In this document: piece by piece, positions 1 to 64,000 of the stretch | Layout of the letters: the number at the start of each line of letters is the position of its first letter | How positions within the stretch are numbered: position 1 is the first letter of the stretch | Origin: Streptomyces sp. NBC_00162 | Lineage (GTDB): Bacteria > Actinomycetota > Actinomycetes > Streptomycetales > Streptomycetaceae | DNA: 64,000 bases | NCBI RefSeq assembly: GCF_024611995.1 | Contig: NZ_CP102509.1 | Coordinates: forward strand, 5,518,001-5,582,000 | Direction: 5' to 3' | The notes under the pieces: model-generated | The model's database searches: none | What the model saw: only the letters and a program-made list of their open reading frames with translations | What the model was told of the DNA's origin: nothing | Program-made: the position numbers and the translations under genes

Positions 1-50
1 GGCAGTGGGCCGAGGACCACGCCGACGCCTTCGCCGCCCCGGTCGGGTAG
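1..50 (+). CDS. C-terminal end of an unidentified gene (partial)
   Basis: Reading from base 3, an open frame of 15 codons ends at a TAG at 48-50. Its codons have the G/C-rich third positions of the genuine genes here. It would be the last residues of a gene entering from the left and would converge on bglC, whose stop lies 17 bp away. Too little is visible to name a product, and chance openness over 50 bases cannot be excluded. Confidence 0.35.
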   Translation, partial: QWAEDHADAFAAPVG

Positions 51-66
51 CCGAGCCGCGCAGTGG

Positions 67-1416
67 TCAGAAGGACCCTGTCCGGGCCACTTGCGCGTAC
101 CAGTGGGCGCTCGAGCGCGGGGTGCGGGTCTGGGTCTCGTAGTCCACGTGGACGATGCCGAAGCGTTTGCTGTAGCCGTAGGACCATTCGAAGTTGTCCA
201 ACAGCGACCAGAGGAAGTAGCCCTTCACCGGGGCGCCGTCCGCCAGGGCCTGGTGGACGGCGGTCAGATGGGCTTCCAGATATCCGATCCGCGCCGGGTC
301 GTGCAGGTCGGGGGCGTATGCCGCGCCGTTCTCGGTGACCAGCAGGGGCAGGTTCGGCGCCTCCCGGGAGAAGCGCATCAGCAGGTCGTACAGGCCCGTC
401 GGGTCGATCGACCAGCCCATGTCGGTCCGCTCGCCCGGGGGTTGGTGGAAGGCCACTGTGTCGGCGCCCGGCCAGGGGGAGTGGCCCGTGGCCCCGTGGC
501 CGTCCGCGCGGGGGCCGGAGCCGGCGGGAGCCGCCGAAACCACCGCCGGGGTGTAGTAGTTCACGCCGAGGAAGTCCAGCGGCTGGTGGATCAGCGCCTC
601 GTCGCCGGGGCGGACGAAGGACCAGTCCGTCAGGGCGGCGGTGTCCGCGAGCAGGTCCTGCGGATAGGCCCCGCGCAGCAGCGGTCCGGTGAAGATCCGG
701 TTGGCCAGGGCGTCGATGCGGCGCTGGGCGTCCAGGTCGGCCGCCGAGCCGGTCAGCGGCCGCACCGCGCTCGGGTTGAGCGCGATCCCGACCCGCGCCG
801 AGGCGGGCAGGGCGGCGGCGGCCAGGCCGTGGGCCAGGTTGAGGTGGTGGGCGGCGCGCAGGGAATCGGCGGGGGAGGTGCGGCCGGGGGCGTGGACCCC
901 GGAGGCATAGCCGAGGAAGGCGCTGCACCAGGGCTCGTTGAGGGTGGTCCACAGCTCCACCCGGTCACCCAGGGCCTTCGAGACCTGCTCGGCGTATGCG
1001 GCGAAGGCGTAGGCCGTCTCCCGTTCGGGCCAGCCGCCCTCGTCCTCCAGCTCCTGCGGCAGGTCCCAGTGGTACAGGGTCACGCTGGGCTGGATCCCGT
1101 ACGAGAGCAGCTCGTCCACCAGGGCGTCGTAGAAGCCGATCCCCCCGGAGAGCACCCGCGGCCAGGACACCGAGAAGCGGTAGGCCCCGAGCCCCAGTTC
1201 GCCCATCAGCCGCACGTCGTCCCGCCACAGCCGGTGGTGGTCGACCGCCACCTCGCCCGTGTGGCCGCCGTACACCTTGCCCGGCGTACGGCAGAACGTG
1301 TCCCAGATCGACGGCCCGCGCAGGGCGGCCCCGCCCTCGATCTGGAAGGCCGCCGTGGCCGCACCCCACAGGAACCCGTCCGGGAAGCGGACGCTCTCCA
1401 TCGGCACAGTCGTCAT
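67..1416 (-). CDS. bglC: Beta-glucosidase, glycoside hydrolase family 1 (BglC)
   Basis: A 449-residue cytoplasmic GH1 enzyme, without a signal peptide, that splits cellobiose and short cello-oligosaccharides imported by the transporter encoded upstream. The acid/base motif LNEPW places the catalytic Glu at about 161, and the nucleophile motif VTENG places it at about 362. The ATG at 1416 overlaps the cebG stop by four bases (ATGA), so it is the last gene of the cebEFG-bglC operon and should be translationally coupled. Odd point: between WPRV (about 85-88) and GFYDALVD (about 94-101) the protein looks some eight to ten residues shorter than usual for the family. Both catalytic glutamates remain, so activity is expected. 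Confidence 0.95.
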
Positions 1417-2237
1417 CCCTTGACCGCTCCCTGCATGATGCCGCCGACGATCTGGCGGCCGAAGACGAGGAACACCAGCAGCAGCGGGAGCGTGCCCAGC
1501 AGCGCGCCCGCCATGATCACCGACTGGTCGGGGATGTAGCCCCGGCCCAGCCCGGTCAGAGCCACCTGCACCGTCGGGCTGCCGTTCTGGGTCAGCGCGA
1601 CGATCGGCCAGAAGAAGTCGTTCCAGGCCATGACGAAGGTCAGCATGGCCAGCACCGCCATCGCGGGCCGGGCCACCGGGAACACCACGTGCCACACGAT
1701 CCGCAGCGAACTCGCCCCGTCCGTGCGTGCCGCCTCCACCAGTTCCATCGGCAGGGCCTGGGCCAGGTACTGCCGCATGAAGAAGACGCCGAACGCGGAC
1801 ACCAGGGTCGGCAGGATCACCGCCTGGAGCCGGTCGGTCCACGACAGCTCCGCGATCAGCATGTACAGCGGGACCACGCTCAGCTGCGGCGGGATCAGCA
1901 TCGTCCCGATCACCAGCCCGAGCAGCAGCCGGCTGCCGCGGAAGCGGAGCTTGGCGAAGGCGAAGCCCGCCAGGGTGGAGAACACCACCGTTCCCGCGGC
2001 GACGGTGCCGGCCACGACCACGGTGTTCAGCAGGGCGGTGCCCATGTTCGCGTCGGTCCACGCGACCTGGAGGTTGCGGCCCAGGTTCCCGCCGAACCAG
2101 AACGGCGGCGGGGTCTGCGCAAGCCGCGTATTGCTCCGGGAGGCCGCGATCGCCGTCCACACCAGCGGGAAGAGGGAGCCGACGGTGAACAGGGCCAACA
2201 CCACGTAGGTGAGCCTGCCCGCACGCAGCGATCTCAT
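1413..2237 (-). CDS. cebG: Cellobiose ABC transporter permease CebG
   Basis: A 274-residue inner membrane permease of the MalG/CUT1 type with about six hydrophobic segments. The cytoplasmic EAA loop, with EAARTDGAS around residues 180-190, contacts the ATPase. It pairs with CebF to pass cellobiose/cellotriose delivered by CebE. No ATPase gene lies in the operon, as expected for Streptomyces CUT1 systems, which share MsiK encoded elsewhere. The ATG at 2237 was chosen because it overlaps the cebF stop by four bases (ATGA). A longer frame runs upstream through cebF but is a shadow. The stop overlaps the bglC start in the same way. Confidence 0.95.
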
Positions 2238-3220
2238 CGGGAAGCCCCCCGTCCGCGCAGCAGCCGTGCCGCGCCCGCGATGACCAGCAGGATCAGGAAC
2301 ATCGCCCACGCGATGGCCGAGGCCCGCCCCAGGTGCAGGTTCACCCAGCCCTGCTCGTACAGGTACAGCCCGAGCGTCTGGAACTGGTGCTCCGAGCCGC
2401 CCGTCGCGCCCGCCCCGCCGTTGAACAGCAAAGGCTCGCCGAACAGCTGGGTCGCCCCGATCGTCGAGACGACGCACGTGAAGAGGATCGTCGGCCGCAG
2501 CGAGGGCACGGTCACGTGGAGGAACTGCTGCCAGCGCGACGCCCCGTCCAGCGCGGCCGACTCGTACAGCTCGCCCGGCACGGCCTGCATCGCCGCCAGG
2601 TAGATCAGCGCGTTGTAGCCGGTCCACCGCCAGATCACGATGGTGGAGACCGCGAGCTGGGAGGCGAAGGTGCCGTTCTGCCAGTCCACCGCCCCCAGAC
2701 CGACCGCCGACAGCGCCCAGTTGACCATCCCGTAGTCCCGGCCGAAGAGCAGCACGAACACAAGGGTGGCCGCCGCCACCGACGTCGCGTACGGGGTGAG
2801 GACGGCGACCCGGAAGAAGGCGGAGCCGCGCATCTTGTAGTTGAGCAGATGGGCCAGACCGAGCGCGATCGCCAGCTGCGGCACCGTGGACAGCAGCCCG
2901 ATGGTGACCGTGTTGCGCAGCGCGTTCCAGAAGAACTCGTCGTCCCACAGCCGGGTGAAGTTCTTCAGCCCCACCCACGTCATGGAATCCGGATCGGTCA
3001 GCTCCACCTGGTGCAGCGCCGCCCAGCCCGTGTACAGCAACGGGAACAGCCCGAAGACGGCGAAGAAGAGGAAGAAGGGCGCCACGAAGGCGTACGGGCT
3101 CCAGCGCAGGTCCCACCGGTAGCGGCGTGAGCGCCATATCTGGCCCCGGGCGCCCCCCTCCGCCGCCGGCTCCTTCGAGCCGGCGGCGGAGGGGGACAGA
3201 ACAGCCGTCTCGTCCGTCAC
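2234..3220 (-). CDS. cebF: Cellobiose ABC transporter permease CebF
   Basis: A 328-residue MalF-type permease. A polar N-terminal extension of about 45 residues precedes the first membrane segment ([19 protein letters not shown]), and the EAA-like loop (ESAALDGAS) sits at about residues 215-225. It starts at GTG 3220, seven bases after the cebE stop, and ends in a 4-bp overlap with cebG. It forms the translocation channel with CebG. The assignment to the ceb system rests on the operator upstream of cebE, the terminal GH1 gene and the adjacent cebR. Confidence 0.95.
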
Positions 3221-3227
3221 CTGAGCC

Positions 3228-4577
3228 TCACTGGTCCAAGGCGTTGTCGATCGCCTTCACCGCGGCCTCCCAGCCCTCCTGGGGACTGCGGCCCTTCTGG
3301 TCGACCTGGAGCATCCCGATGTCCGCCAGGTTCTGTGAGATCACCAGGTCCTTCGGACCGACCACAGTCACCGGCACCCCCTCCGCCGCCTTCGCGAAGA
3401 TCTCGCCGATCGGGGCCCCGCCGAAGTACGCGTGCTGCGCGCCCGACACCGTCGGCAGCTTGTAGGCGGCGCTCGCGCTCGGGAAACTGCCCCGCTTCTC
3501 GAAGAGCTTCGCCTGCTGCGCCGGAGCCGTCAGCCAGGCCGCCAGCTTCGCCGCCTCCTGGGCGTGCTTGCCGGCCTTCGGCACCACCAGGAAGGAGCCG
3601 CCCCAGTTGCTCGGCTTCGGCGCCTGCGCCACGTCCCACTTGTCCTTGCCGGCCGGACCCGCCTTGTCCTGGATGTAGCCGAGCATCCAGGCCGGGCAGG
3701 AGACCGTGGCGAAGGACCCGTTGGCGAAGCCCTGGTCCCAGGCCGGGGTGAACTGCTGGAGCTTGGCGCTGAGCCCCTCGGTGGCGAAGGAGGCCGCCAG
3801 GTCGAAGGCCCCGCGCACCGCGGGGTTGGTCTTGTAGACGACCTTGCCCTGCTCGTCGTAGAACCGCTGCGCGCTGCTGCCGGTCACCGCCGCCATCACG
3901 CCCGACGCGGAGTCCACGAAGGCCTTGCCCTCGCCCGCCTTCGCCTTGTACGCCTTGCCCGCCTCCAGGTACTTGTTCCAGTCGCCCGCCCACAGCGCCC
4001 CGACCGCCGCCCGGTCGCTGGGCAGCCCGGCCGCCTCGAAGAGGTCCTTGCGGTAGCAGATCCCCTGCGGCCCGATGTCGGTGCCCAGGCCGACCGTGGC
4101 CCCGCCCTTCGCCGCGCTCGCCGTGCCCTGCGCCCACTTCCAGGGCAGGTACGCGGCCTTGTCCACCCCCGGCGCCTTGCCCAGGTCGACCAGCTTGTCG
4201 GCCTGGGTGGCGGTGATCTCGGCGATGTTGTTGACCTCGACGGCCTGGATGTCTGCGAGCCCGCTCCCGGTCCCCAGGTGGGTGAGGAGCTGGGGGTAGT
4301 AGTTCTCGTTCCGCTCGATCGAGGTCTGCTCGATGCGGATCCCGGGATTCTGGGCCATGTACTCGTCGTAGAGGCCGGCCTCCTGGAGGCCGAAGGCCCC
4401 GAAGACCCCGACGGTGAGGGTGGTCTTCCCCTTGTCGCCGGCCGGGGCGCCGCTTTCGGACTTCTCGGCCGGATCCTGCGCGCACCCCGTGAGCAGCAGG
4501 GCCGCCGCTCCCATCGCGGTGACTGCCGTGGCAAGGGTTCTTCGGGCTCGGACGGGGACTCGGGCTGGGGCTCGCAT
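3228..4577 (-). CDS. cebE: Cellobiose-binding lipoprotein CebE
   Basis: A 449-residue extracellular solute-binding protein (family 1). The N-terminus has an Arg-rich n-region, a hydrophobic stretch and a lipobox ending LLTGC at about residues 30-34, so it should be a lipid-anchored receptor. It captures cellobiose/cellotriose for CebFG. Start choice: AAGGAGG lies directly against an ATG at 4583 but six bases before the ATG at 4577, so 4577 is preferred. First gene of cebEFG-bglC. Expression should be blocked by CebR at the palindrome 4626-4643 and released by cellobiose. Confidence 0.95.
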   Translation of the reverse strand: MRAPARVPVRARRTLATAVTAMGAAALLLTGCAQDPAEKSESGAPAGDKGKTTLTVGVFGAFGLQEAGLYDEYMAQNPGIRIEQTSIERNENYYPQLLTHLGTGSGLADIQAVEVNNIAEITATQADKLVDLGKAPGVDKAAYLPWKWAQGTASAAKGGATVGLGTDIGPQGICYRKDLFEAAGLPSDRAAVGALWAGDWNKYLEAGKAYKAKAGEGKAFVDSASGVMAAVTGSSAQRFYDEQGKVVYKTNPAVRGAFDLAASFATEGLSAKLQQFTPAWDQGFANGSFATVSCPAWMLGYIQDKAGPAGKDKWDVAQAPKPSNWGGSFLVVPKAGKHAQEAAKLAAWLTAPAQQAKLFEKRGSFPSASAAYKLPTVSGAQHAYFGGAPIGEIFAKAAEGVPVTVVGPKDLVISQNLADIGMLQVDQKGRSPQEGWEAAVKAIDNALDQ

Positions 4578-4625
4578 GTGCATCCTCCTTGAAGGACGGG
4601 ACGTGCCGGGTGTCGTGTGCCACAG

Positions 4626-4643
4626 TGTGGGAGCGCTCCCACA
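4626..4643. promoter_or_regulatory. CebR operator (CebR box)
   Basis: TGTGGGAGCGCTCCCACA is a perfect 18-bp palindrome between the divergent cebE and cebR starts. Its core TGGGAGCGCTCCCA is the published CebR box of Streptomyces. It lies 36 bp before the cebR ATG and about 49 bp before the cebE ATG, so one site can control both genes. Confidence 0.93.
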
Positions 4644-4679
4644 GTCGTCAAGGGGTAGATTCACAGCCGGGAGGAAGCC

Positions 4680-5708
4680 ATGAAGGAGCAAGGGCGCAAA
4701 GGGGGACGGCCGACCCTGGAGGAGGTCGCGGTGCGCGCCGGAGTCGGGCGCGGCACGGTCTCCCGGGTGATCAACGGTTCCTCCAAGGTCAGCGACCACA
4801 CCAGGACCGCCGTGGAGGCGGCCGTCGCCGAGCTGGGCTACGTGCCCAACCGCGCGGCCCGCGCCCTCGCGGCCAACCGTACCGACGCCATCGCTCTCGT
4901 GATTCCCGAGCCGGAGGCCCGCTTCTTCGCCGAGCCTTACTTCTCCGACGTGGTCCGCGGGGTCGGCTCCGCCCTCGCCGAGACCGACGTCCAGCTCGTC
5001 CTCACCCTGGCCGGCAGCGACCGCGAGCGCCGCCGCCTCTCCCAGTACCTGTCGGGGCACCGCGTCGACGGGGTGCTCCTCGTCTCCGTCCACGCCGGGG
5101 ATCCGCTGCCGGAGCTGCTGGCCGAGCTCGGCATCCCGACGGTGATCAGCGGCCGCCGCTCCGCCGCCGAGACGCTGCCCTCGGTGGATTCGGACAACCT
5201 GGGGGGCGCGGCCGAGGCCGTACGCCACCTCGTCGGCCGGGGCCGCCGCGCGATCGCCACGATCACCGGACCGCTGGACGTGTACGGGGCCCAGTGCCGA
5301 CTCGACGGCTACCGGCAGGCCCTGGCCGCCGCCGGGCACCTGGCCGACGAGGGGCTGATCTCGGTCGGCGACTTCACCGAGGAGGGCGGCCGCCGGGCCA
5401 TGCGCGAGCTGCTGGAGCGCCGCCCGGCGCTCGACGCGGTCTTCGCGGCCTCGGACGTCATGGCGGCGGGCGCCCGGCGGGAGCTGCGCGCGGCCGGCCA
5501 CCGGATTCCGCAGGACGTGGCGCTGGTCGGCTTCGACGACTCGGTGGTGGCCCGGCACATGGACCCGCCGCTGACCAGCGTCCGGCAGCCGATCGAGGAG
5601 ATGGGCCGGACCATGGCGCGGGTGCTGCTGGCCGGGATCGCCGGGGAACCGGGGGGAGACGCGGCCGTCGTGCTGCCGAACCGGCTGGTGGTCCGGGAGT
5701 CCTCGTGA
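4680..5708 (+). CDS. cebR: LacI-family cellobiose-responsive repressor CebR
   Basis: A 342-residue LacI/GalR repressor. The N-terminal helix-turn-helix and hinge occupy about residues 9-65 (TLEEVAVRAGVGRGTVSRV), followed by a periplasmic-binding-protein-like effector domain. It represses the divergent cebEFG-bglC operon by binding the palindrome in the shared 102-bp intergenic region; cello-oligosaccharides relieve repression. GGGAGGAAGCC precedes the ATG, giving a good ribosome site. Identification as CebR rather than another LacI protein rests on the exact operator and the divergent ceb operon. In pathogenic relatives CebR also controls thaxtomin synthesis, but nothing of that kind is present here. 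Confidence 0.95.
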   Translation: MKEQGRKGGRPTLEEVAVRAGVGRGTVSRVINGSSKVSDHTRTAVEAAVAELGYVPNRAARALAANRTDAIALVIPEPEARFFAEPYFSDVVRGVGSALAETDVQLVLTLAGSDRERRRLSQYLSGHRVDGVLLVSVHAGDPLPELLAELGIPTVISGRRSAAETLPSVDSDNLGGAAEAVRHLVGRGRRAIATITGPLDVYGAQCRLDGYRQALAAAGHLADEGLISVGDFTEEGGRRAMRELLERRPALDAVFAASDVMAAGARRELRAAGHRIPQDVALVGFDDSVVARHMDPPLTSVRQPIEEMGRTMARVLLAGIAGEPGGDAAVVLPNRLVVRESS

Positions 5709-5726
5709 AGCAGTCCTCGTGAACGC

Positions 5727-5766
5727 AGAAGGTCCCGGTCCGCTTTCGCGGACCGGGACCTTCTCA
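5727..5766 (+). terminator. Terminator after cebR
   Basis: Long GC-rich inverted repeat with AGAAGGTCCCGGTCCGC against a near-complementary right arm and a short TTTC loop. It begins about 20 bp after the cebR stop and sits between cebR and the convergent tRNA-His, so it probably serves both directions. Confidence 0.8.
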
Positions 5767-5770
5767 TCAG

Positions 5771-5844
5771 GGTGAGTGACGGGACTTGAACCCGCGGCCA
5801 CCTGGACCACAACCAGGTGCTCTACCAACTGAGCTACACCCACC
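5771..5844 (-). tRNA. tRNA-His (GTG anticodon)
   Basis: On the minus strand the acceptor arm GTGGGTG pairs with CACTCAC (one G-T wobble). The anticodon loop TTGTGGT gives anticodon GTG, and the T arm is GGGTTCAAGTCCC-like. An extra G before position 1 faces a C discriminator, which is the signature of histidine tRNA. CCA is not encoded. It stands alone between cebR and orn. Confidence 0.93.
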
Positions 5845-5938
5845 ATGTCCGGTCGGAGAACCGACCGGCCGAAGAAAAGGGTACAGGGTCCGGGAGGGTG
5901 CTCGCTCCCCCCTTATCGCGCCCCTCGCTCCGGGTCGG

Positions 5939-6541
5939 CTATTCGGCGGGCAGGACGTGCTTGGCGGCGATGCTCCGAGCCGTGTCCGAGTCGGGCCCGG
6001 GCTGCGGAACGAAGACCGCCTCCCGGTAGTACCGCAGCTCGGCGATGGACTCCTTGATGTCCGCGAGCGCCCGGTGGTTGCCGTTCTTGGGCGGGCTGTT
6101 GAAGTACGCCCGCGGGTACCAGCGGCGCGCCAGCTCCTTGACCGAGGACACGTCCACGATCCGGTAGTGCATGTAGCTCTCCAGCGCCGCCATGTCACGC
6201 AGCAGGAACCCGCGGTCGGTGCCGACCGAGTTTCCGCAGAGGGGCGCCTTGCGGGGCTCCTTCACGTGCTCCCGTACGTATGCCAGGACCTGCGCCTCGG
6301 CATCCGCCAGGGTGGTCCCGCCGGCCAGCTCTTCGAGCAGTCCGGAGGAGGTGTGCATCTCGCGCACCACGTCGGGCATGGTCTCCAGGGCCGCGTCCGG
6401 CGGGCGGATCACGATGTCCACGCCTTCGCCGAGCACGTTGAGCTCCGAGTCGGTGACCAGTGCGGCCACCTCGATAAGTGCGTCGTCCGTCAACGAGAGC
6501 CCGGTCATCTCGCAGTCGATCCACACCATGCGATCGTTCAT
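5939..6541 (-). CDS. orn: Oligoribonuclease
   Basis: A 200-residue DEDDh 3'-5' exoribonuclease that degrades 2-5 nt RNAs and pGpG from cyclic-di-GMP turnover. The first acidic pair is in WIDCEMTG at residues 5-12, and later acidic/His residues appear in YRIVDVSS and [11 protein letters not shown]. The ATG at 6541 is preferred over a GTG three codons upstream because AAGGTGGG sits at ribosome-site distance. It lies just downstream of adpA in the same direction, with a hairpin between them, as in other Streptomyces where ornA affects growth and sporulation. Confidence 0.97.
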
Positions 6542-6587
6542 GTGTCCCACCTTATGCGGTCCCCTCGGGCCCGGACCGCATATGCGG

Positions 6588-6623
6588 AAGGTCCCCCATC
6601 GGCGGTGACCGATGGAGGACCTT
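6588..6623 (-). terminator. Hairpin between adpA and orn
   Basis: AAGGTCC at 6588-6594 pairs with GGACCTT at 6617-6623, and an inner stem ATCGG/CCGAT closes the loop. It begins 25 bp after the adpA stop and ends before the orn start. It is probably the adpA terminator, possibly leaky so that orn is partly read through. Confidence 0.65.
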
Positions 6624-6647
6624 CGCTTGCCGTACCCGTTGTGTGGG

Positions 6648-7820
6648 TTACGCGTGTTCCCGCAGGACCCGGCCGGGGGCGTACAGCTCCGTCACCGTCG
6701 GGCCCGCCGCGGCCAGGGCCGCCGCCGCCCGCTGGGGCTGCGGAGTGCGCTGGTGCGGAACCGGGCTCTCCTGGAGCTGGGACACCTGAGCCACGTCGGC
6801 CTGCGGCCGTCGTGCCCGGTAGGCGGAGCGGTAGGCGGCCGGGGAGGACCCCAGCTGCCGCCGGAAGTGCCCGCGCAGGGCGACCGGCGAACGGAACCCG
6901 CAGCGACCGGCGACCTCGTCGACCGAGTAGTCGGAGGTCTCCAGCAGCCGCTGTGCCTGGAGCACCCGCTGGGTGATCAGCCACTGGAGCGGCGCGCTGC
7001 CGGTCAGCGAGCGGAACCGGCGGTCGAAGGTGCGCCTGCTCATGTAGGCGCGGGCCGCCAGGGTCTCCACGTCGAACTGCTCGTGGAGGTGTTCCAGCGC
7101 CCAGGCGACGACCTCGGCCAGCGGGTCGGCGCCGATCTCCTCCGGCAGCGACCGGTCGAGATAGCGCTCCTGTCCGCCCGTACGGCGCGGCGGGACGACG
7201 AGCCTGCGGGCCAGGGCCCCGGCCGCCTCACTGCCGTGGTCCGTGCGCACGATGTGCAGGCACAGGTCGATTCCGGCCGCCGTGCCCGCGGACGTGAGCA
7301 CGTCTCCGTCGTCGACGAACAGCTCGCGCGGATCGACATGGACGGACGGGTACCGCTTGGCCAGCGTCGGCGCGTACATCCAGTGCGTCGTCGCGGGCCG
7401 GCCGTCCAGCAGACCGGCGGCGGCGAGCACGAAGGCTCCCGTGCACAGTCCGACGATCCGGGCTCCCTCCTCGTGCGCCAGACGCAGTGCGTCGAGCGCC
7501 TCCGGAGGGGGTGGTGAAGTGATGGAACGCCATGCGGGCACGACGACCGTGCCTGCCCGGGCGATCGCCTCCAACCCGTATGGCGCGGTCAGTTCGAGTC
7601 CGCCGGTGGTCCTGAGCGGACCGTCCTCACCGGCGCACACGAGCAATCGGTAGCGTGGAACTCCCGCGTCCTGCCGGTCAATGCCGAACACGGAAAGTGG
7701 AATGGAGCTCTCGAAGATCGGTCCGCCGCTGAAGAGCAGCACCGCGACAATCTCCCTGCGGCGACGCCCCGCGAGCTTCCTGCCGGCGTCCGCGACGACG
7801 GCGGTGGAATCCTGGCTCAT
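6648..7820 (-). CDS. adpA: Developmental master regulator AdpA (AraC/GlxA type)
   Basis: A 390-residue transcription factor. The N-terminal DJ-1/PfpI-like dimerisation domain is at about residues 25-195 (the nucleophile-elbow-like GLCTGAF is at about 124-130). The C-terminal AraC-type double helix-turn-helix is at about 238-335. The tail of about 50 residues is Gln/Pro/Ala-rich and ends YAPGR plus seven residues. AdpA activates and represses hundreds of genes for aerial growth and antibiotics, binding TGGCSNGWWY. AAGGGGGG nine bases before the ATG supports the start. Every base was read for TTA: none occurs, and the linker leucines are CTC/CTG. Most streptomycete adpA genes carry one TTA read by the bldA tRNA, so this copy should be translated independently of bldA. 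Confidence 0.96.
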
Positions 7821-8196
7821 GGCGCTAAGCCCCCCTTGGGTGTCGCGACTCCTTGGTCTGGTCGCACCTGCACGTTTCCCCTCGGCCTTGCACGTGGATC
7901 CCCCGCCGTAAATACATGATCGAATCTACTGCGTCCCGTGGTGTCGGCGTGACAAGTTCAGCACGCAGCGCTATGTCGACTTCTCAACTTGGCGAAAAGC
8001 ATTCGATCAGGAAGCGTTCCACTCCGCTACCTGGGTGGGAAGCGTCCGGTCCGCTCGTGGCCAGTACCCGTAGGGTCGAAGCGCCCCCCGGCGTCTGTCG
8101 TCGCTGGTGGTAGGGGGGTTGGGGGGACATTCCGGCAAGAAGGCCACCCTGGCGGGAAGTTGGCTGAAAACATGCGGGTGTGGGTGTGCGAATGAG
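7821..8196 (-). promoter_or_regulatory. adpA upstream region
   Basis: This 376-bp non-coding stretch separates adpA from the next gene and is more AT-rich than its surroundings around 7900-8030. It should hold the adpA promoter and a long untranslated leader. The only recognisable site is an exact AdpA consensus match at 8058-8067. A looser nine-of-ten match, TGGCGGGAAG, lies near 8150. No gamma-butyrolactone-receptor operator was recognised. Confidence 0.6.
8058..8067 (+). promoter_or_regulatory. Candidate AdpA binding site (autoregulation)
   Basis: TGGCCAGTAC matches the AdpA consensus TGGCSNGWWY at all ten positions. It lies about 240 bp upstream of the adpA ATG, where autoregulatory sites occur in other streptomycetes. 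The motif is degenerate and one match could be chance. Confidence 0.45.
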
Positions 8197-8643
8197 TCAG
8201 TCGTGCGGGGACGGCGCCGCGCGCGGGGCGGAACCGCCGCAGACGCGATGTCCACCGGAGCCGCCGCGCGAGTGCCGGCCGCGGGGGGCGGACCCGAGCC
8301 GTTCCTCCACCGGCCCTCGAGCCGTGGCCCGCTCCGTCCTCTCCGAGTAGCGCAGCAGCACCCGGCACGCGGCCGTCACCGCCAACAGGCCGAGGGTGGC
8401 GACCGCGGCCCCGCCGAAGGAGGTTCCGTAGACGACGAGGACCACGGGGACGAGCAGGCAGCTGAAGGCGGCCCAGCGCACGACGTCACCCGCGGGGTCG
8501 TCGTGACGACGTCCGGCGGGGTGCACGGACGAGTGAAGAGCGGAACGGTGGGAAGGGGCGTGGAGCGGGGTGGCGTCGGCGTACTGGTGGACGGACTGTG
8601 TCGGCTGAGCTGGCTGGACGGGGTGTACCGGATGGCCGGGCAC
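8197..8643 (-). CDS. Small conserved membrane protein, unknown function
   Basis: A 148-residue protein whose first 85 residues are Pro/Gln/His-rich and probably disordered. Two hydrophobic segments follow (WAAFSCLLVPVVLVVYG and AAVATLGLLAVTAACRVLL), then a basic tail. The GTG at 8643 was chosen because AGGGAG lies six bases before it. If the low-complexity N-terminus is not translated, starts nearer the first membrane segment (for example GTG 8481) are possible. Third-position GC is high throughout the membrane part. It is co-directional with adpA and 376 bp upstream of it. No family was recognised. Confidence 0.6.
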   Translation of the reverse strand: MPGHPVHPVQPAQPTQSVHQYADATPLHAPSHRSALHSSVHPAGRRHDDPAGDVVRWAAFSCLLVPVVLVVYGTSFGGAAVATLGLLAVTAACRVLLRYSERTERATARGPVEERLGSAPRGRHSRGGSGGHRVCGGSAPRAAPSPHD

Positions 8644-8966
8644 GGCGTGCTCCCTGCGGGCTCTTCCTGGACGGTCGGACCCATGCCCAACGCGGCTCGG
8701 CCGGGCTCGGTCACTGCGCGCACGGGTGGCGCCGGGCCCGATCGTCACTGGCTGTAGGGGACAGCGGGCATTGCCAAGGCGGGCTCGCTCCGGCATGCTC
8801 CCTGGGACGCTCTCCAAGGGCGGCAAGCCCTGTGCAGGACAGGAGTGTCGCCGTACCCTGGTGGGTATGGGCTTGGGAAGATGCTTCCCGGACAGAGCCC
8901 CGTTACCCAGCGTCGCCGAATTTCGCCCCTGTTGCTTCCTCCAAGGACCTCTTCGCCGAGATACCG
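8644..8966. promoter_or_regulatory. Divergent intergenic region
   Basis: A 323-bp gap between the small membrane protein gene and the universal stress protein gene. It holds a candidate stress sigma-factor promoter for the latter at 8845-8868. No coding potential consistent with the neighbours was seen. Confidence 0.5.
8845..8868 (+). promoter_or_regulatory. Candidate SigB-type promoter of the usp gene
   Basis: GTGT at 8845-8848, a 14-base spacer and GGGTAT at 8863-8868 fit the Streptomyces sigma-B group consensus GNNT-N14-16-GGGTAY. It lies about 100 bp before the universal stress protein start, a biologically sensible target for a general stress sigma factor. Confidence 0.45.
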
Positions 8967-9500
8967 ATGGCCGGTCACGAATTCTCCGAACCCGCGGACC
9001 GCAAGCGCAAACGTGTCGCCGACCCTGCGTCGGCCGCCGATCTGCGCGCGGTGGAACAGACACGCCTACCCTGCGATCCGGCCTTCCGGCACGGGGTCGT
9101 TGTGGGATTCGACGGATCCACGTCCAGTGAGCGCGCGCTCGCGTACGCGATCGGCATGGCCCGTCGCTCCGGCTCCGGTCTGATCATCGTCCATGTCGCC
9201 AACCGGCTGCCCACCACCGTCTGGGCCGGCTGTGAGCCTCCCGTCTTCGTGGACGTGCCGGACCACCGCACCGAGGTGCTCGGGCTGGAGCTCGCCTGCG
9301 CGGACTATCTGGCCGAGGTGCCCTGGATCCTGGTCGAGCGCGGCGGGGACATCTGCCACGAGCTGGAGGAGGTCGGCCGGGAGTATTCGGCCGACGCCAT
9401 CGTGGTCGGCTCCACGCACGGGATCGTGGGCCGGATCTTCGGGTCCGTGGCGGGCCGGCTGGCCAAGCGCGCACAGCGACCGGTCGTTGTCATTCCGTGA
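8967..9500 (+). CDS. Universal stress protein (UspA family)
   Basis: A 177-residue cytoplasmic protein with one Usp domain at about residues 45-177. The first strand and loop are VVVGFDGSTSSERAL. The C-terminal nucleotide-loop region GSTHGIVGRIFGSVAGRL resembles the G-x2-G-x9-G(S/T) ATP-binding pattern. About 45 charged residues precede the domain. Such proteins bind ATP and accumulate under starvation or oxidative stress. The ATG at 8967 has only a weak ribosome site; longer in-frame extensions upstream lack coding character. No operon partner: the acetate transporter gene 98 bp downstream has its own AT-rich leader. Confidence 0.85.
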   Translation: MAGHEFSEPADRKRKRVADPASAADLRAVEQTRLPCDPAFRHGVVVGFDGSTSSERALAYAIGMARRSGSGLIIVHVANRLPTTVWAGCEPPVFVDVPDHRTEVLGLELACADYLAEVPWILVERGGDICHELEEVGREYSADAIVVGSTHGIVGRIFGSVAGRLAKRAQRPVVVIP

Positions 9501-9598
9501 CCGCCTGTTAAGCCGATTGTGCGGTTGTGCACCCGTGTAAAGGGTAGATAAATGCTGCTGGGACGCAGCAAACAACTGCAGATCGAAGGGAGCCCGCC

Positions 9599-10168
9599 GT
9601 GGACAATGGTGTCTCTGCGGGAAGCACGGCCTCGACTTCGACCCTCGGGAACATCGCCCTGGGTCTCACCCTTCTCGCGTTCGGTATCGGCCACACCGGT
9701 GTCATCGACGGAGTGACCGCCGCCAATTCCGTGTCGCTCGCGATGTACGTCGGCGGCGCGGCCCTTTTCCTCCTCGGGCTCCTCGAGTACCGCGGCGGCA
9801 ACGGGTTCAACGGCACCGCGTTCGCGGGCCTCGGCGTCTTCTGGTTCACCTGGGCCAAGGGGGCCGGGGCGTCGGTTTCCGACGAAGCCGCCGGAACGTT
9901 TCTGGTCCTCTTCGCCCTGCTCGCGCTGACCCTCACGGTCGCCGCGGCGAGCGGTCTGTTCAGCCAGGGCGTCTATGCCCTGCTGACCCTGTCCCTCCTC
10001 CTGTTGGCCATAGGCTCGTTCGCGGGCAGCGATGGCCTCGCCAAGGCCGGCGGCTGGGTCGCCGCCGTGTCCGGGCTGCTGGCCTGGTACGGAGCCACCG
10101 CGGCACTGGCGCACTGGCCGATGGCGGTGGGCAAGGGCTCGAGGCGCGGCGCGGTCGCCGCAGGCTGA
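9599..10168 (+). CDS. Acetate uptake transporter, AceTr (GPR1/FUN34/SatP) family
   Basis: A 189-residue integral membrane protein with six predicted helices, the normal size for SatP/YaaH succinate-acetate channels. The family signature region NPAPLGL appears in altered form as GNIALGLTLLAFG near residues 17-29. It begins at GTG 9599 with GAAGGGAG about six bases upstream. The 98-bp leader after the usp gene is AT-rich, so it probably has its own promoter, and a perfect 19-bp hairpin ends it. Substrate (acetate or another short acid) is inferred from family only. Confidence 0.85.
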   Translation: MDNGVSAGSTASTSTLGNIALGLTLLAFGIGHTGVIDGVTAANSVSLAMYVGGAALFLLGLLEYRGGNGFNGTAFAGLGVFWFTWAKGAGASVSDEAAGTFLVLFALLALTLTVAAASGLFSQGVYALLTLSLLLLAIGSFAGSDGLAKAGGWVAAVSGLLAWYGATAALAHWPMAVGKGSRRGAVAAG

Positions 10169-10176
10169 ACACCCTG

Positions 10177-10217
10177 TGCGAAGACCCCCGTGCGCGGTGC
10201 GCACGGGGGTCTTCGCA
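10177..10217. terminator. Bidirectional terminator between acetate transporter gene and glmS
   Basis: A perfect 19-bp stem (10177-10195 with 10199-10217) around a GGT loop lies between the convergent transporter gene and glmS, nine bases after the transporter stop. Confidence 0.92.
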
Positions 10218-10241
10218 TGTCTCGGGCCAACAGGCCGCCGA

Positions 10242-12059
10242 CTACTCGACCGTGACCGACTTCGCCAGGTTGCGCGGCTTGTCGATGTCCCGGCCCATGG
10301 CCAGGGCCGTGTGGTACGCCAGCAGCTGGAGCGGGATGCCCATCAGGATCGGGTCCAGCTCGTCCTCGTTCTTGGGGACCACGATGGTGTGGTCCGCCTT
10401 CTCCTGCTCGCGGTGCGCGACCGCCAGGATCCGGCCGCTGCGCGCCTTGATCTCCTCGAGCGCCGCGCGGTTCTTCTCCAGCAGGTCGTCGTCCGGGACG
10501 ATCGCGACGGTCGGCAGCGAGGGCTCGATCAGCGCCAGCGGACCGTGCTTGAGCTCGGAGGCCGGGTAGGCCTCGGCGTGGATGTAGGAGATCTCCTTCA
10601 GCTTGAGGGAGGCCTCCAGGGCCACCGGGTAACCGCGCACCCGGCCGATGAACATCATCGACTTGGCCTCGGCGAACTCGGCCGCCAGCTTCTTGATGTC
10701 GTCCTCGCCGTCGAGGATCTCCTGGATCTGCGCGGGCAGCTTGCGCAGGCCCTCGATGATCCGCTTGCCGTCGGTGACCGAAAGGTCCCGGATGCGGCCC
10801 AGGTGCACGGCCAGCAGCGCGAAGGCGACGACCGTGTTGGTGAAGCACTTGGTGGAGACGACGCAGACCTCGGGGCCGGCGTGCACGTACACGCCGCCGT
10901 CCGCCTCGCGGGCGATCGCGGAGCCGACCACGTTGACCACGCCGAGGACGCGGGCGCCCTTGCGCTTGAGCTCCTGCACCGCCGCGAGCACGTCGTACGT
11001 CTCACCGGACTGGGACACCGCGATGTAGAGGGTGTCGGGGTCCACGACCGGGTTGCGGTAGCGGAACTCGGAGGCCGGCTCGGCGTCCGCGGGGATCCGG
11101 GCCATGCCCTCGATGAGGCCGGCGCCGATGAGGCCCGCGTGGTAGGAGGTGCCGCAGCCCAGGATCTTGACCCGGCGGATGCCGCGCGCCTCGCGCGGGT
11201 CCAGGTTCAGGCCGCCCAGGTGCACCGTGTTGAAACGGTCGTCGATCCGGCCGCGCAGCACGCGGTCGACCGCGTCGGGCTGCTCGGAGATCTCCTTGTG
11301 CATGTAGGTGTCGTGACCGCCCATGTCGTAGGAGGCGGCCTCCCACTCCACGGTCTCCGGGGTGGCGGTGGTGGTGGCACCGCTGGTGGTGTAGGTGCGG
11401 AAGTCGTCGGCCTTCAGGGTGGCCATCTCGCCGTCGTCGAGGGTGACGACCTGGCGGGTGTGGGCGACCAGGGCGGCGACGTCCGAGGCGACGAACATCT
11501 CCTTCTCGCCGATGCCCAGGACGACGGGGGAGCCGTTGCGGGCGACGACGATGCGGTCGGCGAAGTCGGCGTGCATGACGGCGATGCCGTAGGTGCCCTC
11601 GATCGCCTTGACGGCCTCGCGGACCTTCTCCTCGAGGGAGTCGGCCAGGGAGCGGGCGATCAGGTGGACGATCACCTCGGTGTCGGTCTCCGAGACGAAG
11701 ACGACGCCCTCGGCCTCGAGCTTGGCGCGCAGCTCGGAGGCGTTGTCGACGATGCCGTTGTGGACGACGGCCACCTTGTTCTCGGCGTCGAGGTGGGGGT
11801 GGGAGTTGATGTCGCTCGGGGCGCCGTGCGTGGCCCAGCGGGTGTGGGCGATGCCGGTGGTGCCGGCGAAGCGCTTGGGGACGCGGGACTCCAGCTCGCG
11901 GACCCGGCCCTTGGCCTTGACGACCTTCAGGGCCGCGGCCTTCGGGCTGTTGACGACGATGCCCGCGGAGTCGTATCCGCGGTACTCGAGGCGCTGCAGG
12001 CCTTCCAGCAGCAGTGGTGCAACGTCACGCTTGCCGATGTAACCGACGATTCCGCACAT
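10242..12059 (-). CDS. glmS: Glutamine--fructose-6-phosphate aminotransferase
   Basis: A 605-residue enzyme making glucosamine 6-phosphate, the first step to UDP-GlcNAc for cell wall. Translation starts MCGIVGYIG, so after Met removal Cys is the N-terminal nucleophile of the class II glutamine amidotransferase domain (about 1-225). Two SIS sugar-phosphate isomerase domains follow (about 290-425 and 455-595), and the protein ends KSVTVE as GlmS does. GGAGGGG lies nine bases before the ATG. The small gene 73 bp upstream is co-directional and probably co-transcribed. The terminator at 10177-10217 follows the stop. Confidence 0.97.
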   Translation of the reverse strand: MCGIVGYIGKRDVAPLLLEGLQRLEYRGYDSAGIVVNSPKAAALKVVKAKGRVRELESRVPKRFAGTTGIAHTRWATHGAPSDINSHPHLDAENKVAVVHNGIVDNASELRAKLEAEGVVFVSETDTEVIVHLIARSLADSLEEKVREAVKAIEGTYGIAVMHADFADRIVVARNGSPVVLGIGEKEMFVASDVAALVAHTRQVVTLDDGEMATLKADDFRTYTTSGATTTATPETVEWEAASYDMGGHDTYMHKEISEQPDAVDRVLRGRIDDRFNTVHLGGLNLDPREARGIRRVKILGCGTSYHAGLIGAGLIEGMARIPADAEPASEFRYRNPVVDPDTLYIAVSQSGETYDVLAAVQELKRKGARVLGVVNVVGSAIAREADGGVYVHAGPEVCVVSTKCFTNTVVAFALLAVHLGRIRDLSVTDGKRIIEGLRKLPAQIQEILDGEDDIKKLAAEFAEAKSMMFIGRVRGYPVALEASLKLKEISYIHAEAYPASELKHGPLALIEPSLPTVAIVPDDDLLEKNRAALEEIKARSGRILAVAHREQEKADHTIVVPKNEDELDPILMGIPLQLLAYHTALAMGRDIDKPRNLAKSVTVE

Positions 12060-12132
12060 ACGGTTATGCCCCTCCTGAAGTTCGGTACGTGTGCTCGGGT
12101 GGCTGGGTCTCAGCCGGTGTCGCAGCCGTGCG

Positions 12133-12408
12133 TCAGCCGTAGACGATGCGGCGCAGCTGCCGGAGCGAGAGCTCCGGAGGCGCCACGGCGCGGTGCGGCA
12201 GCTCGGCCGCGATCCGCTCGAAGATCTCCGCGTTGACCGCTCCGCCGGACTGCAGTTCCCGGTGGCGGCGGCGGACGAACTCCTCGGTCGTCTCGTCGAA
12301 GTACGCGAGCACGTCGAGCACCACCCGGGCGGCCTCACCCCGCTGCAGCGAGGTGCTGCGCACCAGGTGGTCGACGAGGTCGTCATGCGACGGGCGGCGA
12401 TCGAGCAC
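12133..12408 (-). CDS. Small conserved protein upstream of glmS, unknown function
   Basis: A 91-residue protein with an acidic/basic helical composition (TEEFVRRRHRELQ in the middle) and no membrane segment or cysteine. The frame has strong GC3 bias and ends LRQLRRIVYG. The GTG at 12408 is preferred: a -10-like TATCTA lies just before it and no Shine-Dalgarno is visible, suggesting a leaderless transcript. The frame is open further upstream but only through a terminator hairpin. It lies 73 bp before glmS on the same strand; I recall the same arrangement in other Streptomyces. Confidence 0.7.
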   Translation of the reverse strand: MLDRRPSHDDLVDHLVRSTSLQRGEAARVVLDVLAYFDETTEEFVRRRHRELQSGGAVNAEIFERIAAELPHRAVAPPELSLRQLRRIVYG

Positions 12409-12444
12409 CCGTAGATACTGGCGGGTCAGGGCGCCGAACGCAAA

Positions 12445-12470
12445 GATCCTGCCCGAAATCGGGCAGGATC
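12445..12470 (-). terminator. Terminator after the DUF4429 gene
   Basis: GATCCTGCCCGA at 12445-12456 pairs perfectly with TCGGGCAGGATC at 12459-12470. On the minus strand it is followed by CTTTGCG. It lies 36 bp after the stop of the DUF4429 gene and before the small glmS-partner gene. Confidence 0.85.
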
Positions 12471-12473
12471 CTT

Positions 12474-12487
12474 CTGGTCTGGACCAG
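12474..12487. promoter_or_regulatory. DasR-responsive element-like site (dre)
   Basis: CTGGTCTGGACCAG has perfect 6-bp arms around TG and differs at one position from the dre consensus core CTGGTCTAGACCAG bound by the GntR regulator DasR. It lies 66 bp upstream of the small gene that precedes glmS and 19 bp downstream of the DUF4429 stop. The DasR ligand GlcN-6-P is the GlmS product. Confidence 0.6.
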
Positions 12488-12505
12488 TGGAATGGATGGA
12501 TCCGG

Positions 12506-13408
12506 TCAGAAACGCCGCAAAACGGCCTGCTTGGCCGCCGCGAACTCGTCGGCCGTGAGGATTCCCGACTGGTGCAGCTCGCCGAGCTCGCGCAGGCGGC
12601 GCAGGAGGGTGTCGTGGTCCGCCGCGGCATCCTCCGCCGACCCCGCCGGCCGCGCGGCCGGGCCGGCGCCCAGGGCCCCGGCGGGGGCGGCCGGATCGGC
12701 CGGAGCCGCCGCCGGGTGGGGCATCCGGGCCGCCACCGCCGCCGCGACCAGCGCCATCAGCGGGTCGTTCTTGAAACCGAAGAGCTCCACCGTGAAGGGG
12801 TCGTACTTGGGCGACGCGGGCGCCGCGGTGCCCGCCTGGAGGAAGCGCAGCCAGCCGCTCGTCAGCCCCTTGGACGGGGACCACTCCACCAACCGCAGGT
12901 CCGCCACCCGGAACGCCCGCGTCCCGCCGGAGCGCTTGGCCTCCTCGGCCGTCCAGTTCCACTCCAGGGACACCCGGTCCCCGTCGAAGGCCACGGTCCC
13001 GTCGCCCGCGCCCGCCGTGATCGGCACCGCGGGGCCCGGCAGCAGGTACTCGCGCGTGGGCCCGGTCTCCACCTGGTCCAGCAGGAGCGCGCCCCGCACC
13101 TCGTCCACGAAGTACTCCGCCACCCCGGTCCGGTCCGTCTCCACGGTCAGCCGGTACGGGTCGGAGGCGTCCGGCAGCCGCCCGCCGGTCACCTGGAGCA
13201 GCGGGTCCGCGCCGTCACGCAGCCGCAGCCGCAACCGGCCCGCCTTGCGCCCCGGTTCGAAGCTGATCCCGGCCAGCGCGCGCAGCGGGACGGCCACTTC
13301 GCCGAGCGTCTGGCGCAGCAGGCCCACCCCCTTGTCGCGGCCCGGCACGATGCGCACCGTGTCCCCGTCGAAGCTCCAAGTGCCGTCCTTCTGGATGATT
13401 TCCGCCAT
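12506..13408 (-). CDS. DUF4429 and SHOCT domain protein
   Basis: A 300-residue protein. Two tandem DUF4429 repeats (about residues 1-115 and 120-225) share the pattern of a Gly-rich strand followed by RIVP/VSLEW-like segments. An Ala/Pro-rich linker leads to a C-terminal SHOCT module at about 265-300 (LRRLRELGELHQSGILTADEF). SHOCT modules are short oligomerisation helices. No signal peptide or membrane segment. The ATG at 13408 is followed by AEIIQKDGTWSFDG, the normal start for this family. It is divergent from the GH20 gene with 51 bp between them. Molecular function unknown. Confidence 0.85.
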   Translation of the reverse strand: MAEIIQKDGTWSFDGDTVRIVPGRDKGVGLLRQTLGEVAVPLRALAGISFEPGRKAGRLRLRLRDGADPLLQVTGGRLPDASDPYRLTVETDRTGVAEYFVDEVRGALLLDQVETGPTREYLLPGPAVPITAGAGDGTVAFDGDRVSLEWNWTAEEAKRSGGTRAFRVADLRLVEWSPSKGLTSGWLRFLQAGTAAPASPKYDPFTVELFGFKNDPLMALVAAAVAARMPHPAAAPADPAAPAGALGAGPAARPAGSAEDAAADHDTLLRRLRELGELHQSGILTADEFAAAKQAVLRRF

Positions 13409-13459
13409 CCGACGATTCTCGCACCGGCCGTGGCGGCCCAATTGGCCTATACCTGAGCC

Positions 13460-15052
13460 ATGAGAGTCCTGCGACGCACGCTCGGCACCCTCCTCGTCCT
13501 CTCCGTGCTCGGCGCGGCAGCGTCCTGTACGACCGCCCGGGGTGACGACGCCAGCCCCGGCGACGAAGCCCCCGCCGCCGCCCTGACCCCCTTCGAACGG
13601 CTCCTGCCGGCGCCCGTCTCCGCACGCGCCGAAGGCCCCGGGTACTCCTTCGGGGCGGGCACGGTCATCCGTACCGGCCCGGGACCCGACGAGGAGGTCC
13701 GGCGGCTCGGCGAGCTCCTCGCCGAGCAGCTGCGCGGCCCGAGCGGGCTCCCGCTGCCGGTGGTCGACGGGGCCGAGGGGGACGGGATCCGGCTCCGCGT
13801 CGACGAGGAGGCCGAGGGGGTCGGGGACGAGGGGTACCGGCTGCAGTCCGGACCGGACGGGATCACCCTCGCCGCACGGACCCCGGCCGGGCTGTTCCAC
13901 GCCGGGCAGACGCTGCGGCAGCTGGTACCGGTGACCGGGCCCGGGACGGTGCCCGGCGGGACCGTCTCCGACCGGCCGCGCTTCGCGTACCGGGGCGCGA
14001 TGATCGACATCGCGCGGCACTTCTTCACGGTGGAGCAGGTGAAGAGGTACGTCGACCAGCTCGCCCAGTACAAGGTCAACACCCTGCACGTGCATCTGAC
14101 CGACGACCAGGGGTGGCGTCTCGCGATCGACTCCTGGCCGCGGCTGGCGGAGTACGGGGGCGGCAGCGAGGTCGGCGGCGGACCCGGCGGCCACTGGACG
14201 AAGGACGAGTACCGGGAGCTCGTCGCGTACGCGGGGGAGCGGTACGTGGACGTGGTCCCGGAGATCGACATGCCGGGGCACACGAACGCGGCGCTCGCCT
14301 CGTACGCGGAGCTGAACTGCGACGGGAAGGCCCCGGCGAGGTACACCGGGATCAAGGTGGGCTTCAGCTCGCTGTGCGTCGCCAAGGAGCGGACCTACGA
14401 GTTCATCGACGAGGTGCTCGGCGAGCTGGCGGAGCTGACGCCGGGCCGCTACCTGCACATCGGCGGCGACGAGGCGCACTCGACGCCGGCGGCGGACTAC
14501 GCGGCCTTCATGGACCGGGCGCAGGCGGTGGTGGGCCGGTACGGCAAGACGGTGGTCGCCTGGCACCAGCTCGCGGCGGCGCGGCCGGCGGCGGGGGCGG
14601 TGCTGCAGTACTGGGGGCACGACCGGACCCCGGCCGCGGAGAAGGCGCGGGTCGTCGCGGCCGCGAAGGCCGGGCACCCGCTGATCCTGTCGCCGGCGGA
14701 CCGGCTGTACCTGGACATGAAGTACGACCTGGCGACGAAGCCGGGCCTGGCGTGGGCCGGGTTCGTCCCGGTGAAGAGGTCGTACTCGTGGAACCCGGGG
14801 GCCTACCTGGCCGGGCTCCCGGAGTCGGCCGTCCTGGGCGTGGAGGCGCCGCTGTGGACGGAGACGATCGCCACGCGGGCGGACTGGGAGCTGATGGCGT
14901 TTCCGCGGGTGCTGGGGCTGGCGGAGCTGGGGTGGTCGCCCGCGGGCGCCCTCGACTGGGCGTCGTACAGCCTGCGCCTGGCCGCGCAGGGGCCGCGTCT
15001 GGACGCCCAGGACGTCAACTATTACCGGGCGCCGGACGTGCCCTGGTCTTAG
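13460..15052 (+). CDS. Secreted beta-N-acetylhexosaminidase, GH20 lipoprotein
   Basis: A 530-residue enzyme that removes terminal GlcNAc from chitin oligomers or wall fragments outside the cell. The N-terminus has MRVLRRTLG, a hydrophobic core and a Cys at about residue 23 (GAAASC), consistent with a lipoprotein. The GH20b domain is at about 48-170 and the catalytic barrel at about 175-510. The substrate-assisted catalytic pair is in HIGGDEAHS (Asp 337, Glu 338). ATG 13460 is the only sensible start before the signal peptide. The gene converges on desD, with a large palindromic repeat between them. No clear DasR site was seen in its 51-bp upstream gap. Confidence 0.93.
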   Translation: MRVLRRTLGTLLVLSVLGAAASCTTARGDDASPGDEAPAAALTPFERLLPAPVSARAEGPGYSFGAGTVIRTGPGPDEEVRRLGELLAEQLRGPSGLPLPVVDGAEGDGIRLRVDEEAEGVGDEGYRLQSGPDGITLAARTPAGLFHAGQTLRQLVPVTGPGTVPGGTVSDRPRFAYRGAMIDIARHFFTVEQVKRYVDQLAQYKVNTLHVHLTDDQGWRLAIDSWPRLAEYGGGSEVGGGPGGHWTKDEYRELVAYAGERYVDVVPEIDMPGHTNAALASYAELNCDGKAPARYTGIKVGFSSLCVAKERTYEFIDEVLGELAELTPGRYLHIGGDEAHSTPAADYAAFMDRAQAVVGRYGKTVVAWHQLAAARPAAGAVLQYWGHDRTPAAEKARVVAAAKAGHPLILSPADRLYLDMKYDLATKPGLAWAGFVPVKRSYSWNPGAYLAGLPESAVLGVEAPLWTETIATRADWELMAFPRVLGLAELGWSPAGALDWASYSLRLAAQGPRLDAQDVNYYRAPDVPWS

Positions 15053-15069
15053 GGCGCGGCGCCGTTGCT

Positions 15070-15189
15070 GGGGCTCCGCCCCAGACCCCGCGCCTCAAAC
15101 GCCGGCGGGGCTGGGTTGTGCCTGCCGGACGGCATCAGCCAAATCCAGCCCCGCCGGCGTTTGAGGCGCGGGGTTCGGGGCGGAGCCCC
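15070..15189. repeat. Long palindromic interspersed repeat, intergenic copy
   Basis: Two 45-nt arms (15070-15114 and 15145-15189) match as inverted copies at 43 positions and are separated by 30 nt with its own small hairpin. The arm carries GCGCCTCAAACGCCGGCGGG and is capped by a GGGGCTCCGCCCC mini-hairpin. It lies between the convergent GH20 and desD genes and could act as a bidirectional terminator. The same arm recurs at 25175-25218 and 63733-63842. Confidence 0.9.
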
Positions 15190-15239
15190 GAGAAGACGGG
15201 CGGCAGACGAGGGACCGTGTCGGCTGCCGCCCGGGCCTG

Positions 15240-17024
15240 TTACCGCCGCGCAGCGAACGGCGCGACGGGGTTCTTGAGGGTGCCGATCAGCTGGAGTGCG
15301 GCGGAGGGGTCGGCGAGGTCGACCATCTGCTTGTTGTTGCGCAGCTGGAGGCGGTTGAGGCAGGAGAGCTGGAACTCCTCGGCGAACAGGTCGTAGCGCT
15401 CGAAGCGGTCCGACAGGGCCGGCAGGGAGTCCTGGTACTCGTGGGCGCAGTCCGCGACCGCCTGCCAGAAGGTGTCCTCCTCGCAGATGCCCTCCGTCGT
15501 CAGGATCGAGCCGAGGAAGCGGAAGAAGCAGTCGAAGACGTCCGTGAAGATCGACAGCAGCTTCATGTCCTCCGGGACGTCCGCCCGGACCCGCTCGACC
15601 GCGGGCGGCAGCACCGCGTCCGGGTCCATGACCACGATCTCCTCGGCGATGTCCTTGAAGATCGCCCGCTTCACCACGCCGCCCTCGATGACGAGGATCG
15701 TGTTCTCGCCATGCGGCATGTAGGCGAGGTCGTACTGGTAGAAGCAGTGCAGGAGCGGGACCAGGTAGGCCCGCAGGTACGAGCGCAGCCACTCGGCGGG
15801 GGTCAGGCCCGATTCCGCGATCAGGGCGCCGACGAAGGACTTGCCCTCGGCGTCGACGTGGAGGAGCGAGGCCATCGTGGCCAGGCGCTCGTCGCCCTGG
15901 AGGGAGTTCACCGGGGACTCGCGCCAGAGCGCGGCCAGCATCTTGCGGTACGGGGAGTATCGGTCGGTGGCGCGCTCGTACTGGCGGTGGTGGTAGCCGA
16001 TCGCCGCGCGCTCGCGGATGATCGAGAAGTCGACGGACTGCAGCACGGAGTCCGACTCGATCAGCTGGTGGAGCCAGTCGTTGATGGCCGGGGTGGCCTC
16101 CATGTACGCGGCCGACAGGCCCCGCATGAAGCCCATGTTCAACACCGAGATCGCCGTTTTGACGTAGTGCTTCTCGGGGGCGCTGGTGTTGAAGAAGGTG
16201 CGGATCGACTGCTGCGCCAGGTACGCGTCCGTGCCCTCGCCCAGCAGGACCAGGCGGCGGTTGGCGATCTCGGCGGCGAAGGTGATCGTGGTCTTGTTCC
16301 ACCACTGCCAGGGGTGGACCGGGAAGAGGTGGTAGTCCGCGAGGTCCAGGCCGAGGGCGGTCATCTTGGCGGAGAAGGCCGAGAGCGTCTCGTCGCCCAG
16401 CTCGGCGCGCATGAAGGAGTCGTGGTCCAGGCCCGCGCCCGCGGTGAAGGTGGAGACGTCCTTGCGGGCCGCCACCCACACCAGGTGGACCGGGCTCGCG
16501 GTCTCCGGGGCGTACGAGAGGTACTCGTGCACGCCGAAGCCGAGGCGGCCGTTGTTCGCGACGAAGCAGGGGTGGCCCTCGGTCATGCCGGTCTCGATGT
16601 CCTGGAAGGAGGACTTGGCGAGGACGGCGGAGGAGATCTGCGGCTTCGTGTACTTGAAGCCCGAACCGGCCAGGGTGGAGGAGATCTCCTCCAGGTAGAC
16701 GGGAAGGACTTCGGCGCTGAGACCCAGGGACTGCTGCAGCTCGATGTGGAAGTCCAGGGCGTCCAGCGGAAGCTCGGCACCGTCCTGGTGGCGGGTGATG
16801 GACGACTCGTCCACCGACCAGTGGTCCAGGGCGTGGTGCGTGGCCGCGAAGCGGTACTCCACCGAGGAGTCGTCGCTCAGGACCGAGTAGAGACCGGAGT
16901 CCAGCGGCTTCGGCGTCAGCAGGCGCTCGTGGGAGAACTCCGCGAGGGCCTTGCGGACCAGGGCGCGGTTGGCGCGGGCCCACAGCTCGGGGGAGAGGTG
17001 GGAGACGGCGTCGGCGAGGCTCAT
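15240..17024 (-). CDS. desD: Desferrioxamine synthetase DesD (NIS synthetase)
   Basis: A 594-residue IucA/IucC-family, NTP-dependent siderophore synthetase. It condenses and cyclises N-hydroxy-N-succinyl/acetyl-cadaverine units into desferrioxamines E and B in the cytoplasm. Family motifs include HPWQWWNKT at about residues 230-238 (ATP/substrate pocket) and MPHGENTILV at about 435-444. C-terminal ferric-reductase-like FhuF segments are absent, as expected. The ATG overlaps the desC stop by four bases (ATGA), so it is coupled as the last gene of desABCD. A minus-strand run-on is prevented by the repeat at 15070-15189. Confidence 0.97.
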   Translation of the reverse strand: MSLADAVSHLSPELWARANRALVRKALAEFSHERLLTPKPLDSGLYSVLSDDSSVEYRFAATHHALDHWSVDESSITRHQDGAELPLDALDFHIELQQSLGLSAEVLPVYLEEISSTLAGSGFKYTKPQISSAVLAKSSFQDIETGMTEGHPCFVANNGRLGFGVHEYLSYAPETASPVHLVWVAARKDVSTFTAGAGLDHDSFMRAELGDETLSAFSAKMTALGLDLADYHLFPVHPWQWWNKTTITFAAEIANRRLVLLGEGTDAYLAQQSIRTFFNTSAPEKHYVKTAISVLNMGFMRGLSAAYMEATPAINDWLHQLIESDSVLQSVDFSIIRERAAIGYHHRQYERATDRYSPYRKMLAALWRESPVNSLQGDERLATMASLLHVDAEGKSFVGALIAESGLTPAEWLRSYLRAYLVPLLHCFYQYDLAYMPHGENTILVIEGGVVKRAIFKDIAEEIVVMDPDAVLPPAVERVRADVPEDMKLLSIFTDVFDCFFRFLGSILTTEGICEEDTFWQAVADCAHEYQDSLPALSDRFERYDLFAEEFQLSCLNRLQLRNNKQMVDLADPSAALQLIGTLKNPVAPFAARR

Positions 17025-17620
17025 ATCGAGAGCTCCTTGATGAGGCCGGTGGCCGACTCGAACTGGGCGCGGGTGCAGAAGCTGAGGAGGGCTTCCTTCT
17101 CCGGCTTGGTGACCGGACCGTCGGGCACGAAGCCGACCGCCTCGTTCAGGGCGTGGACGGCGGTGTTGCGGACGTCGGGCTCGACCACGACGCGCTGCGA
17201 CTCCGGGTCGGCGAACACGGCCGCCATGACGGTGGTGATGACCGCGCGGGTGAACCCGTGCAGCGGCTGCTCGCTCGGCGCGACGAGGAAGTGCATGCCG
17301 ACATCGCCGGGCTGGGCCTCGTACAGGCCGACGAGCTCCAGGCGGGCCGGGTCGTACGTCTCCATCAGGAAGGCGGGACGGCCCTCGTGGAGGCCGATGA
17401 AGGCCTGGTGGTGCTCGGCCGCGGCGATCTTCATGTACTCGCGCTCGACGTCCGGCAGCGAGGCGTCCTGCATCATCCAGAACGAGGCCTTGGGGTGCGT
17501 GACCCAGCCGTGCAGGAGCTCCGCGTCGGCGAAGGGGTCCAGCGGGCGGACGGCGAAGGTGCCGAGGGCCGCGTCGGTGCGGGAGTACAGGATCTCGGTG
17601 GTGGAGCCGGTGGTGCTCAT
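17021..17620 (-). CDS. desC: Desferrioxamine acyltransferase DesC
   Basis: A 199-residue GNAT-fold acyltransferase (RhbD/AlcB type) that transfers succinyl or acetyl from CoA onto N-hydroxycadaverine. After a polar leader of about 15 residues, the domain runs from about 20 to 185 with MHFLVAP at the beta-4 acetyl-CoA site. Both ends overlap the neighbours by four bases (ATGA): with desB at the start and desD at the stop. Expression follows desA from the iron box at 20438-20456. Confidence 0.95.
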
Positions 17621-18918
17621 GCGTGCATGCCTTCCGGGACTGCGAACTGCTGGAACGCGATGGACTTCTCGACCTTGTAGTACTCGCGGCCGAGGAGCTC
17701 GCCGATGATGTACGCGTTGCGGTACGCGGCCATGCCCAGGTCGGGCGAGGTGAGGGAGTGGTTGTGGGTCGTGCCGTTCTGGAGGTAGACCCCGCGGCCG
17801 GTGCTGTCGACGCTGTAGTTGCGGGCGGCGTCCAGCCGGCCTCGGCCGTCGAAGTTCAGCCGGTCGCGCACGGGGGCGAGGAACTCCGGGACCGTGTACT
17901 TGTAGCCGGTGGCCAGGACCAGGCCCTCGGAGGCGAGGGAGAAGTCCCGCTCCTGCTCCTCGTGGCGAAGGCCCAGGGTGTACGTGCCCGTGGTGGTGTC
18001 GTAGGCGGTGCTGTTCAGCGAGGTGTTCGTCAGCAGGGTCGTGGGGACCGGGCCCGGCATGGTGATCCTCTTCTGGTAGAGCAGGTCGAAGATGGCGTTG
18101 ATCAGATCGCCGTCGATGCCCTTGAAGAGGTTCTTCTGCTGGGTCTCCAGCCGGTAGCGGGTGTCCTCGGGGAGGGCGTGGAAGTAGTCCACGTACTCGG
18201 GGGAGGTCATCTCCAGCGTCAGCTTCGTGTACTCCAGCGGGAAGAACCGCGGTGAGCGCGTGACCCAGTTGAGCTGGTAGCCGTACACGTCGATCTCGGC
18301 GAGGAGGTCGTAGTAGATCTCGGCGGCGCTCTGGCCCGAGCCGACCAGGGTGATCGACTTCTTCTTCTGGAGCTCTGCCTTGTTCTGCATGTAGGCGGAG
18401 TTGTGCAGGAAGTCGCCGCCGAGACCGGCGCAGGCCTCCGGGACGAAGGGCGGGGTGCCGGTGCCCAGGACCAGGCGGCGGGCCAGGTGGGTCTCGCCCT
18501 TGTCGGTGCGGACCTCGTAGAGACCGGCCTGCTCGTCGTAGGTGACCCCGGTGACGGAGGTGGACCACAGGACGTTGTCGAGGCGGTCGGCGGCCCAGCG
18601 GCAGTAGTCGTTGTACTCGGCCCGCAGGGGGTAGAAGTTCTCCCGGATGTAGAAGGAGTACAGCCGGTCCTGGTCCTTCAGGTAGTTCAGGAAGGAGAAC
18701 GGCGAGGTCGGGTCGGCGAGGGTGACCAGGTCCGACATGAACGGCGTCTGCAGGTGCGCGCCGTCCAGGAACATTCCGGCGTGCCACTCGAAGTGCGGCT
18801 TCGACTCGATGAACAGGCCGTCGAGCTCGTCGATCGGCGCGGTCAGGCAGGCGAGTCCCAGGTTGAAGGGACCGAGGCCGATGCCGATGAAGTCACGGGG
18901 CTTAACGGTGGACGGCAA
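17617..18918 (-). CDS. desB: Cadaverine N-monooxygenase DesB
   Basis: A 433-residue flavin-dependent N-hydroxylating monooxygenase (SidA/IucD/PvdA family) that converts cadaverine to N-hydroxycadaverine with NADPH and O2. The FAD-binding motif [12 protein letters not shown] is near the N-terminus (about 10-21), and the NADPH motif GSGQSAAE is at about 200-207. TTG at 18918 was chosen as start: GGGAG lies six bases before it and the protein then begins right before the FAD motif. It overlaps the end of desA by 17 bp. An upstream TTG at 18954 is the alternative. No ATG or GTG is available there. Confidence 0.93.
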
Positions 18919-20392
18919 GGGATTCTCCCAGGAACTGCTCGGCGTGTGCGGCAAGAAGGTCGAGGACTGCCGAGATGTCGGCCGTCGTGGTCTGAGGGTT
19001 GAGAAGGGTGAACTTCAGGTACTGGTCCCCGTCCACCTTGGTGCCGGCGACGACGGCCTCACCCGAGGCGAACAGGGCCTTGCGGGCGTGCAGGTTGGCC
19101 TCGTCGACCAGGTCCCCGCGGACATCGCCCTCCGGCACGTAGCGGAAGACGAGGGTGGAGATCTGGGGCTTGACGACGACCTCGAAGCGCGGGTCGGCGT
19201 CGATGATGTCCCAGCCCGCGGCGGCCAGGTCGATGACCTCGTCGAAGAGGGAGCCGACACCGTCGGCGCCCATGACGCGCAGGGTCATCCAGAGCTTGAG
19301 CGCGTCGAAGCGGCGCGTGGTCTGGATGGACTTGTCCACCTGGTTGGGGATGCGCTCCTCGGCCATGCGGCGCGGGTTGAGGTAGTCCGCGTGGTACGTG
19401 GCGTGCTTCAGCGTGTCGCGGTCGCGGACCAGCATGGCGCTGGAACTGACGGGCTGGAAGAACGACTTGTGGTAGTCGACGGTGACGGAGTCGGCGTGCT
19501 CGATGCCGTCGAGGAGGTGCCGGCGGGTGGGGGAGACCAGCAGTCCGCAGCCGTAGGCGGCGTCCACGTGCATCCACGCGGAGTGCTCGGCGGTCAGGCG
19601 GGCGATCTCGGGGAGCGGGTCGATGGACCCGAAGTCGGTGGTGCCGGCGGTGGCGACGACGGCCATCGGGAAGAGGCCCTCGGTGGCGCACTCCTCGAGC
19701 TCCAGGGCGAGCACCGCGGTGTCCATCCGGCGGTTGCGGTCGACCGGGACGGCGATGACGGCCTCGTAGCCGAGTCCGAGCATGGCGGCCGACTTCTTCA
19801 CGCTGAAGTGGCTGGCCTCGGAGGTGAAGATGCGCAGCTTGGGGAGGACCTCGGACTTCGCCAGCTCGCGCCCCTCGTCCAGCGCGCGCTTCATCACGAT
19901 GCGGCAGGCCTCGTCGCGGGCCAGCAGCAGGGCGTGGAAGTTGGACTGGCTGCCGCCGGAGGTGAAGATGCCGTCCGCGTCGGGGCCGAGGCCGATGCGC
20001 TGCGCGGTCCAGTCGATGAGGCGGCGCTCGATGAGCGTTCCGCCGATGGACTGGTCCCAGGTGTCGAGGGAGGAGTTGACGGCCGAGATGATCGCCTCGC
20101 CGAGCACCGCCGGGATGACGACCGGGCAGTTGAGGTGGCCCAGGTAGCGCGGGTGGTGGAAGTACACCGCGTCGCGAAGGTAGACGTCCTCCAGCTCGTC
20201 CAGGACGGCGGCCGGGTCCTCGAGCGGCTTGTCCAGGTCGATCCCGTTGATGACCGGGGCGAGTTCGGCGACGGAAATACCGGTGTGGGGCCGTTCCGTG
20301 GTCGCGAGTTTGGCGGCGACACGTTCGACGCCCTCGGTGACGGAGCGCCGGTAGAGGTCCGCGGTCGTCTCGTTCAGCAGATGCGAGCGCAT
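18902..20392 (-). CDS. desA: Lysine decarboxylase DesA
   Basis: A 496-residue PLP-dependent group II decarboxylase producing cadaverine, the first step of desferrioxamine synthesis. The PLP lysine is K309 in DYHKSFFQP, and the cofactor-stacking region HVDAAYG is at about 275-281. The ATG at 20392 has GGAGG seven bases upstream; an adjacent TTG is less likely. It is the first gene of desABCD and lies 46 bp downstream of a 19-bp iron box, so it should be expressed when iron is low. Confidence 0.97.
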
Positions 20393-20437
20393 CAACTTTC
20401 CTCCGGGCAGGGGGAGAAGGGGGGTGGGGTGTGTTGC

Positions 20438-20456
20438 TTAGGTTAGCCTAACCTAA
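20438..20456. promoter_or_regulatory. Iron box (DmdR1/IdeR operator) of desABCD
   Basis: TTAGGTTAGCCTAACCTAA is a perfect 19-bp inverted repeat with a central C, matching the DtxR-family iron-box consensus. It lies 46 bp before the desA ATG. Fe(II)-DmdR1 should repress here. Confidence 0.95.
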
Positions 20457-20472
20457 GTTTCAAGCCAAATGG

Positions 20473-20505
20473 AGATGGGCCCCGGCCGGAAGCCGGGGCC
20501 CATCT
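20473..20505 (-). terminator. Terminator of the desE-desF operon
   Basis: AGATGGGCCCCGGC at 20473-20486 pairs perfectly with GCCGGGGCCCATCT at 20492-20505. It starts 31 bp after the desF stop and insulates the desA promoter. Confidence 0.88.
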
Positions 20506-20535
20506 CTGAAGTTCCCTGTGACGTACGGGGGTTGG

Positions 20536-21435
20536 CTACAGCTCGGAAGCGGGGTCCTCACTGGGGGCCTTGCCCGCGTACGCCTCGGCGAGGAGCTGCT
20601 CCTCGCTCGCGCCGAGCCGCCAGTAGCCGGTGAAACTCACCGAGCGGCGGTCGACGGATCGTTCCTGCACGAAGTGGCGGCGCGTCGCGCGCACGGTGCC
20701 CGCCTCGCCCGCCAGCCACACGTACGGGGCTTCGGCGGCAAGCGACCCGGCCGAGCGCAGCGCGCCCAGCACCTGCTCGGTGCGCTCCCGGCCGTCGCCC
20801 TCGCGGACGATCCAGGTGATGTCCGCTTCGGCGAGCGTCGACAGCGCGAGCCGGTCGTCCTCGTGCGGGACCTCGAACCAGGCGCGGACCCGGGTCCCGG
20901 CCGGCAGCCGGTCCAGGATCGCGGCCGCGGCCGGCAGGGCGGTCTCGTCCGCGTACATCCAGACCGCGTCGGCGCCCGCCGGCCGGCGGAAACGTACGGA
21001 CTTGTTCTCCGCGACGGCCGGGCCGATCGCCAGGATCCGGCGGCCGGTCACCGCCCGGCCCGCCCAGTGGGAGGCGGGGCTCGAGTCCCCGTGCAGGACG
21101 AAGTCGATGTCGACCTCGTCCACGCCCTCGGCCGTACGGCGCTGTTCGCGCACGGTGTAGGAGCGCATCACCGGCCGTTCCTCGTCCGGCATCCCGCGCC
21201 AGGCGGCGAACCAGGTGTCCTCGTCCGTGGACGGGAGCACGGTGTGCTCCTGGCCGGACGGGGGCAGGAAGAGGGACAGGCTCTGGTCGAAGCCGCCCGA
21301 GCGGAAGTCCGCGAGGGACTCGCCGCCGAACGTGACCCGCAGGAACGAGTGGCCGAGGCGGCGCGTGCGGAGCACGTCGAGCGCGAAGAATCGGAAGTGC
21401 GCGACGGCCGGGACGTCGGACGCGGTGACGGTCAT
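20536..21435 (-). CDS. desF: Siderophore-interacting FAD reductase (DesF)
   Basis: A 299-residue cytoplasmic SIP/ViuB-family flavoprotein that reduces ferric siderophore to release Fe(II). The ferredoxin-reductase-like barrel has the flavin motif RSYTVRE at about residues 90-96. The C-terminal part carries the SIP domain (WMYADETALPAA at about 158-169, and the GYWRLGASEEQL end). It starts 41 bp after desE on the same strand, so the two are one iron-regulated operon for ferrioxamine uptake and reduction. AdoMet-like or heme motifs are absent. Confidence 0.93.
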   Translation of the reverse strand: MTVTASDVPAVAHFRFFALDVLRTRRLGHSFLRVTFGGESLADFRSGGFDQSLSLFLPPSGQEHTVLPSTDEDTWFAAWRGMPDEERPVMRSYTVREQRRTAEGVDEVDIDFVLHGDSSPASHWAGRAVTGRRILAIGPAVAENKSVRFRRPAGADAVWMYADETALPAAAAILDRLPAGTRVRAWFEVPHEDDRLALSTLAEADITWIVREGDGRERTEQVLGALRSAGSLAAEAPYVWLAGEAGTVRATRRHFVQERSVDRRSVSFTGYWRLGASEEQLLAEAYAGKAPSEDPASEL

Positions 21436-21476
21436 GCGGAGAGTCCCCCCTGGGATTCAGCCGGAAGGAAAGGCGG

Positions 21477-22514
21477 TCAGCTGACCTTCTTGGCGTTCTG
21501 GATGGCCTTCGCGAGCTCCTCGAGGATCGTGGCGCACTTGTCGTACGAGTAGATCGGCTCGGTGACGCGCGGGGTGATCTGGCCGGCCTTGACCGCCGGG
21601 AGCTCGGCCCAGGTGGCCTTCGCCTTCAGGTCCTCCGGCTGCAGGGTGCCGGTGCGGTTGTCGAGCAGGACGACGTCGGCCTTGTACTTGCCGGCGTTCT
21701 CCCAGCTGAGGCTCTCGAAGAAGCCGCCCTCGTCCAGCTTCTCGGGCGTGACGAACTCGACGCCGAGCTGCTTGAAGTACTTCAGGTCGGCCGAGGTGTC
21801 CGGGGTGGAGACGTAGAACAGGTCGGCGGAGCCGGAGCCGACGAGGACCTTGACGCCCGGGTTGGCCTTGGTGGCCGCGCGGACCTTCCCGGCGGCCGAC
21901 TCGAAGCGGGCCTTCGCGTCGACGGTGTTCTTGGCGTTCATGTCGGCGCCGAGGGACTTGGCGAGCTCCGCGGTGCGCTCCAGCGCCTTGTCCAGGGTGG
22001 CGTCGCCGCCCACGGAGATGGCGGCGGCCGGGGCCAGCTGCAGGATCTTGTCCTTGGAGGCCTCGGGCACGTACCAGTAGGTGCCGTCCCAGGTGTTGGT
22101 GACGAGCAGGTCGGGCTGGAGGGCCGCGTACTTCTCGACGTTGAACTCGTCGTAGACGTTGCCGATGATCTCGACCTTGGAGATGTCCATCGAGCCGGCC
22201 TGGACGTCGGGCTTGCCGTCGGCGGTCTTGGTCGGGCCGAACACGCCCTTGACCGGGATGCCGTAGTCGTACAGCGCGGCGGCGGTGCCGGTGAAGGCGA
22301 CGATGTTCTTCGGCTTCGCCTTGGTGCTGACGTCCTTGCCGAGGTCGTCCTTGAAGGTCCAGGGGCCCGACGCCGCGGCGCCCTTGTCCGCTCCGCCGTC
22401 GCCCTTCGCCGAATCGGTGCCGCCGCACGCGGCCAGTGCCGCGACGAGGCCGAGGGCGCCGCCGGCCGCGATGAATCCGCGACGGGTGAAGGAGGAGGTT
22501 CGGGACTTGGGCAT
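21477..22514 (-). CDS. desE: Ferrioxamine-binding lipoprotein DesE
   Basis: A 345-residue siderophore-binding protein (FecB/FhuD class) of an ABC importer. Twin arginines (TRRGFIAAGG) precede the hydrophobic stretch and a lipobox LAAC at about 27-30, so it is probably a Tat-exported lipoprotein. The mature part is a two-lobed binding fold with a long connecting helix. No permease or ATPase genes are adjacent; they must be elsewhere. The iron box at 22566-22582 lies 51 bp before the start. Confidence 0.94.
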   Translation of the reverse strand: MPKSRTSSFTRRGFIAAGGALGLVAALAACGGTDSAKGDGGADKGAAASGPWTFKDDLGKDVSTKAKPKNIVAFTGTAAALYDYGIPVKGVFGPTKTADGKPDVQAGSMDISKVEIIGNVYDEFNVEKYAALQPDLLVTNTWDGTYWYVPEASKDKILQLAPAAAISVGGDATLDKALERTAELAKSLGADMNAKNTVDAKARFESAAGKVRAATKANPGVKVLVGSGSADLFYVSTPDTSADLKYFKQLGVEFVTPEKLDEGGFFESLSWENAGKYKADVVLLDNRTGTLQPEDLKAKATWAELPAVKAGQITPRVTEPIYSYDKCATILEELAKAIQNAKKVS

Positions 22515-22565
22515 GTCGATGTCCGATTTCGTGCGTGCCGGGCGGCCACTGAGCCGTTCGGAGGG

Positions 22566-22582
22566 AAGGTTAGCCTAACCTT
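22566..22582. promoter_or_regulatory. Iron box of desE-desF
   Basis: AAGGTTAGCCTAACCTT is a 17-bp perfect inverted repeat around C, with the same core TTAGCCTAA as the desA box. It lies 51 bp upstream of the desE ATG. Confidence 0.93.
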
Positions 22583-22597
22583 GGCCGAAAACGGTAA

Positions 22598-22625
22598 GGG
22601 GGCCCTAAGTTTTCTTAGGACCCCC
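22598..22625 (-). terminator. Terminator after the acyl-CoA dehydrogenase operon
   Basis: GGGGGCCCTAAG pairs with CTTAGGACCCCC (one wobble) around a TTTT loop, 20 bp after the dehydrogenase stop. Confidence 0.8.
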
Positions 22626-22645
22626 GGCACACGAGCGGACTGCGA

Positions 22646-23806
22646 CTAGGCGGAGAAGCCCAGTTCGCGGGCGATGAGCATGCGCTGGACCTCGCTGGTG
22701 CCCTCGCCGATCTCCAGGATCTTCGAATCCCGCCACATGCGCGCCACCGGGTACTCGTTCATGAACCCGTAGCCGCCGTGGATCTGGGTGGCCTCACGGG
22801 CGTTGTCCACGGCGACCGTGGAGGAGTACAGCTTTGCGATCGCCGCCTCCTTCTTGAACGACTCCCCGCGGACCAGCCGGGAAGCGGCGTCGCGCCATCC
22901 GATGCGGGCCATGTGGGCGCGCATCTCCATGTCGGCGAGCTTGAACTGGATGGCCTGGTTGTCGCCGATGGCCTTGCCGAAGGCGTGCCGCTCCTTCGCG
23001 TACTTCACCGACTCGTCCACACAGCCCTGGGCCAGGCCCGTCGCCAGCGCGGAGATGGCGATCCGGCCCTCGTCGAGGATCCGCAGGAACTGCGCGTAGC
23101 CGCGGCCCTCTTCGCCGACCAGGTTGGCGAGGGGGACCCGTACGCCGTCGAAGGACAGCTCGCGGGTGTCCGAGGCGTTCCAGCCCACCTTGGAGTAGGG
23201 GGCGGCCACGGTGAAGCCCGGGGTGCCGGACGGGACGATGATCGAGGAGATCTCCGGGCGGCCGTCCGCCTTGCGGCCCGTCACGGCCGTGACCGTGACC
23301 AGACCGGTGATGTCCGTACCGGAGTTGGTGATGAAGCACTTCGAGCCGTTGATGACCCACTCGTCGCCGTCGCGGACGGCGGTGGTGCGGGTGCCGCCGG
23401 CGTCGCTTCCGGCGCCCGGCTCGGTCAGGCCGAAGGCACCCAGGATCTCGCCGGAGCACATCTTCGGCAGCCACTCCCGCTTCTGCTCCTCGGTACCGAA
23501 GAGGTAGAGGGGCATGGCGCCCAGGGAGACCCCGGCCTCCAGGGTGATGGCGACCGAGGAGTCGACGCGGGCCAGCTCCTCCAGGGCGATGCCGAGGGCG
23601 AGGTAGTCGCCGCCCATGCCGCCGTACTCCTCCGGGAAGGGCAGGCCGAACAGGCCCATGCGGCCCATCTCGGCGACGATCTCGTACGGGAACTCGTGCC
23701 GCTCGTACAGGTCGCCGATCTTGGGCGCGACGACGTCGTGCGCGAACGCCTCGACGGTACGGCGGAGTTCCTCGTGCTCGGGGGTGAGCCGGTGGTCGAG
23801 GGACAT
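22646..23806 (-). CDS. acdH: Acyl-CoA dehydrogenase AcdH (branched/short-chain)
   Basis: A 386-residue FAD-dependent dehydrogenase of normal family length. The N-terminal helical domain is about 8-118, the beta domain about 122-215 (FGLTEPGAGSDAGGT at the flavin) and the C-terminal domain about 230-380. The segment EIGEGTSE near residue 370 retains the glutamate used as catalytic base in medium/short-chain enzymes. It is the last gene of the carboxylase-HMG-CoA lyase operon, seven bases after the lyase stop, so isovaleryl-CoA or a related branched acyl-CoA is the likely substrate. I recall the S. coelicolor orthologue being linked to valine and branched-chain catabolism. Confidence 0.93.
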   Translation of the reverse strand: MSLDHRLTPEHEELRRTVEAFAHDVVAPKIGDLYERHEFPYEIVAEMGRMGLFGLPFPEEYGGMGGDYLALGIALEELARVDSSVAITLEAGVSLGAMPLYLFGTEEQKREWLPKMCSGEILGAFGLTEPGAGSDAGGTRTTAVRDGDEWVINGSKCFITNSGTDITGLVTVTAVTGRKADGRPEISSIIVPSGTPGFTVAAPYSKVGWNASDTRELSFDGVRVPLANLVGEEGRGYAQFLRILDEGRIAISALATGLAQGCVDESVKYAKERHAFGKAIGDNQAIQFKLADMEMRAHMARIGWRDAASRLVRGESFKKEAAIAKLYSSTVAVDNAREATQIHGGYGFMNEYPVARMWRDSKILEIGEGTSEVQRMLIARELGFSA

Positions 23807-23813
23807 GTCTTCG

Positions 23814-24746
23814 TTACTCCTTGTGGGAGAGGGCGCGGACGGTACGGGAGGGGCTGGGTCGCCCCAGCTGTTCGGCCATCCACACGCTCGTGGCGGTGAG
23901 GGCGGCCAGATCGACACCGGTCTCGATGCCGAGGCCGTCGAGCATCCACACCAGGTCCTCGGTGGCGAGGTTGCCGGTGGCGCTCTTCGCGTACGGGCAT
24001 CCGCCGAGGCCGCCTGCGGAGGCGTCGACGGTGGTCACGCCGTGCTGGAGCGCGGCGAGGGTGTTGGACAGGGCCTGGCCGTAGGTGTCGTGGAAGTGCA
24101 CGCCGATCCGGTCGGTGCCGACGCCCGCCTCGCCCAGGCCGCTCAGCAGTTCCTGGACGTGGCCGGGGGTGGCGACGCCGATGGTGTCGCCGAGGCTCAG
24201 CTCGTCGCAGCCGAGGTCGAACAGGGCCTTGGCGACGCGGACCACCTGGTGGACCGGTACGGGGCCCTCCCAGGGGTCGCCGAAGCACATCGAGAGGTAG
24301 CCGCGGACGTGGGCCTTTTCCTGCTTGGCGCGGGCCACGACGGGCTCGAACATGGCGAGGGACTCGGCGACGGTGCGGTTGAGGTTGCGGGAGGCGAAGG
24401 TCTCGGTGGCCGAGCCGAAGACGGCGATGCGGGTGGCCCCGAGGGCGAGCGCGCGGTCCAGGCCGCGCTCGTTGGGCACGAGCACGGGCAGCGCCGCGTC
24501 GACGTCGGCGAGCAGCGGGAAGAGCTGCTCGGCGTCGGCGAGCTGCGGAACCCACTTCGGGTGGACGAAGCTGGTGGCCTCGATGGTGGTGAGGCCGGCG
24601 GCGGCCAGCCGGTGGATGAACTCGGCCTTGACGGCGGTGGGGACGGCCGTCTTCTCGTTCTGCAGCCCGTCGCGGGCGCCGACCTCGTGGATCCGGACCC
24701 GGGCCGGCAGGCCGGGGGCCGGGACGGTCATGGGCAGGCCGTTCAT
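23814..24746 (-). CDS. Hydroxymethylglutaryl-CoA lyase
   Basis: A 310-residue HMGL-like TIM-barrel enzyme splitting HMG-CoA into acetoacetate and acetyl-CoA, the last step of leucine catabolism. Visible motifs: VGARDGLQNE at about 22-31 (metal Asp), HFHDTYGQAL at about 218-227 (metal His pair), and the signature loop GGLGGCPYA at about 245-253 with the catalytic Cys. The ATG at 24746 overlaps the carboxylase stop by four bases and has GGAGG seven bases upstream. A later ATG at 24731 is possible but less well placed. Confidence 0.96.
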   Translation of the reverse strand: MNGLPMTVPAPGLPARVRIHEVGARDGLQNEKTAVPTAVKAEFIHRLAAAGLTTIEATSFVHPKWVPQLADAEQLFPLLADVDAALPVLVPNERGLDRALALGATRIAVFGSATETFASRNLNRTVAESLAMFEPVVARAKQEKAHVRGYLSMCFGDPWEGPVPVHQVVRVAKALFDLGCDELSLGDTIGVATPGHVQELLSGLGEAGVGTDRIGVHFHDTYGQALSNTLAALQHGVTTVDASAGGLGGCPYAKSATGNLATEDLVWMLDGLGIETGVDLAALTATSVWMAEQLGRPSPSRTVRALSHKE

Positions 24747-26806
24747 CCGGTCGCCTCCTCTTCCGTTTCCGGGGTGACGACGGCCAGGACCTGGTCCATG
24801 GCGACGGTCGCGCCGGGGGTGACGTCGAGTTCGGTGACGGTCCCGGCGTGCGGGGCGGAGATGACGTGCTCCATCTTCATCGCCTCGACGACCAGGAGGC
24901 TCTGGCCGGCGGCCACCTTGTCCCCGACGGCCACCTTGACGACGGTGACGGTGCCGGGCATGGGGGCGGCGAGGGTGTCGGCGCCTCCCCTCGAGGCCCC
25001 GCTCAGGGATGCGGCCACCGGGTCGTGGCTCTGGACGTGCCAGCTGTCCGCGTCGCGCCCGAGCCAGACCCCGTCCGGGGAGGCGGCGTAGGCGAAGCGG
25101 TGGGTGACGCCGTCGAGTTCGACGGTGACGGTGTCGGTGGTGCGGGCCACGATCCGGCCGCGGGCCGGTGCGCCGGGGCTCTGCCCCAGACCCCGCGCCT
25201 CAATCGCCGGCGAGGCTGAATCTGCGTCGGCGGGGTCGGAAACGAGCAGCTCTGATGCGGCTCCGTGAGGCCGGGTGCGGACCTGCACCGGATCCTGGCC
25301 CGGGAGGCGGAAGTGCTGCACGGTCCAGGCCGGGGTGCCGCCCAGGCGCCAGCCGTTGGGGACGTCGAAGGGGTCGACCCACCCCTGCGCCTGCGCAGGG
25401 GTGTCGGTTAGCAGGGCCGCCGCCGCGTACACCTCCGGCGGGACCCCCTCCGGGAGGAGGGACGGGAGGTCGCGCTCGACCAGGCCCGTGTCCAGGTCGC
25501 CTGAGACCACGTCCGGGTGGGCCAGCAGGCGACGCAGGAAACCGGCGTTGGTCTGGACGCCCAGGATCACCGTGTCCGCGAGGGCGCTCCGCAGCACCCG
25601 CAGGGCCGCCGCGCGGTCGGGACCGTACGCGATGACCTTCGACAGCATCGGGTCGTACGTGGAGCCCACCGGGACGCCCGCCGTCAGGCCGGAGTCCGTG
25701 CGGACCGGACCGCCCGACGGCTCGGACAGGGCGAGGACCGTGCCACCGGAGGGCAGGAACCCCCGCGCCGGGTCCTCCGCGCAGACGCGGGCCTCGATCG
25801 CGTGGCCCGTCAGCCGGACCTCCGACTGGTCGAAGCCCAGCCGTTCGCCCGCCGCCACCCGGAGCTGGAGCTCCACCAGGTCCAGGCCGGTGATCAGCTC
25901 CGTCACCGGGTGCTCGACCTGGAGGCGGGTGTTCATCTCCATGAAGTAGTACGAGGAGGGGTCCCTGCCGGGGACGATGAACTCCACCGTGCCCGCGCCG
26001 ACGTACCCGCACGAGCGGGCCGCCTCCACCGCCGCCGCGCCCATCGCGGCGCGGGTCTTCTCGTCCAGCAGGACCGACGGCGCCTCCTCGATCACCTTCT
26101 GGTGGCGCCGCTGGAGCGAGCACTCGCGCTCGCCCAGGTGGACCACGTTCCCGTGGGAGTCGGCGAGGACCTGGATCTCGATGTGCCGGGGCCGGTCGAT
26201 CCACCGCTCGACCAGGAGCGTGTCGTCGCCGAAGGAGGATCGGGCCTCGCGGCGGGCCGCCGCGATCTCCTCGGCCAGTACGGCCGGGTCGCGCACCAGC
26301 CGCATGCCCTTGCCGCCGCCGCCCGCCGAGGGCTTGAGCAGGACCGGCATGCCGATCTCCTCGGCGGCCGCGACCAGTTCGGCGTCCGACAGTCCGCTTC
26401 CGGAGGAGCCGGGGACCACGGGCACGCCCGCCGCCTTCACCGTCTCCTTGGCCCGGATCTTGTCGCCCATCAGGGAGATGGCCGAGGCCGGGGGGCCGAT
26501 GAAGGCGAGACCGGCTTCCGCGCACGCCGCCGCGAAGGCCGCGTTCTCCGCGAGGAAGCCGTAGCCCGGGTGGACCGCCTCGGCGCCCGTCCGCCGCGCG
26601 GCATCCAGCAGCCGCTCCACCGACAGGTAGCTCTCGGCGGCCGCCGCCGGGCCGATCCGGACGGCCGTGTCGGCCTCCCGTACGTGGCGGGCGTCGGCGT
26701 CCGCGTCGCTGAAGACGGCCACCGACCGCACGCCGAGCTGCCGCAGCGTACGGATGACCCGGACCGCGATCTCGCCCCGGTTGGCGACCAGAACAGTGCT
26801 GAACAT
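24743..26806 (-). CDS. Acyl-CoA carboxylase alpha subunit (biotin carboxylase + BCCP), repeat-bearing
   Basis: A 687-residue biotin-dependent subunit. The biotin carboxylase domain is at about 1-445: ANRGEIAVRV start, ATP-grasp loop GGGGKGMR at about 163-170, and MNTRLQVEHPVTE at about 288-300. A linker/BT region follows, then a C-terminal biotinyl domain with EAMKMEH. With the beta subunit it should carboxylate methylcrotonyl-CoA. The ATG at 26806 begins MFSTVLVANRG; a GTG at 26821 is an alternative. Odd: the linker contains a half copy of the local palindromic repeat (25175-25218), translated as SPAIEARGLGQSPG at about residues 529-542, in frame. It probably adds a flexible peptide between domains. 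Confidence 0.95.
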   Translation of the reverse strand: MFSTVLVANRGEIAVRVIRTLRQLGVRSVAVFSDADADARHVREADTAVRIGPAAAAESYLSVERLLDAARRTGAEAVHPGYGFLAENAAFAAACAEAGLAFIGPPASAISLMGDKIRAKETVKAAGVPVVPGSSGSGLSDAELVAAAEEIGMPVLLKPSAGGGGKGMRLVRDPAVLAEEIAAARREARSSFGDDTLLVERWIDRPRHIEIQVLADSHGNVVHLGERECSLQRRHQKVIEEAPSVLLDEKTRAAMGAAAVEAARSCGYVGAGTVEFIVPGRDPSSYYFMEMNTRLQVEHPVTELITGLDLVELQLRVAAGERLGFDQSEVRLTGHAIEARVCAEDPARGFLPSGGTVLALSEPSGGPVRTDSGLTAGVPVGSTYDPMLSKVIAYGPDRAAALRVLRSALADTVILGVQTNAGFLRRLLAHPDVVSGDLDTGLVERDLPSLLPEGVPPEVYAAAALLTDTPAQAQGWVDPFDVPNGWRLGGTPAWTVQHFRLPGQDPVQVRTRPHGAASELLVSDPADADSASPAIEARGLGQSPGAPARGRIVARTTDTVTVELDGVTHRFAYAASPDGVWLGRDADSWHVQSHDPVAASLSGASRGGADTLAAPMPGTVTVVKVAVGDKVAAGQSLLVVEAMKMEHVISAPHAGTVTELDVTPGATVAMDQVLAVVTPETEEEATG
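25175..25218. repeat. Half copy of the palindromic repeat inside the carboxylase gene
   Basis: GGGGCTCTGCCCCAGACCCC and the following GCGCCTCAATCGCCGGCG match one arm of the 15070-15189 element with only a few substitutions. The opposite arm is absent. It lies in the interdomain linker and leaves the frame open. Confidence 0.85.
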
Positions 26807-26822
26807 CAGTGAGGTCCTCACG

Positions 26823-28439
26823 TCACATACGGAAGATGCCGAAGCCGCGATCGCCCAGCGGGGCGTTCGCGCACGCGGTCAGGGCCAGTCCCAGCACCTG
26901 CCGGGTCTCCATCGGGTCGATGACCCCGTCGTCCCACAGCCGGGCCGTGGCGTAGTAGGCGTTGCCCTGTTCCTCGTACTGCGCACGGACCGGGGCCTTG
27001 AAGGCCTCCTCGTCCTCGGCCGGCCACTCCTGGCCCGCGCCCTCGATCTGGTCCCGCTTGACCGTGGCCAGCACCGAGGCCGCCTGCTCCCCGCCCATCA
27101 CGGAGATCTTGGCGTTGGGCCACATCCACAGGAACCGCGGCGAGTACGCCCGCCCGCACATCGAGTAGTTGCCGGCCCCGTACGAGCCGCCGACGACCAC
27201 CGTCAGCTTCGGCACCCGGGTGCAGGCCACCGCCGTCACCATCTTGGCGCCGTGCTTGGCGATGCCGCCCGCCTCGTAGTCGCGGCCGACCATGAACCCG
27301 GAGATGTTCTGGAGGAACAGCAGCGGGATGCCGCGCTGGTCGCACAGCTCGATGAAGTGGGCGCCCTTCTGGGCGGATTCGGAGAACAGGATGCCGTTGT
27401 TGGCGACGATCCCGACCGGGTGCCCGTGGATCCGGGCGAAGCCGGTGACCAGGGTCTGCCCGAACTCCGCCTTGAACTCCTGGAAGCGGGAGCCGTCCAC
27501 GATCCGCGCGATGATCTCGCGGGCGTCGTAGGGGGTGCGGGAGTCGACCGGGACCGCGCCGTACAGCCCGTGCGGGTCCACCTTGGGCGCTTCCGCCACC
27601 TCGACCGGCCAGGGCAGGGCCTGGCGCGCGGGCAGGGTCGCCACGATGTTCCGTACGATCCGCAGCGCGTGCGCGTCGTCCTCCGCCAGGTGGTCGGTGA
27701 CGCCGGAGATCCGGGAGTGGACCTCGCCGCCGCCCAGCTCCTCCGCCGTGACCACCTCACCGGTGGCGGCCTTCACCAGCGGCGGGCCGCCGAGGAAGAT
27801 CGTGCCCTGGCCGCGGACGATGACGGCCTCGTCGCTCATGGCGGGGACGTACGCGCCGCCCGCCGTGCAGGAGCCGAGGACGGCTGCGATCTGCGGGATG
27901 CCGGCCCCCGACATGCGCGCCTGGTTGTAGAAGATGCGGCCGAAGTGGTCCCGGTCCGGGAAGACCTCGTCCTGCATGGGCAGGAAGGCGCCGCCCGAAT
28001 CGACCAGGTAGAGGCAGGGGAGACGATTCTCCAGTGCCACCTCCTGGGCGCGCAGGTGCTTCTTGACGGTCATCGGGTAGTAGGTGCCGCCCTTGACGGT
28101 GGCGTCGTTCGCGACGATCACGCACTCGCGGCCGCTGACCCGGCCGATGCCCGCGATGACCCCGGCGGCGGGGGCCGCGCCCCCGTACATGCCCTCGGCG
28201 GCCAGCGGAGCCAGCTCCAGGAACGGGGACCCGGGGTCCAGGAGGGCGTCCACGCGGTCGCGTGGGAGGAGCTTCCCGCGGGCGGTGTGGCGGGCGCGGG
28301 CCTTCTCGCCGCCGCCGAGCCGGGCCGCGTCGAGCCGGGCCCGCAGGCCCTCGGTGAGCTCGCGGTGGGCGGCCTCGTTGGTCCGCCAGGCCTCGGACGC
28401 CGGGTCCGCGGCGCTCGTCAGCACTGGTGCCTGCTGCAT
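26823..28439 (-). CDS. Acyl-CoA carboxylase beta subunit (methylcrotonyl-CoA type)
   Basis: A 538-residue carboxyltransferase with N and C crotonase-like halves. The segment [19 protein letters not shown] (about 117-135) and [20 protein letters not shown] (about 316-335) are typical of methylcrotonyl-CoA carboxylase beta. It transfers CO2 from biotin on the alpha subunit to 3-methylcrotonyl-CoA. It is first in the operon beta-alpha-HMG-CoA lyase-dehydrogenase. GGGAG precedes the ATG by eight bases. Two inverted-repeat operators lie in the 99-bp gap before the divergent TetR gene. Propionyl-CoA substrate is less likely given the HMG-CoA lyase. Confidence 0.93.
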
Positions 28440-28468
28440 CGGTCGAGCTCCCTTGCTCGGTGCACGCT

Positions 28469-28515
28469 GTTAATGAGCGTTAACGCATGTACCGCCTAGG
28501 TTAACGACCGCTAAC
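28469..28515. promoter_or_regulatory. Paired TetR-type operators of the leucine-catabolism operon
   Basis: GTTAATGAGCGTTAAC (28469-28484) and GTTAACGACCGCTAAC (28500-28515) are related imperfect palindromes; the second, read on the other strand, matches the first at most positions. They sit 31 bp apart, three helical turns, in the gap between the carboxylase operon and its divergent regulator. Confidence 0.75.
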
Positions 28516-28538
28516 GGCCCTGTCTAGAATGGTTTCCC

Positions 28539-29117
28539 ATGAGCACCAGTGCCGCCGCCCCGACCCGTCGCGAGCAGATCCTCAGCGAGGCCGCCCGCCT
28601 CTTCGCCGCGCGTGGATTCCACGGCGTCGGGGTCGATGAGATAGGGGCTGCGGTCGGCATCAGCGGCCCCGGTCTCTACCGGCATTTCGCGGGCAAGGAC
28701 GCCATGCTCGCCGAGCTGCTGGTCGGCATCAGCGAACGGCTGCTGACCGGCGGCCGGCGCCGGGTGGAGGAGGCGGGGGGCGACTCCGCGCTGGTCCTGT
28801 CCTCCCTCATCGACGGACACATCGACTTCGCGCTCGACGACCGGGCGCTGATCACCCTGCACGACCGGGAGCTCGACCGGCTGCGGGACACCGACCGCAA
28901 GCTCGTACGGCAGTTGCAGCGGCAGTACGTGGAGCTGTGGGTGGCCGTCGTACGGGAACTGCACGCGGAGGTGGGCGAGACGGAGGTGCGGGTCTGCGTG
29001 CACGCGGTCTTCGGCCTGCTGAACTCCACCCCGCACCTGGCGGCCCTGGGGCGGGAGGCGACGGAGTCACTGCTCCGGCGGCTCGCGCACGGGGCGTTCG
29101 GGGCGCTGTCGGTGTGA
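28539..29117 (+). CDS. TetR-family regulator of the acyl-CoA carboxylase operon
   Basis: A 192-residue repressor. The TetR helix-turn-helix is at about residues 10-56 (ILSEAARLFAARGFHGVGVDEIG, then GISGPGLYRHFAGK). The C-terminal helical ligand domain resembles TetR proteins that sense acyl-CoAs. It is divergent from the leucine-catabolism operon, with two matching palindromes between the starts, so autoregulation and repression of the operon are likely. The ligand, probably a branched acyl-CoA, is inferred. Confidence 0.9.
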   Translation: MSTSAAAPTRREQILSEAARLFAARGFHGVGVDEIGAAVGISGPGLYRHFAGKDAMLAELLVGISERLLTGGRRRVEEAGGDSALVLSSLIDGHIDFALDDRALITLHDRELDRLRDTDRKLVRQLQRQYVELWVAVVRELHAEVGETEVRVCVHAVFGLLNSTPHLAALGREATESLLRRLAHGAFGALSV

Positions 29118-29182
29118 ACCGGCGCGTCCGCCGGTCGGGATGGACGCGGCGCCTGGGCCTCGGCGGCGGCAGAATGGGCCCC

Positions 29183-29986
29183 ATGCCGAAGCCGATAGAG
29201 ACGCCCGTACCCAGCCGCGCAGAACTCATCGACCATCTGGTCCGCACGCGCATCGCGGGGCAGGTCGCCACCCCGCGCGAGAACAACCTCTCCCATTACC
29301 GCAAGCTCGCCAACGGCGACCGGCACTACTGGCTCGGCCTGGAGCTGGGCGACCGCTGGACGGACGAGCAGGACGTGCTCGCCGTGATGGCGGAGCGCTG
29401 CGGGGTCGTGGACGACCCGGCGTACCGCTACGGCCAGGACACCATCGACCCGGAGCTGACGGTGGCCGGCCTGGACCGGCTGGCGGCGCGGCTGCGGAAG
29501 GCCGCGCTGGACCGGCAGAGCGTGCTGCTCGCCACCGGGCACCCGGGCGGGCTGCTGGACGTCCACCGGGCCACGGCCGCGGCCCTGCGGGCGGCGGGCT
29601 GCGAGATCGTGGTGATCCCGGCCGGGCTGACGGCCGACGAGGGCTCGGTGTGGCAGTTCGCCGACGTCGCCGTGCTGGAGCGCGGAGCGACGCTGTGGCA
29701 CACGCATTCGCCGGAGCCGATGGCCGCGATCCTGGACGGGCTCACGGCGGCGAACCGCCCGCAGCCGGACCTGGTCGTCGCCGACCACGGATGGGCGGGC
29801 TGTGCGGCCCAGCGCGGCCTGGACGCGGTGGGGTACGCGGACTGCAACGACCCGGCGCTCTTCCTCGGCGAGGCCGAGGGCACCCTCGAGGTGGCCGTCC
29901 CGCTGGACGACCACGTCCGCGACCCGCGCCATTACGACGCAATGGTGGCGTACCTGCTGGACGGCGCGGGCCTGCTGGACTCGTAG
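29183..29986 (+). CDS. Phosphatase-like conserved actinobacterial protein
   Basis: A 267-residue cytoplasmic protein of a family that databases annotate as phosphatase, I believe without strong biochemical support. Regions rich in His/Asp occur: LLATGHPGGLLDVHR (about 114-128), LWHTHSPEP (about 172-180), VVADHGWAGC (about 200-209). These could hold metal. The ATG at 29183 (MPKPIETP) is preferred; another ATG three codons upstream is possible. It follows the TetR gene by 65 bp but shows no functional link. Confidence 0.75.
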   Translation: MPKPIETPVPSRAELIDHLVRTRIAGQVATPRENNLSHYRKLANGDRHYWLGLELGDRWTDEQDVLAVMAERCGVVDDPAYRYGQDTIDPELTVAGLDRLAARLRKAALDRQSVLLATGHPGGLLDVHRATAAALRAAGCEIVVIPAGLTADEGSVWQFADVAVLERGATLWHTHSPEPMAAILDGLTAANRPQPDLVVADHGWAGCAAQRGLDAVGYADCNDPALFLGEAEGTLEVAVPLDDHVRDPRHYDAMVAYLLDGAGLLDS

Positions 29987-30030
29987 GCCCTGTCCGGGCG
30001 TTGTCAGTGGCGGCGGCTACGTTCGCCACC

Positions 30031-30861
30031 ATGCCGAAGACATCCAACCCCCTGTCCGCGTTGGCCGACGACCCGCAAGGCCTGTCCCTGGGGCTGGAGT
30101 TGCCGCCCGGAACGCTCCTCGGGACGGCGCGCAGGCCGCTGCTCTGGGTTTCCGACGGGCCCGTCGGCGCCGGTGCGCTGGCCTCGTACCGGAGCCGCCC
30201 GGGCCTGGCCGCCGCGGGCCTCCAGGCGGTGCTCTTCCAGGAGCGGCGCGGCCTGGAGGAGTGGTGGCTGACCAAGGGCCTGCGGCCGGAGCGGATGTCC
30301 GACCCGGACGACCACCATGTCGAGCCGGTCCTGCGCGAGTTCTGGAACGCCGTCATCCCCGACCCCGAGGAGGAGGGCGAGGACGGCGAGGAGCTCATCG
30401 CCCCCTTCGGCCGGGACTGGCCGGGGCTCGCGGAATCGGGATCCGTGGGGGCCGCGGGGGAGGACCCCGAGACGGCGGCCTGCGCCCTCGCGGACGAGCT
30501 GATCGGGACCGGCTTCCTGCCGAGCCCGCGGCTCGCGCTGGTCCCCGCGGGCCGGGGAGCCGACGTACCCACGGCGATGGGCTGGTGCGGACCGGCCAAC
30601 CACGAGAACGACACCGCCCTCATCAGCACGGTCCTGCGCTCCTGGGAGGACCGCTTCGGCGCCCGGGTCGTCGCCCTCGGCTTCGACGAACTCCACGTGT
30701 CGGTGGCGGCCCCGCCCCGTACGCTCGCCCACGCGCTCCCGGTCGCCGCGGAGCACTTCGCCTTTTCGCCCGACAACATCTGGCAGGGCTCGGGCAGCGT
30801 CCGCGCCTACGCGGACGAGGCGGTCACCGGGAGCGGCCACTGGGGCTTCTGGTGGGACTGA
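30031..30861 (+). CDS. DUF4253 domain protein
   Basis: A 276-residue cytoplasmic protein. The C-terminal third, from RLALVPAGRGADVPTAMGW to HWGFWWD, matches the DUF4253 pattern, with conserved Trp and the ending G-F-W. The central part contains an acidic run (DPEEEGEDGEE at about 112-122). ATG 30031 is the first good start; GTG 30007 is in frame but has no better ribosome site. Function unknown; the domain is frequent in predicted immunity or stress proteins. It converges on the thioesterase gene 18 bp away. Confidence 0.8.
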   Translation: MPKTSNPLSALADDPQGLSLGLELPPGTLLGTARRPLLWVSDGPVGAGALASYRSRPGLAAAGLQAVLFQERRGLEEWWLTKGLRPERMSDPDDHHVEPVLREFWNAVIPDPEEEGEDGEELIAPFGRDWPGLAESGSVGAAGEDPETAACALADELIGTGFLPSPRLALVPAGRGADVPTAMGWCGPANHENDTALISTVLRSWEDRFGARVVALGFDELHVSVAAPPRTLAHALPVAAEHFAFSPDNIWQGSGSVRAYADEAVTGSGHWGFWWD

Positions 30862-30879
30862 GGAGGCGTCAGGGGCCGG

Positions 30880-31758
30880 TCACGCGCGCGGAACGCGTAC
30901 GACACCCTCCTGGATGACGGTCACGGCCAGCCGGCCGTCCTGGGTCCAGATGCGGGCCTGGCCCAGGCCCCGGCCGGCGGCCGCCGACGGGGACTCCTGG
31001 TCGTACAGCAGCCACTCGTCCGCGCGGAACGGCCGGTGGAACCACATCGCGTGGTCCAGCGAGGCGCCGACCACGTCGCCGACCGCCCACCCGCCGCGCC
31101 CGTGCGCGAGCAGCACCGAGTCCAGCAGGGTCATGTCGGAGACGTACGTGGCCAGGCAGGTGTGCAGCAGGGCGTCGTCGCTCTCCAGCTTGCCGTCCGT
31201 GCGGAACCACACCTGCGTACGCGGCTCCACCGGCTCGCCGATGCTGCCCCAGGGCGGGGTCGTGGCGTACCGCAGGTCCACCGCGCCGCGCGCCTCGATC
31301 AGCCGCTCCACCGTGCCCGGGTCGCGGAAGATCTCCCGGTACGCGGGCAGCGACTCGGCCGCGGTCGGCAGCGTCTCCGGGTCGGGCGCGGAGGGCATGG
31401 CGGCCTGGTGGTCGAGGCCCTCCTCGTGCGTCTGGAAGGACGCGGAGAGGTGGAAGATCGGCTGCCCGTGCTGGACGGCGACCACCCGGCGCGTGGTGAA
31501 CGAGCGCCCGTCGCGGATCCGGTCCACCGAGTAGACGATGGGCGCGCCCGGGTCCCCGGCGCGCAGGAAGTACGAGTGCAGCGAGTGCGCGGTGCGGTCG
31601 CCGGGCACGGTGCGGCCGGCCGCGACCAGTGCCTGGGCCGCGACCTGACCGCCGAAAACGCGCGGTACCAGCGCCGAACGGCTGGTACCGCGGAAGATGT
31701 TCTCCTCGATCTGCTCGAGGTCGAGCAGATCGAGGAGCGTTGTCAGTGCCTCGTTCAT
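30880..31758 (-). CDS. tesB: Acyl-CoA thioesterase II
   Basis: A 292-residue double-hotdog thioesterase of usual TesB length. First hotdog at about 10-110 (FGGQVAAQALVAA at about 35-47, HSLHSYFLRAG at about 58-68), second at about 165-290 with GASLDHAMWFHRPF near 236-249. The second motif carries the catalytic Asp; the Gln/Thr partners lie in the second domain. It hydrolyses acyl-CoA to free acid in the cytoplasm. It follows acyl-CoA dehydrogenase gene 31785-32942 by 26 bp on the same strand, so the two probably form an operon. Confidence 0.93.
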   Translation of the reverse strand: MNEALTTLLDLLDLEQIEENIFRGTSRSALVPRVFGGQVAAQALVAAGRTVPGDRTAHSLHSYFLRAGDPGAPIVYSVDRIRDGRSFTTRRVVAVQHGQPIFHLSASFQTHEEGLDHQAAMPSAPDPETLPTAAESLPAYREIFRDPGTVERLIEARGAVDLRYATTPPWGSIGEPVEPRTQVWFRTDGKLESDDALLHTCLATYVSDMTLLDSVLLAHGRGGWAVGDVVGASLDHAMWFHRPFRADEWLLYDQESPSAAAGRGLGQARIWTQDGRLAVTVIQEGVVRVPRA

Positions 31759-31784
31759 GGGGGAAGGCTAAGCGCCCGGCTTCC

Positions 31785-32942
31785 TTACAGGCCCATGGAC
31801 TTGGCGATGATGGACTTCATGACCTCGCTGGTGCCGCCGTAGATGCGGTTCACGCGGTTGTCGGCGTACAGGCGGGCGATCGGGTACTCGTTCATGTAGC
31901 CGTAACCGCCGTGCAGCTGCAGGCACTTGTCGATGACGCGGTGGGCGACCTCGGTGTTGAACAGCTTCGCGGAGGCGGCCTCGGCGGCCGTCAGCTCGCC
32001 GGCGTCCAGGGCCTCCAGCGCGCGGTCGGCGACGGCCTCGGCGGCGTCCACCTCGGCCTGGCAGGCGGCCAGCTCGAACTTGGTGTTCTGGAAGTGCGCG
32101 ACGGGCTTGCCGAAGACGGTGCGCTCCTGCACGTACTGCTGGGCGAACCGGATGGCGGCCTTGGCCTGCGCGTAGGCGCCGAAGGCGATGCCCCAGCGCT
32201 CGGAGGGCAGGTTGGCGCCGAGGTAGTAGAAGCCCTTGTTCTCCTCGCCGAGCAGGTCCTCGACCGGGACCTTCACGTCGACGAACGCCAGCTCGGCGGT
32301 GTCGGAGGTGCGCAGGCCGAGCTTGTCCAGCTTGCGGCCGATGGAGTAGCCCTCGGACTTGGTGTCCACGGCGAACAGGGAGATGCCGAAGCGGCGGTCG
32401 TCCTCGCGCGGGGCGGAGGTGCGGGCGCAGACGATCACGCGGTCGGCGTGGACGCCACCGGTGATGAAGGTCTTGGCGCCGTTGAGGACGTAGTGGGAGC
32501 CGTCCTCGGAGAGCTTGGCGGTGGTCTTCATGCCCGCGACGTCGGAGCCGGTGCCCGGCTCGGTCATCGCCAGGGCCCACATCTCCTCACCGCTGACGAA
32601 CTTCGGGAGGTAGCGCTTCTTCTGCTCGTCCGTGGAGAGCATCTTGATGTAGGGGAGGGCGAGCAGCACGTGCACGCCGGAACCGCCGAAGTTGACGCCC
32701 GCGCGCGAGGTCTCCTCGTAGAGGACGGCCTCGAACTTGTGGGTGTCCAGGCCCGCGCCGCCGAACTCCTCGGGGACGTTGATGCCAAAGATGCCCAGCT
32801 CGCCGAGCTTGTAGTAGAACTCGCGCGGTGCCTGGCCGGCGGCGAACCACTCGTCGTAGACGGGGACGACCTCGGCCTCGATGAAGGCGCGGATGGTCTC
32901 GCGGAACGCCTCGTGGTCCTCGTTGAATACGGTACGGCGCAT
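31785..32942 (-). CDS. Acyl-CoA dehydrogenase, second paralogue
   Basis: A 385-residue FAD enzyme with the same three-domain layout as AcdH. Flavin-binding MTEPGTGSDVAGM is at about 125-137 and the C-terminal GGYGYMNEYP at about 346-355. Where AcdH has EGTSE, this one has IYGGTSE, lacking the usual C-terminal catalytic glutamate. Families like isovaleryl- and long-chain acyl-CoA dehydrogenases take the base from helix G instead; LPSERWG at about 241-247 is a candidate. Transcribed toward tesB. A 16-bp palindrome at 32982-32997, 40 bp before the ATG, may be its operator. Confidence 0.92.
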   Translation of the reverse strand: MRRTVFNEDHEAFRETIRAFIEAEVVPVYDEWFAAGQAPREFYYKLGELGIFGINVPEEFGGAGLDTHKFEAVLYEETSRAGVNFGGSGVHVLLALPYIKMLSTDEQKKRYLPKFVSGEEMWALAMTEPGTGSDVAGMKTTAKLSEDGSHYVLNGAKTFITGGVHADRVIVCARTSAPREDDRRFGISLFAVDTKSEGYSIGRKLDKLGLRTSDTAELAFVDVKVPVEDLLGEENKGFYYLGANLPSERWGIAFGAYAQAKAAIRFAQQYVQERTVFGKPVAHFQNTKFELAACQAEVDAAEAVADRALEALDAGELTAAEAASAKLFNTEVAHRVIDKCLQLHGGYGYMNEYPIARLYADNRVNRIYGGTSEVMKSIIAKSMGL

Positions 32943-32981
32943 CGCCGGACTCCCTTCGTCGCGGCGGTCCGCCGCTTATGC

Positions 32982-32997
32982 CTAAGCGCTTGCTCAG
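32982..32997. promoter_or_regulatory. Candidate TetR-family operator before the acyl-CoA dehydrogenase
   Basis: CTAAGCGCTTGCTCAG has arms CTAAGC/GCTCAG (one mismatch) around GCTT and resembles operators of TetR regulators of fatty-acid genes. It lies 40 bp upstream of the start. No regulator gene is adjacent. Confidence 0.5.
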
Positions 32998-33069
32998 AAT
33001 AAGTTACCGGCGAGTTGTCCCGCCTGTCCAGAGTGAGGGGGGACACCTGTGCGACGCGACCGGGCGCGG

Positions 33070-34107
33070 TCAGCCCGCCGACGGGCCGAGGTGGTCGGCC
33101 AGCGCCTCGTGGGTGAGGTCCACTCCGGCCCGCAGGACGGTGTCGCGGCGGCCGGGATGGGCGGCCCGGTGCGCCTCCGTCAGCTCCCGGGCCCGGCGCA
33201 GTCCGGCCGCGCAGTCCTCGCCGCGCAGGGCGGTGTCCAGGGCGCGGGCCGTCGCCTCGATCAGCGGGGCCATGGCGCGCACCGCCTCGCCGGGCCCGGC
33301 CGGGGCGGCCCCCTCGCGTTCCGGTCCGGCGGATCGGGTCTCCACCTCCCGCGAGAGCACCAGCAGGGCCGGAGCCGTCCGCGCGGCCAGCCGCAGGCGG
33401 GGTCGGAGAGTGTCCGCCTCCCCGGCCGCAGGCCGCCGTGGCGGCAGGAGCACCGTGCGGCCCGTCCTGCGCTCCAGCGTGACGGACAGCTCGTGCGGCC
33501 AGTGCCACAGGGCGAAGGGGTCGGCGGGGACGGGGCCCGCCCGCCCGCCGGCCGCCGTGGCTGCGATCAGCTCCAGGCGGGCGCGGAGTCCGGAGCGGTA
33601 CGCCTCCAGGCCGCCGGCCGCCTCCCGGTACGGATCCGGGGGCCACAGCAGTGGGCCGAGGAACATCACGACGGCGATGCCGATCGCGCTCTCCTCCAGC
33701 CGGGCCAGCGGGTAACCCGGCGTCGGCGTGGCGTAGATCATCAGAGCGGTGATCAGGACCTGCTGGTTCGGGGAGCCCTCGTGGCGCAGCAGGTACATCC
33801 CGGCGCAGCCGCACACCAGGACGACCAGGAACGACGCGGAGCCCGTCGGCAGCCAGTGCAGGACGACCGCGCTCAGCAGCACGCCCGCGATCACGCCCAG
33901 CAGCCGCTGAAGGGCCATCCGGGGCGCCGAGAACAGGTCCTCGCGCAGGACCAGGACGGCGGGCAGGGCCGCGGCCACCGGAGCCGTGCTCGTACCGAGC
34001 CACACGCACACGTACCAGGGGAGGGCCGCGCACACCACCAGCCGCGCGGCCGGCGCCAGGCGCTCGCCGAGGGCGCGGTTCCACGTCGATGCGGACATCC
34101 CGGACAT
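33070..34107 (-). CDS. FUSC/aromatic-acid-exporter-like membrane protein
   Basis: About 345 residues. The N-terminal half carries five to six hydrophobic segments (LVVCAALPWYVCVWLG, AALPAVLVLREDLFSAP, VIAGVLLSAVVLHWL, FLVVLVCGCAGMYLL, IGIAVVMFLGPLLWPP) in the arrangement of one FUSC half. The C-terminal half is a soluble helical domain rich in Arg/Ala. Related proteins export aromatic acids or polyamines. Several closely spaced ATGs (34116, 34107, 34098) could start translation; none has a strong ribosome site. It is 82 bp downstream of the PucR gene on the same strand. Confidence 0.78.
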   Translation of the reverse strand: MSGMSASTWNRALGERLAPAARLVVCAALPWYVCVWLGTSTAPVAAALPAVLVLREDLFSAPRMALQRLLGVIAGVLLSAVVLHWLPTGSASFLVVLVCGCAGMYLLRHEGSPNQQVLITALMIYATPTPGYPLARLEESAIGIAVVMFLGPLLWPPDPYREAAGGLEAYRSGLRARLELIAATAAGGRAGPVPADPFALWHWPHELSVTLERRTGRTVLLPPRRPAAGEADTLRPRLRLAARTAPALLVLSREVETRSAGPEREGAAPAGPGEAVRAMAPLIEATARALDTALRGEDCAAGLRRARELTEAHRAAHPGRRDTVLRAGVDLTHEALADHLGPSAG

Positions 34108-34189
34108 GCGGCACATCGTAGGCGCGCGGCTCGCACGGGCGGCTGACCGCGCGAGCGGCGCCGGGCCCCGGTCAGCCGCCCGGCCGGGG

Positions 34190-35584
34190 TTACGGAGCGG
34201 AAGGGCCCGCCGGGGGCCGTTCCCAGCGCAGGGCGAACCACAGCTCCATCCGGGTGTCCGGGTCGTCCAGGTCCCGTCCCAGCAGGTCCGCGCAGCGCGC
34301 CACACGCTGGCGGACGGTGTTGCGGTGGACGGACAGGGCGGCCGCGGAGCGGTCCCAGCTGCCGTGGTGCGCCAGCCATGCGCGCAGGGTGTCCCGCAGG
34401 GCCGGGTTCAGCGGGGCGAGCAGGGCCTCGGCGTGCGCGTGGGCCTCGGCCGGGTCCAGCAGGGTGCCCAGGCCGCCCTCGGTGTGGCGGGCCAGCGCGG
34501 TACGGGCCGCCTCCGCCCGGTCCAGGGCCCGCCGGGCCTGTGCCCCGGCGGTACGCAGCTCCGCGGGCGCCGCCGGTGCGCTCACCCCGAGGCGCCAGCC
34601 GGGCTGCGGGCCGGGCTCCCGCTCGGCGAGCAGGCGTACGTCGTCCCCGTGCGGGTCCAGCAGTACGGTGCCCAGCGCCGCCGCCAGGGCCCGCGGGTCG
34701 CCGGATCCCCTGGCGTGTACGACGTGCCAGGGCCCGGGGGCCAGGGCCGCCGCGGGGTCGCCGTCGAGGAGGAGCCGGGTGAGGGCGGCCGCCGCGTCCC
34801 CCTCGGGCCGGGGCGCGGTGAGCAGGGTCAGGAGCACGGCGGCGATGGCCGTGATGGCGTGGTCGCCGGGGGTGCGGTCGGGGCGGGCGACGCCGAGGAC
34901 GGGCCCGTCGCCGAGGGAGTACGCGGCCAGGTTCCAGCCCGCCGCGGAATCGGTGGCGGTGGCCGCGCCGCCGGGCGGACCGACGCGGGCCAGCAGGGCG
35001 GCCAGGGCCTCGGCGGTCTGCGTCGGCAGGGGGCGCCCCGCCGTCCGCCCGGCCGTTCGCCCGGCCGGGACCAGGACGACGTGGCCGCCCAGGCTCGCCG
35101 CCAGGCGGGACAGGACCGCCGGGACCGGATCCGGCCGGGCCGCCGCCGCGGCGAGACCCTGCTGCGCCTCGGCGACCCGGCGCAGCTCCCGCGTCCGGGC
35201 CTCCGCCATCAGCCGCCACACCGCGCGGGCGACGGCCGTGAACGGGGTGTGCGGCGGAACCTCCAGCAGCGGCAGCCCGTGCCGGGCGCAGGCCTCGGCC
35301 AGGGCCGGCGGCACCTCCTCGTGGACCGGGGCCACGCCGAAGCCGAGGGCGGCGGCCCCGGCCGCGGCCAGCCGGGCCGCGTACCCGTCGGGGTCCCCGG
35401 CGGGCCCGGCCCCGGCGGTGAGCAGCAGCTCCCCGCCCAGCAGGTACGGCGACGGGTCCGCCATCTCCGAGGCGTGCACCCCGTACACCCGCGCCTCGCC
35501 GGGACCCGCGAGGAGCCGGAGCCCCAGCTCCCGGTCGGCGGTCAGCGCGGTCAGCGGGACCGGCGGGGTCAGCGGGGCCTCCAT
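34190..35584 (-). CDS. PucR-family transcriptional regulator
   Basis: A 464-residue regulator. The N-terminal PucR sensor region is at about 1-125, a GGDEF-like middle at about 150-385 and the C-terminal PucR helix-turn-helix (HTH_30) at about 400-455 (LRAWLAHHGSWDRSAAALSVHRNTV). ATG 35584 is chosen because GGAG lies five bases upstream; an ATG at 35599 is the alternative. PucR proteins respond to nitrogen-containing metabolites such as purines, GABA or polyamines. It is divergent from the ureohydrolase-ThDP enzyme pair across 115 bp and is the probable local regulator. Confidence 0.9.
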   Translation of the reverse strand: MEAPLTPPVPLTALTADRELGLRLLAGPGEARVYGVHASEMADPSPYLLGGELLLTAGAGPAGDPDGYAARLAAAGAAALGFGVAPVHEEVPPALAEACARHGLPLLEVPPHTPFTAVARAVWRLMAEARTRELRRVAEAQQGLAAAAARPDPVPAVLSRLAASLGGHVVLVPAGRTAGRTAGRPLPTQTAEALAALLARVGPPGGAATATDSAAGWNLAAYSLGDGPVLGVARPDRTPGDHAITAIAAVLLTLLTAPRPEGDAAAALTRLLLDGDPAAALAPGPWHVVHARGSGDPRALAAALGTVLLDPHGDDVRLLAEREPGPQPGWRLGVSAPAAPAELRTAGAQARRALDRAEAARTALARHTEGGLGTLLDPAEAHAHAEALLAPLNPALRDTLRAWLAHHGSWDRSAAALSVHRNTVRQRVARCADLLGRDLDDPDTRMELWFALRWERPPAGPSAP

Positions 35585-35699
35585 GGATACTCCGTACATG
35601 TCGGTGCCGAACAGTGGATGAAACGTACACTTCGCGGCCCCGAGGCGTCCGCTTACGCTCGAAGGACCGCACCGCAGGACCACCAGAAGGGCACCCCCC

Positions 35700-36674
35700 A
35701 TGAGCACGCAGCCGCGCGGCCCCGTCGACTCCTCCCGCATCCCGCGCTACGCGGGCCCCGCGACCTTCGCCCGGCTGCCGCGCCTCGACGAGGTCGGCTC
35801 CGCCGACGTCGCCGTCGTCGGCGTGCCCTTCGACTCCGGTGTCTCGTACCGCCCCGGCGCCCGCTTCGGCGGAAACGCGATCCGCGAGGCCTCGCGCCTG
35901 CTGCGCCCGTACAACCCGGCCCAGGACGCCTCCCCCTTCGCCCTCGCGCAGGTCGCGGACGCCGGCGACATCGCTGTGAACCCCTTCAACATCAACGAGG
36001 CCGTCGAGACGGTCGAGGCCGCGGCCGACGAGCTGCTCGGTGCCGGCTCCCGTCTGATGACCCTCGGCGGCGACCACACCATCGCCCTCCCGCTGCTCCG
36101 TTCGGTCGCCAAGAAGCACGGCCCGGTCGCGCTGCTCCACTTCGACGCGCACCTGGACACCTGGGACACCTACTTCGGCGCCGAGTACACCCACGGCACC
36201 CCGTTCCGCCGCGCCGTCGAGGAGGGCATCCTCGACACCGAGGCGCTCTCGCACGTCGGTACGCGCGGCCCGCTGTACGGCAAGCAGGACCTGGACGACG
36301 ACGCCAAGATGGGCTTCGGCATCGTCACCTCCGCCGACGTCTACCGGCGCGGCGCCGACGAGGTGGCCGACCAGCTGCGCCAGCGCATCGGCGACCGTCC
36401 GCTGTACATCTCGATCGACATCGACGTGCTGGACCCGGCCCACGCGCCCGGCACCGGCACCCCGGAGGCGGGCGGCATGACCTCCCGCGAGCTGCTGGAG
36501 ATCATCCGCGGACTGTCCTCCTGCAACCTCGTTTCCGCCGACGTGGTGGAGGTGGCCCCGGCGTACGATCACGCCGAGATCACCTCGGTCGCGGCCTCGC
36601 ACACCGCGTACGAGCTCACCACGATCATGAGCCGCCAGATCGCTGCGGCGAAGGCGAACCCGAAGGGCGAGTAA
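35700..36674 (+). CDS. speB: Agmatinase/guanidinobutyrase-family ureohydrolase
   Basis: A 324-residue Mn-dependent ureohydrolase. All metal motifs are present: GGDHT at about 122-126, DAHLDTWD at about 148-155 and [19 protein letters not shown] from about 239. It removes urea from a guanidino compound. Agmatine (SpeB) and 4-guanidinobutyrate (GbuA) are both possible; the neighbouring ThDP enzyme with AruI-like length and the PucR regulator favour the latter. It begins right after a GGCACCCCCC leader, and the next gene starts seven bases after its stop, so they are one operon. Confidence 0.93.
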
Positions 36675-36680
36675 GCGCAC

Positions 36681-38363
36681 GTGACGCACGACCACGACCT
36701 GGTACTCCGTCCCACCGAAGCCCAGACGGCGGCCGCACTCGCGCCACCGCCGGGGCGGACGGGCGGGGACCTGGTCGTGGAGACGCTGCGCGGCCTCGGC
36801 GCGACCACCGTCTTCGGTCTGCCGGGGCAGCACGCGCTGGGCCTCTTCGACGCGGTCGGCCGCTCCGACCTGCGCCTGGTCACCCTGCGCGTGGAGAACA
36901 ACGCGGGCTTCGCGGCCGACGCGTACGGCCGGATCACCGGAGAGGCCGTCCCCCTCCTCCTGTCCACCGGCCCGGGGGCCCTGACGTCCCTGCCCGCCCT
37001 CGCCGAGGCCGCCGCCGCGTCCGCCCCGGTGCTCGCCCTCTCCTCCCAGGTCCCCTCGGCGGGCCTGGGCGGCGGGCGCCGCGGCCACCTGCACGAGCTG
37101 CGCGACCAGTCCGCCTCCTTCCGTGACGTGGTGAAGTCCGTCCACACCGCCCGCACCCCCTCCCAGATCCCCTCCGTCATCGCCGAGGCCTGGGAGTCGG
37201 CCCTCACGGTCCCGCCCGGCCCGGTCTGGGTGGAGATCCCGGAGGACGTGCTCCGCGCCGAGACACTCATCCCGCAGGTCACGGGCATGGACGCGACCCC
37301 GCACGAACTGGCTCCGCGCCCCGAGCTCACGGCGCTGGCCGCGCACTGGCTGCAGAACGCCTCCCGCCCGGTGATCATCGCGGGCGGCGGCGTCATCCGC
37401 TCCGACGCGGCGGGCAAGCTCAAGCAGCTGGCGGAACGCCTGAACACCCCCGTGGTCACCACCTTCGGCGGCAAGGGCGCCTTCCCGTGGACCCACCCGC
37501 TCTCCCTCCAGTCCTGGCTGGAGGACCGCCACATGACCGACTTCCTGGAGGACGCGGACGTCCTGCTGGTGGTCGGCTCAGGCCTGGGCGAACTGTCGTC
37601 GAACTACCACACGTTCTTCCCCACCGGCCGGGTCGTGCAGATCGAGGCGGACCTCGGGAAGCTGGAGTCCAACCACCCGGCCCTGGGCATCCACGCGGAC
37701 GCCCGCCTCGCCCTCCAGGCCCTGCTGGAGACGGTGACCGAGCGCCCGGACCCGTACGCTCCGGACCGCGTGAAGATGGTCCTCTCGGATATCGCGGACC
37801 GCCTGTCCACCCAGGACGTGGCCCTGGAGCAGGAGCTCCTGACCTCGATCCGGGCCGCTCTCCCGCCGCGCTCCCCGTCCTTCTGGGACATGACGATCCT
37901 GTCCTACTGGGCGTGGTCGGCCTTCGACGCCAAGCACCCCAACACCATGCACTCGGCCCAGGGCGCGGGCGGCCTCGGCTACGCCTTCCCGGCGGCCCTC
38001 GGCGCGGCCGTCGCGGAGCCGGGCACCCCCGTCCTCGCGGTCTCCGGCGACGGCGGCGCGATGTACTCCATCGCGGAGCTGGCCACGGCACGCCAGCACG
38101 ACCTGGACGTCACCTGGCTGATCGTGGACGACGGCGGCTACGGCATCCTGCGCGAGTACATGACGGAGTCCTTCGGCCGCGCAACGGGAACGGACCTGAC
38201 CCGCCCCGACTTCGCAGCCCTGGCCCAGTCCTTCGGCATCCCGGCGACCACCACCACCCCGGAAACCCTGACGGCGGACCTCAAGAAGGCCCTCACCACC
38301 CCCGGCCCCTCGGTCGTGGTCCTCCCGGCCACCCTCAAGATGTTCGCGCCGACCCACCTCTGA
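36681..38363 (+). CDS. Thiamine diphosphate-dependent enzyme (acetolactate synthase-like; possible 2-ketoarginine decarboxylase)
   Basis: A 560-residue ThDP enzyme with N-terminal PYR domain (catalytic Glu in RVENNAGFAADAYG at about 69-82), a central domain, and a C-terminal PP domain where GDGGAMYSI begins near residue 456. The usual NN after the ThDP motif is DDGGYG. It starts at GTG 36681, seven bases after the ureohydrolase. General annotation would be acetolactate synthase, but no small regulatory subunit is near. P. aeruginosa AruI (about 560 aa) is an acetolactate-synthase homologue that decarboxylates 2-ketoarginine on the way to 4-guanidinobutyrate, which the partner enzyme could use. 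This role is inference. Confidence 0.85.
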   Translation: MTHDHDLVLRPTEAQTAAALAPPPGRTGGDLVVETLRGLGATTVFGLPGQHALGLFDAVGRSDLRLVTLRVENNAGFAADAYGRITGEAVPLLLSTGPGALTSLPALAEAAAASAPVLALSSQVPSAGLGGGRRGHLHELRDQSASFRDVVKSVHTARTPSQIPSVIAEAWESALTVPPGPVWVEIPEDVLRAETLIPQVTGMDATPHELAPRPELTALAAHWLQNASRPVIIAGGGVIRSDAAGKLKQLAERLNTPVVTTFGGKGAFPWTHPLSLQSWLEDRHMTDFLEDADVLLVVGSGLGELSSNYHTFFPTGRVVQIEADLGKLESNHPALGIHADARLALQALLETVTERPDPYAPDRVKMVLSDIADRLSTQDVALEQELLTSIRAALPPRSPSFWDMTILSYWAWSAFDAKHPNTMHSAQGAGGLGYAFPAALGAAVAEPGTPVLAVSGDGGAMYSIAELATARQHDLDVTWLIVDDGGYGILREYMTESFGRATGTDLTRPDFAALAQSFGIPATTTTPETLTADLKKALTTPGPSVVVLPATLKMFAPTHL

Positions 38364-38494
38364 GCGGGAACGCCCCGACGGGTGAAGCCCGCTCGCACGG
38401 CCCGGACCCCAGTGCGATTGTTGCGGCGGGATGAAATCCGCCGGTCGGGGCGTTGGCGCTTCCGGCAGGACAGGACGAAACGGGGAGGCACCAC

Positions 38495-41400
38495 GTGAAG
38501 GCGGCTGGGGAGAAACAGGGCTGGGGCAGGCGGCTGGCCGCCTACACGTGGCGCTACAAGGTCAACGTGCTGCTCGCGCTCGGGTCCTCGCTGGCCGGCA
38601 TGGCCGTCATGGCGCTCGTGCCGCTGGTCACCAAGGTGATCCTCGACGACGTCATCGGGGACCGGTCCAAGCCCATGGGGCCCTGGGCGGGCATGCTCAT
38701 AGCCGCCGCCGTCCTCGTCTACGGGCTCACCTACATACGCAGGTACTACGGCGGGCGGCTTGCCCTCGACGTCCAGCACGACCTGCGCACCGACATGTAC
38801 GGCACCATCGCCCGCCTCGACGGGCGGCGGCAGGACGAGCTGTCCACCGGACAGGTCGTCGGGCGGGCCACCAGCGACCTCCAACTGATCCAGGGCCTGC
38901 TCTTCATGCTCCCGATGACCATCGGGAACTTCCTCCTGTTCGGGATATCCCTCGGGATCATGCTGGCGCTCTCGCCGCTGCTGACCCTCGTCGCGCTGCT
39001 GATGGCCCCCGCCCTCTGGTTCATCGCCAAGCGCAGCCGCAAGAAGCTCTTCCCCGCCACCTGGTACGCCCAGGGCCAGGCCGCCGCCGTCGCGACCGTC
39101 GTCGACGGCGCCGTGACCGGCGTCCGCGTCGTCAAGGGCTTCGGCCAGGAGGAGCAGGAGACCTCCAAGCTGCGCACCGCCGGACGGCGGCTGTTCGCCG
39201 GCCGGATGCGGACCATCCGGCTGAACTCGCGCTACACCCCCGCCCTCCAGGCCGTACCCGCCCTCGGCCAGGTCGCCATGCTGGCGCTCGGCGGCTGGAT
39301 GGCCACCCGCGGCCAGGTCACCCTCGGTACCTTCGTCGCCTTCTCCACCTACCTCGCCCAGCTCGTCGGCCCCGTCCGCATGCTCGCCATGGTGCTCACC
39401 GTCGGCCAGCAGGCCCGCGCCGGCGTCGAGCGGGTCTTCGAGCTGATCGACACCGAGCCCGTCATCCAGGAGGGCACGCACGAGCTGCCCGCCGACGCGC
39501 CCGCCACCATCGACTTCGACGACGTCCGCTTCGGGTACGACCCCGAGCGGCCCGTCCTCGACGGGTTCTCGCTGGCCGTCGCCGAGGGAGAGACCGTCGC
39601 CGTCGTCGGGGCCTCCGGCAGCGGGAAGTCCACCGTCTCGCTGCTCCTGCCGCGCTTCTACGACGCCGACGGCGGATCCGTACGGGTCGGCGGGCACGAC
39701 GTGCGCGAGCTGACCTACGGGTCCCTGCGCGGCGCCATCGGACTGGTGCCGGAGGATTCGTTCCTCTTCTCCGACACCATCCGCGCGAACATCGCGTACG
39801 GGCACCCCGAGGCCACCGAAGAGCAGATCGAGGCCGCCTCCCGCGCCGCCCAGGCGGACGGGTTCATCCGGGAGCTGCCCGCCGGGTACGACACCAAGGT
39901 CGGCGAGCAGGGGCTCACCCTCTCGGGCGGCCAGCGCCAGCGCGTCGCGCTCGCCCGGGCCATCCTCACCGACCCCCGGCTGCTCCTCCTCGACGACGCC
40001 ACCTCCGCCGTGGACGCCCGCGTCGAGCACGAGATCCACGAGGCGCTGCGCTCCGTGATGGCCGGCCGGACCACCCTGCTGATCGCCCACCGCCGCTCCA
40101 CGCTCGCGCTGGCCGACCGGATCGCCGTACTCGACCGCGGGCAGCTCTCCGACATCGGCACCCACGAGGAGCTGGAGCGCCGCTCCGCCCTCTACCGCAG
40201 GCTGCTGACCGACCCCGACGAGCTCGGCGCCGGCTCGCCGCGGACCCGCTCCGCCCTGCCGATGGCCGAGTTCGAGCGGGACATCGAGCGGGACATCGAG
40301 ATCGAAGCCGAGATCGACTCCGAGCCCGTCAACGCCAAGCGCCGGGTCTCGGGCGGGATCACCCCCGAGCTCTGGAGGCGGCAGGAGGAGTCCGAGAACG
40401 CCGCCGCCTCCGCAGCCGTCCCGGGCATGCCGGCCACCCCCGAGCTGCTCGAGCAGGTCGCCGCCCTGCCGCCCGCCGACGACCGGCCCGACGTGGACGA
40501 GACCCGCGCCGCGGCCGCCGAGGAGAGCTACGGCCTGCGCCGCCTGCTCCGCGGGTTCTGGGCGCCGCTCGCCATCAGCCTCGCCCTCGTCGCCCTCGAC
40601 GCGGGCTCCGGGCTGCTCCTGCCGATCCTGATCCGGAACGGCATCGACCAGGGCGTGGAGAAGGCCGCCCTGGGCGCGGTCTGGGCCGCCGCCGCCCTCG
40701 CCTTCGCGGTCGTCATCGGGCAGTGGGCCGCGCAGTTCGCCGAGACCCGGATGACGGGCCGCACCGGCGAACGCGTGCTGTACTCGCTCCGCGTCAAGAT
40801 ATTCGCCCAGCTCCAGCGCCTCGGCCTCGACTACTACGAGCGCGAACTGACCGGCAAGATCATGACCCGGATGACCACCGACGTGGACGCCCTGTCCAGC
40901 TTCCTGCAGACCGGTCTCGTCACCGCCGTCGTCTCCGTCTTCACCTTCTTCGGCATCCTGGTCGCCCTGCTCGCCCTCGACGTCGAGCTCGCCCTGATCG
41001 TCTTCGCCACGCTGCCCGTGCTGGTGCTCGGCACGATCGTGTTCCGCCGCAAGTCGGTCGTCGCGTACGAGCTCGCCCGCGACCGGGTCAGCCTGGTCAA
41101 CGCCGACCTCCAGGAGTCCGTCGCCGGGCTCCGCATCGTCCAGGCCTTCCGCCGCGAGGGCTCCGGCGCCCGCCGCTTCGCGGAGCGCAGCGACTCGTAC
41201 CGCGAGGCCCGGGTCCGCGGCCAGTGGCTGATATCCGTCTACTTCCCCTTCGTGCAGCTGCTGTCCTCGGGCGCCGCGGCCGCCGTGCTGATCGTCGGCG
41301 CCGGCCGGGTCGAGGCCGGCACGCTCACCACCGGTGCGCTGGTCGCGTACCTGCTCTACATCGACCTGTTCTTCGCCCCCGTCCAGCAGCTGTCCCAGGT

Positions 41401-42274
41401 CTTCGACGGCTACCAGCAGGCCACCGTCTCCCTCGGCCGCATCCAGGGGCTGCTGCGCGAGCCCACCACCACCCCGCACGCCGAAGAGCCCCGCGCGCTG
41501 CCCGAACTGCGCGGCGAGATCGCCTTCGAGGACGTCCGCTTCGGCTACGGCACCGCCGAAGAGCGGGGGGAGAAGGCCGACGCACTGGCCGGAATCAGCC
41601 TGCGCATACCCGCCGGGCAGACCGTCGCCTTCGTCGGCGAGACCGGAGCGGGCAAGTCCACGCTGGTCAAGATGGTGGCCCGGTTCTACGACCCGACCTC
41701 CGGCCGGATCACCGCCGACGGGGCCGACCTGCGGGAGCTCGACCTGACGGCGTACCGCCACCGGCTCGGCGTCGTCCCCCAGGAGCCCTACCTCTTCCCC
41801 GGTACCGTCCGCGACGCCATCGCCTACGGGCGGCCCGACGCGGAGGACGCCGAGGTGGAGGCCGCCGCCCGCGCGGTCGGCGCCCACGACATGATCGCCA
41901 CGCTCGACGGCGGCTACCTGCACACCGTCGCCGAGCGCGGACGCAACCTCTCCGCCGGGCAGCGCCAGCTGATCGCACTGGCCCGGGCCGAACTCGTCGA
42001 CCCGGACGTGCTGCTGCTCGACGAGGCCACCGCCGCCCTGGACCTGGCCACCGAGGCCCAGGTCAACCAGGCCACCGACCGGCTCGCCGGCAAGCGCACC
42101 ACCCTGGTGGTGGCGCACCGGCTGACCACGGCCGCCCGCGCCGACCGGGTCGTGGTCATGGACCGCGGCCGGGTCGTCGAGGACGGCACCCACGCCGAAC
42201 TCCTGGCGCGCGGCGGCCGGTACGCCGAGCTGTGGCGCACCTTCGTCGGGGAGGACGAGCGCGCCGCCGCCTGA
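38495..42274 (+). CDS. Fused double ABC exporter (two TMD-NBD halves in one chain)
   Basis: A 1259-residue protein in which two complete type I exporter halves are joined. Half one: six-helix TMD at about 15-310, Walker A GASGSGKST at about 372-380, signature LSGGQ at about 475. Half two: TMD at about 690-990, Walker A GETGAGKST at about 1047-1055, signature LSAGQ at about 1151. The linker at about 590-680 is acidic. Half one has Walker B LLLLDDATSAVD, with Asp replacing the catalytic Glu; half two has the normal DEATAALD. This asymmetry is known from heterodimeric exporters. GTG 38495 follows GGGGAGG by six bases. Substrate unknown (drug or lipid-like). Confidence 0.95.
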   Translation: MKAAGEKQGWGRRLAAYTWRYKVNVLLALGSSLAGMAVMALVPLVTKVILDDVIGDRSKPMGPWAGMLIAAAVLVYGLTYIRRYYGGRLALDVQHDLRTDMYGTIARLDGRRQDELSTGQVVGRATSDLQLIQGLLFMLPMTIGNFLLFGISLGIMLALSPLLTLVALLMAPALWFIAKRSRKKLFPATWYAQGQAAAVATVVDGAVTGVRVVKGFGQEEQETSKLRTAGRRLFAGRMRTIRLNSRYTPALQAVPALGQVAMLALGGWMATRGQVTLGTFVAFSTYLAQLVGPVRMLAMVLTVGQQARAGVERVFELIDTEPVIQEGTHELPADAPATIDFDDVRFGYDPERPVLDGFSLAVAEGETVAVVGASGSGKSTVSLLLPRFYDADGGSVRVGGHDVRELTYGSLRGAIGLVPEDSFLFSDTIRANIAYGHPEATEEQIEAASRAAQADGFIRELPAGYDTKVGEQGLTLSGGQRQRVALARAILTDPRLLLLDDATSAVDARVEHEIHEALRSVMAGRTTLLIAHRRSTLALADRIAVLDRGQLSDIGTHEELERRSALYRRLLTDPDELGAGSPRTRSALPMAEFERDIERDIEIEAEIDSEPVNAKRRVSGGITPELWRRQEESENAAASAAVPGMPATPELLEQVAALPPADDRPDVDETRAAAAEESYGLRRLLRGFWAPLAISLALVALDAGSGLLLPILIRNGIDQGVEKAALGAVWAAAALAFAVVIGQWAAQFAETRMTGRTGERVLYSLRVKIFAQLQRLGLDYYERELTGKIMTRMTTDVDALSSFLQTGLVTAVVSVFTFFGILVALLALDVELALIVFATLPVLVLGTIVFRRKSVVAYELARDRVSLVNADLQESVAGLRIVQAFRREGSGARRFAERSDSYREARVRGQWLISVYFPFVQLLSSGAAAAVLIVGAGRVEAGTLTTGALVAYLLYIDLFFAPVQQLSQVFDGYQQATVSLGRIQGLLREPTTTPHAEEPRALPELRGEIAFEDVRFGYGTAEERGEKADALAGISLRIPAGQTVAFVGETGAGKSTLVKMVARFYDPTSGRITADGADLRELDLTAYRHRLGVVPQEPYLFPGTVRDAIAYGRPDAEDAEVEAAARAVGAHDMIATLDGGYLHTVAERGRNLSAGQRQLIALARAELVDPDVLLLDEATAALDLATEAQVNQATDRLAGKRTTLVVAHRLTTAARADRVVVMDRGRVVEDGTHAELLARGGRYAELWRTFVGEDERAAA

Positions 42275-42286
42275 CCGCCGAGCGGG

Positions 42287-42841
42287 TCAGAGTTCGCCGA
42301 AGAACAGGTTGCCCGGGGCGTCCTCGTCGGTGCCGGTGTAGTAGTCGCGTACGGCGTCGAGGAGTTCGTCCACGGTCAGGGTGCCGTCCCCGTTGGCGTC
42401 GATCCGCCGGAACAGCGCCTCGGCGTCGGCGGGGCTCAGTTCCGTGTCGAAGGCCTCCTGGGCCTTGTGGAACTCCTCCGGGCTGATCCGCCCGTCGCCG
42501 TCGGTGTCGACCACCGTGAGGATCGCCTGCATCATCGGCCGGAACGAGCGGTCGTACGCGGGACCGCCCTGCCCGTACAGGCGGGTCATGCCCACCTTGT
42601 ACTCCTCGGGCGTGACCTTGCCGTCCCGGTCGATGTCGAGCTCGGTGAACAGGTCCTGCCAGAAGTTGACGATCCCCTTCATCACCGCGTCCGCCTTGGG
42701 CGAGTCGGAGGGCTCGGCCAAGGCCGTCAGCAGGCGGGACCCGAGCGCGATGATGTCGGTCGCGTCGATCACACCGCTCCCGTCCGCGTCGAGGCGGTTG
42801 AAGGAGCGCTCCAGCTTGCGGTCGAGCAGGTCGTTCGTCAC
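42287..42841 (-). CDS. Four-EF-hand calcium-binding protein
   Basis: A 184-residue cytoplasmic calcium sensor or buffer with four canonical EF loops: DADGSGVIDATD (about 15-26), DIDRDGKVTPEE (about 67-78), DTDGDGRISPEE (about 111-122) and DANGDGTLTVDE (about 146-157). All have Asp at position 1 and Glu or Asp at 12. No signal peptide. Starts at GTG 42841 with AAAGG seven bases upstream. It converges on the ABC exporter gene with only 12 bp between stops. Similar to calerythrin-type proteins of actinobacteria. Confidence 0.93.
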   Translation of the reverse strand: MTNDLLDRKLERSFNRLDADGSGVIDATDIIALGSRLLTALAEPSDSPKADAVMKGIVNFWQDLFTELDIDRDGKVTPEEYKVGMTRLYGQGGPAYDRSFRPMMQAILTVVDTDGDGRISPEEFHKAQEAFDTELSPADAEALFRRIDANGDGTLTVDELLDAVRDYYTGTDEDAPGNLFFGEL

Positions 42842-42993
42842 GTGAGTGCCTTTCACGGCTACGGATGGCGGGGCATGTGTCACCCAGCGTAATCGCCCGC
42901 CCGATCGTGAACTCCCGTTCTCCCGCCGGGGGGTTGTGGATGCACCCTTACGAGCGATGGGCGTCCCGTCGCAACCTTCGGGGGGATCCAGGC

Positions 42994-43026
42994 GTCGTAC
43001 GTGCGTACGCACGTTGTACGTACGAC
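42994..43026. promoter_or_regulatory. Nested palindrome upstream of a secreted protein gene
   Basis: ACGTGCGTACGCACGT (42999-43014) is a perfect 16-bp palindrome. The outer 9-mers GTCGTACGT (42994-43002) and ACGTACGAC (43018-43026) are also inverted copies. It lies 16 bp before the GTG at 43042, so it probably overlaps the promoter and acts as an operator. Factor unknown. Confidence 0.5.
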
Positions 43027-43041
43027 CGATCGGGGGACAGG

Positions 43042-43488
43042 GTGTTGCAGGGGTCGAGGGGGTGGCGGGGGAGCGGCCGGTGGGCCGCGCCCCTCGGGGT
43101 GTTCGCGGCCGCGCTGTGGCTCTGCGTCGGCGGGCTGTTCGCGGCTTCGCCCGCGCAGGCGGCGCAGGTTGCCCAGGTGGAGTCGGCCGAACAGGCCGCC
43201 ACCGGCGGCTGCACGGGCCGGCTGGCCACGACGCTGCCGTTCGCGGCGGGTGAGGTGCGCGTGTACAAGAGCCGCACCCAGGTGTGTGCGCTCACCGTGG
43301 CCCGGGTCCCCGGCGAGCGGCGGAAGATGGCGGTGAGCGTCCAGGGCCGTGGCGGGGCGCCGATCCGCGATATGGGGCGATTCACCCGTTACGCCGGTCC
43401 CGTCACCGTGGGGGCGATCGGCCGCTGCGTGTATGTAAAGGGGAGCGTAGGGGCCGAATCGGCCGAATCCGGCTGGATCCTGTGCTGA
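43042..43488 (+). CDS. Small secreted four-cysteine protein, unknown function
   Basis: A 148-residue protein with a clear Sec signal: SGRWAAPLGVFAAALWLCVGG core and AXA-type end SPAQAAQ at about residues 31-37. The mature part of about 110 residues has four cysteines (GGCTG, QVCAL, GRCVY and the last residue), compatible with two disulphides. It is not rich in Pro or Gly. The GTG at 43042 was chosen because it places the signal peptide at the N-terminus; the frame is open further upstream but without coding character. No family recognised. Confidence 0.75.
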   Translation: MLQGSRGWRGSGRWAAPLGVFAAALWLCVGGLFAASPAQAAQVAQVESAEQAATGGCTGRLATTLPFAAGEVRVYKSRTQVCALTVARVPGERRKMAVSVQGRGGAPIRDMGRFTRYAGPVTVGAIGRCVYVKGSVGAESAESGWILC

Positions 43489-43572
43489 CGGACCGGCCCA
43501 ACTAGGTCTGTTCAGCAGTGTGTTCGCCCCGCTAGGTTCACCGCGACCGAAGTGAACTCAAGGGGAGGGTGA

Positions 43573-45006
43573 ATGCGCAAGACGCTCGGATGGCTGCTGT
43601 CGCTCGTGGTGCTCATCGGCACCATGGGCGCGGCCGGCTTCACGGCACAAGCGGCCACCGCCGCGGGGCCCGCGGCCGCCACGGACATCAAGGACCAGAT
43701 CCTCGGAATTCCCGGCATGAGCCTGATAGAGGAGAAGCCGTACCCCGGCTACCGCTTCTTCGTACTGAACTACGAGCAGCCGGTCGACCACCGGAAGCCG
43801 TGGAAGGGCACCTTCAAGCAGCGTCTGACCCTGCTGCACAAGGACGTCTCGCGGCCGACGGTGTTCTTCACGTCCGGCTACAACGTCAACACCAGCCCGC
43901 GCCGCAGTGAGCCGACGACCATCGTCGACGGCAACCAGGTGTCCATGGAGTATCGATTCTTCACGCCCTCCCGGCCCGACCCGGCCAACTGGGCGAACCT
44001 GGACATCTGGCAGGCCGCCAGCGACCAGCACCGAATCTTCGGCGCCCTGAAGAAGATCTACACCAAGAACTGGCTGGCCACGGGCGGCAGCAAGGGCGGT
44101 ATGACGGCGACGTACTACGAGCGCTTCTACCCGCGCGACATGGACGGTGTCGTCGCCTACGTCGCGCCCAACGACGTCGTCAACAACGAGGACTCGGCCT
44201 ACGACCGGTTCTTCAGCAAGGTCGGCACCAAGGAGTGCCGCGACAAGCTGAACGCGGTGCAGCGCGAGGCGCTCGTACGCCGCGAGCCGCTGGAGGCCAA
44301 GTACGCGGCCGCCGCCGCCGAGAACGGCTGGACCTTCACCACCGTCGGGAACCTCGACAAGGCCTACGAGGCCGTCGTACTCGACTACGTGTGGGCCTTC
44401 TGGCAGTACAGCCTGCTCGCCGACTGCGCCTCCATCCCGGCCGCCGCCACCGCGAGCGACCAGGAGATCTGGGACACGGTCGACGCGATCTCGGGCTTCT
44501 CCGCCTACGCCGACCAGGGCGTGGAGACGTACACGCCGTACTACTACCAGGCGGGCACGCAGCTCGGTTCGCCCGACATCAAGCAGCCCCACCTGGGCAA
44601 CCTGAGCCGCTACGGCTACCAGCCGCCGCGCAACTTCGTGCCCCGCGACATCCCCATGACCTTCCAGCCGGGAGTCATGAAGGACGTCGACAACTGGGTG
44701 CGCAACAACGCGGACCAGATGCTGTTCGTGTACGGGCAGAACGACCCGTGGGGCGCCGAGCCGTTCCACCTCGGCTACGGGGTGCGCGACAGCTACGTGA
44801 TGATCGCGCCGGGCGCCAACCACGGGGCCAACGTCGCCAAGCTGCTCGACGGTGAGAAGGCCCTCGCGACCGCGAAGATCCTCCAGTGGGCCGGGGTGTC
44901 CCCGGCCGCCGCGATCGCCGACGAGGCGAAGGCGGCGCCGCTGGCCGCGCCGGACGCGCAGCTCGACCAGCGCGACCTGGAGCGCGAGCCGCAGCTGCGG
45001 CCGTAG
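43573..45006 (+). CDS. Secreted prolyl aminopeptidase, family S37
   Basis: A 477-residue secreted serine peptidase (PS-10, S37 family). A signal peptide occupies about residues 1-30 (LLSLVVLIGTMGAAGFTAQA). The nucleophile motif is GGSKGGM at about 172-178. His and Asp partners are expected in NDPWGAEPF (about 399-407) and GANHGANV (about 418-425). Family members release Pro-containing tri/tetrapeptides and trim transglutaminase propeptide in Streptomyces. GGGGAGGG lies just before ATG 43573. The gene ends with an acidic/Arg-rich tail. Monocistronic; converges on the GH3 gene 31 bp away. Confidence 0.93.
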   Translation: MRKTLGWLLSLVVLIGTMGAAGFTAQAATAAGPAAATDIKDQILGIPGMSLIEEKPYPGYRFFVLNYEQPVDHRKPWKGTFKQRLTLLHKDVSRPTVFFTSGYNVNTSPRRSEPTTIVDGNQVSMEYRFFTPSRPDPANWANLDIWQAASDQHRIFGALKKIYTKNWLATGGSKGGMTATYYERFYPRDMDGVVAYVAPNDVVNNEDSAYDRFFSKVGTKECRDKLNAVQREALVRREPLEAKYAAAAAENGWTFTTVGNLDKAYEAVVLDYVWAFWQYSLLADCASIPAAATASDQEIWDTVDAISGFSAYADQGVETYTPYYYQAGTQLGSPDIKQPHLGNLSRYGYQPPRNFVPRDIPMTFQPGVMKDVDNWVRNNADQMLFVYGQNDPWGAEPFHLGYGVRDSYVMIAPGANHGANVAKLLDGEKALATAKILQWAGVSPAAAIADEAKAAPLAAPDAQLDQRDLEREPQLRP

Positions 45007-45037
45007 CCCCGTTCCCCGTCGGGCCGCGGGCCGACGT

Positions 45038-46843
45038 CTAGTACGTCAGCCCGTGGCCCAGCGGGTAGCGGCCCGGCACCGGGACCGGAAGGCGGCCGGC
45101 CGGCCGTACCGCACCGGTGAGCACCCGGGCGGCCGCCCGCATCTCCACATCCGTCCAGGAATACGTGGCCACCTCCGCCGCACAGGCCGGCAGCCGGGCC
45201 GCGTCGTACGGATTGCGGATCGCCACCGCGATGACCGGCACTCCGGTGGCCAGCAGGCTCGCCACCAGGGTGCGCTGCGGGTCCTCCCCCTCGGGCACGT
45301 TGTACGTGCACACCAGCACCGCCGCGTGACCGGGCGCGGCGGCCGCCGCGCGGGCGGGCGGCACGGCCGTGGCCCGGCAGCCCAGGGAGGTCAGCTCCCG
45401 CGCCAGGACGGCCGTCGGGGGCCCCGTGGTGCCGCTGGGGGAGAGCGGGTCGGCTCCGGTGACCAGCAGCCGGGGGGCGGCCGACGCGTCCAGCGGCAGC
45501 AGCCCGGCGGGATTGGCCAGCACCGTCGTCGTGCCGGCCGCGATCGCGTCGGCGGCCGCGAGGTGCTCCGGGATGCCGACGGTCGTGTCCACCTCCCCGG
45601 CCGAGGTGCCCGCCTCGTCGAACAGGCCCCGGCGCGCCTTCAGTTCCAGGATCCGCAGCACCGACTCGTCGATCCGCTCCTCCGCCAGCTCGCCGCTCTC
45701 CACGGCCGCCAGCACGCTGCGGTACGCGAGCCCCAGGTCCGGCGGGTTCAGCAGCTGGTCGCAGCCCGCCAGCAGGGCCAGGACCGGCACCCGGTCGTCC
45801 CCGTACTTCTGGCGGACCCCGGCCATGTCGAGCGCGTCGGTGACCACCACCCCGCGGAAGCCCAGGCGTTCGCGCAGGATGCCGGTCACGATCGGCCGGG
45901 ACAGGGTCGCCGGATCCCCGGAGGGATCGAGCGCGGGAAAGACGATGTGCGCCGTCATGATCGCGTCCACGCCCGCCTGCACCGCGGCCCTGAACGGCGG
46001 CTCGTCCAGCTCCTCCCAGACGGCGCGGCTGTGCCGCATCACCGGCAGCCCGACGTGGCTGTCCGTCTCGGTGTCACCGTGCCCCGGGAAATGCTTCGCG
46101 GTGGCCGCGACACCGGCCTCCTGATAGCCGCTGACCTGGGCGGCGACCAGCTCCGCCACGGCGCCGGGGTCGGCGCCGAAGGACCGTACGCCGATCACCG
46201 GATTGGCCGGGTTCACGTTGACGTCCGCCACCGGCGCGTAGTCCTGCCGGATGCCCATGGCCGCCAGCTCCGCCCCCGCGATGCGCGCCGCGAGGCGGGC
46301 GTCGTCGGCGGAGCCGGTCGCGCCGTGCTGAGCGCCGAGCGCCATCGCCCCCGGGAGCAGGGTCGCGGGCTTGCCGACGCGGGCGACGGCGCCGTGCTCC
46401 TGGTCGGTGGAGAGGAGCAGCGGGATCCGGGGTCCGGAGGCGAGGGCGGCCTGCTGGAGGCCGGCCGAGAGCGCGGCGATCTGGTGCGGGGTACGGGTGT
46501 TGTGGGCCCAGGCGAAGTAGATGATCCCGCCGAGGTGGTAGCGGGAGACCAGCTCGGCCGCGGTGCGCACGCCGAACAGCTCCAGGTTCTTCTCGGCGTC
46601 CGCGGGGTCGGGTTCGGTCGCCGCATGCCCGTACGCGCGGGAGACGAACAGCTGCCCGATCTTCTCGTCGAGGCTCATCCGGTCCAGCAGGCGGCGCGCC
46701 GACCGGCCGGGGGCGCGGCCGGGGTTGCGCGCGTCGTCAGGGGCGCGATCGGCGCCCACGGTGGAGGAGGCGGCCCCGGTGCCCGCGACGGCGACCATGG
46801 CGGCCGCGGCGAGCAGGGTCCGGCGGGAGGCGTGGTTCGGCAC
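45038..46843 (-). CDS. Secreted GH3 beta-N-acetylglucosaminidase (NagZ-like)
   Basis: A 601-residue glycoside hydrolase family 3 protein. The N-terminus has RR followed by TLLAAAAMVAVAGTGA, a probable Tat or Sec signal. The NagZ-subfamily signature KHFPGHGDTETDSH near residues 250-263 provides the Asp-His acid/base dyad, and VVTDALDM near 335 provides the nucleophile Asp. The C-terminal GH3_C-like domain (about 410-601) is present, unlike minimal NagZ. It should remove GlcNAc from wall or chitin fragments outside the cytoplasm. Starts at GTG 46843. Confidence 0.92.
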   Translation of the reverse strand: MPNHASRRTLLAAAAMVAVAGTGAASSTVGADRAPDDARNPGRAPGRSARRLLDRMSLDEKIGQLFVSRAYGHAATEPDPADAEKNLELFGVRTAAELVSRYHLGGIIYFAWAHNTRTPHQIAALSAGLQQAALASGPRIPLLLSTDQEHGAVARVGKPATLLPGAMALGAQHGATGSADDARLAARIAGAELAAMGIRQDYAPVADVNVNPANPVIGVRSFGADPGAVAELVAAQVSGYQEAGVAATAKHFPGHGDTETDSHVGLPVMRHSRAVWEELDEPPFRAAVQAGVDAIMTAHIVFPALDPSGDPATLSRPIVTGILRERLGFRGVVVTDALDMAGVRQKYGDDRVPVLALLAGCDQLLNPPDLGLAYRSVLAAVESGELAEERIDESVLRILELKARRGLFDEAGTSAGEVDTTVGIPEHLAAADAIAAGTTTVLANPAGLLPLDASAAPRLLVTGADPLSPSGTTGPPTAVLARELTSLGCRATAVPPARAAAAAPGHAAVLVCTYNVPEGEDPQRTLVASLLATGVPVIAVAIRNPYDAARLPACAAEVATYSWTDVEMRAAARVLTGAVRPAGRLPVPVPGRYPLGHGLTY

Positions 46844-46911
46844 GCGCCGGACCCTACTGCGGGGCTACGCCCGATGAGTGACGGACACTCGGAGTTCCCC
46901 CGGATGACCCG

Positions 46912-47808
46912 TTACGCGGTCCAGTGCTCCTGGAGGGTCCGCACGGCCTCGGTGATCGCGGGGCGGCGGGCGGCACCCGTCCGCCACAGCGCGTACAGCC
47001 GGCGTACGGGGCCCGGCTCCAGGGGCACGGCCACCGCGCCCGGCGGCAGCGCGCCGGTGCCCAGCCGGGGGACCACGGCCACTCCGAGCCCGGCCGCGAC
47101 CAGGGCGACGATGGTGTGGTTCTCCTCCGCCACGTGCGCGATGTCGGGCTCGAAGCCGGCGGTGCGCATGGTCCGCACCAGCCAGTCGTGGCAGACCCGC
47201 CCCGGCGGCTGGCACACCCAGCGCTCGCCGCCGAGGTCCGCCCGCCGGATGACGTCCCGCGTGGTGAACGGATGCCCGGCCGGCACCACCAGATCGCAGA
47301 GGTCGTCCCCGATCACCGCCTGTTCGACCCCCTCGGGGGCCGGCAGCGGGGCGATGTCCCAGTCGTGGGCCACCGCCAGATCGGTGACGCCCCGGGCCAC
47401 CAGGTCCACCGAGAGGTGCGGGTCCACCTCCGTGAGGCGTACGTCGAGCGCCGGATGGCGGCGGGCCAGATCGGCCAGCACCCCCGGCAGCAGCCCGCGC
47501 GCCGCCGAGGCGAACGCGGCCACCGTCAGCAGCCCGCTGGGCTGCCCGCGCCGCTCCTCCAGGGTGGTCTCGGCGCGCTCCACGATCGCCAGCAACTCCT
47601 GGGCGGTGTCGGCCAGATGCCGGGCCTCCTCGGTGAGCGCGACCCCGCGCCCGCGCCGCTCGAGCAGGGTGGTGCGGGTCTCCCGCTCCAGCTTGGAGAT
47701 CTGCTGCGAGACCGCGGAGGGGGTGTAGCCGAGGGCGGCGGCCGCCCCCGCGACCGAGCCGTGGACGGAGACGGCGTGCAGGGCGCGCAACCGGGCGAGA
47801 TCGAGCAT
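46912..47808 (-). CDS. LysR-family transcriptional regulator
   Basis: A 298-residue LTTR. The winged helix-turn-helix is at about residues 1-60 (LRALHAVSVHGSVAGAAAALGYTPSAVSQQISKLE) and the effector-binding domain at about 88-290. It is divergent from an EamA-type exporter gene with 100 bp between starts, the usual sign that it controls that exporter. The bases ATCGTAAGCAACGCTTCATCC in the gap contain no palindrome that stands out beyond short T-N11-A patterns. Ligand unknown. Confidence 0.92.
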   Translation of the reverse strand: MLDLARLRALHAVSVHGSVAGAAAALGYTPSAVSQQISKLERETRTTLLERRGRGVALTEEARHLADTAQELLAIVERAETTLEERRGQPSGLLTVAAFASAARGLLPGVLADLARRHPALDVRLTEVDPHLSVDLVARGVTDLAVAHDWDIAPLPAPEGVEQAVIGDDLCDLVVPAGHPFTTRDVIRRADLGGERWVCQPPGRVCHDWLVRTMRTAGFEPDIAHVAEENHTIVALVAAGLGVAVVPRLGTGALPPGAVAVPLEPGPVRRLYALWRTGAARRPAITEAVRTLQEHWTA

Positions 47809-47908
47809 GCCTCCATCGTGGCACCCGGGCCGATCGTAAGCAACGCTTCATCCATCCCGGAAGAGATCCGCGCTGGTGCTACACGGTCACGGCGCCGATG
47901 CTCGGATC

Positions 47909-48889
47909 ATGCGTCCCGTACACACCGCACTCGCCGTGCTCGTCGCCGCCGTCTGGGGCTTCAACTTCGTCGTCATCGAGATCGGACTCGACCACTTCCC
48001 GCCGCTGCTGCTGTCCGCCCTGCGCTTCCTCGTCGCCGCCCTGCCCGCCGTGTTCTTCGTCGGGCTGCCCAAGGTCGGCTGGAAGTGGATCCTCGGAGTC
48101 GGCCTGGCCCTCGGCATCGCCAAGTTCGGCCTGCTCTTCACCGGCATGGCCGCCGGGATGCCGGCCGGGCTGTCCTCCCTCGTGCTCCAGATCCAGGCCG
48201 TCTTCACCGCCGTCCTCGCCTCGGTCGTCCTGCGCGAACGGCCCGGCCGGGTACGGGTGCTGGGGATGGGCGTGGCGCTCGCCGGGATCGCGGTGGCCGC
48301 CGTGGACGGCGGAACGTCCGGGCCGGTGCTCGGCTTCACCCTGGTCGTCGCGGCCGCCGCCTGCTGGGGCGTCTCCAACGTGCTGACCCGCAAGGCCTCC
48401 CCGCCGGACGCGCTGAACTTCATGGTGTGGGTGTGCACGGTGCCGGTGCTGCCGCTGTTCGCGCTCTCGCTGCTGCTGGAGGGCCCCGAGCGGGACCTGG
48501 CCGCGCTGCGGGCCCTGGACTGGTCCGGGGCGGCCGTCATCGGCTACGTGGCCTGGGTGTCCACCGTCTTCGGTTTCGGGGCCTGGGGCTACCTGCTGCG
48601 CCGCTACCCGGCCTCCTCGGTGGCGCCGTTCTCCCTGCTGGTCCCGGTCTTCGGGATGTCCTCGGCGGCCCTGGTCCTCGGGGAGTCCGTCTCGGGACTG
48701 CGCTGGCTGGCGGCCGTGCTGCTGGTCGGCGGCGTGGGCCTCACCTCGCTGGCACCCGCGCGCGCCTCGAACCGTACGGGGGTCGGTTCGGGCGTCAGCG
48801 CGGGGAGCCCTCCTGCAGTGGCAGTCGCCAGTCCTGCCCCGTCAGGCTCGCTCCGTACGAGCGGTGCGGCCGCTCCGCGATCAGGGTGA
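47909..48889 (+). CDS. EamA-family (DMT) metabolite exporter
   Basis: A 326-residue drug/metabolite transporter with ten predicted helices in two EamA repeats (about 5-135 and 145-285). WGFNFVVIEIGL near the N-terminus and WVSTVFGFGAWGYLLRRYPAS in repeat two are typical of RhtA/YdeD-like amino-acid or cysteine-metabolite exporters. The last 35 residues are low-complexity Ser/Ala/Gly and are encoded by DNA that is antisense to the 3' end of the GNAT gene (95-bp overlap). ATG 47909 starts MRPVHTALAVLV; an ATG at 47876 is less likely. Confidence 0.9.
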   Translation: MRPVHTALAVLVAAVWGFNFVVIEIGLDHFPPLLLSALRFLVAALPAVFFVGLPKVGWKWILGVGLALGIAKFGLLFTGMAAGMPAGLSSLVLQIQAVFTAVLASVVLRERPGRVRVLGMGVALAGIAVAAVDGGTSGPVLGFTLVVAAAACWGVSNVLTRKASPPDALNFMVWVCTVPVLPLFALSLLLEGPERDLAALRALDWSGAAVIGYVAWVSTVFGFGAWGYLLRRYPASSVAPFSLLVPVFGMSSAALVLGESVSGLRWLAAVLLVGGVGLTSLAPARASNRTGVGSGVSAGSPPAVAVASPAPSGSLRTSGAAAPRSG

Positions 48890-49304
48890 ACCCGGCGCGC
48901 AGGTACAGCTCGCGGGCGTCGGTCAGTACGTCGTTGGTCCACAGCACCAGCTCGCGGTAGCCGACCGAGCGGGCGAAGCCGACGACCGTGTCGACCAGCA
49001 GGCTGCCGATGCCGCGGCCGCGGCCCTCCGGGTCGACCAGGAGCAGCCGCAGCCGGGCGGTGCCGGGCGCGCCGTCCTCCCGTACGCACATCACCGAGCC
49101 GACGGGCCGGCCGTCCAGCTCGGCGATCCACACGCGTTCCAGGTAGGGGTCGTGGTCCTGGGCGAAGTCCGCGACGATCCGGGCGACCAGGCCCTCGAAG
49201 TCGGAGTTCCAGCCGTACTCGGAGGCGTACAGCGCGCCGTGGCGCTGCACGATCCACCCCAGGTCTCCCGGTTCCGGGTCCCGCAGCCGCACGCTTTCAG
49301 CCAT
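48795..49304 (-). CDS. GNAT-family acetyltransferase
   Basis: A 169-residue acetyltransferase. The acetyl-CoA motif A is visible as LRLLLVDPEGRGRGIGSLLVD at about 87-107 (the R/Q-x-x-G-x-G/A loop is GRGRGIG). YLRAGF near 133 is typical of the beta-6/7 region. Often found fused to MarR in relatives, but the MarR half is absent here. Substrate unknown. Its 3' end overlaps the exporter gene on the opposite strand by 95 bp; the stop is at 48795. Confidence 0.9.
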   Translation of the reverse strand: MAESVRLRDPEPGDLGWIVQRHGALYASEYGWNSDFEGLVARIVADFAQDHDPYLERVWIAELDGRPVGSVMCVREDGAPGTARLRLLLVDPEGRGRGIGSLLVDTVVGFARSVGYRELVLWTNDVLTDARELYLRAGFTLIAERPHRSYGASLTGQDWRLPLQEGSPR

Positions 49305-49349
49305 GCGCCAACTCTAGGCGCCCCGGGTGAGCGCGAGCCCTCGAACGGG

Positions 49350-49898
49350 CTACTTCTTGCCGCCGCCGAGGATGCTGCCGAGCAGGTCCCCGAGGCCGCC
49401 GCCCTCTGCCGGTGCGGCGCCGGGTGTTGCGCCCGGTGCGGCGCCGGGTGCGCCGCCCGCCGTCGGGGCGCCCGCGCCCTTGCCGGCGGCCGCGCGCTTG
49501 GCGAACACGGCCAGCAGCACCGGGATCAGCAGCTCGATGACCCGGCTGATGGCGGGGGCGGGGATGCCGGTCTTCTTCGAGACGGCGTTGGCCACGGGCT
49601 TGCTCACCTTGGCGAGCACCCCGGCCATCATCCCGCCGCCGAGCATGCCGCCGAGGCCGCCGCCGAGCGTGGCGACGCCCTGCAACGGCGGCTCGGCCAC
49701 CTCCGCGACGGCCTGGCGGACCTCGTCGTCGTCATCGGCGTCGGCCTTCTCCTGGAGGGTGCCGGTCATCGCGCTCACCGTCTGCTCGACGGTGTCGCGG
49801 GCGCCGTCGGTGTCGGTGTCGAGCAGTCCGGCGATCTCGGTCAGCTTTTCGTCGCCGAGCTCGTCGAGCACGTCTTTCTGAAATGAGGATTCGCTCAT
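49350..49898 (-). CDS. DUF937 family protein
   Basis: A 182-residue protein. Residues about 1-75 are acidic and helical (ADADDDDEV at about 54-62), then a Gly/Met-rich stretch GGGLGGMLGGGMM and a helical VIELLIPVLLAVFAKRAAA segment. An Ala/Gly/Pro-rich spacer leads to GLGDLLGSILGGGK at the end, a DUF937/YidB hallmark. ATG 49898 gives MSESSFQKDVLDELGD, the normal family start. Function unknown. Confidence 0.85.
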   Translation of the reverse strand: MSESSFQKDVLDELGDEKLTEIAGLLDTDTDGARDTVEQTVSAMTGTLQEKADADDDDEVRQAVAEVAEPPLQGVATLGGGLGGMLGGGMMAGVLAKVSKPVANAVSKKTGIPAPAISRVIELLIPVLLAVFAKRAAAGKGAGAPTAGGAPGAAPGATPGAAPAEGGGLGDLLGSILGGGKK

Positions 49899-50080
49899 GC
49901 CTGAAACGCTACTTCTGTGCCGATTTACAGGCACCTCGGGTGGGGCGTTGGGTAACGGAAACATAAAACTCCGCATCCGGGTGCAACCCTCCGCCGTGAT
50001 TGGGGGTCGTACGGTGCGTCGGGACTTCCGGGAGGGGATCTGGGGGGATCGGGAAGTCCGACGAGGGAGGGGTAACCGTG

Positions 50081-50110
50081 AGGGGGTCCGGCCGCGAGGC
50101 CGGACCCCCT
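50081..50110 (+). terminator. Strong hairpin in the leader region of recD2
   Basis: AGGGGGTCCGGCC (50081-50093) pairs perfectly with GGCCGGACCCCCT (50098-50110) around GCGA. A second inverted repeat, GGACTTCC/GGAAGTCC (50022-50029, 50052-50059), precedes it. Both lie in the 278-bp gap between the divergent DUF937 gene and recD2. It may terminate a short leader or small RNA, or attenuate recD2. Confidence 0.6.
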
Positions 50111-50176
50111 TCTGGTATCCCCGGGCGTTGTCCACAGGCCTGACGCGCTGTCGGCGCCGGACGGTAGCTTCGGGTC

Positions 50177-52438
50177 ATGGCAACGAACGGGGCGCAGGCG
50201 GCGCAGGTCGTGCAACTGGCGGTGGTCGAGGGGGTGCTCGAGCGCATCACCTACGCCAACGAGGACACCGGGTACACGGTCGCCCGCGTCGACACCGGCC
50301 GCGGCAGCGGCGACCTCCTCACCGTCGTCGGCTCCCTGCTGGGCGCCCAGCCCGGCGAATCCCTGCGCATGGAGGGTCGCTGGGGCTCCCACCCGCAGTA
50401 CGGCAGGCAGTTCACGGTGGAGAACTACAAGACCGTGCTGCCCGCGACCATCCAGGGCATCCGCCGCTACCTCGGCTCCGGTCTGATCAAGGGCATCGGC
50501 CCGAAGATCGCCGACCGGATCGTGGAGCACTTCGGCACCGACACCCTCGACGTGATCGAGGACGAACCCAAGCGGCTGATCGAGGTCCCCGGACTCGGCC
50601 CCAAGCGGACCAAGCTGATCGGCGCCGCCTGGGAGGAGCAGAAGGCCATCAAGGAGGTCATGGTCTTCCTCCAGGGAGTCGGTGTCTCCACCTCCATCGC
50701 GGTGCGCATCTACAAGAAGTACGCCGACGCCTCCATCTCGGTGGTGAAGAACCAGCCCTACCGGCTGGCCGCCGACGTGTGGGGCATCGGCTTCCTCACC
50801 GCCGACCGCATCGCCCAGGCCGTCGGCATCCCGCACGACAGCCCGGAGCGGGTCAAGGCAGGGCTCCAGTACGCCCTGTCGCAGTCCACCGACCAGGGGC
50901 ACTGCTTCCTCCCCGAGGAGCGGCTCATCGCCGACGGGGTCAAGCTGCTCCAGGTGGACACCGGGCTGGTCATCGACTGCCTGGCCGAGCTCGCCGCCGA
51001 CCCGGAGGGCGTCGTACGGGAGCCCGTGCCCGATCCGCAGGGCGGCCCGGACCCGCTGACCGCCGTGTACCTGGTGCCCTTCCACCGCGCCGAGCTGTCG
51101 CTGGTCGGGCAGGTACGCCGGCTGCTGCAGGCCGAGGAGGACCGGATGCCGGGATTCCGGGACGTGGACTGGGACAAGGCGCTGGGCTGGCTCGCCGGGC
51201 GGACCGGGGCCACCCTCGCCCCCGAGCAGCGCGACGCCGTCCGGCTCGCACTGACCCGCAAGGTCGCCGTCATGACCGGCGGGCCCGGCTGCGGGAAGTC
51301 CTTCACCGTGCGCTCCATCGTCGAGCTGGCCCGGGCCAAGAAGGCCAAGGTGGTGCTCGCCGCCCCCACCGGCCGGGCGGCGAAGCGGCTGGCCGAGCTC
51401 ACCGGGGCCGAGGCCTCCACGGTGCACCGGCTGCTGGAACTCAAACCCGGCGGGGACGCCGCGTACGACCGGGAACGGCCGCTGGACGCGGACCTGGTCG
51501 TGGTCGACGAGGCCTCGATGCTGGACCTGCTGCTGGCCAACAAGCTGGTCAAGGCGGTGGCACCGGGTGCACACCTGCTGCTGGTCGGGGACGTGGACCA
51601 GCTGCCCTCGGTCGGCGCCGGGGAGGTGCTGCGCGACCTGCTGGCCGAGGGCGGGCCGGTGCCCGCGGTCCGGCTGACCCGGATCTTCCGGCAGGCCCAG
51701 CAATCGGGCGTGGTCACCAACGCCCACCGGATCAACACCGGTGTGCCGCCGATCACCGACGGGCTGCCGGACTTCTTCCTCTTCCCCGAGGAGGACACCG
51801 AGGAGGCCGGGCGGCTCGCCGTGGACGTGGCGGCCCGGCGGATTCCGGCCAGGTTCGGTCTCGACCCGCGCCGGGACATCCAGGTGCTCGCGCCCATGCA
51901 CCGCGGCCCGGCCGGCGCCGGAAACCTCAACGGCCTGCTCCAGCAGGCCATTACGCCCGCCCGGCCGGACCTGCCCGAGAAGCGGTTCGGCGGCCGGGTC
52001 TTCCGGGTGGGCGACAAGGTCACCCAGATCCGGAACAACTACGAGAAGGGCGCCAACGGCGTCTTCAACGGCACGGTCGGCGTGGTCACCGGCCTCGACC
52101 TGGACGAACAGCGCCTGACGGTACGGACGGAGGAGGACGAGGAGATCGGCTACGAGTTCTCGGAGCTCGACGAGCTGGCCCACGCCTACGCCGTCACCAT
52201 CCACCGCTCCCAGGGGAGTGAATATCCCGCCGTGGTGATCCCGGTCACCACCGGCGCTTGGATGATGCTCCAGCGAAATCTTCTCTACACGGCGGTGACG
52301 AGGGCGAAGAAACTGGTCGTCCTCGTCGGGTCCCGCAAGGCCCTCGGCCAGGCGGTGCGTACCGTTTCCGCAGGCAGGAGGTACACGGCGGTGGCGCCCA
52401 GGCTGTCCGGCCGGATACCGGTGGGAAACATCACCTAG
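50177..52438 (+). CDS. recD2: RecD2-type 5'-3' DNA helicase
   Basis: A 753-residue SF1B helicase of the RecD2 family (RecBC-independent). The N-terminal OB-fold is at about 10-85. Helix-hairpin-helix repeats at about 90-230 (IKGIGPKIADRI, VPGLGPKRTKLI) bind DNA. The motor has Walker A GGPGCGKS at about 368-375, motif II DEAS at about 443, and a C-terminal UvrD-like motif with HRSQGSEYP and YTAVTRAKK. It unwinds short duplexes during repair. ATG 50177 lies after two stem-loops. No recB or recC nearby. Confidence 0.95.
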   Translation: MATNGAQAAQVVQLAVVEGVLERITYANEDTGYTVARVDTGRGSGDLLTVVGSLLGAQPGESLRMEGRWGSHPQYGRQFTVENYKTVLPATIQGIRRYLGSGLIKGIGPKIADRIVEHFGTDTLDVIEDEPKRLIEVPGLGPKRTKLIGAAWEEQKAIKEVMVFLQGVGVSTSIAVRIYKKYADASISVVKNQPYRLAADVWGIGFLTADRIAQAVGIPHDSPERVKAGLQYALSQSTDQGHCFLPEERLIADGVKLLQVDTGLVIDCLAELAADPEGVVREPVPDPQGGPDPLTAVYLVPFHRAELSLVGQVRRLLQAEEDRMPGFRDVDWDKALGWLAGRTGATLAPEQRDAVRLALTRKVAVMTGGPGCGKSFTVRSIVELARAKKAKVVLAAPTGRAAKRLAELTGAEASTVHRLLELKPGGDAAYDRERPLDADLVVVDEASMLDLLLANKLVKAVAPGAHLLLVGDVDQLPSVGAGEVLRDLLAEGGPVPAVRLTRIFRQAQQSGVVTNAHRINTGVPPITDGLPDFFLFPEEDTEEAGRLAVDVAARRIPARFGLDPRRDIQVLAPMHRGPAGAGNLNGLLQQAITPARPDLPEKRFGGRVFRVGDKVTQIRNNYEKGANGVFNGTVGVVTGLDLDEQRLTVRTEEDEEIGYEFSELDELAHAYAVTIHRSQGSEYPAVVIPVTTGAWMMLQRNLLYTAVTRAKKLVVLVGSRKALGQAVRTVSAGRRYTAVAPRLSGRIPVGNIT

Positions 52439-52620
52439 ATGATCGATCATTTGGGGTTCCACCACCGGTGCGGAGGGGGCAGGATGAGCAGCTTGGCGGC
52501 ACTCAGTGCCGTCAAAAGCACCAAAGGCCGACCCCGAGTGCACTCTCCTGCGCCAAATGGGGGAAGGTAGAGGCAGTCAGGGCACCTCGAAGAAGAGGCA
52601 CTACGTCGGTGAGGGATGAC
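52439..52620 (+). promoter_or_regulatory. Citrate synthase upstream region
   Basis: A 182-bp gap holding two short perfect palindromes: ATGATCGATCAT (52439-52450), directly after the recD2 stop, and GGCACTCAGTGCC (52498-52510). The second is placed where an operator would sit, about 110 bp before the start. Factor unknown. Confidence 0.4.
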
Positions 52621-53910
52621 GTGAGCGACAACTCTGTAGTACTCCGGTACGCGGACGGTGAATACACCTACCCGGTGGTCGAGAGCACCGTCGGTGACCA
52701 GGGCTTCGACATCTCGAAGCTGAGGGCCCAGACCGGGCTCGTCACTCTGGACAGCGGCTACGGCAACACCGCGGCCTACAAGTCCGCGATTACCTACCTC
52801 GACGGTGAGCAGGGCATCCTGCGTTACCGCGGTTACCCGATCGAGCAGCTGGCCGAGCGTTCGACCTTCATCGAGGTCGCGTACCTGCTGATCAACGGTG
52901 AGCTGCCGACCGTCGACCAGCTCGCGTCGTTCCGCAACGAGATCACCCAGCACACGCTGCTGCACGAGGACGTGAAGCGCTTCTACGACGGCTTCCCGCG
53001 CGACGCGCACCCGATGGCGATGCTGTCCTCCGTGGTCAGCGCGCTGTCGACGTTCTACCAGGACAGCCACAACCCGTTCGACGAGACGCAGCGCAACCTC
53101 TCGACGATCCGGCTGCTGGCCAAGCTCCCGACGATCGCGGCCTACGCGTACAAGAAGTCGGTCGGCCACCCGGTGGTCTACCCGCGCAACGACCTCGGCT
53201 ACGTCGAGAACTTCCTGCGCATGACCTTCTCCGTGCCGGCCCAGGAGTACGACCTGGACCCGGTCGTGGTCTCGGCGCTCGACAAGCTGCTGATCCTGCA
53301 CGCGGACCACGAGCAGAACTGCTCGACCTCCACCGTGCGTCTGGTCGGCTCCTCGCAGGCGAACATGTTCGCCTCGATCTCCGCCGGCATCTCGGCCCTG
53401 TGGGGTCCGCTGCACGGTGGCGCCAACCAGTCGGTTCTGGAGATGCTCGAGGGCATCAAGAACGACGGCGGCGACGTCGACGCCTTCATCCGCAAGGTGA
53501 AGAACAAGGAAGACGGCGTCCGCCTCATGGGCTTCGGGCACCGCGTCTACAAGAGCTTCGACCCCCGGGCGAAGATCATCAAGGCGGCGGCGCACGATGT
53601 CCTCTCGGCGCTCGGCAAGAGCGACGAGCTGCTCGACATCGCGCTCAAGCTGGAAGAGCACGCGCTGGCCGACGAATACTTCGTGTCGCGCAACCTCTAC
53701 CCGAACGTGGACTTCTACACCGGTCTGATCTACCGGGCGATGGGCTTCCCGACCGAGATGTTCACCGTGCTCTTCGCGATCGGCCGGCTCCCCGGCTGGA
53801 TCGCCCAGTGGCACGAGATGATCAAGGAGCCGGGATCCCGCATCGGCCGCCCGCGCCAGATCTACACGGGCGAGGTCCTGCGCGACTTCGTGCCCGTCGA
53901 GTCCCGCTGA
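52621..53910 (+). CDS. gltA: Citrate synthase
   Basis: A 429-residue type II (hexameric) citrate synthase, first enzyme of the TCA cycle, joining oxaloacetate and acetyl-CoA. An N-terminal beta domain of about 50 residues is present, as in NADH-sensitive enzymes. Catalytic residues: His in LHGGANQS (about 264), His in GFGHRVYK (about 305) and Asp in NVDFYTG (about 362). GTG 52621 (MSDNSVVLRYADGEYTYP) is preferred over a GTG four codons earlier. A strong terminator follows. Confidence 0.97.
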   Translation: MSDNSVVLRYADGEYTYPVVESTVGDQGFDISKLRAQTGLVTLDSGYGNTAAYKSAITYLDGEQGILRYRGYPIEQLAERSTFIEVAYLLINGELPTVDQLASFRNEITQHTLLHEDVKRFYDGFPRDAHPMAMLSSVVSALSTFYQDSHNPFDETQRNLSTIRLLAKLPTIAAYAYKKSVGHPVVYPRNDLGYVENFLRMTFSVPAQEYDLDPVVVSALDKLLILHADHEQNCSTSTVRLVGSSQANMFASISAGISALWGPLHGGANQSVLEMLEGIKNDGGDVDAFIRKVKNKEDGVRLMGFGHRVYKSFDPRAKIIKAAAHDVLSALGKSDELLDIALKLEEHALADEYFVSRNLYPNVDFYTGLIYRAMGFPTEMFTVLFAIGRLPGWIAQWHEMIKEPGSRIGRPRQIYTGEVLRDFVPVESR

Positions 53911-53936
53911 CCCGAGGCTCGCGCACAGACATACGA

Positions 53937-53985
53937 AAAGCGCCCCGCCGTCGATCCCCCCACGGGTCGACGGTCGGGGCGCTTT
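53937..53985 (+). terminator. Terminator of gltA
   Basis: AAAGCGCCCC plus CCGTCGA pair with TCGACGG plus CGGGGCGCTTT across a C-rich loop, with one bulged base on each side. It is followed by CCTTTCC and begins 26 bp after the citrate synthase stop. Confidence 0.88.
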
Positions 53986-54111
53986 CCTTTCCCCGGTACG
54001 GATTCCCCCCACGGGACCCGAGCCGGGGCGTCGGTGTCTGCCGGGACCCGTTCGGGTCGGGAGGGCCGCTCAAAGCCTCCCGCGGGCACGTGTCCCGGCC
54101 GGCCGGTGCCC

Positions 54112-54157
54112 GTGGACGTCCCCCAAGACCTCCGTGGAACGTCCCCCAAGACGTTCC
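54112..54157. repeat. Short tandem direct repeat
   Basis: GTGGACGTCCCCCAAGACCTCC at 54112-54133 is followed immediately by a 24-bp variant, GTGGAACGTCCCCCAAGACG plus TTCC. There is no obvious function; it lies between two convergent genes. Confidence 0.7.
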
Positions 54158-54263
54158 TGGCACCGCCCCATTAGACCCGTGCCGACCCCGGATGGTTACG
54201 TTGGCATCACTGTGATCTGCGTCTCCTGTGAAGGAGATGTGTGAGGGATGCGAAGGCGATCCA

Positions 54264-56558
54264 CTACCGGAAGGACCTCAACCGGAGGCTGTTGGTCACC
54301 ACGAAGACCGATGAGAAGGCCATGGCCGCCCCCGCGATCATCGGGTTGAGCAGGCCGGCGGCCGCCAGCGGCAGGGCCGCCACGTTGTAGCCGAAGGCCC
54401 AGAACAGGTTGCCCTTGATGGTGGCCAGGGTCCGGCGGGACAGCCGGATCGCGTCCGCCGCCACCCGCAGGTCTCCCCGTACGAGGGTCAGGTCGCCCGC
54501 CTCGATGGCGGCGTCCGTGCCGGTGCCCATGGCCAGGCCCAGGTCGGCCTGGGCGAGCGCGGCCGCGTCGTTGACCCCGTCGCCGACCATCGCGACCGTA
54601 CGGCCCTCGGCCTGGAGGCGGCGTACGACGTCCACCTTGTCCTGCGGGAGCACCTCGGCGATCACCTCGTCGATGCCGACCTCGCGGGCCACCGTCTCGG
54701 CGACGGCCTTGTTGTCGCCGGTCAGCAGGACCGGTGTGAGTCCCAGGGCCCGCAGCCGGGCGACCGCCTCGGCGCTGCTCTCCTTGACCGCGTCGGCCAC
54801 GGTCAGCACCCCGCGCGCGGCGCCGTCCCAGGCCACGAGGACGGCGGTGCTGCCCGCGGCCTCGGCGGCCGACTTGGCCCGCGCGAGGGAGGCCGGCAAG
54901 GCGATCGACCAGTCGGCCAGCAGCTGTTCGCGGCCCACCAGGACGGCGTGTCCGTCGACCACGCCCTGGACGCCGAGCCCGGCGAGGCTCTCGAAGCCCT
55001 CCGGAACCGGCAGCTCGCCCACCCGTCCGGCGGCCCCCGTGGCGATGGCCCGGGCGATCGGGTGCTCGGAGGCGTGCTCCAGGGAGCCCGCGAGGCGCAG
55101 GAGTTCCTTCTCGTCGACCCCTTCGGCGGGATGCACCCCGGCCAGGGTCATCCGGCCGGTGGTGACGGTCCCGGTCTTGTCCAGGACGACGGTGTCCACG
55201 CGACGGGTGGACTCCAGCACCTCGGGACCCTTGATCAGGATGCCGAGCTGCGCGCCCCGGCCGGTGCCGACCATCAGCGCGGTCGGGGTGGCCAGGCCCA
55301 GGGCGCACGGGCAGGCGATGATCAGGACGGCCACCGCGGCGGTGAAGGCGGCGGTGGGGTTGTCGGTGATCAGCAGCCAGGTGACCCAGGTGCCGAGCGC
55401 GAGCAGCAGGACCACGGGCACGAAGACCGCGGAGATCCGGTCGGCGAGGCGCTGGACCTCGGCCTTGCCGTTCTGCGCGTCCTCGACCATCCGGGCCATC
55501 CGGGCGAGCTGGGTGTCGGAGCCGATCCGGGTGGCCTCGACGACCAGCCGGCCGGACGCGTTGACGGTGGCGCCGGTGACGGAGTCGCCGACGGAGACCT
55601 CGACCGGGACGGACTCGCCGGTGAGCATGGAGGCGTCCACGGCGGAGCTGCCCTCGACGACCGTGCCGTCGGTGGCGATCTTCTCGCCGGGGCGGACGAC
55701 GAACCGGTCGCCGACCGCGAGCGCGCTCACCGGGATGCGGATCTCCCGGCCCTCGCGCAGCAGGGCGACGTCCTTGGCACCCAGTTCCAGCAGGGCCTTG
55801 AGGGCCGCGCCCGCCTTGCGCTTCGAGCGGGCCTCCAGGTAGCGGCCGAGCAGGATGAAGCTGACGACGCCTGCCGCGACCTCCAGGTAGATGGCGGAGG
55901 AGCCGTCCGTACGGGAGATCGTGCCCCCCTGAACTGTGAAGAGGGCGAACCCGTGCCGCATGCCGGGCATGCCCGCGTGGCCGAAGAACAGGGCCCACAG
56001 GGACCAGGCGAAGGCGGCGAGGGTGCCCACCGAGACCAGGGTGTCCATGGTGGCGGCGCCGTGCCGGGCGTTCGTCCAGGCGGCCCGGTGGAAGGGGAGG
56101 GCGCCCCAGACGACGACGGGCGCGGCGAGGGTCAGCGAGAGCCACTGCCAGTTGTCGAACTGGAGGGCCGGGACCATGGCGAGCAGGACGACGGGGAGGG
56201 CGAGGCCGGCGGACACGAGCAGCCGCTGGCGCAGCGCGGCGAGCGCGGGGTCCCGTACGTCCGCCGCGGTTTCCTGGGCCTGCTCCGCTCGCGGAGCGTC
56301 GAGATCCGGTTCCGGCTCCGGCGGCGGGGGTTCCTCGGCGGTGTACCCGGTCTTCACGACGGTCGCGATGAGATCGGCGACCTGTACGTCACCCGCGTAC
56401 GAGACCTTCGCCTTCTCGGTGGCGTAGTTCACCGTGGCGGTGACCCCGTCCATCCGGTTCAGCTTCTTCTCGATGCGGGCCGCGCAGGAGGCGCAGGTCA
56501 TCCCGCCGATCGAGAGTTCGACCGCCGTTATGGGTCCGTCGTGCACTGTGCTGGTCAT
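54264..56558 (-). CDS. copA: Copper-translocating P1B-type ATPase CopA
   Basis: A 764-residue P-type ATPase that exports Cu(I) across the cell membrane. N-terminal heavy-metal domain at about 12-75 with [11 protein letters not shown]. Eight membrane helices, the transport motif [13 protein letters not shown] at about 415-427, phosphorylation site DKTGT at about 457, HP motif EHPIARAIA, and hinge GDGVND at about 659. Only one metal-binding domain. It lies 96 bp downstream of copZ on the same strand, below a CsoR-type operator. Confidence 0.96.
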
Positions 56559-56654
56559 CTTCCGGCTCCAGGGGGAGGGCCGGGGCGTATGGAACCAGTA
56601 TGAGCTGGCCGGCGCGCCCCGGCGGGTACTGCCGAAGGGGAGGCTCGGATCGGC

Positions 56655-56888
56655 TCAGATCCGGCCGGCGAACTCGTAGCCCGCCTCGTCCACGGCGGCG
56701 CGTACGTCCTCGTCGGCCAGCGGGGCGGCCGAGGTCACGGTGACCTCGCCGGTCGCGGCGACGGCCTTGACCGAGCGGACGCCCGGCAGGGCGGAGAGCT
56801 CGGTGGTCACCGCGCCCTCGCAGTGCCCGCAGGTCATGCCGGTCACGCGGTAGACGGTGGTGGTCTGGGTGTCCGTCTCGGCGGTCAT
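56655..56888 (-). CDS. copZ: Copper chaperone CopZ
   Basis: A 77-residue ferredoxin-like heavy-metal-associated protein. The Cu(I)-binding motif is GMTCGHC at about residues 16-22. It should carry Cu(I) to the CopA N-terminal domain. ATG 56888 follows GAGGAG by seven bases. It is the first gene of copZ-copA, 79 bp after the CsoR-type palindrome. Confidence 0.95.
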   Translation of the reverse strand: MTAETDTQTTTVYRVTGMTCGHCEGAVTTELSALPGVRSVKAVAATGEVTVTSAAPLADEDVRAAVDEAGYEFAGRI

Positions 56889-56967
56889 GTCGTTCTCCTC
56901 TTCGAGGGCGTGTGCGGTCGCCGGAAGACGGCGAGTCACTCCACCGTCCTCCCGACACTTCGAGACT

Positions 56968-56984
56968 ATACCCCTAGGGGGTAT
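56968..56984. promoter_or_regulatory. CsoR-type copper operator
   Basis: ATACCCCTAGGGGGTAT is a 17-bp inverted repeat matching the pattern of GC-rich CsoR operators (TATACCC...GGGTATA). It lies about 80 bp before copZ. Copper binding to CsoR should release it and turn on copZA. No csoR gene is present in the window. Confidence 0.85.
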
Positions 56985-57074
56985 CAATGCGAGTGTCTGC
57001 GCCCGCTCTTTGGACATGCCTGCCCGTACGGGGGAGGGGAGGCCGGTGTGCGGAGGGTCGGGCCGGGGGGCGGG

Positions 57075-57734
57075 TCAGGGGGAGTGGGGCGTGGTGACCA
57101 TCGGCTCCAGGTAGCGCAGCAGGACGGTCTTCAGCTCCGCGATGTACGCGGCGCGTTCCGTGCCCTCGTGGGCCAGGATCAGGTCCAGCGAGGCCTTGAA
57201 GATGCCCAGGATCATGTTCGAGGTGTGGGCGAGCTCGGCGGGCGTGGCCTCCGGGCAGAAGGTGTGCAGGACGCCCTCGACCCGGGTGGTGAGTCCGGAG
57301 TGCAGCTCCTCGTGTTCCTGGGTCATGGCGCCGGGGATGCCGGAGCCGTGCATGAGCGCCCAGAAGGCCGGGTTCTCGCAGTTGAAGGCGATGACCGGGT
57401 CCAGTACGGCATCCAGCAGCTCGGGCAGGGGCCGCTGGAGGTTCTCGGGCAGGAAGGCCTGTCCGTGCATCTCGTGGGCGCGCTGGAGCAGCTGGCCGCC
57501 GAGCTCGACCGCGATGGCCTCCTTGTTCGGGAAGAACTGGTAGAGCGTGCCCGGCGACACCCCGGCCTCGCGGGCGATGGCGTTGGTGCTGGCCGCTGCG
57601 TAGCCGGTACGGCAGAACACCCCGGCGGCGGCGGCCAGGAGCTGGGAGACCCGTCGCTCACCACGTGCCTGGCGGCGGCGCGGCGCGGCGGTTTCACCGC
57701 TTTGGGTTGTTTTGCCCGTGGGAGTCCCCGGCAT
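57075..57734 (-). CDS. TetR-family regulator of the MMPL transporter
   Basis: A 219-residue repressor. After a basic tail of about 25 residues, the TetR helix-turn-helix spans about 28-75 (LLAAAAGVFCRTGYAAASTNAIA, then GVSPGTLYQFFPNK). The C-terminal ligand domain contains one Cys and is of the QacR-like size. It is divergent from the MMPL gene across 132 bp, in which two matching palindromes lie. It should repress both genes until a ligand, possibly a transported compound, is present. ATG 57734 is chosen; a longer frame upstream passes through the operators. Confidence 0.92.
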   Translation of the reverse strand: MPGTPTGKTTQSGETAAPRRRQARGERRVSQLLAAAAGVFCRTGYAAASTNAIAREAGVSPGTLYQFFPNKEAIAVELGGQLLQRAHEMHGQAFLPENLQRPLPELLDAVLDPVIAFNCENPAFWALMHGSGIPGAMTQEHEELHSGLTTRVEGVLHTFCPEATPAELAHTSNMILGIFKASLDLILAHEGTERAAYIAELKTVLLRYLEPMVTTPHSP

Positions 57735-57770
57735 GTCCAATCCCTTGCTTCCCGTGGGTGATTGACAAAC

Positions 57771-57819
57771 GCGAGTGATCGCTCGCATTCTGAGGAAACG
57801 CGAGCGACTGCTCGTGTTT
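57771..57819. promoter_or_regulatory. Paired operators of the TetR/MMPL locus
   Basis: GCGAGTGATCGCTCGC (57771-57786) and AAACGCGAGCGACTGCTCGT plus GTTT (57796-57819) share CGAGYGAYYGCTCG. The second is palindromic over 24 bp. They lie in the divergent gap, one nearer each gene. Confidence 0.8.
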
Positions 57820-57866
57820 GCCAAGTCTATTCGGCCTGGCAATCACGGTGAAGGGGACACCGAGTC

Positions 57867-60122
57867 ATGTCCGAAGTCAAGAATCCGCCGTCGTCCGGGG
57901 AGAGCGGCAGGTGGACCCGGTTCGTCACGGCCCGGCCGCGGCTCTCGCTGCTGCTCGCCCTGGTGGTCACGGCACTGGCCGTGTTCGCGGGCGGCGGCGC
58001 CGCCGAACGGATGGGCAGCGGCGGCTGGGAGGACCCGGGCGCCCAGTCCACCTACGCCGCCAAGGCGCTGGAGCGCGAGTTCCCGGCCTCCCAGCCCAAT
58101 CTGCTGCTGCTCGTCGACTCCGGCCCGGGGGCCGCCGGAGTGGACGATCCCGCCGTCGCCGCCGAGGCGGAGCGGCTCACGGCGCAGCTCGCCGCCGAGC
58201 AGGGGGTCATCGGCGTCGGCTCGTACTGGCGCACGCAGCTGCCCGCCCTGCGCTCCGAGGACGGCCGGCAGGCCCTCATCGCAGCCCGGGTCCTGGGCGA
58301 CGAGAAGACCGCCACCGGGGTGCTGGACCGGATCGCCCCGCGCTTCCGGGGTGAGCACGGTCCGGTGCGGGTCTCCTTCGGCGGGCCGGTCGCGGTCCAG
58401 CGCGAGGTGACCGCCACCATCCAGGAGGACCTGCTGCGCGCCGAGGTGATCGCCCTGCCGGTCACCCTCGTCCTGCTCATCCTCGTCTTCGGCAGCGCCG
58501 TCGCCGCCCTGCTGCCCCTCGGCGTCGGCATCGTGGCCATCCTCGGCACCAATGCGGTGCTGCGCGGCCTCACCGAGTTCACCGACGTCTCCGTCTTCGC
58601 CCAGAACCTGACCACCGCGCTCGGACTCGGGCTCGCCATCGACTACGCCCTGTTCATCGTCCGCAGGTTCCGCGAGGAACTCGCCGCCGGACGGGACCCG
58701 GTGGCCGCCGTCGGAGCCACCCTGCGCACCGCCGGGCGCACCGTGCTGTTCTTGGCGCTGACCGTCGCGGTCTCGCTCTCGGCGATGCTGCTCTTCCCGA
58801 TGTACTTCCTGCGCTCCTTCGCCTATGCCGGGGTGGCGGTGGTCCTGCTCGCCGCGGCGGCCGCGCTGATCCTGCTGCCCGCGGCCCTGGTGCTGCTCGG
58901 CGAGCGGGTCAACTCCCTGGACCTGCGGCGGCTGTGGCTGCGCGGGCGCCCGGCCGGCGCCCCGGCGGAACCGGGACGGGGCTGGGCACGAGTGGCTCTT
59001 CTGGTGATGCGCCGGGCCCCGGTGTTCGCGGTGGCCACGACGGCGGGACTGCTGCTCCTCGGACTGCCCTTCCTCGGCGTGAAGTTCGGCACCGTGGACG
59101 ACCGGCAGCTGCCGAAGACCGCGGAGTCGCATGTGGTCCAGCAGCAGATCCGGGACTCCTTCCCGGGCAGCGCCGGCGGAACGGTCACCGTCCTCACCGA
59201 GGATGCGGCCGGACCCGCCGAGCTCGCCGCCTACCGGGAACACCTGGCTCTCCTGCCCGGAGTGGTCCGGGTCGACGGGCCGGTGAGCGCCGCGAACGGG
59301 GAGCGGTACGCCTACTTCTCGGTGGCCACCGAAGGCGAGGCGGTGGGGCAGCAGGCCCAGGACCTGGTCGGCGAGGTGCGGAAGGTGGACGCGGACTTCC
59401 GGACCTCCGTGACCGGAGAGGCGGCGGTCCTCGTCGACGCCCAGAAGGCGATAGCCGAGAAGCTGCCCGTGGCGCTGGCCCTGGTGGTGCTCGCCACGCT
59501 GCTGCTGGTGTTCCTGCTCACCGGCAGCCTGCTCATACCGCTCCAGGCGATCCTGCTCAACGCCCTGAGCCTGACCGCGATGTTCGGGGCGGTGGTGTGG
59601 GTCTTCCAGGAGGGCAACCTCTCCGGACTGCTCTCCTTCACCTCCACCGGCGACATCGAGACCACCCTGCCGGTGCTGATGTTCTGCATCGCCTTCGGAC
59701 TCTCCATGGACTACGGGGTGTTCCTCATATCCCGGATCAAGGAGGAGTACGACCGGACCGGGGACCACGAGGGGGCCGTGCGCACCGGCCTGGCCCGCAC
59801 CGGCGGGCTGATCACCGCGGCGGCCGTGATCCTGGCCGTGGTGATGGTGGCCATCGGCACCTCGCGGGTGACCAACACCAAGATGCTGGGGCTCGGGATC
59901 GCGTTGGCGGTGCTGATGGACGCCATGGTCGTACGCAGCCTCCTGGTCCCGGCGGTCATGAAGCTGACCGGGAAGGCCACCTGGTGGGCCCCGGGCCCGC
60001 TGCGCAGGCTCCACGAGAGGTTCGGACTGAGCGAAGGGGAGTCCCTGCCGCCGGTGGCGGAGCCGGAGCCGGAGCCGGAGCCGGACTCGGATTCGGAGAA
60101 GGTGCCTGCCGGGGCGGCCTAG
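57867..60122 (+). CDS. MMPL-family RND exporter
   Basis: A 751-residue membrane protein with two repeats, each one helix, a large external domain, and five helices (helices near 22-45, 185-360, 375-400, 515-690). Typical MMPL motifs include GLGLAIDYALFIVRRFREE near 251-269 and the repeat-two equivalent FGLSMDYGVFLISRIKEEY near 612-630, with the proton-relay Asp in each. The C-tail is a Glu/Pro run (EPEPEPEPDSDSE). Substrate could be lipid, pigment or drug. Regulated by the divergent TetR. A strong terminator follows. Confidence 0.94.
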   Translation: MSEVKNPPSSGESGRWTRFVTARPRLSLLLALVVTALAVFAGGGAAERMGSGGWEDPGAQSTYAAKALEREFPASQPNLLLLVDSGPGAAGVDDPAVAAEAERLTAQLAAEQGVIGVGSYWRTQLPALRSEDGRQALIAARVLGDEKTATGVLDRIAPRFRGEHGPVRVSFGGPVAVQREVTATIQEDLLRAEVIALPVTLVLLILVFGSAVAALLPLGVGIVAILGTNAVLRGLTEFTDVSVFAQNLTTALGLGLAIDYALFIVRRFREELAAGRDPVAAVGATLRTAGRTVLFLALTVAVSLSAMLLFPMYFLRSFAYAGVAVVLLAAAAALILLPAALVLLGERVNSLDLRRLWLRGRPAGAPAEPGRGWARVALLVMRRAPVFAVATTAGLLLLGLPFLGVKFGTVDDRQLPKTAESHVVQQQIRDSFPGSAGGTVTVLTEDAAGPAELAAYREHLALLPGVVRVDGPVSAANGERYAYFSVATEGEAVGQQAQDLVGEVRKVDADFRTSVTGEAAVLVDAQKAIAEKLPVALALVVLATLLLVFLLTGSLLIPLQAILLNALSLTAMFGAVVWVFQEGNLSGLLSFTSTGDIETTLPVLMFCIAFGLSMDYGVFLISRIKEEYDRTGDHEGAVRTGLARTGGLITAAAVILAVVMVAIGTSRVTNTKMLGLGIALAVLMDAMVVRSLLVPAVMKLTGKATWWAPGPLRRLHERFGLSEGESLPPVAEPEPEPEPDSDSEKVPAGAA

Positions 60123-60142
60123 CCAGGGGCTGAGGGGAAAGA

Positions 60143-60189
60143 CCGCGGTGCGGTACGGGGCCCCGCGTGGCCCCGTACCGCAACCGCGG
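60143..60189. terminator. Bidirectional terminator after the MMPL gene
   Basis: CCGCGGT-GCGGTACGGGG pairs with CCCCGTACCGC-A-ACCGCGG around a 10-nt loop. It lies between the convergent MMPL gene and the small helix-turn-helix gene. Confidence 0.9.
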
Positions 60190-60194
60190 GCGGG

Positions 60195-60395
60195 TCAGTC
60201 CTCGCGGCGGCCCCGGTTGCCCGGGCGTCGGGCCACCCAGGTGCGGATCGTGTCGGCGTACCAATAGGGCTTTGCGCCCTCCACATGGTCGGGTGGGGGG
60301 AGCAGGCCGTGCTTCCGGTAGGAGCGCACGGTGTCGGGCTGGACCCGGATGTGAGCAGCGATCTCCTTGTACGACCACAGCTGTCGGTCGCTCAT
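60195..60395 (-). CDS. Small helix-turn-helix protein (excisionase/MerR-like)
   Basis: A 66-residue DNA-binding protein made only of an AlpA/BldC-type winged helix: WSYKEIAAHIRVQPDTVRSY then GLLPPPDH and a basic RRPGNRGRR tail. GGAGG lies six bases before ATG 60395, so it is a real gene. It is not next to an integrase, so it is more likely a stand-alone regulator than a phage excisionase. Target unknown. Confidence 0.88.
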   Translation of the reverse strand: MSDRQLWSYKEIAAHIRVQPDTVRSYRKHGLLPPPDHVEGAKPYWYADTIRTWVARRPGNRGRRED

Positions 60396-60633
60396 GACGC
60401 ACCTCCTTGTCCACGCCGCGGGGGCCGGCCGGGAGGCCGTCGGGGGAGCCGGCGCGTGGACACTGCCGATCACTCGGGTTGTGCCCGGGGAACGACGCGA
60501 GGTGAGGGCAGGGGAGGGGCTGTCGAACGCCTGTGACGGAAAACCCGCGTAATGCGGATATGTGTGACACAAAGGCGACCCCTGTGACAGATGCGGCACA
60601 GGGGTGCACAAGTGGCTCAGCGGCAGCAGGGTT

Positions 60634-61644
60634 TCAGCGGTAGAGGGCCGGCCGCTCAACCAGCTCCACCGGGGTCCGTACGCCGCTGCGCGCGGCCGCG
60701 AGGCCCGCCTCCGAGACGGCGGCGGCCGCGTAGCCGTCCCACGCGTCCGCACCGGCCACCCCGCCCCGCGCGGCCGCGGCCACCCAGCGCCGCAGCTGCC
60801 GGTCGTAGGCGTCGGCGAAGCGCACCGTGAAGTCCTGGTCGATCTCGCCGCCCCACCGGCCCGCCGACTGCACCACCATCGCGTGACCGTCACCGATCCG
60901 GGCACTGCCGGACTCGCCGACCGCCTCGCACTGCACCTGGTAGCCGAAGCCGCAGTTGACGAAGATCTCCACGTCCACGACGGCCCCGCCCGAGGTCTCC
61001 AGCAGCACCAGCCGGGGATCGCGCAGCCCCTCGGGAGCCGCCGAGGAAGGGGTGGGGGAGAGCACGGACACCGCCGTGATCTCCTGCCCCAGCAGCCAGC
61101 GGGCCGCGTCCACCTCGTGCACCACGGAGTCGCTGATCAGCATGTCGCTGGTGAAGAAGGACGGCGAGGAGGCGTTGCGGTGCCGGCAGTGCAGGAAGAG
61201 CGGCCGCCCGATCCCGCCCGCGTCCAGCAGCTCCTTCAGCCGCTCGTACTCGGCGTCGTACCGGCGCATGAACCCCACCTGGACCAGCCGCCGCCCCAGG
61301 CGCTGCTCGGCCTCCAGGATGCGCAGCGCCCCCGCCGGGTCCGGGGTCAGCGGCTTCTCGCACAGCACGGGCAGCCCCCGTTCCAGGGCGAGCCCGATCG
61401 CCTCCTCGTGCGCGGGCCCCGGGGAGGCGATCAGTACGGCCTCCACCCCGGGCGCTGCTATCGCGGCCGCCGGGTCGGTGTGCGCACCGGCTCCGTCCAG
61501 GGCGCCGGCGACCTCCTTGACCCGGTCCCCGTCCGGGTCGGCCACCGCCACCACCCGGGCCCCGCCGACCGTCCGCCCGATCCGGCGGACGTGGTCGGCG
61601 CCCATCTTCCCCGTACCGATGACGGCGATGCCGAGCGTGCTCAT
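60634..61644 (-). CDS. iolG: Gfo/Idh/MocA oxidoreductase, probable inositol 2-dehydrogenase
   Basis: A 336-residue NAD(P)-dependent oxidoreductase. Rossmann motif GTGKMGADH is at about 10-18 and the catalytic lysine motif EKPLTPDP at about 95-102. [10 protein letters not shown] near 122 is typical of IolG. It should oxidise myo-inositol to scyllo-inosose. ATG 61644 follows a GGGAGGAAC leader. It forms a two-gene minus-strand unit with the epimerase-like gene 20 bp upstream, divergent from the kinase and iolB. Substrate is inferred from the family and neighbours. Confidence 0.88.
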
Positions 61645-61664
61645 GTCGTGTTCCTCCCGGGAAG

Positions 61665-62579
61665 TCAGCGGGCGCCGCAGGAGCGCAGGTAGGCGCGGGT
61701 GCGGCGGGCGATCGGCAGCGGCCGGTCGGGCTCGCAGGGGTACATGTCCTGTTCCACGATGGCGAACAGGTCCACTCCGAGCCGCTGGGCCGCCGCCAGC
61801 ACCGGCTCCAGGGCCGGCACCCCCGACGGCGGTTCGCACATCACCCCGCGCCCCACGGCCGGACCGAAGGGCAGCTGCTCCGCGACCACTTCGGCGAGGA
61901 TCCGCGGGTCCACCTGCTTGAGATGGAGGTAGCCGATCCGCTCGGAGAAGGTCTCGATGGCCTGGACGCTGTCGCCCCCGCAGTACGCGTAGTGACCGGT
62001 GTCCAGGCAGAGGGAGACGAGGCCAGGGTCGGTGGCGTCCAGGAACCGGGCCACGTTCGAAGGTGTGTCGATGTGCGTGTCGGCATGGGGGTGGACCACG
62101 ATCCGCAGGCCGTACCGGTCCTGGACCTCCCGGCCCAGCCGCTCGGTCTGGGAGGCCAGTTCACGCCATTGCCCGGGGGTGAGGGTGCGGTCCTCCAGCA
62201 CCTCGCCCGTCTTGTCGTCCCGCCAGAAGGAGGGGATGACCACGAGATGGGCCGCGCCCATGGCCTGGGTGAGGGCCGCGATCCGCGACACGTGCTCCCA
62301 GGTGTCCTCCCACACGGCGGGCCCGTGATGGAGTCCGGTGAAGACGGTGCCGGCCGAGACCCGCAGCCCGCGCTTGGCCGTTTCCTCGGCGAGTCGCGCG
62401 GGATCGGTGGGCAGGTAGCCGTAGGGGCCGAGCTCGATCCATTCGTACCCCGCGTCGGCGACCTCGTCGAGGAAACGCTCCCAGGGAGTCTGCGCGGGGT
62501 CGTCGGGAAACCAGACACCCCAGGAGTCCGGAGCCGAACCGACGCGGATACGGGTCAACGCGGGCGGGGAGGACGTCAT
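61665..62579 (-). CDS. Sugar phosphate isomerase/epimerase (IolE/IolI-like)
   Basis: A 304-residue AP-endonuclease-2-like TIM barrel. Metal-binding motifs include [10 protein letters not shown] near 164-173, [11 protein letters not shown] near 194-204 and HLKQVDPR near 223-230. In an inositol cluster it would dehydrate scyllo-inosose (IolE) or isomerise an inosose (IolI). ATG 62579 has AAGGTGG five bases upstream; a GTG at 62588 is less likely. It is separated from the divergent kinase by 68 bp. Confidence 0.88.
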
Positions 62580-62647
62580 AGCGGCCACCTTAGGGTGCGA
62601 GGCTCGAAGGGACGGTGAAGACGGTGGGACGAGTGGGAGGACTGACT

Positions 62648-63607
62648 GTGACCGGCGACAGGTTGGCGTTCGACCTGATCACGATGGGGCGGATCGGGGT
62701 GGATCTCTACCCGTTGACGACCGGCGTACCACTGGAGGAAGCGGACACCTTCGGCAAGTTCCTGGGCGGCTCCCCGGCGAACGTGGCCGTCGCGGCCGCC
62801 CGGCTGGGCCGACGCGTGGCGATGATCACCCGCACCGGCGCGGACCCGTTCGGCGCGTACCTGCGCTCCGAGCTGCGGGGGTTCGGGGTGGACGACCGGT
62901 GGGTGGCCGAGGTCGCCGACTACCCCACGCCGATCACCTTCTGCGAGATCTTCCCGCCCGACCGCTTCCCGCTGTACTTCTACCGGCTGCCCAAGGCCCC
63001 CGATCTGGAGATCGGGGCGGAGGACCTGGACCTGGAGGCGGTACGGGAGGCCCGCGTCTTCTGGATGACGGGCACCGGCCTGAGCGAGGAGCCGAGCCGA
63101 GCGGCCACACTGGCCGCGCTGGAGGCCCGCGCGAAGTCCGGGACCACCGTCTTCGACCTGGACTGGCGGCCGACGCTGTGGCGCGAGAAGCCCGGCCCGT
63201 ACTACGAGCGGGCGCTGGCCCTGGCGACGGTGGCCGTCGGCAACACCGAGGAGTGCGCGATCGCCACCGGCGAATCGGAGCCGTACGCGGCGGCGCGGGC
63301 ACTGCTCGCCACCGGGGTGGAACTGGCGGTGGTCAAACGGGGCCCGGAGGGCGTGCTGGCGGTCCACCGCGACGGAACGGTGGCGGAGGTCCCGCCGGTT
63401 CCCGTCCAGGTGGTCAACGGCCTCGGGGCCGGGGACGCGTTCGGCGGTGCGCTGTGCCACGGGCTGCTCGCGGGGTGGGAGCCGGAGCGGGTGATGCGGT
63501 ACGCGAACGCGGCCGGGGCGATCGTGGCTTCGCGGCTGGCGTGCTCGACGGCCATGCCGTTCTCTCACGAGGTGGAGGAGGTGCTAGGGCGTGCCGGTGG
63601 TGTCTGA
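62648..63607 (+). CDS. iolC: 5-dehydro-2-deoxygluconokinase
   Basis: A 319-residue PfkB-family sugar kinase. The substrate glycine motif GGSPANVAVAAARLG is at about 38-52 and the ATP/anion-hole signature NGLGAGDAFGGAL at about 257-269 (catalytic Asp). It phosphorylates 5-dehydro-2-deoxy-D-gluconate in inositol degradation. GTG 62648 is chosen because GGGAGG lies seven bases before it; GTG 62615 is the alternative, 11 codons upstream. Its 3' end overlaps iolB by 17 bp. Confidence 0.93.
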   Translation: MTGDRLAFDLITMGRIGVDLYPLTTGVPLEEADTFGKFLGGSPANVAVAAARLGRRVAMITRTGADPFGAYLRSELRGFGVDDRWVAEVADYPTPITFCEIFPPDRFPLYFYRLPKAPDLEIGAEDLDLEAVREARVFWMTGTGLSEEPSRAATLAALEARAKSGTTVFDLDWRPTLWREKPGPYYERALALATVAVGNTEECAIATGESEPYAAARALLATGVELAVVKRGPEGVLAVHRDGTVAEVPPVPVQVVNGLGAGDAFGGALCHGLLAGWEPERVMRYANAAGAIVASRLACSTAMPFSHEVEEVLGRAGGV

Positions 63608-64000
63608 GTGGGGGATGGCCTGGACGCGGCTGCGGGTGCTGGCGCTGGAGCCGGGGGAGGTGTACGCGCACGATTGCGGGGACGCCGAGTGGATCGTGCT
63701 CCCGCTCTCGGGCGCCTGCCAGGTCCGCTGCTGGGGCTCCGCCCCAGACCCCGCGCCTCAAACGCCGGCGGGCTGGCTTGCCCGGAGGGCAATTCCAGCC
63801 CCGCCGGCGTTTGAGGCGCGGGGGTCCGGGGGCGGAGCCCCCGGCAGCGGACCGCAAGTCTTCGAACTGCGGGGGCGGACGGGGGTGTTCGACTCCGTCA
63901 CCGACTTCGCTTACGTGCCGCGCGACAGCCATGTCGAGGTCACCTCCGCAGACGGCGGCCGCTTCGCGCTCGTCGGCGCGCGCTGCGACACGGTGCTGCC
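63591..64000 (+). CDS. iolB: 5-deoxy-glucuronate isomerase IolB, partial, with in-frame repeat insertion
   Basis: The 5' part of iolB (at least 136 codons), running off the window. Residues about 7-45 (MAWTRLRVLALEPGE to DEWIVLPLSG-like) and about 88-136 (VFELRGRTGVFDSVTDFAYVPRD and on) match the IolB double-cupin start. Between them a full copy of the palindromic repeat (63725-63850, 126 nt = 42 codons) encodes a Pro/Ala/Gly-rich peptide containing PPAFEARGS, with no stop. The N-terminus also seems about 25-30 residues short: a TAG lies just before GTG 63591. Whether the protein is active is uncertain. Confidence 0.85.
   Translation, partial: MPVVSEWGMAWTRLRVLALEPGEVYAHDCGDAEWIVLPLSGACQVRCWGSAPDPAPQTPAGWLARRAIPAPPAFEARGSGGGAPGSGPQVFELRGRTGVFDSVTDFAYVPRDSHVEVTSADGGRFALVGARCDTVL
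63725..63850. repeat. Long palindromic repeat, copy inside iolB
   Basis: Arms at 63733-63776 and 63795-63842 are inverted copies with CCGCTGC/GCAGCGG flanks extending the symmetry to 63725-63850. Sequence matches the 15070-15189 element (GCGCCTCAAACGCCGGCGGG core). Length is a multiple of three and the frame remains open. Confidence 0.92.

Follow-up and report, generated by a model that had tools for sequence, protein, structure and literature searches.

A palindromic repeat of Streptomyces is probably carried in frame as a disordered linker of the isomerase IolB

In the window (the whole 64,000-nucleotide stretch of the Streptomyces sp. NBC_00162 genome that was analysed), the gene for 5-deoxy-glucuronate isomerase, iolB, contains an in-frame palindromic element. 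The history that we regard as probable is that a Streptomyces hairpin repeat entered iolB ancestrally, is read through as a disordered linker, and has been drifting and rewritten in place. The element occupies positions 63722..63856 (+), with outer ends (GGTCCGCTGC and GCAGCGGACCGCA) that are alike in other copies. The left inner arm (63749..63772, +, reading PAPQTPAG) and the right inner arm (63800..63823, +, reading PAFEARG) are complementary at 24 of 24 positions, forming 24 bp of 100% complementarity, and extra arms flank them outward. The spacer between them (63773..63799, +) holds a small hairpin, TTGCCC-GGA-GGGCAA, visible in the sequence and in the RNA fold. The RNA of positions 63715-63862 has a predicted folding energy of -138.3 kcal/mol, as compared with a mean of -80.7 kcal/mol for shuffled sequences (z -12.8; 0 of 200 shuffles as stable), and the window contains 5 matches to the core, CGCCGGCGTTTGAGGCGCGGGG, with at most 3 mismatches (mean in shuffles 0.00, n = 100). 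The element thus has the size and fold of palindromes resembling Rickettsia palindromic elements (RPEs; ∼100-150 nt, one long stem), and it has terminal inverted repeats of the MITE type; a MITE-style check for target-site duplication at iolB gave no clean empty site, and the host motif there resembles the element end. The sequence-only reading had described an insert of 126 nt and 42 codons. A multiple-of-three insert was indeed found, with those figures being approximate: because both ends match other copies, the true palindrome spans 63722 to ∼63856, and the net gain in iolB is 39 residues relative to the commonest IolB spacing (62 vs 23 residues between two motifs) or 36 residues relative to L047, which has the shortest spacing in the clade described below. 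The insertion edges in iolB are ambiguous, because the host carries G(G/A)TCCGCTGC at this position in L045 and L046, two relatives with short loops. The possibility that the outermost 15-bp arm is a mirrored host flank was dropped, since similar ends are present in other copies.

The 5′ part of iolB lies at 63591..64000 (+) and the gene extends beyond the window, encoding 319 aa altogether (L030:591-1550). Its start overlaps the preceding gene by 17 bases (window 63591-63607), and the protein presumably lacks an N-terminal stretch that is present in other IolBs. The product scored 253.7 bits against the IolB equivalog model TIGR04378 (cut-off 205), the frame is open for 319 aa up to the stop, and the part of the gene located 3′ of the insert has dN/dS values of 0.15-0.34 in 19 comparisons, in a selection test that covered iolB alone among the genes bearing arms. 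The repeat that had been noticed inside iolB is a near-perfect palindrome in an intact frame, and the gene is not a pseudogene. An assembly error, a pseudogene or chance GC-rich low complexity is an exceedingly improbable source of the element: GC-rich palindromes are error-prone, but genomes from many species that were deposited independently carry inserts, and the 24-bp perfect arms, the zero chance expectation for the core matches and the dN/dS range argue against an artefact. In an AlphaFold2 model (33 rows, mean pLDDT 67.9), residues 49-88 contain neither helix nor strand, and the insert sits between strands 43-48 and 89-93 in the first cupin half. The pLDDT is ∼90 in the first 50 residues, <50 at residues 56-82 (as it is elsewhere in the protein too) and ∼70-85 at residues 81-100. 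IolB-like 2QJV aligns at the insert site without any insert. The conserved open frame suggests that the insert is translated as part of the protein, in which it would be tolerated as a disordered linker rich in Pro, Gly and Ala.

The repeat in iolB belongs to a family of ∼75 genomic loci (48 + 27), collected from matches to the core, to the outer arm and from blastn. The core word has 63 genome matches with at most 3 mismatches (reversed-pattern control, 0), the outer-arm word has 70 (control, 1), and blastn yielded 104 (40 of 170 candidate stretches scored). One locus, L235, was rejected as a family copy, its match to a Gly-rich ssb-like tail being fortuitous, and some single 3-mismatch matches among the 75 loci may be due to chance too. 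The core had been said to be shared with an intergenic copy at 15070-15189; that copy is real, extends over 15062..15189 (no strand assigned; L005) between two convergent genes, and shares 84% identity with the query across its positions 1-117. The consensus of 63 arms is ATCCAGCCCCGCCGGCGTTTGAGGCGCGGGGTCTGGGGCGGAGCCCC followed by AGCA-CGG--CCGC. By eye, the spacers are small hairpins whose arms vary in matched fashion (TTGCCC-GGA-GGGCAA, TTGCCGC..GCGGCAA and others), and a number of copies have a second hairpin (CTCCCCCAGACTCCGTCCGGGGGGACCCCCA type) nested in one arm. The family is a mosaic of nested GC-rich hairpins that is mostly intergenic. In a search of 61 genomes, 22 were matched, all within the 37 Streptomyces genomes and 0 of the 24 outside the genus (reversed control, 1); the commonest variant in other Streptomyces among the matches listed is CTCCGGCGTTTGAGGAGCGGGG, with a change at each end of the small stem that the arm itself contains. 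The 66 loci that were placed relative to genes, with gene calls that were start-trimmed and derived from codon-position GC without a trained gene finder, comprise 32 in convergent, 30 in same-direction and 4 in divergent gaps; set aside were 7 loci that lie within genes and 2 that a called gene overlaps, namely L221 (read into by a C-terminus) and L235. Among window gaps of at least 60 bases, 4 of 30 are convergent and 9 divergent, so that convergent placement differs between the two sets (32/66 vs 4/30, Fisher p 0.0007). This count bears solely on the role that intergenic copies may have as a two-way 3′-end hairpin, either a terminator or an mRNA end.

Internal in-frame arms are present in seven genes from the 75 loci: iolB, cobB, an accA-type gene, a double ABC ATPase gene, hrpB, atuA and hemA. 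The idea of a dispersed, RPE-like family is thereby upheld, most loci being intergenic; the six genes other than iolB had been overlooked by the sequence-only reading, including the accA-type gene in the window itself. Five of the seven came from the first 48 loci and two (atuA and hemA) from the other 27. Both arms are present in iolB, the ABC ATPase gene and hrpB, the left arm in cobB and hemA, and the right arm in the accA-type gene and atuA; the nested second hairpin is included in the atuA and hemA copies. The single arm of the accA-type biotin carboxylase/biotin carrier protein gene is located at 25175..25220 (−) and is in frame (SPAIEARGLGQSPG), and HemA, a glutamyl-tRNA reductase, is encoded at L227 (C1:4912513-4915533), with its left arm and the nested second hairpin in frame. 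Curated cut-offs are passed by iolB, cobB, hrpB and hemA, and Pfam AtuA by atuA; the ABC protein passes cbiO and fails the ECF models, and the accA piece, which is cut at the locus edge, passes no cut-off and owes its name to matches with biotin carboxylase and carrier. Linker length in hrpB and accA is variable in any case.

All five internal right arms are read in the (A)FEARG phase, and the five internal left arms read PAPQTP (four) or PRASNA (one). The earlier suggestion that both arms keep an open frame does not hold for every phase, as one phase of the right arm contains TGA and another is Arg-rich, reading RRRLRRG. The (A)FEARG preference is suggestive only, because with two open phases 5/5 is expected by chance at ∼0.03. 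In three further genes the 3′ end extends into a copy, L136 and L144 ending in RLKRRRG plus stop and L221 in the PAPRTP phase, and in these the repeat supplies a C-terminal tail and the stop. The Arg-rich phase is therefore used, so far at C-termini only. Searches with insert peptides, which favour the bait phases because the insert peptides themselves served as bait, gave in one case 6 matches (IolB, 4; CobB, 2), in another 12 (ABC ATPase, 8, one of them own; SpoIIE-type phosphatase, 2; IolB, 1; CobB, 1), and in a third, at E ≤0.01, 15 (HrpB, 6, one of them own; AtuA, 8; a branched-chain ABC transporter of S. nojiriensis, 1). All named matches are from Streptomyces. The database searches thus add two protein types in other Streptomyces, the SpoIIE-type phosphatase and the branched-chain ABC transporter, and the atuA copy of the present genome was found via a peptide search of other strains.

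The history of the iolB site was followed in 80 fetched IolB orthologue loci. The spacing count consists of 78 rows, without L053, L069 and L087 (6 of the 78 failed the motif match, and L053 was read separately), and the tree of 36 rows. A two-motif spacing of 23 residues was found in 38 of the 78 rows. In the tree, all insert bearers fall within one Streptomyces clade of 20 rows (SH-aLRT 100), and the element core is absent from all 16 tree rows outside it; among the orthologues examined, the core at the iolB site is thus confined to this clade. Ten clade rows have a recognisable element core, seven have longer inserts without the core, and three have only 3-9 extra residues, which may reflect an empty site and not the remains of an insert. 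The 20 rows show 18 different spacings, with the frame open in 20/20. The window copy pairs most strongly as RNA (z -10.5), as compared with z values of -5.3 to +1.6 in the 19 orthologues (60 shuffles each), of which 12 are near or at the shuffled level (z ≥ -1.3) and two reach z ∼ -5 or lower. On the evidence of these orthologous sequences, the iolB insertion is old, shared within a clade, and has decayed in the majority of its members. It is not a fresh hop, and no active spreading of the kind that had been envisaged was seen. Outside the clade, L073 (in the tree) has 9 extra residues and L077 (outside the tree) has 18, both of another kind. In L053, the iolB of S. antimicrobicus, the equivalent loop holds an insert rich in Ser/Val/Pro repeats and unlike the palindrome, so the turn seems to be generally tolerant. 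The iolB inserts of L038 and L110 hold another terminal module, of the CCCCGCCCCTTCCCGAAACC type, which is also found beside copies L113, L139 and L143.

In the mechanism that we favour, a copy would have entered iolB in the ancestor of the S. virginiae/avidinii/lavendulae-like clade, at the turn of the first cupin half. Selection on IolB would purge frameshifts and stops, so that length changes in multiples of three survive, and within this frame limit the insert would drift, losing pairing and arms. Occasionally it may be rewritten in place, through spacer inversion between the arms or conversion from another copy. At the protein level, the IolB P0002 differs from that of the present genome at 14 of 17 residues in positions 62-78, with unchanged length and ∼97% identity elsewhere, and at the place of the spacer P0002 reads LELPSGQASPP, 11 consecutive residues for which the present genome's own element codes when read as its reverse complement.

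A possible but doubtful alternative is repeated insertion at a single iolB hotspot, where the host G(G/A)TCCGCTGC resembles the element end and the inserts would be separate arrivals. The host motif is present in L045 and L046, which have short loops only, insert subtypes differ by species (GSAPDPAPQTP vs ALPGPAPHTP), other modules are found in L038 and L110, and the window copy is the most strongly paired. Its left arm is also identical to those of two paralogues at 54/54 aligned bases (one gap), as compared with 50/54 in the best orthologue, and that orthologue is surpassed by 15 of 47 paralogues on the left arm and 3 of 47 on the right, in a comparison that takes the best of 47 paralogues and thereby favours them. 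On the IolB tree, the label 'PAFEAR core' changes five times, of which starred branches force at least three, and, given these five changes, a single origin followed by decay is not established in preference to several insertions. However, the bearers in the tree form one strongly supported clade, several species still retain identifiable traces of the same right arm, and rewriting by inversion or conversion would also account for the fresh copy.

The hairpin could also be kept in iolB as a regulatory device, an attenuator or RNase III site that lowers expression of iolB and downstream genes, with the peptide as a by-product. The very stable fold of the window copy and the enrichment of intergenic copies at terminator positions are consistent with this, but we consider it unlikely, because in most clade members the insert pairs no better, or little better, than shuffled sequence. 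Still less probable is that the segment is skipped or removed, by translational bypassing or RNA excision, to give a protein without it. Palindromes in mitochondrial genes of Magnusiomyces yeasts are said, in the accessible part of the source, to be bypassed (PMC6649704), but the open frame in every clade row, over 18 spacings, and the use of the same phase in unrelated genes argue against removal of the segment.

No RAYT-type Y1 transposase flanked by repeats was found in a PF01797 search of the genome, which thus gave no mover for the family; the sole match (L150, C1:7.596 Mb) is a Y1 transposase covering positions 2-88 of 121, and 0 of the 75 loci lie there. This match adjoins an opposite-strand ORF that by eye reads like TnpB. 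Beside 63 right-type arms, the CGTC tag is not conserved (4 upstream and 8 downstream 30-base flanks) and the GTAG tag is absent from the consensus (9 upstream and 5 downstream flanks). An Rfam gathering scan of the window gave tRNA and Scr2736 only, the latter, a Streptomyces small RNA, being matched at window 53966-54030 (−).

The known systems that are closest to this family come from other bacteria. As described in the available portions of the sources, RPEs are palindromes of 100-150 nt that lie in frame within genes unrelated to one another, with orthologues that carry inserts at the same sites, exposed placement and repeat identity that fades over time (PMC3767692, PMC2229807, PMC10969869, PMC6649704); CGTC-tagged ends are reported for RPEs of R. 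conorii (PMC3733652). The Streptomyces family is similar in size, in-frame copies in unrelated genes, same-site orthologue inserts, exposed placement and loss of identity, whereas it differs in occurring in unrelated bacteria and in being a GC-rich, mostly intergenic mosaic of nested hairpins in which no CGTC tag was seen. GTAG/CGTC-tagged REPs of Opitutus, Xanthomonas and others lie mostly between convergent or unidirectional genes and in part inside known genes, in an account whose available text contains 'Streptomyces' and 'Actinobacteria' 0 times each (PMC3733652). The Streptomyces repeats are likewise short, structured, similarly placed and sometimes intragenic, but a conserved GTAG or CGTC tag and a RAYT-like arrangement were not found; on these results, the family works like these REPs but is not assigned to them. 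In the parts of the literature at hand, the enterobacterial ERIC/RU-1, RU-2 and RU-3 and the Correia element of Neisseria (107 bp) are MITE-like repeats of ∼100-170 bp with open frames that are fused in frame to genes, a likeness to the present family; TA termini and target duplications are listed for several of those families, and none was seen in the present one (PMC2759123, PMC2229807). Neither by repeat sequence nor by topic was a Streptomyces family of this kind found in the open-licence literature that was searched. By analogy, the family would best be read as the counterpart, in Actinobacteria, of RPEs and of REPs that lie inside genes, and, as far as the available source text goes, RPE, ERIC/RU, Correia and REP elements are precedents for in-frame palindromic inserts, which the Streptomyces case would join.

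More tentatively, the repeat family may act as a standing supply of frame-safe linkers and C-terminal tails built of nested modules, and the iolB site may stay a rewriting spot, at which spacer inversion or conversion from intergenic copies would swap the peptide between close strains and leave the surrounding enzyme untouched. In the reports available, Rickettsia is the best-known source of coding palindromes, and related intragenic repeats are described from other groups, with Actinobacteria not among them. A free-living Streptomyces with a 9-Mb genome, seven such genes and about 20 stages of iolB, from fresh to decayed, makes the arrival, tolerance and change of these inserts testable, and lineage-specific insertions in Streptomyces enzymes may be relics of repeats.
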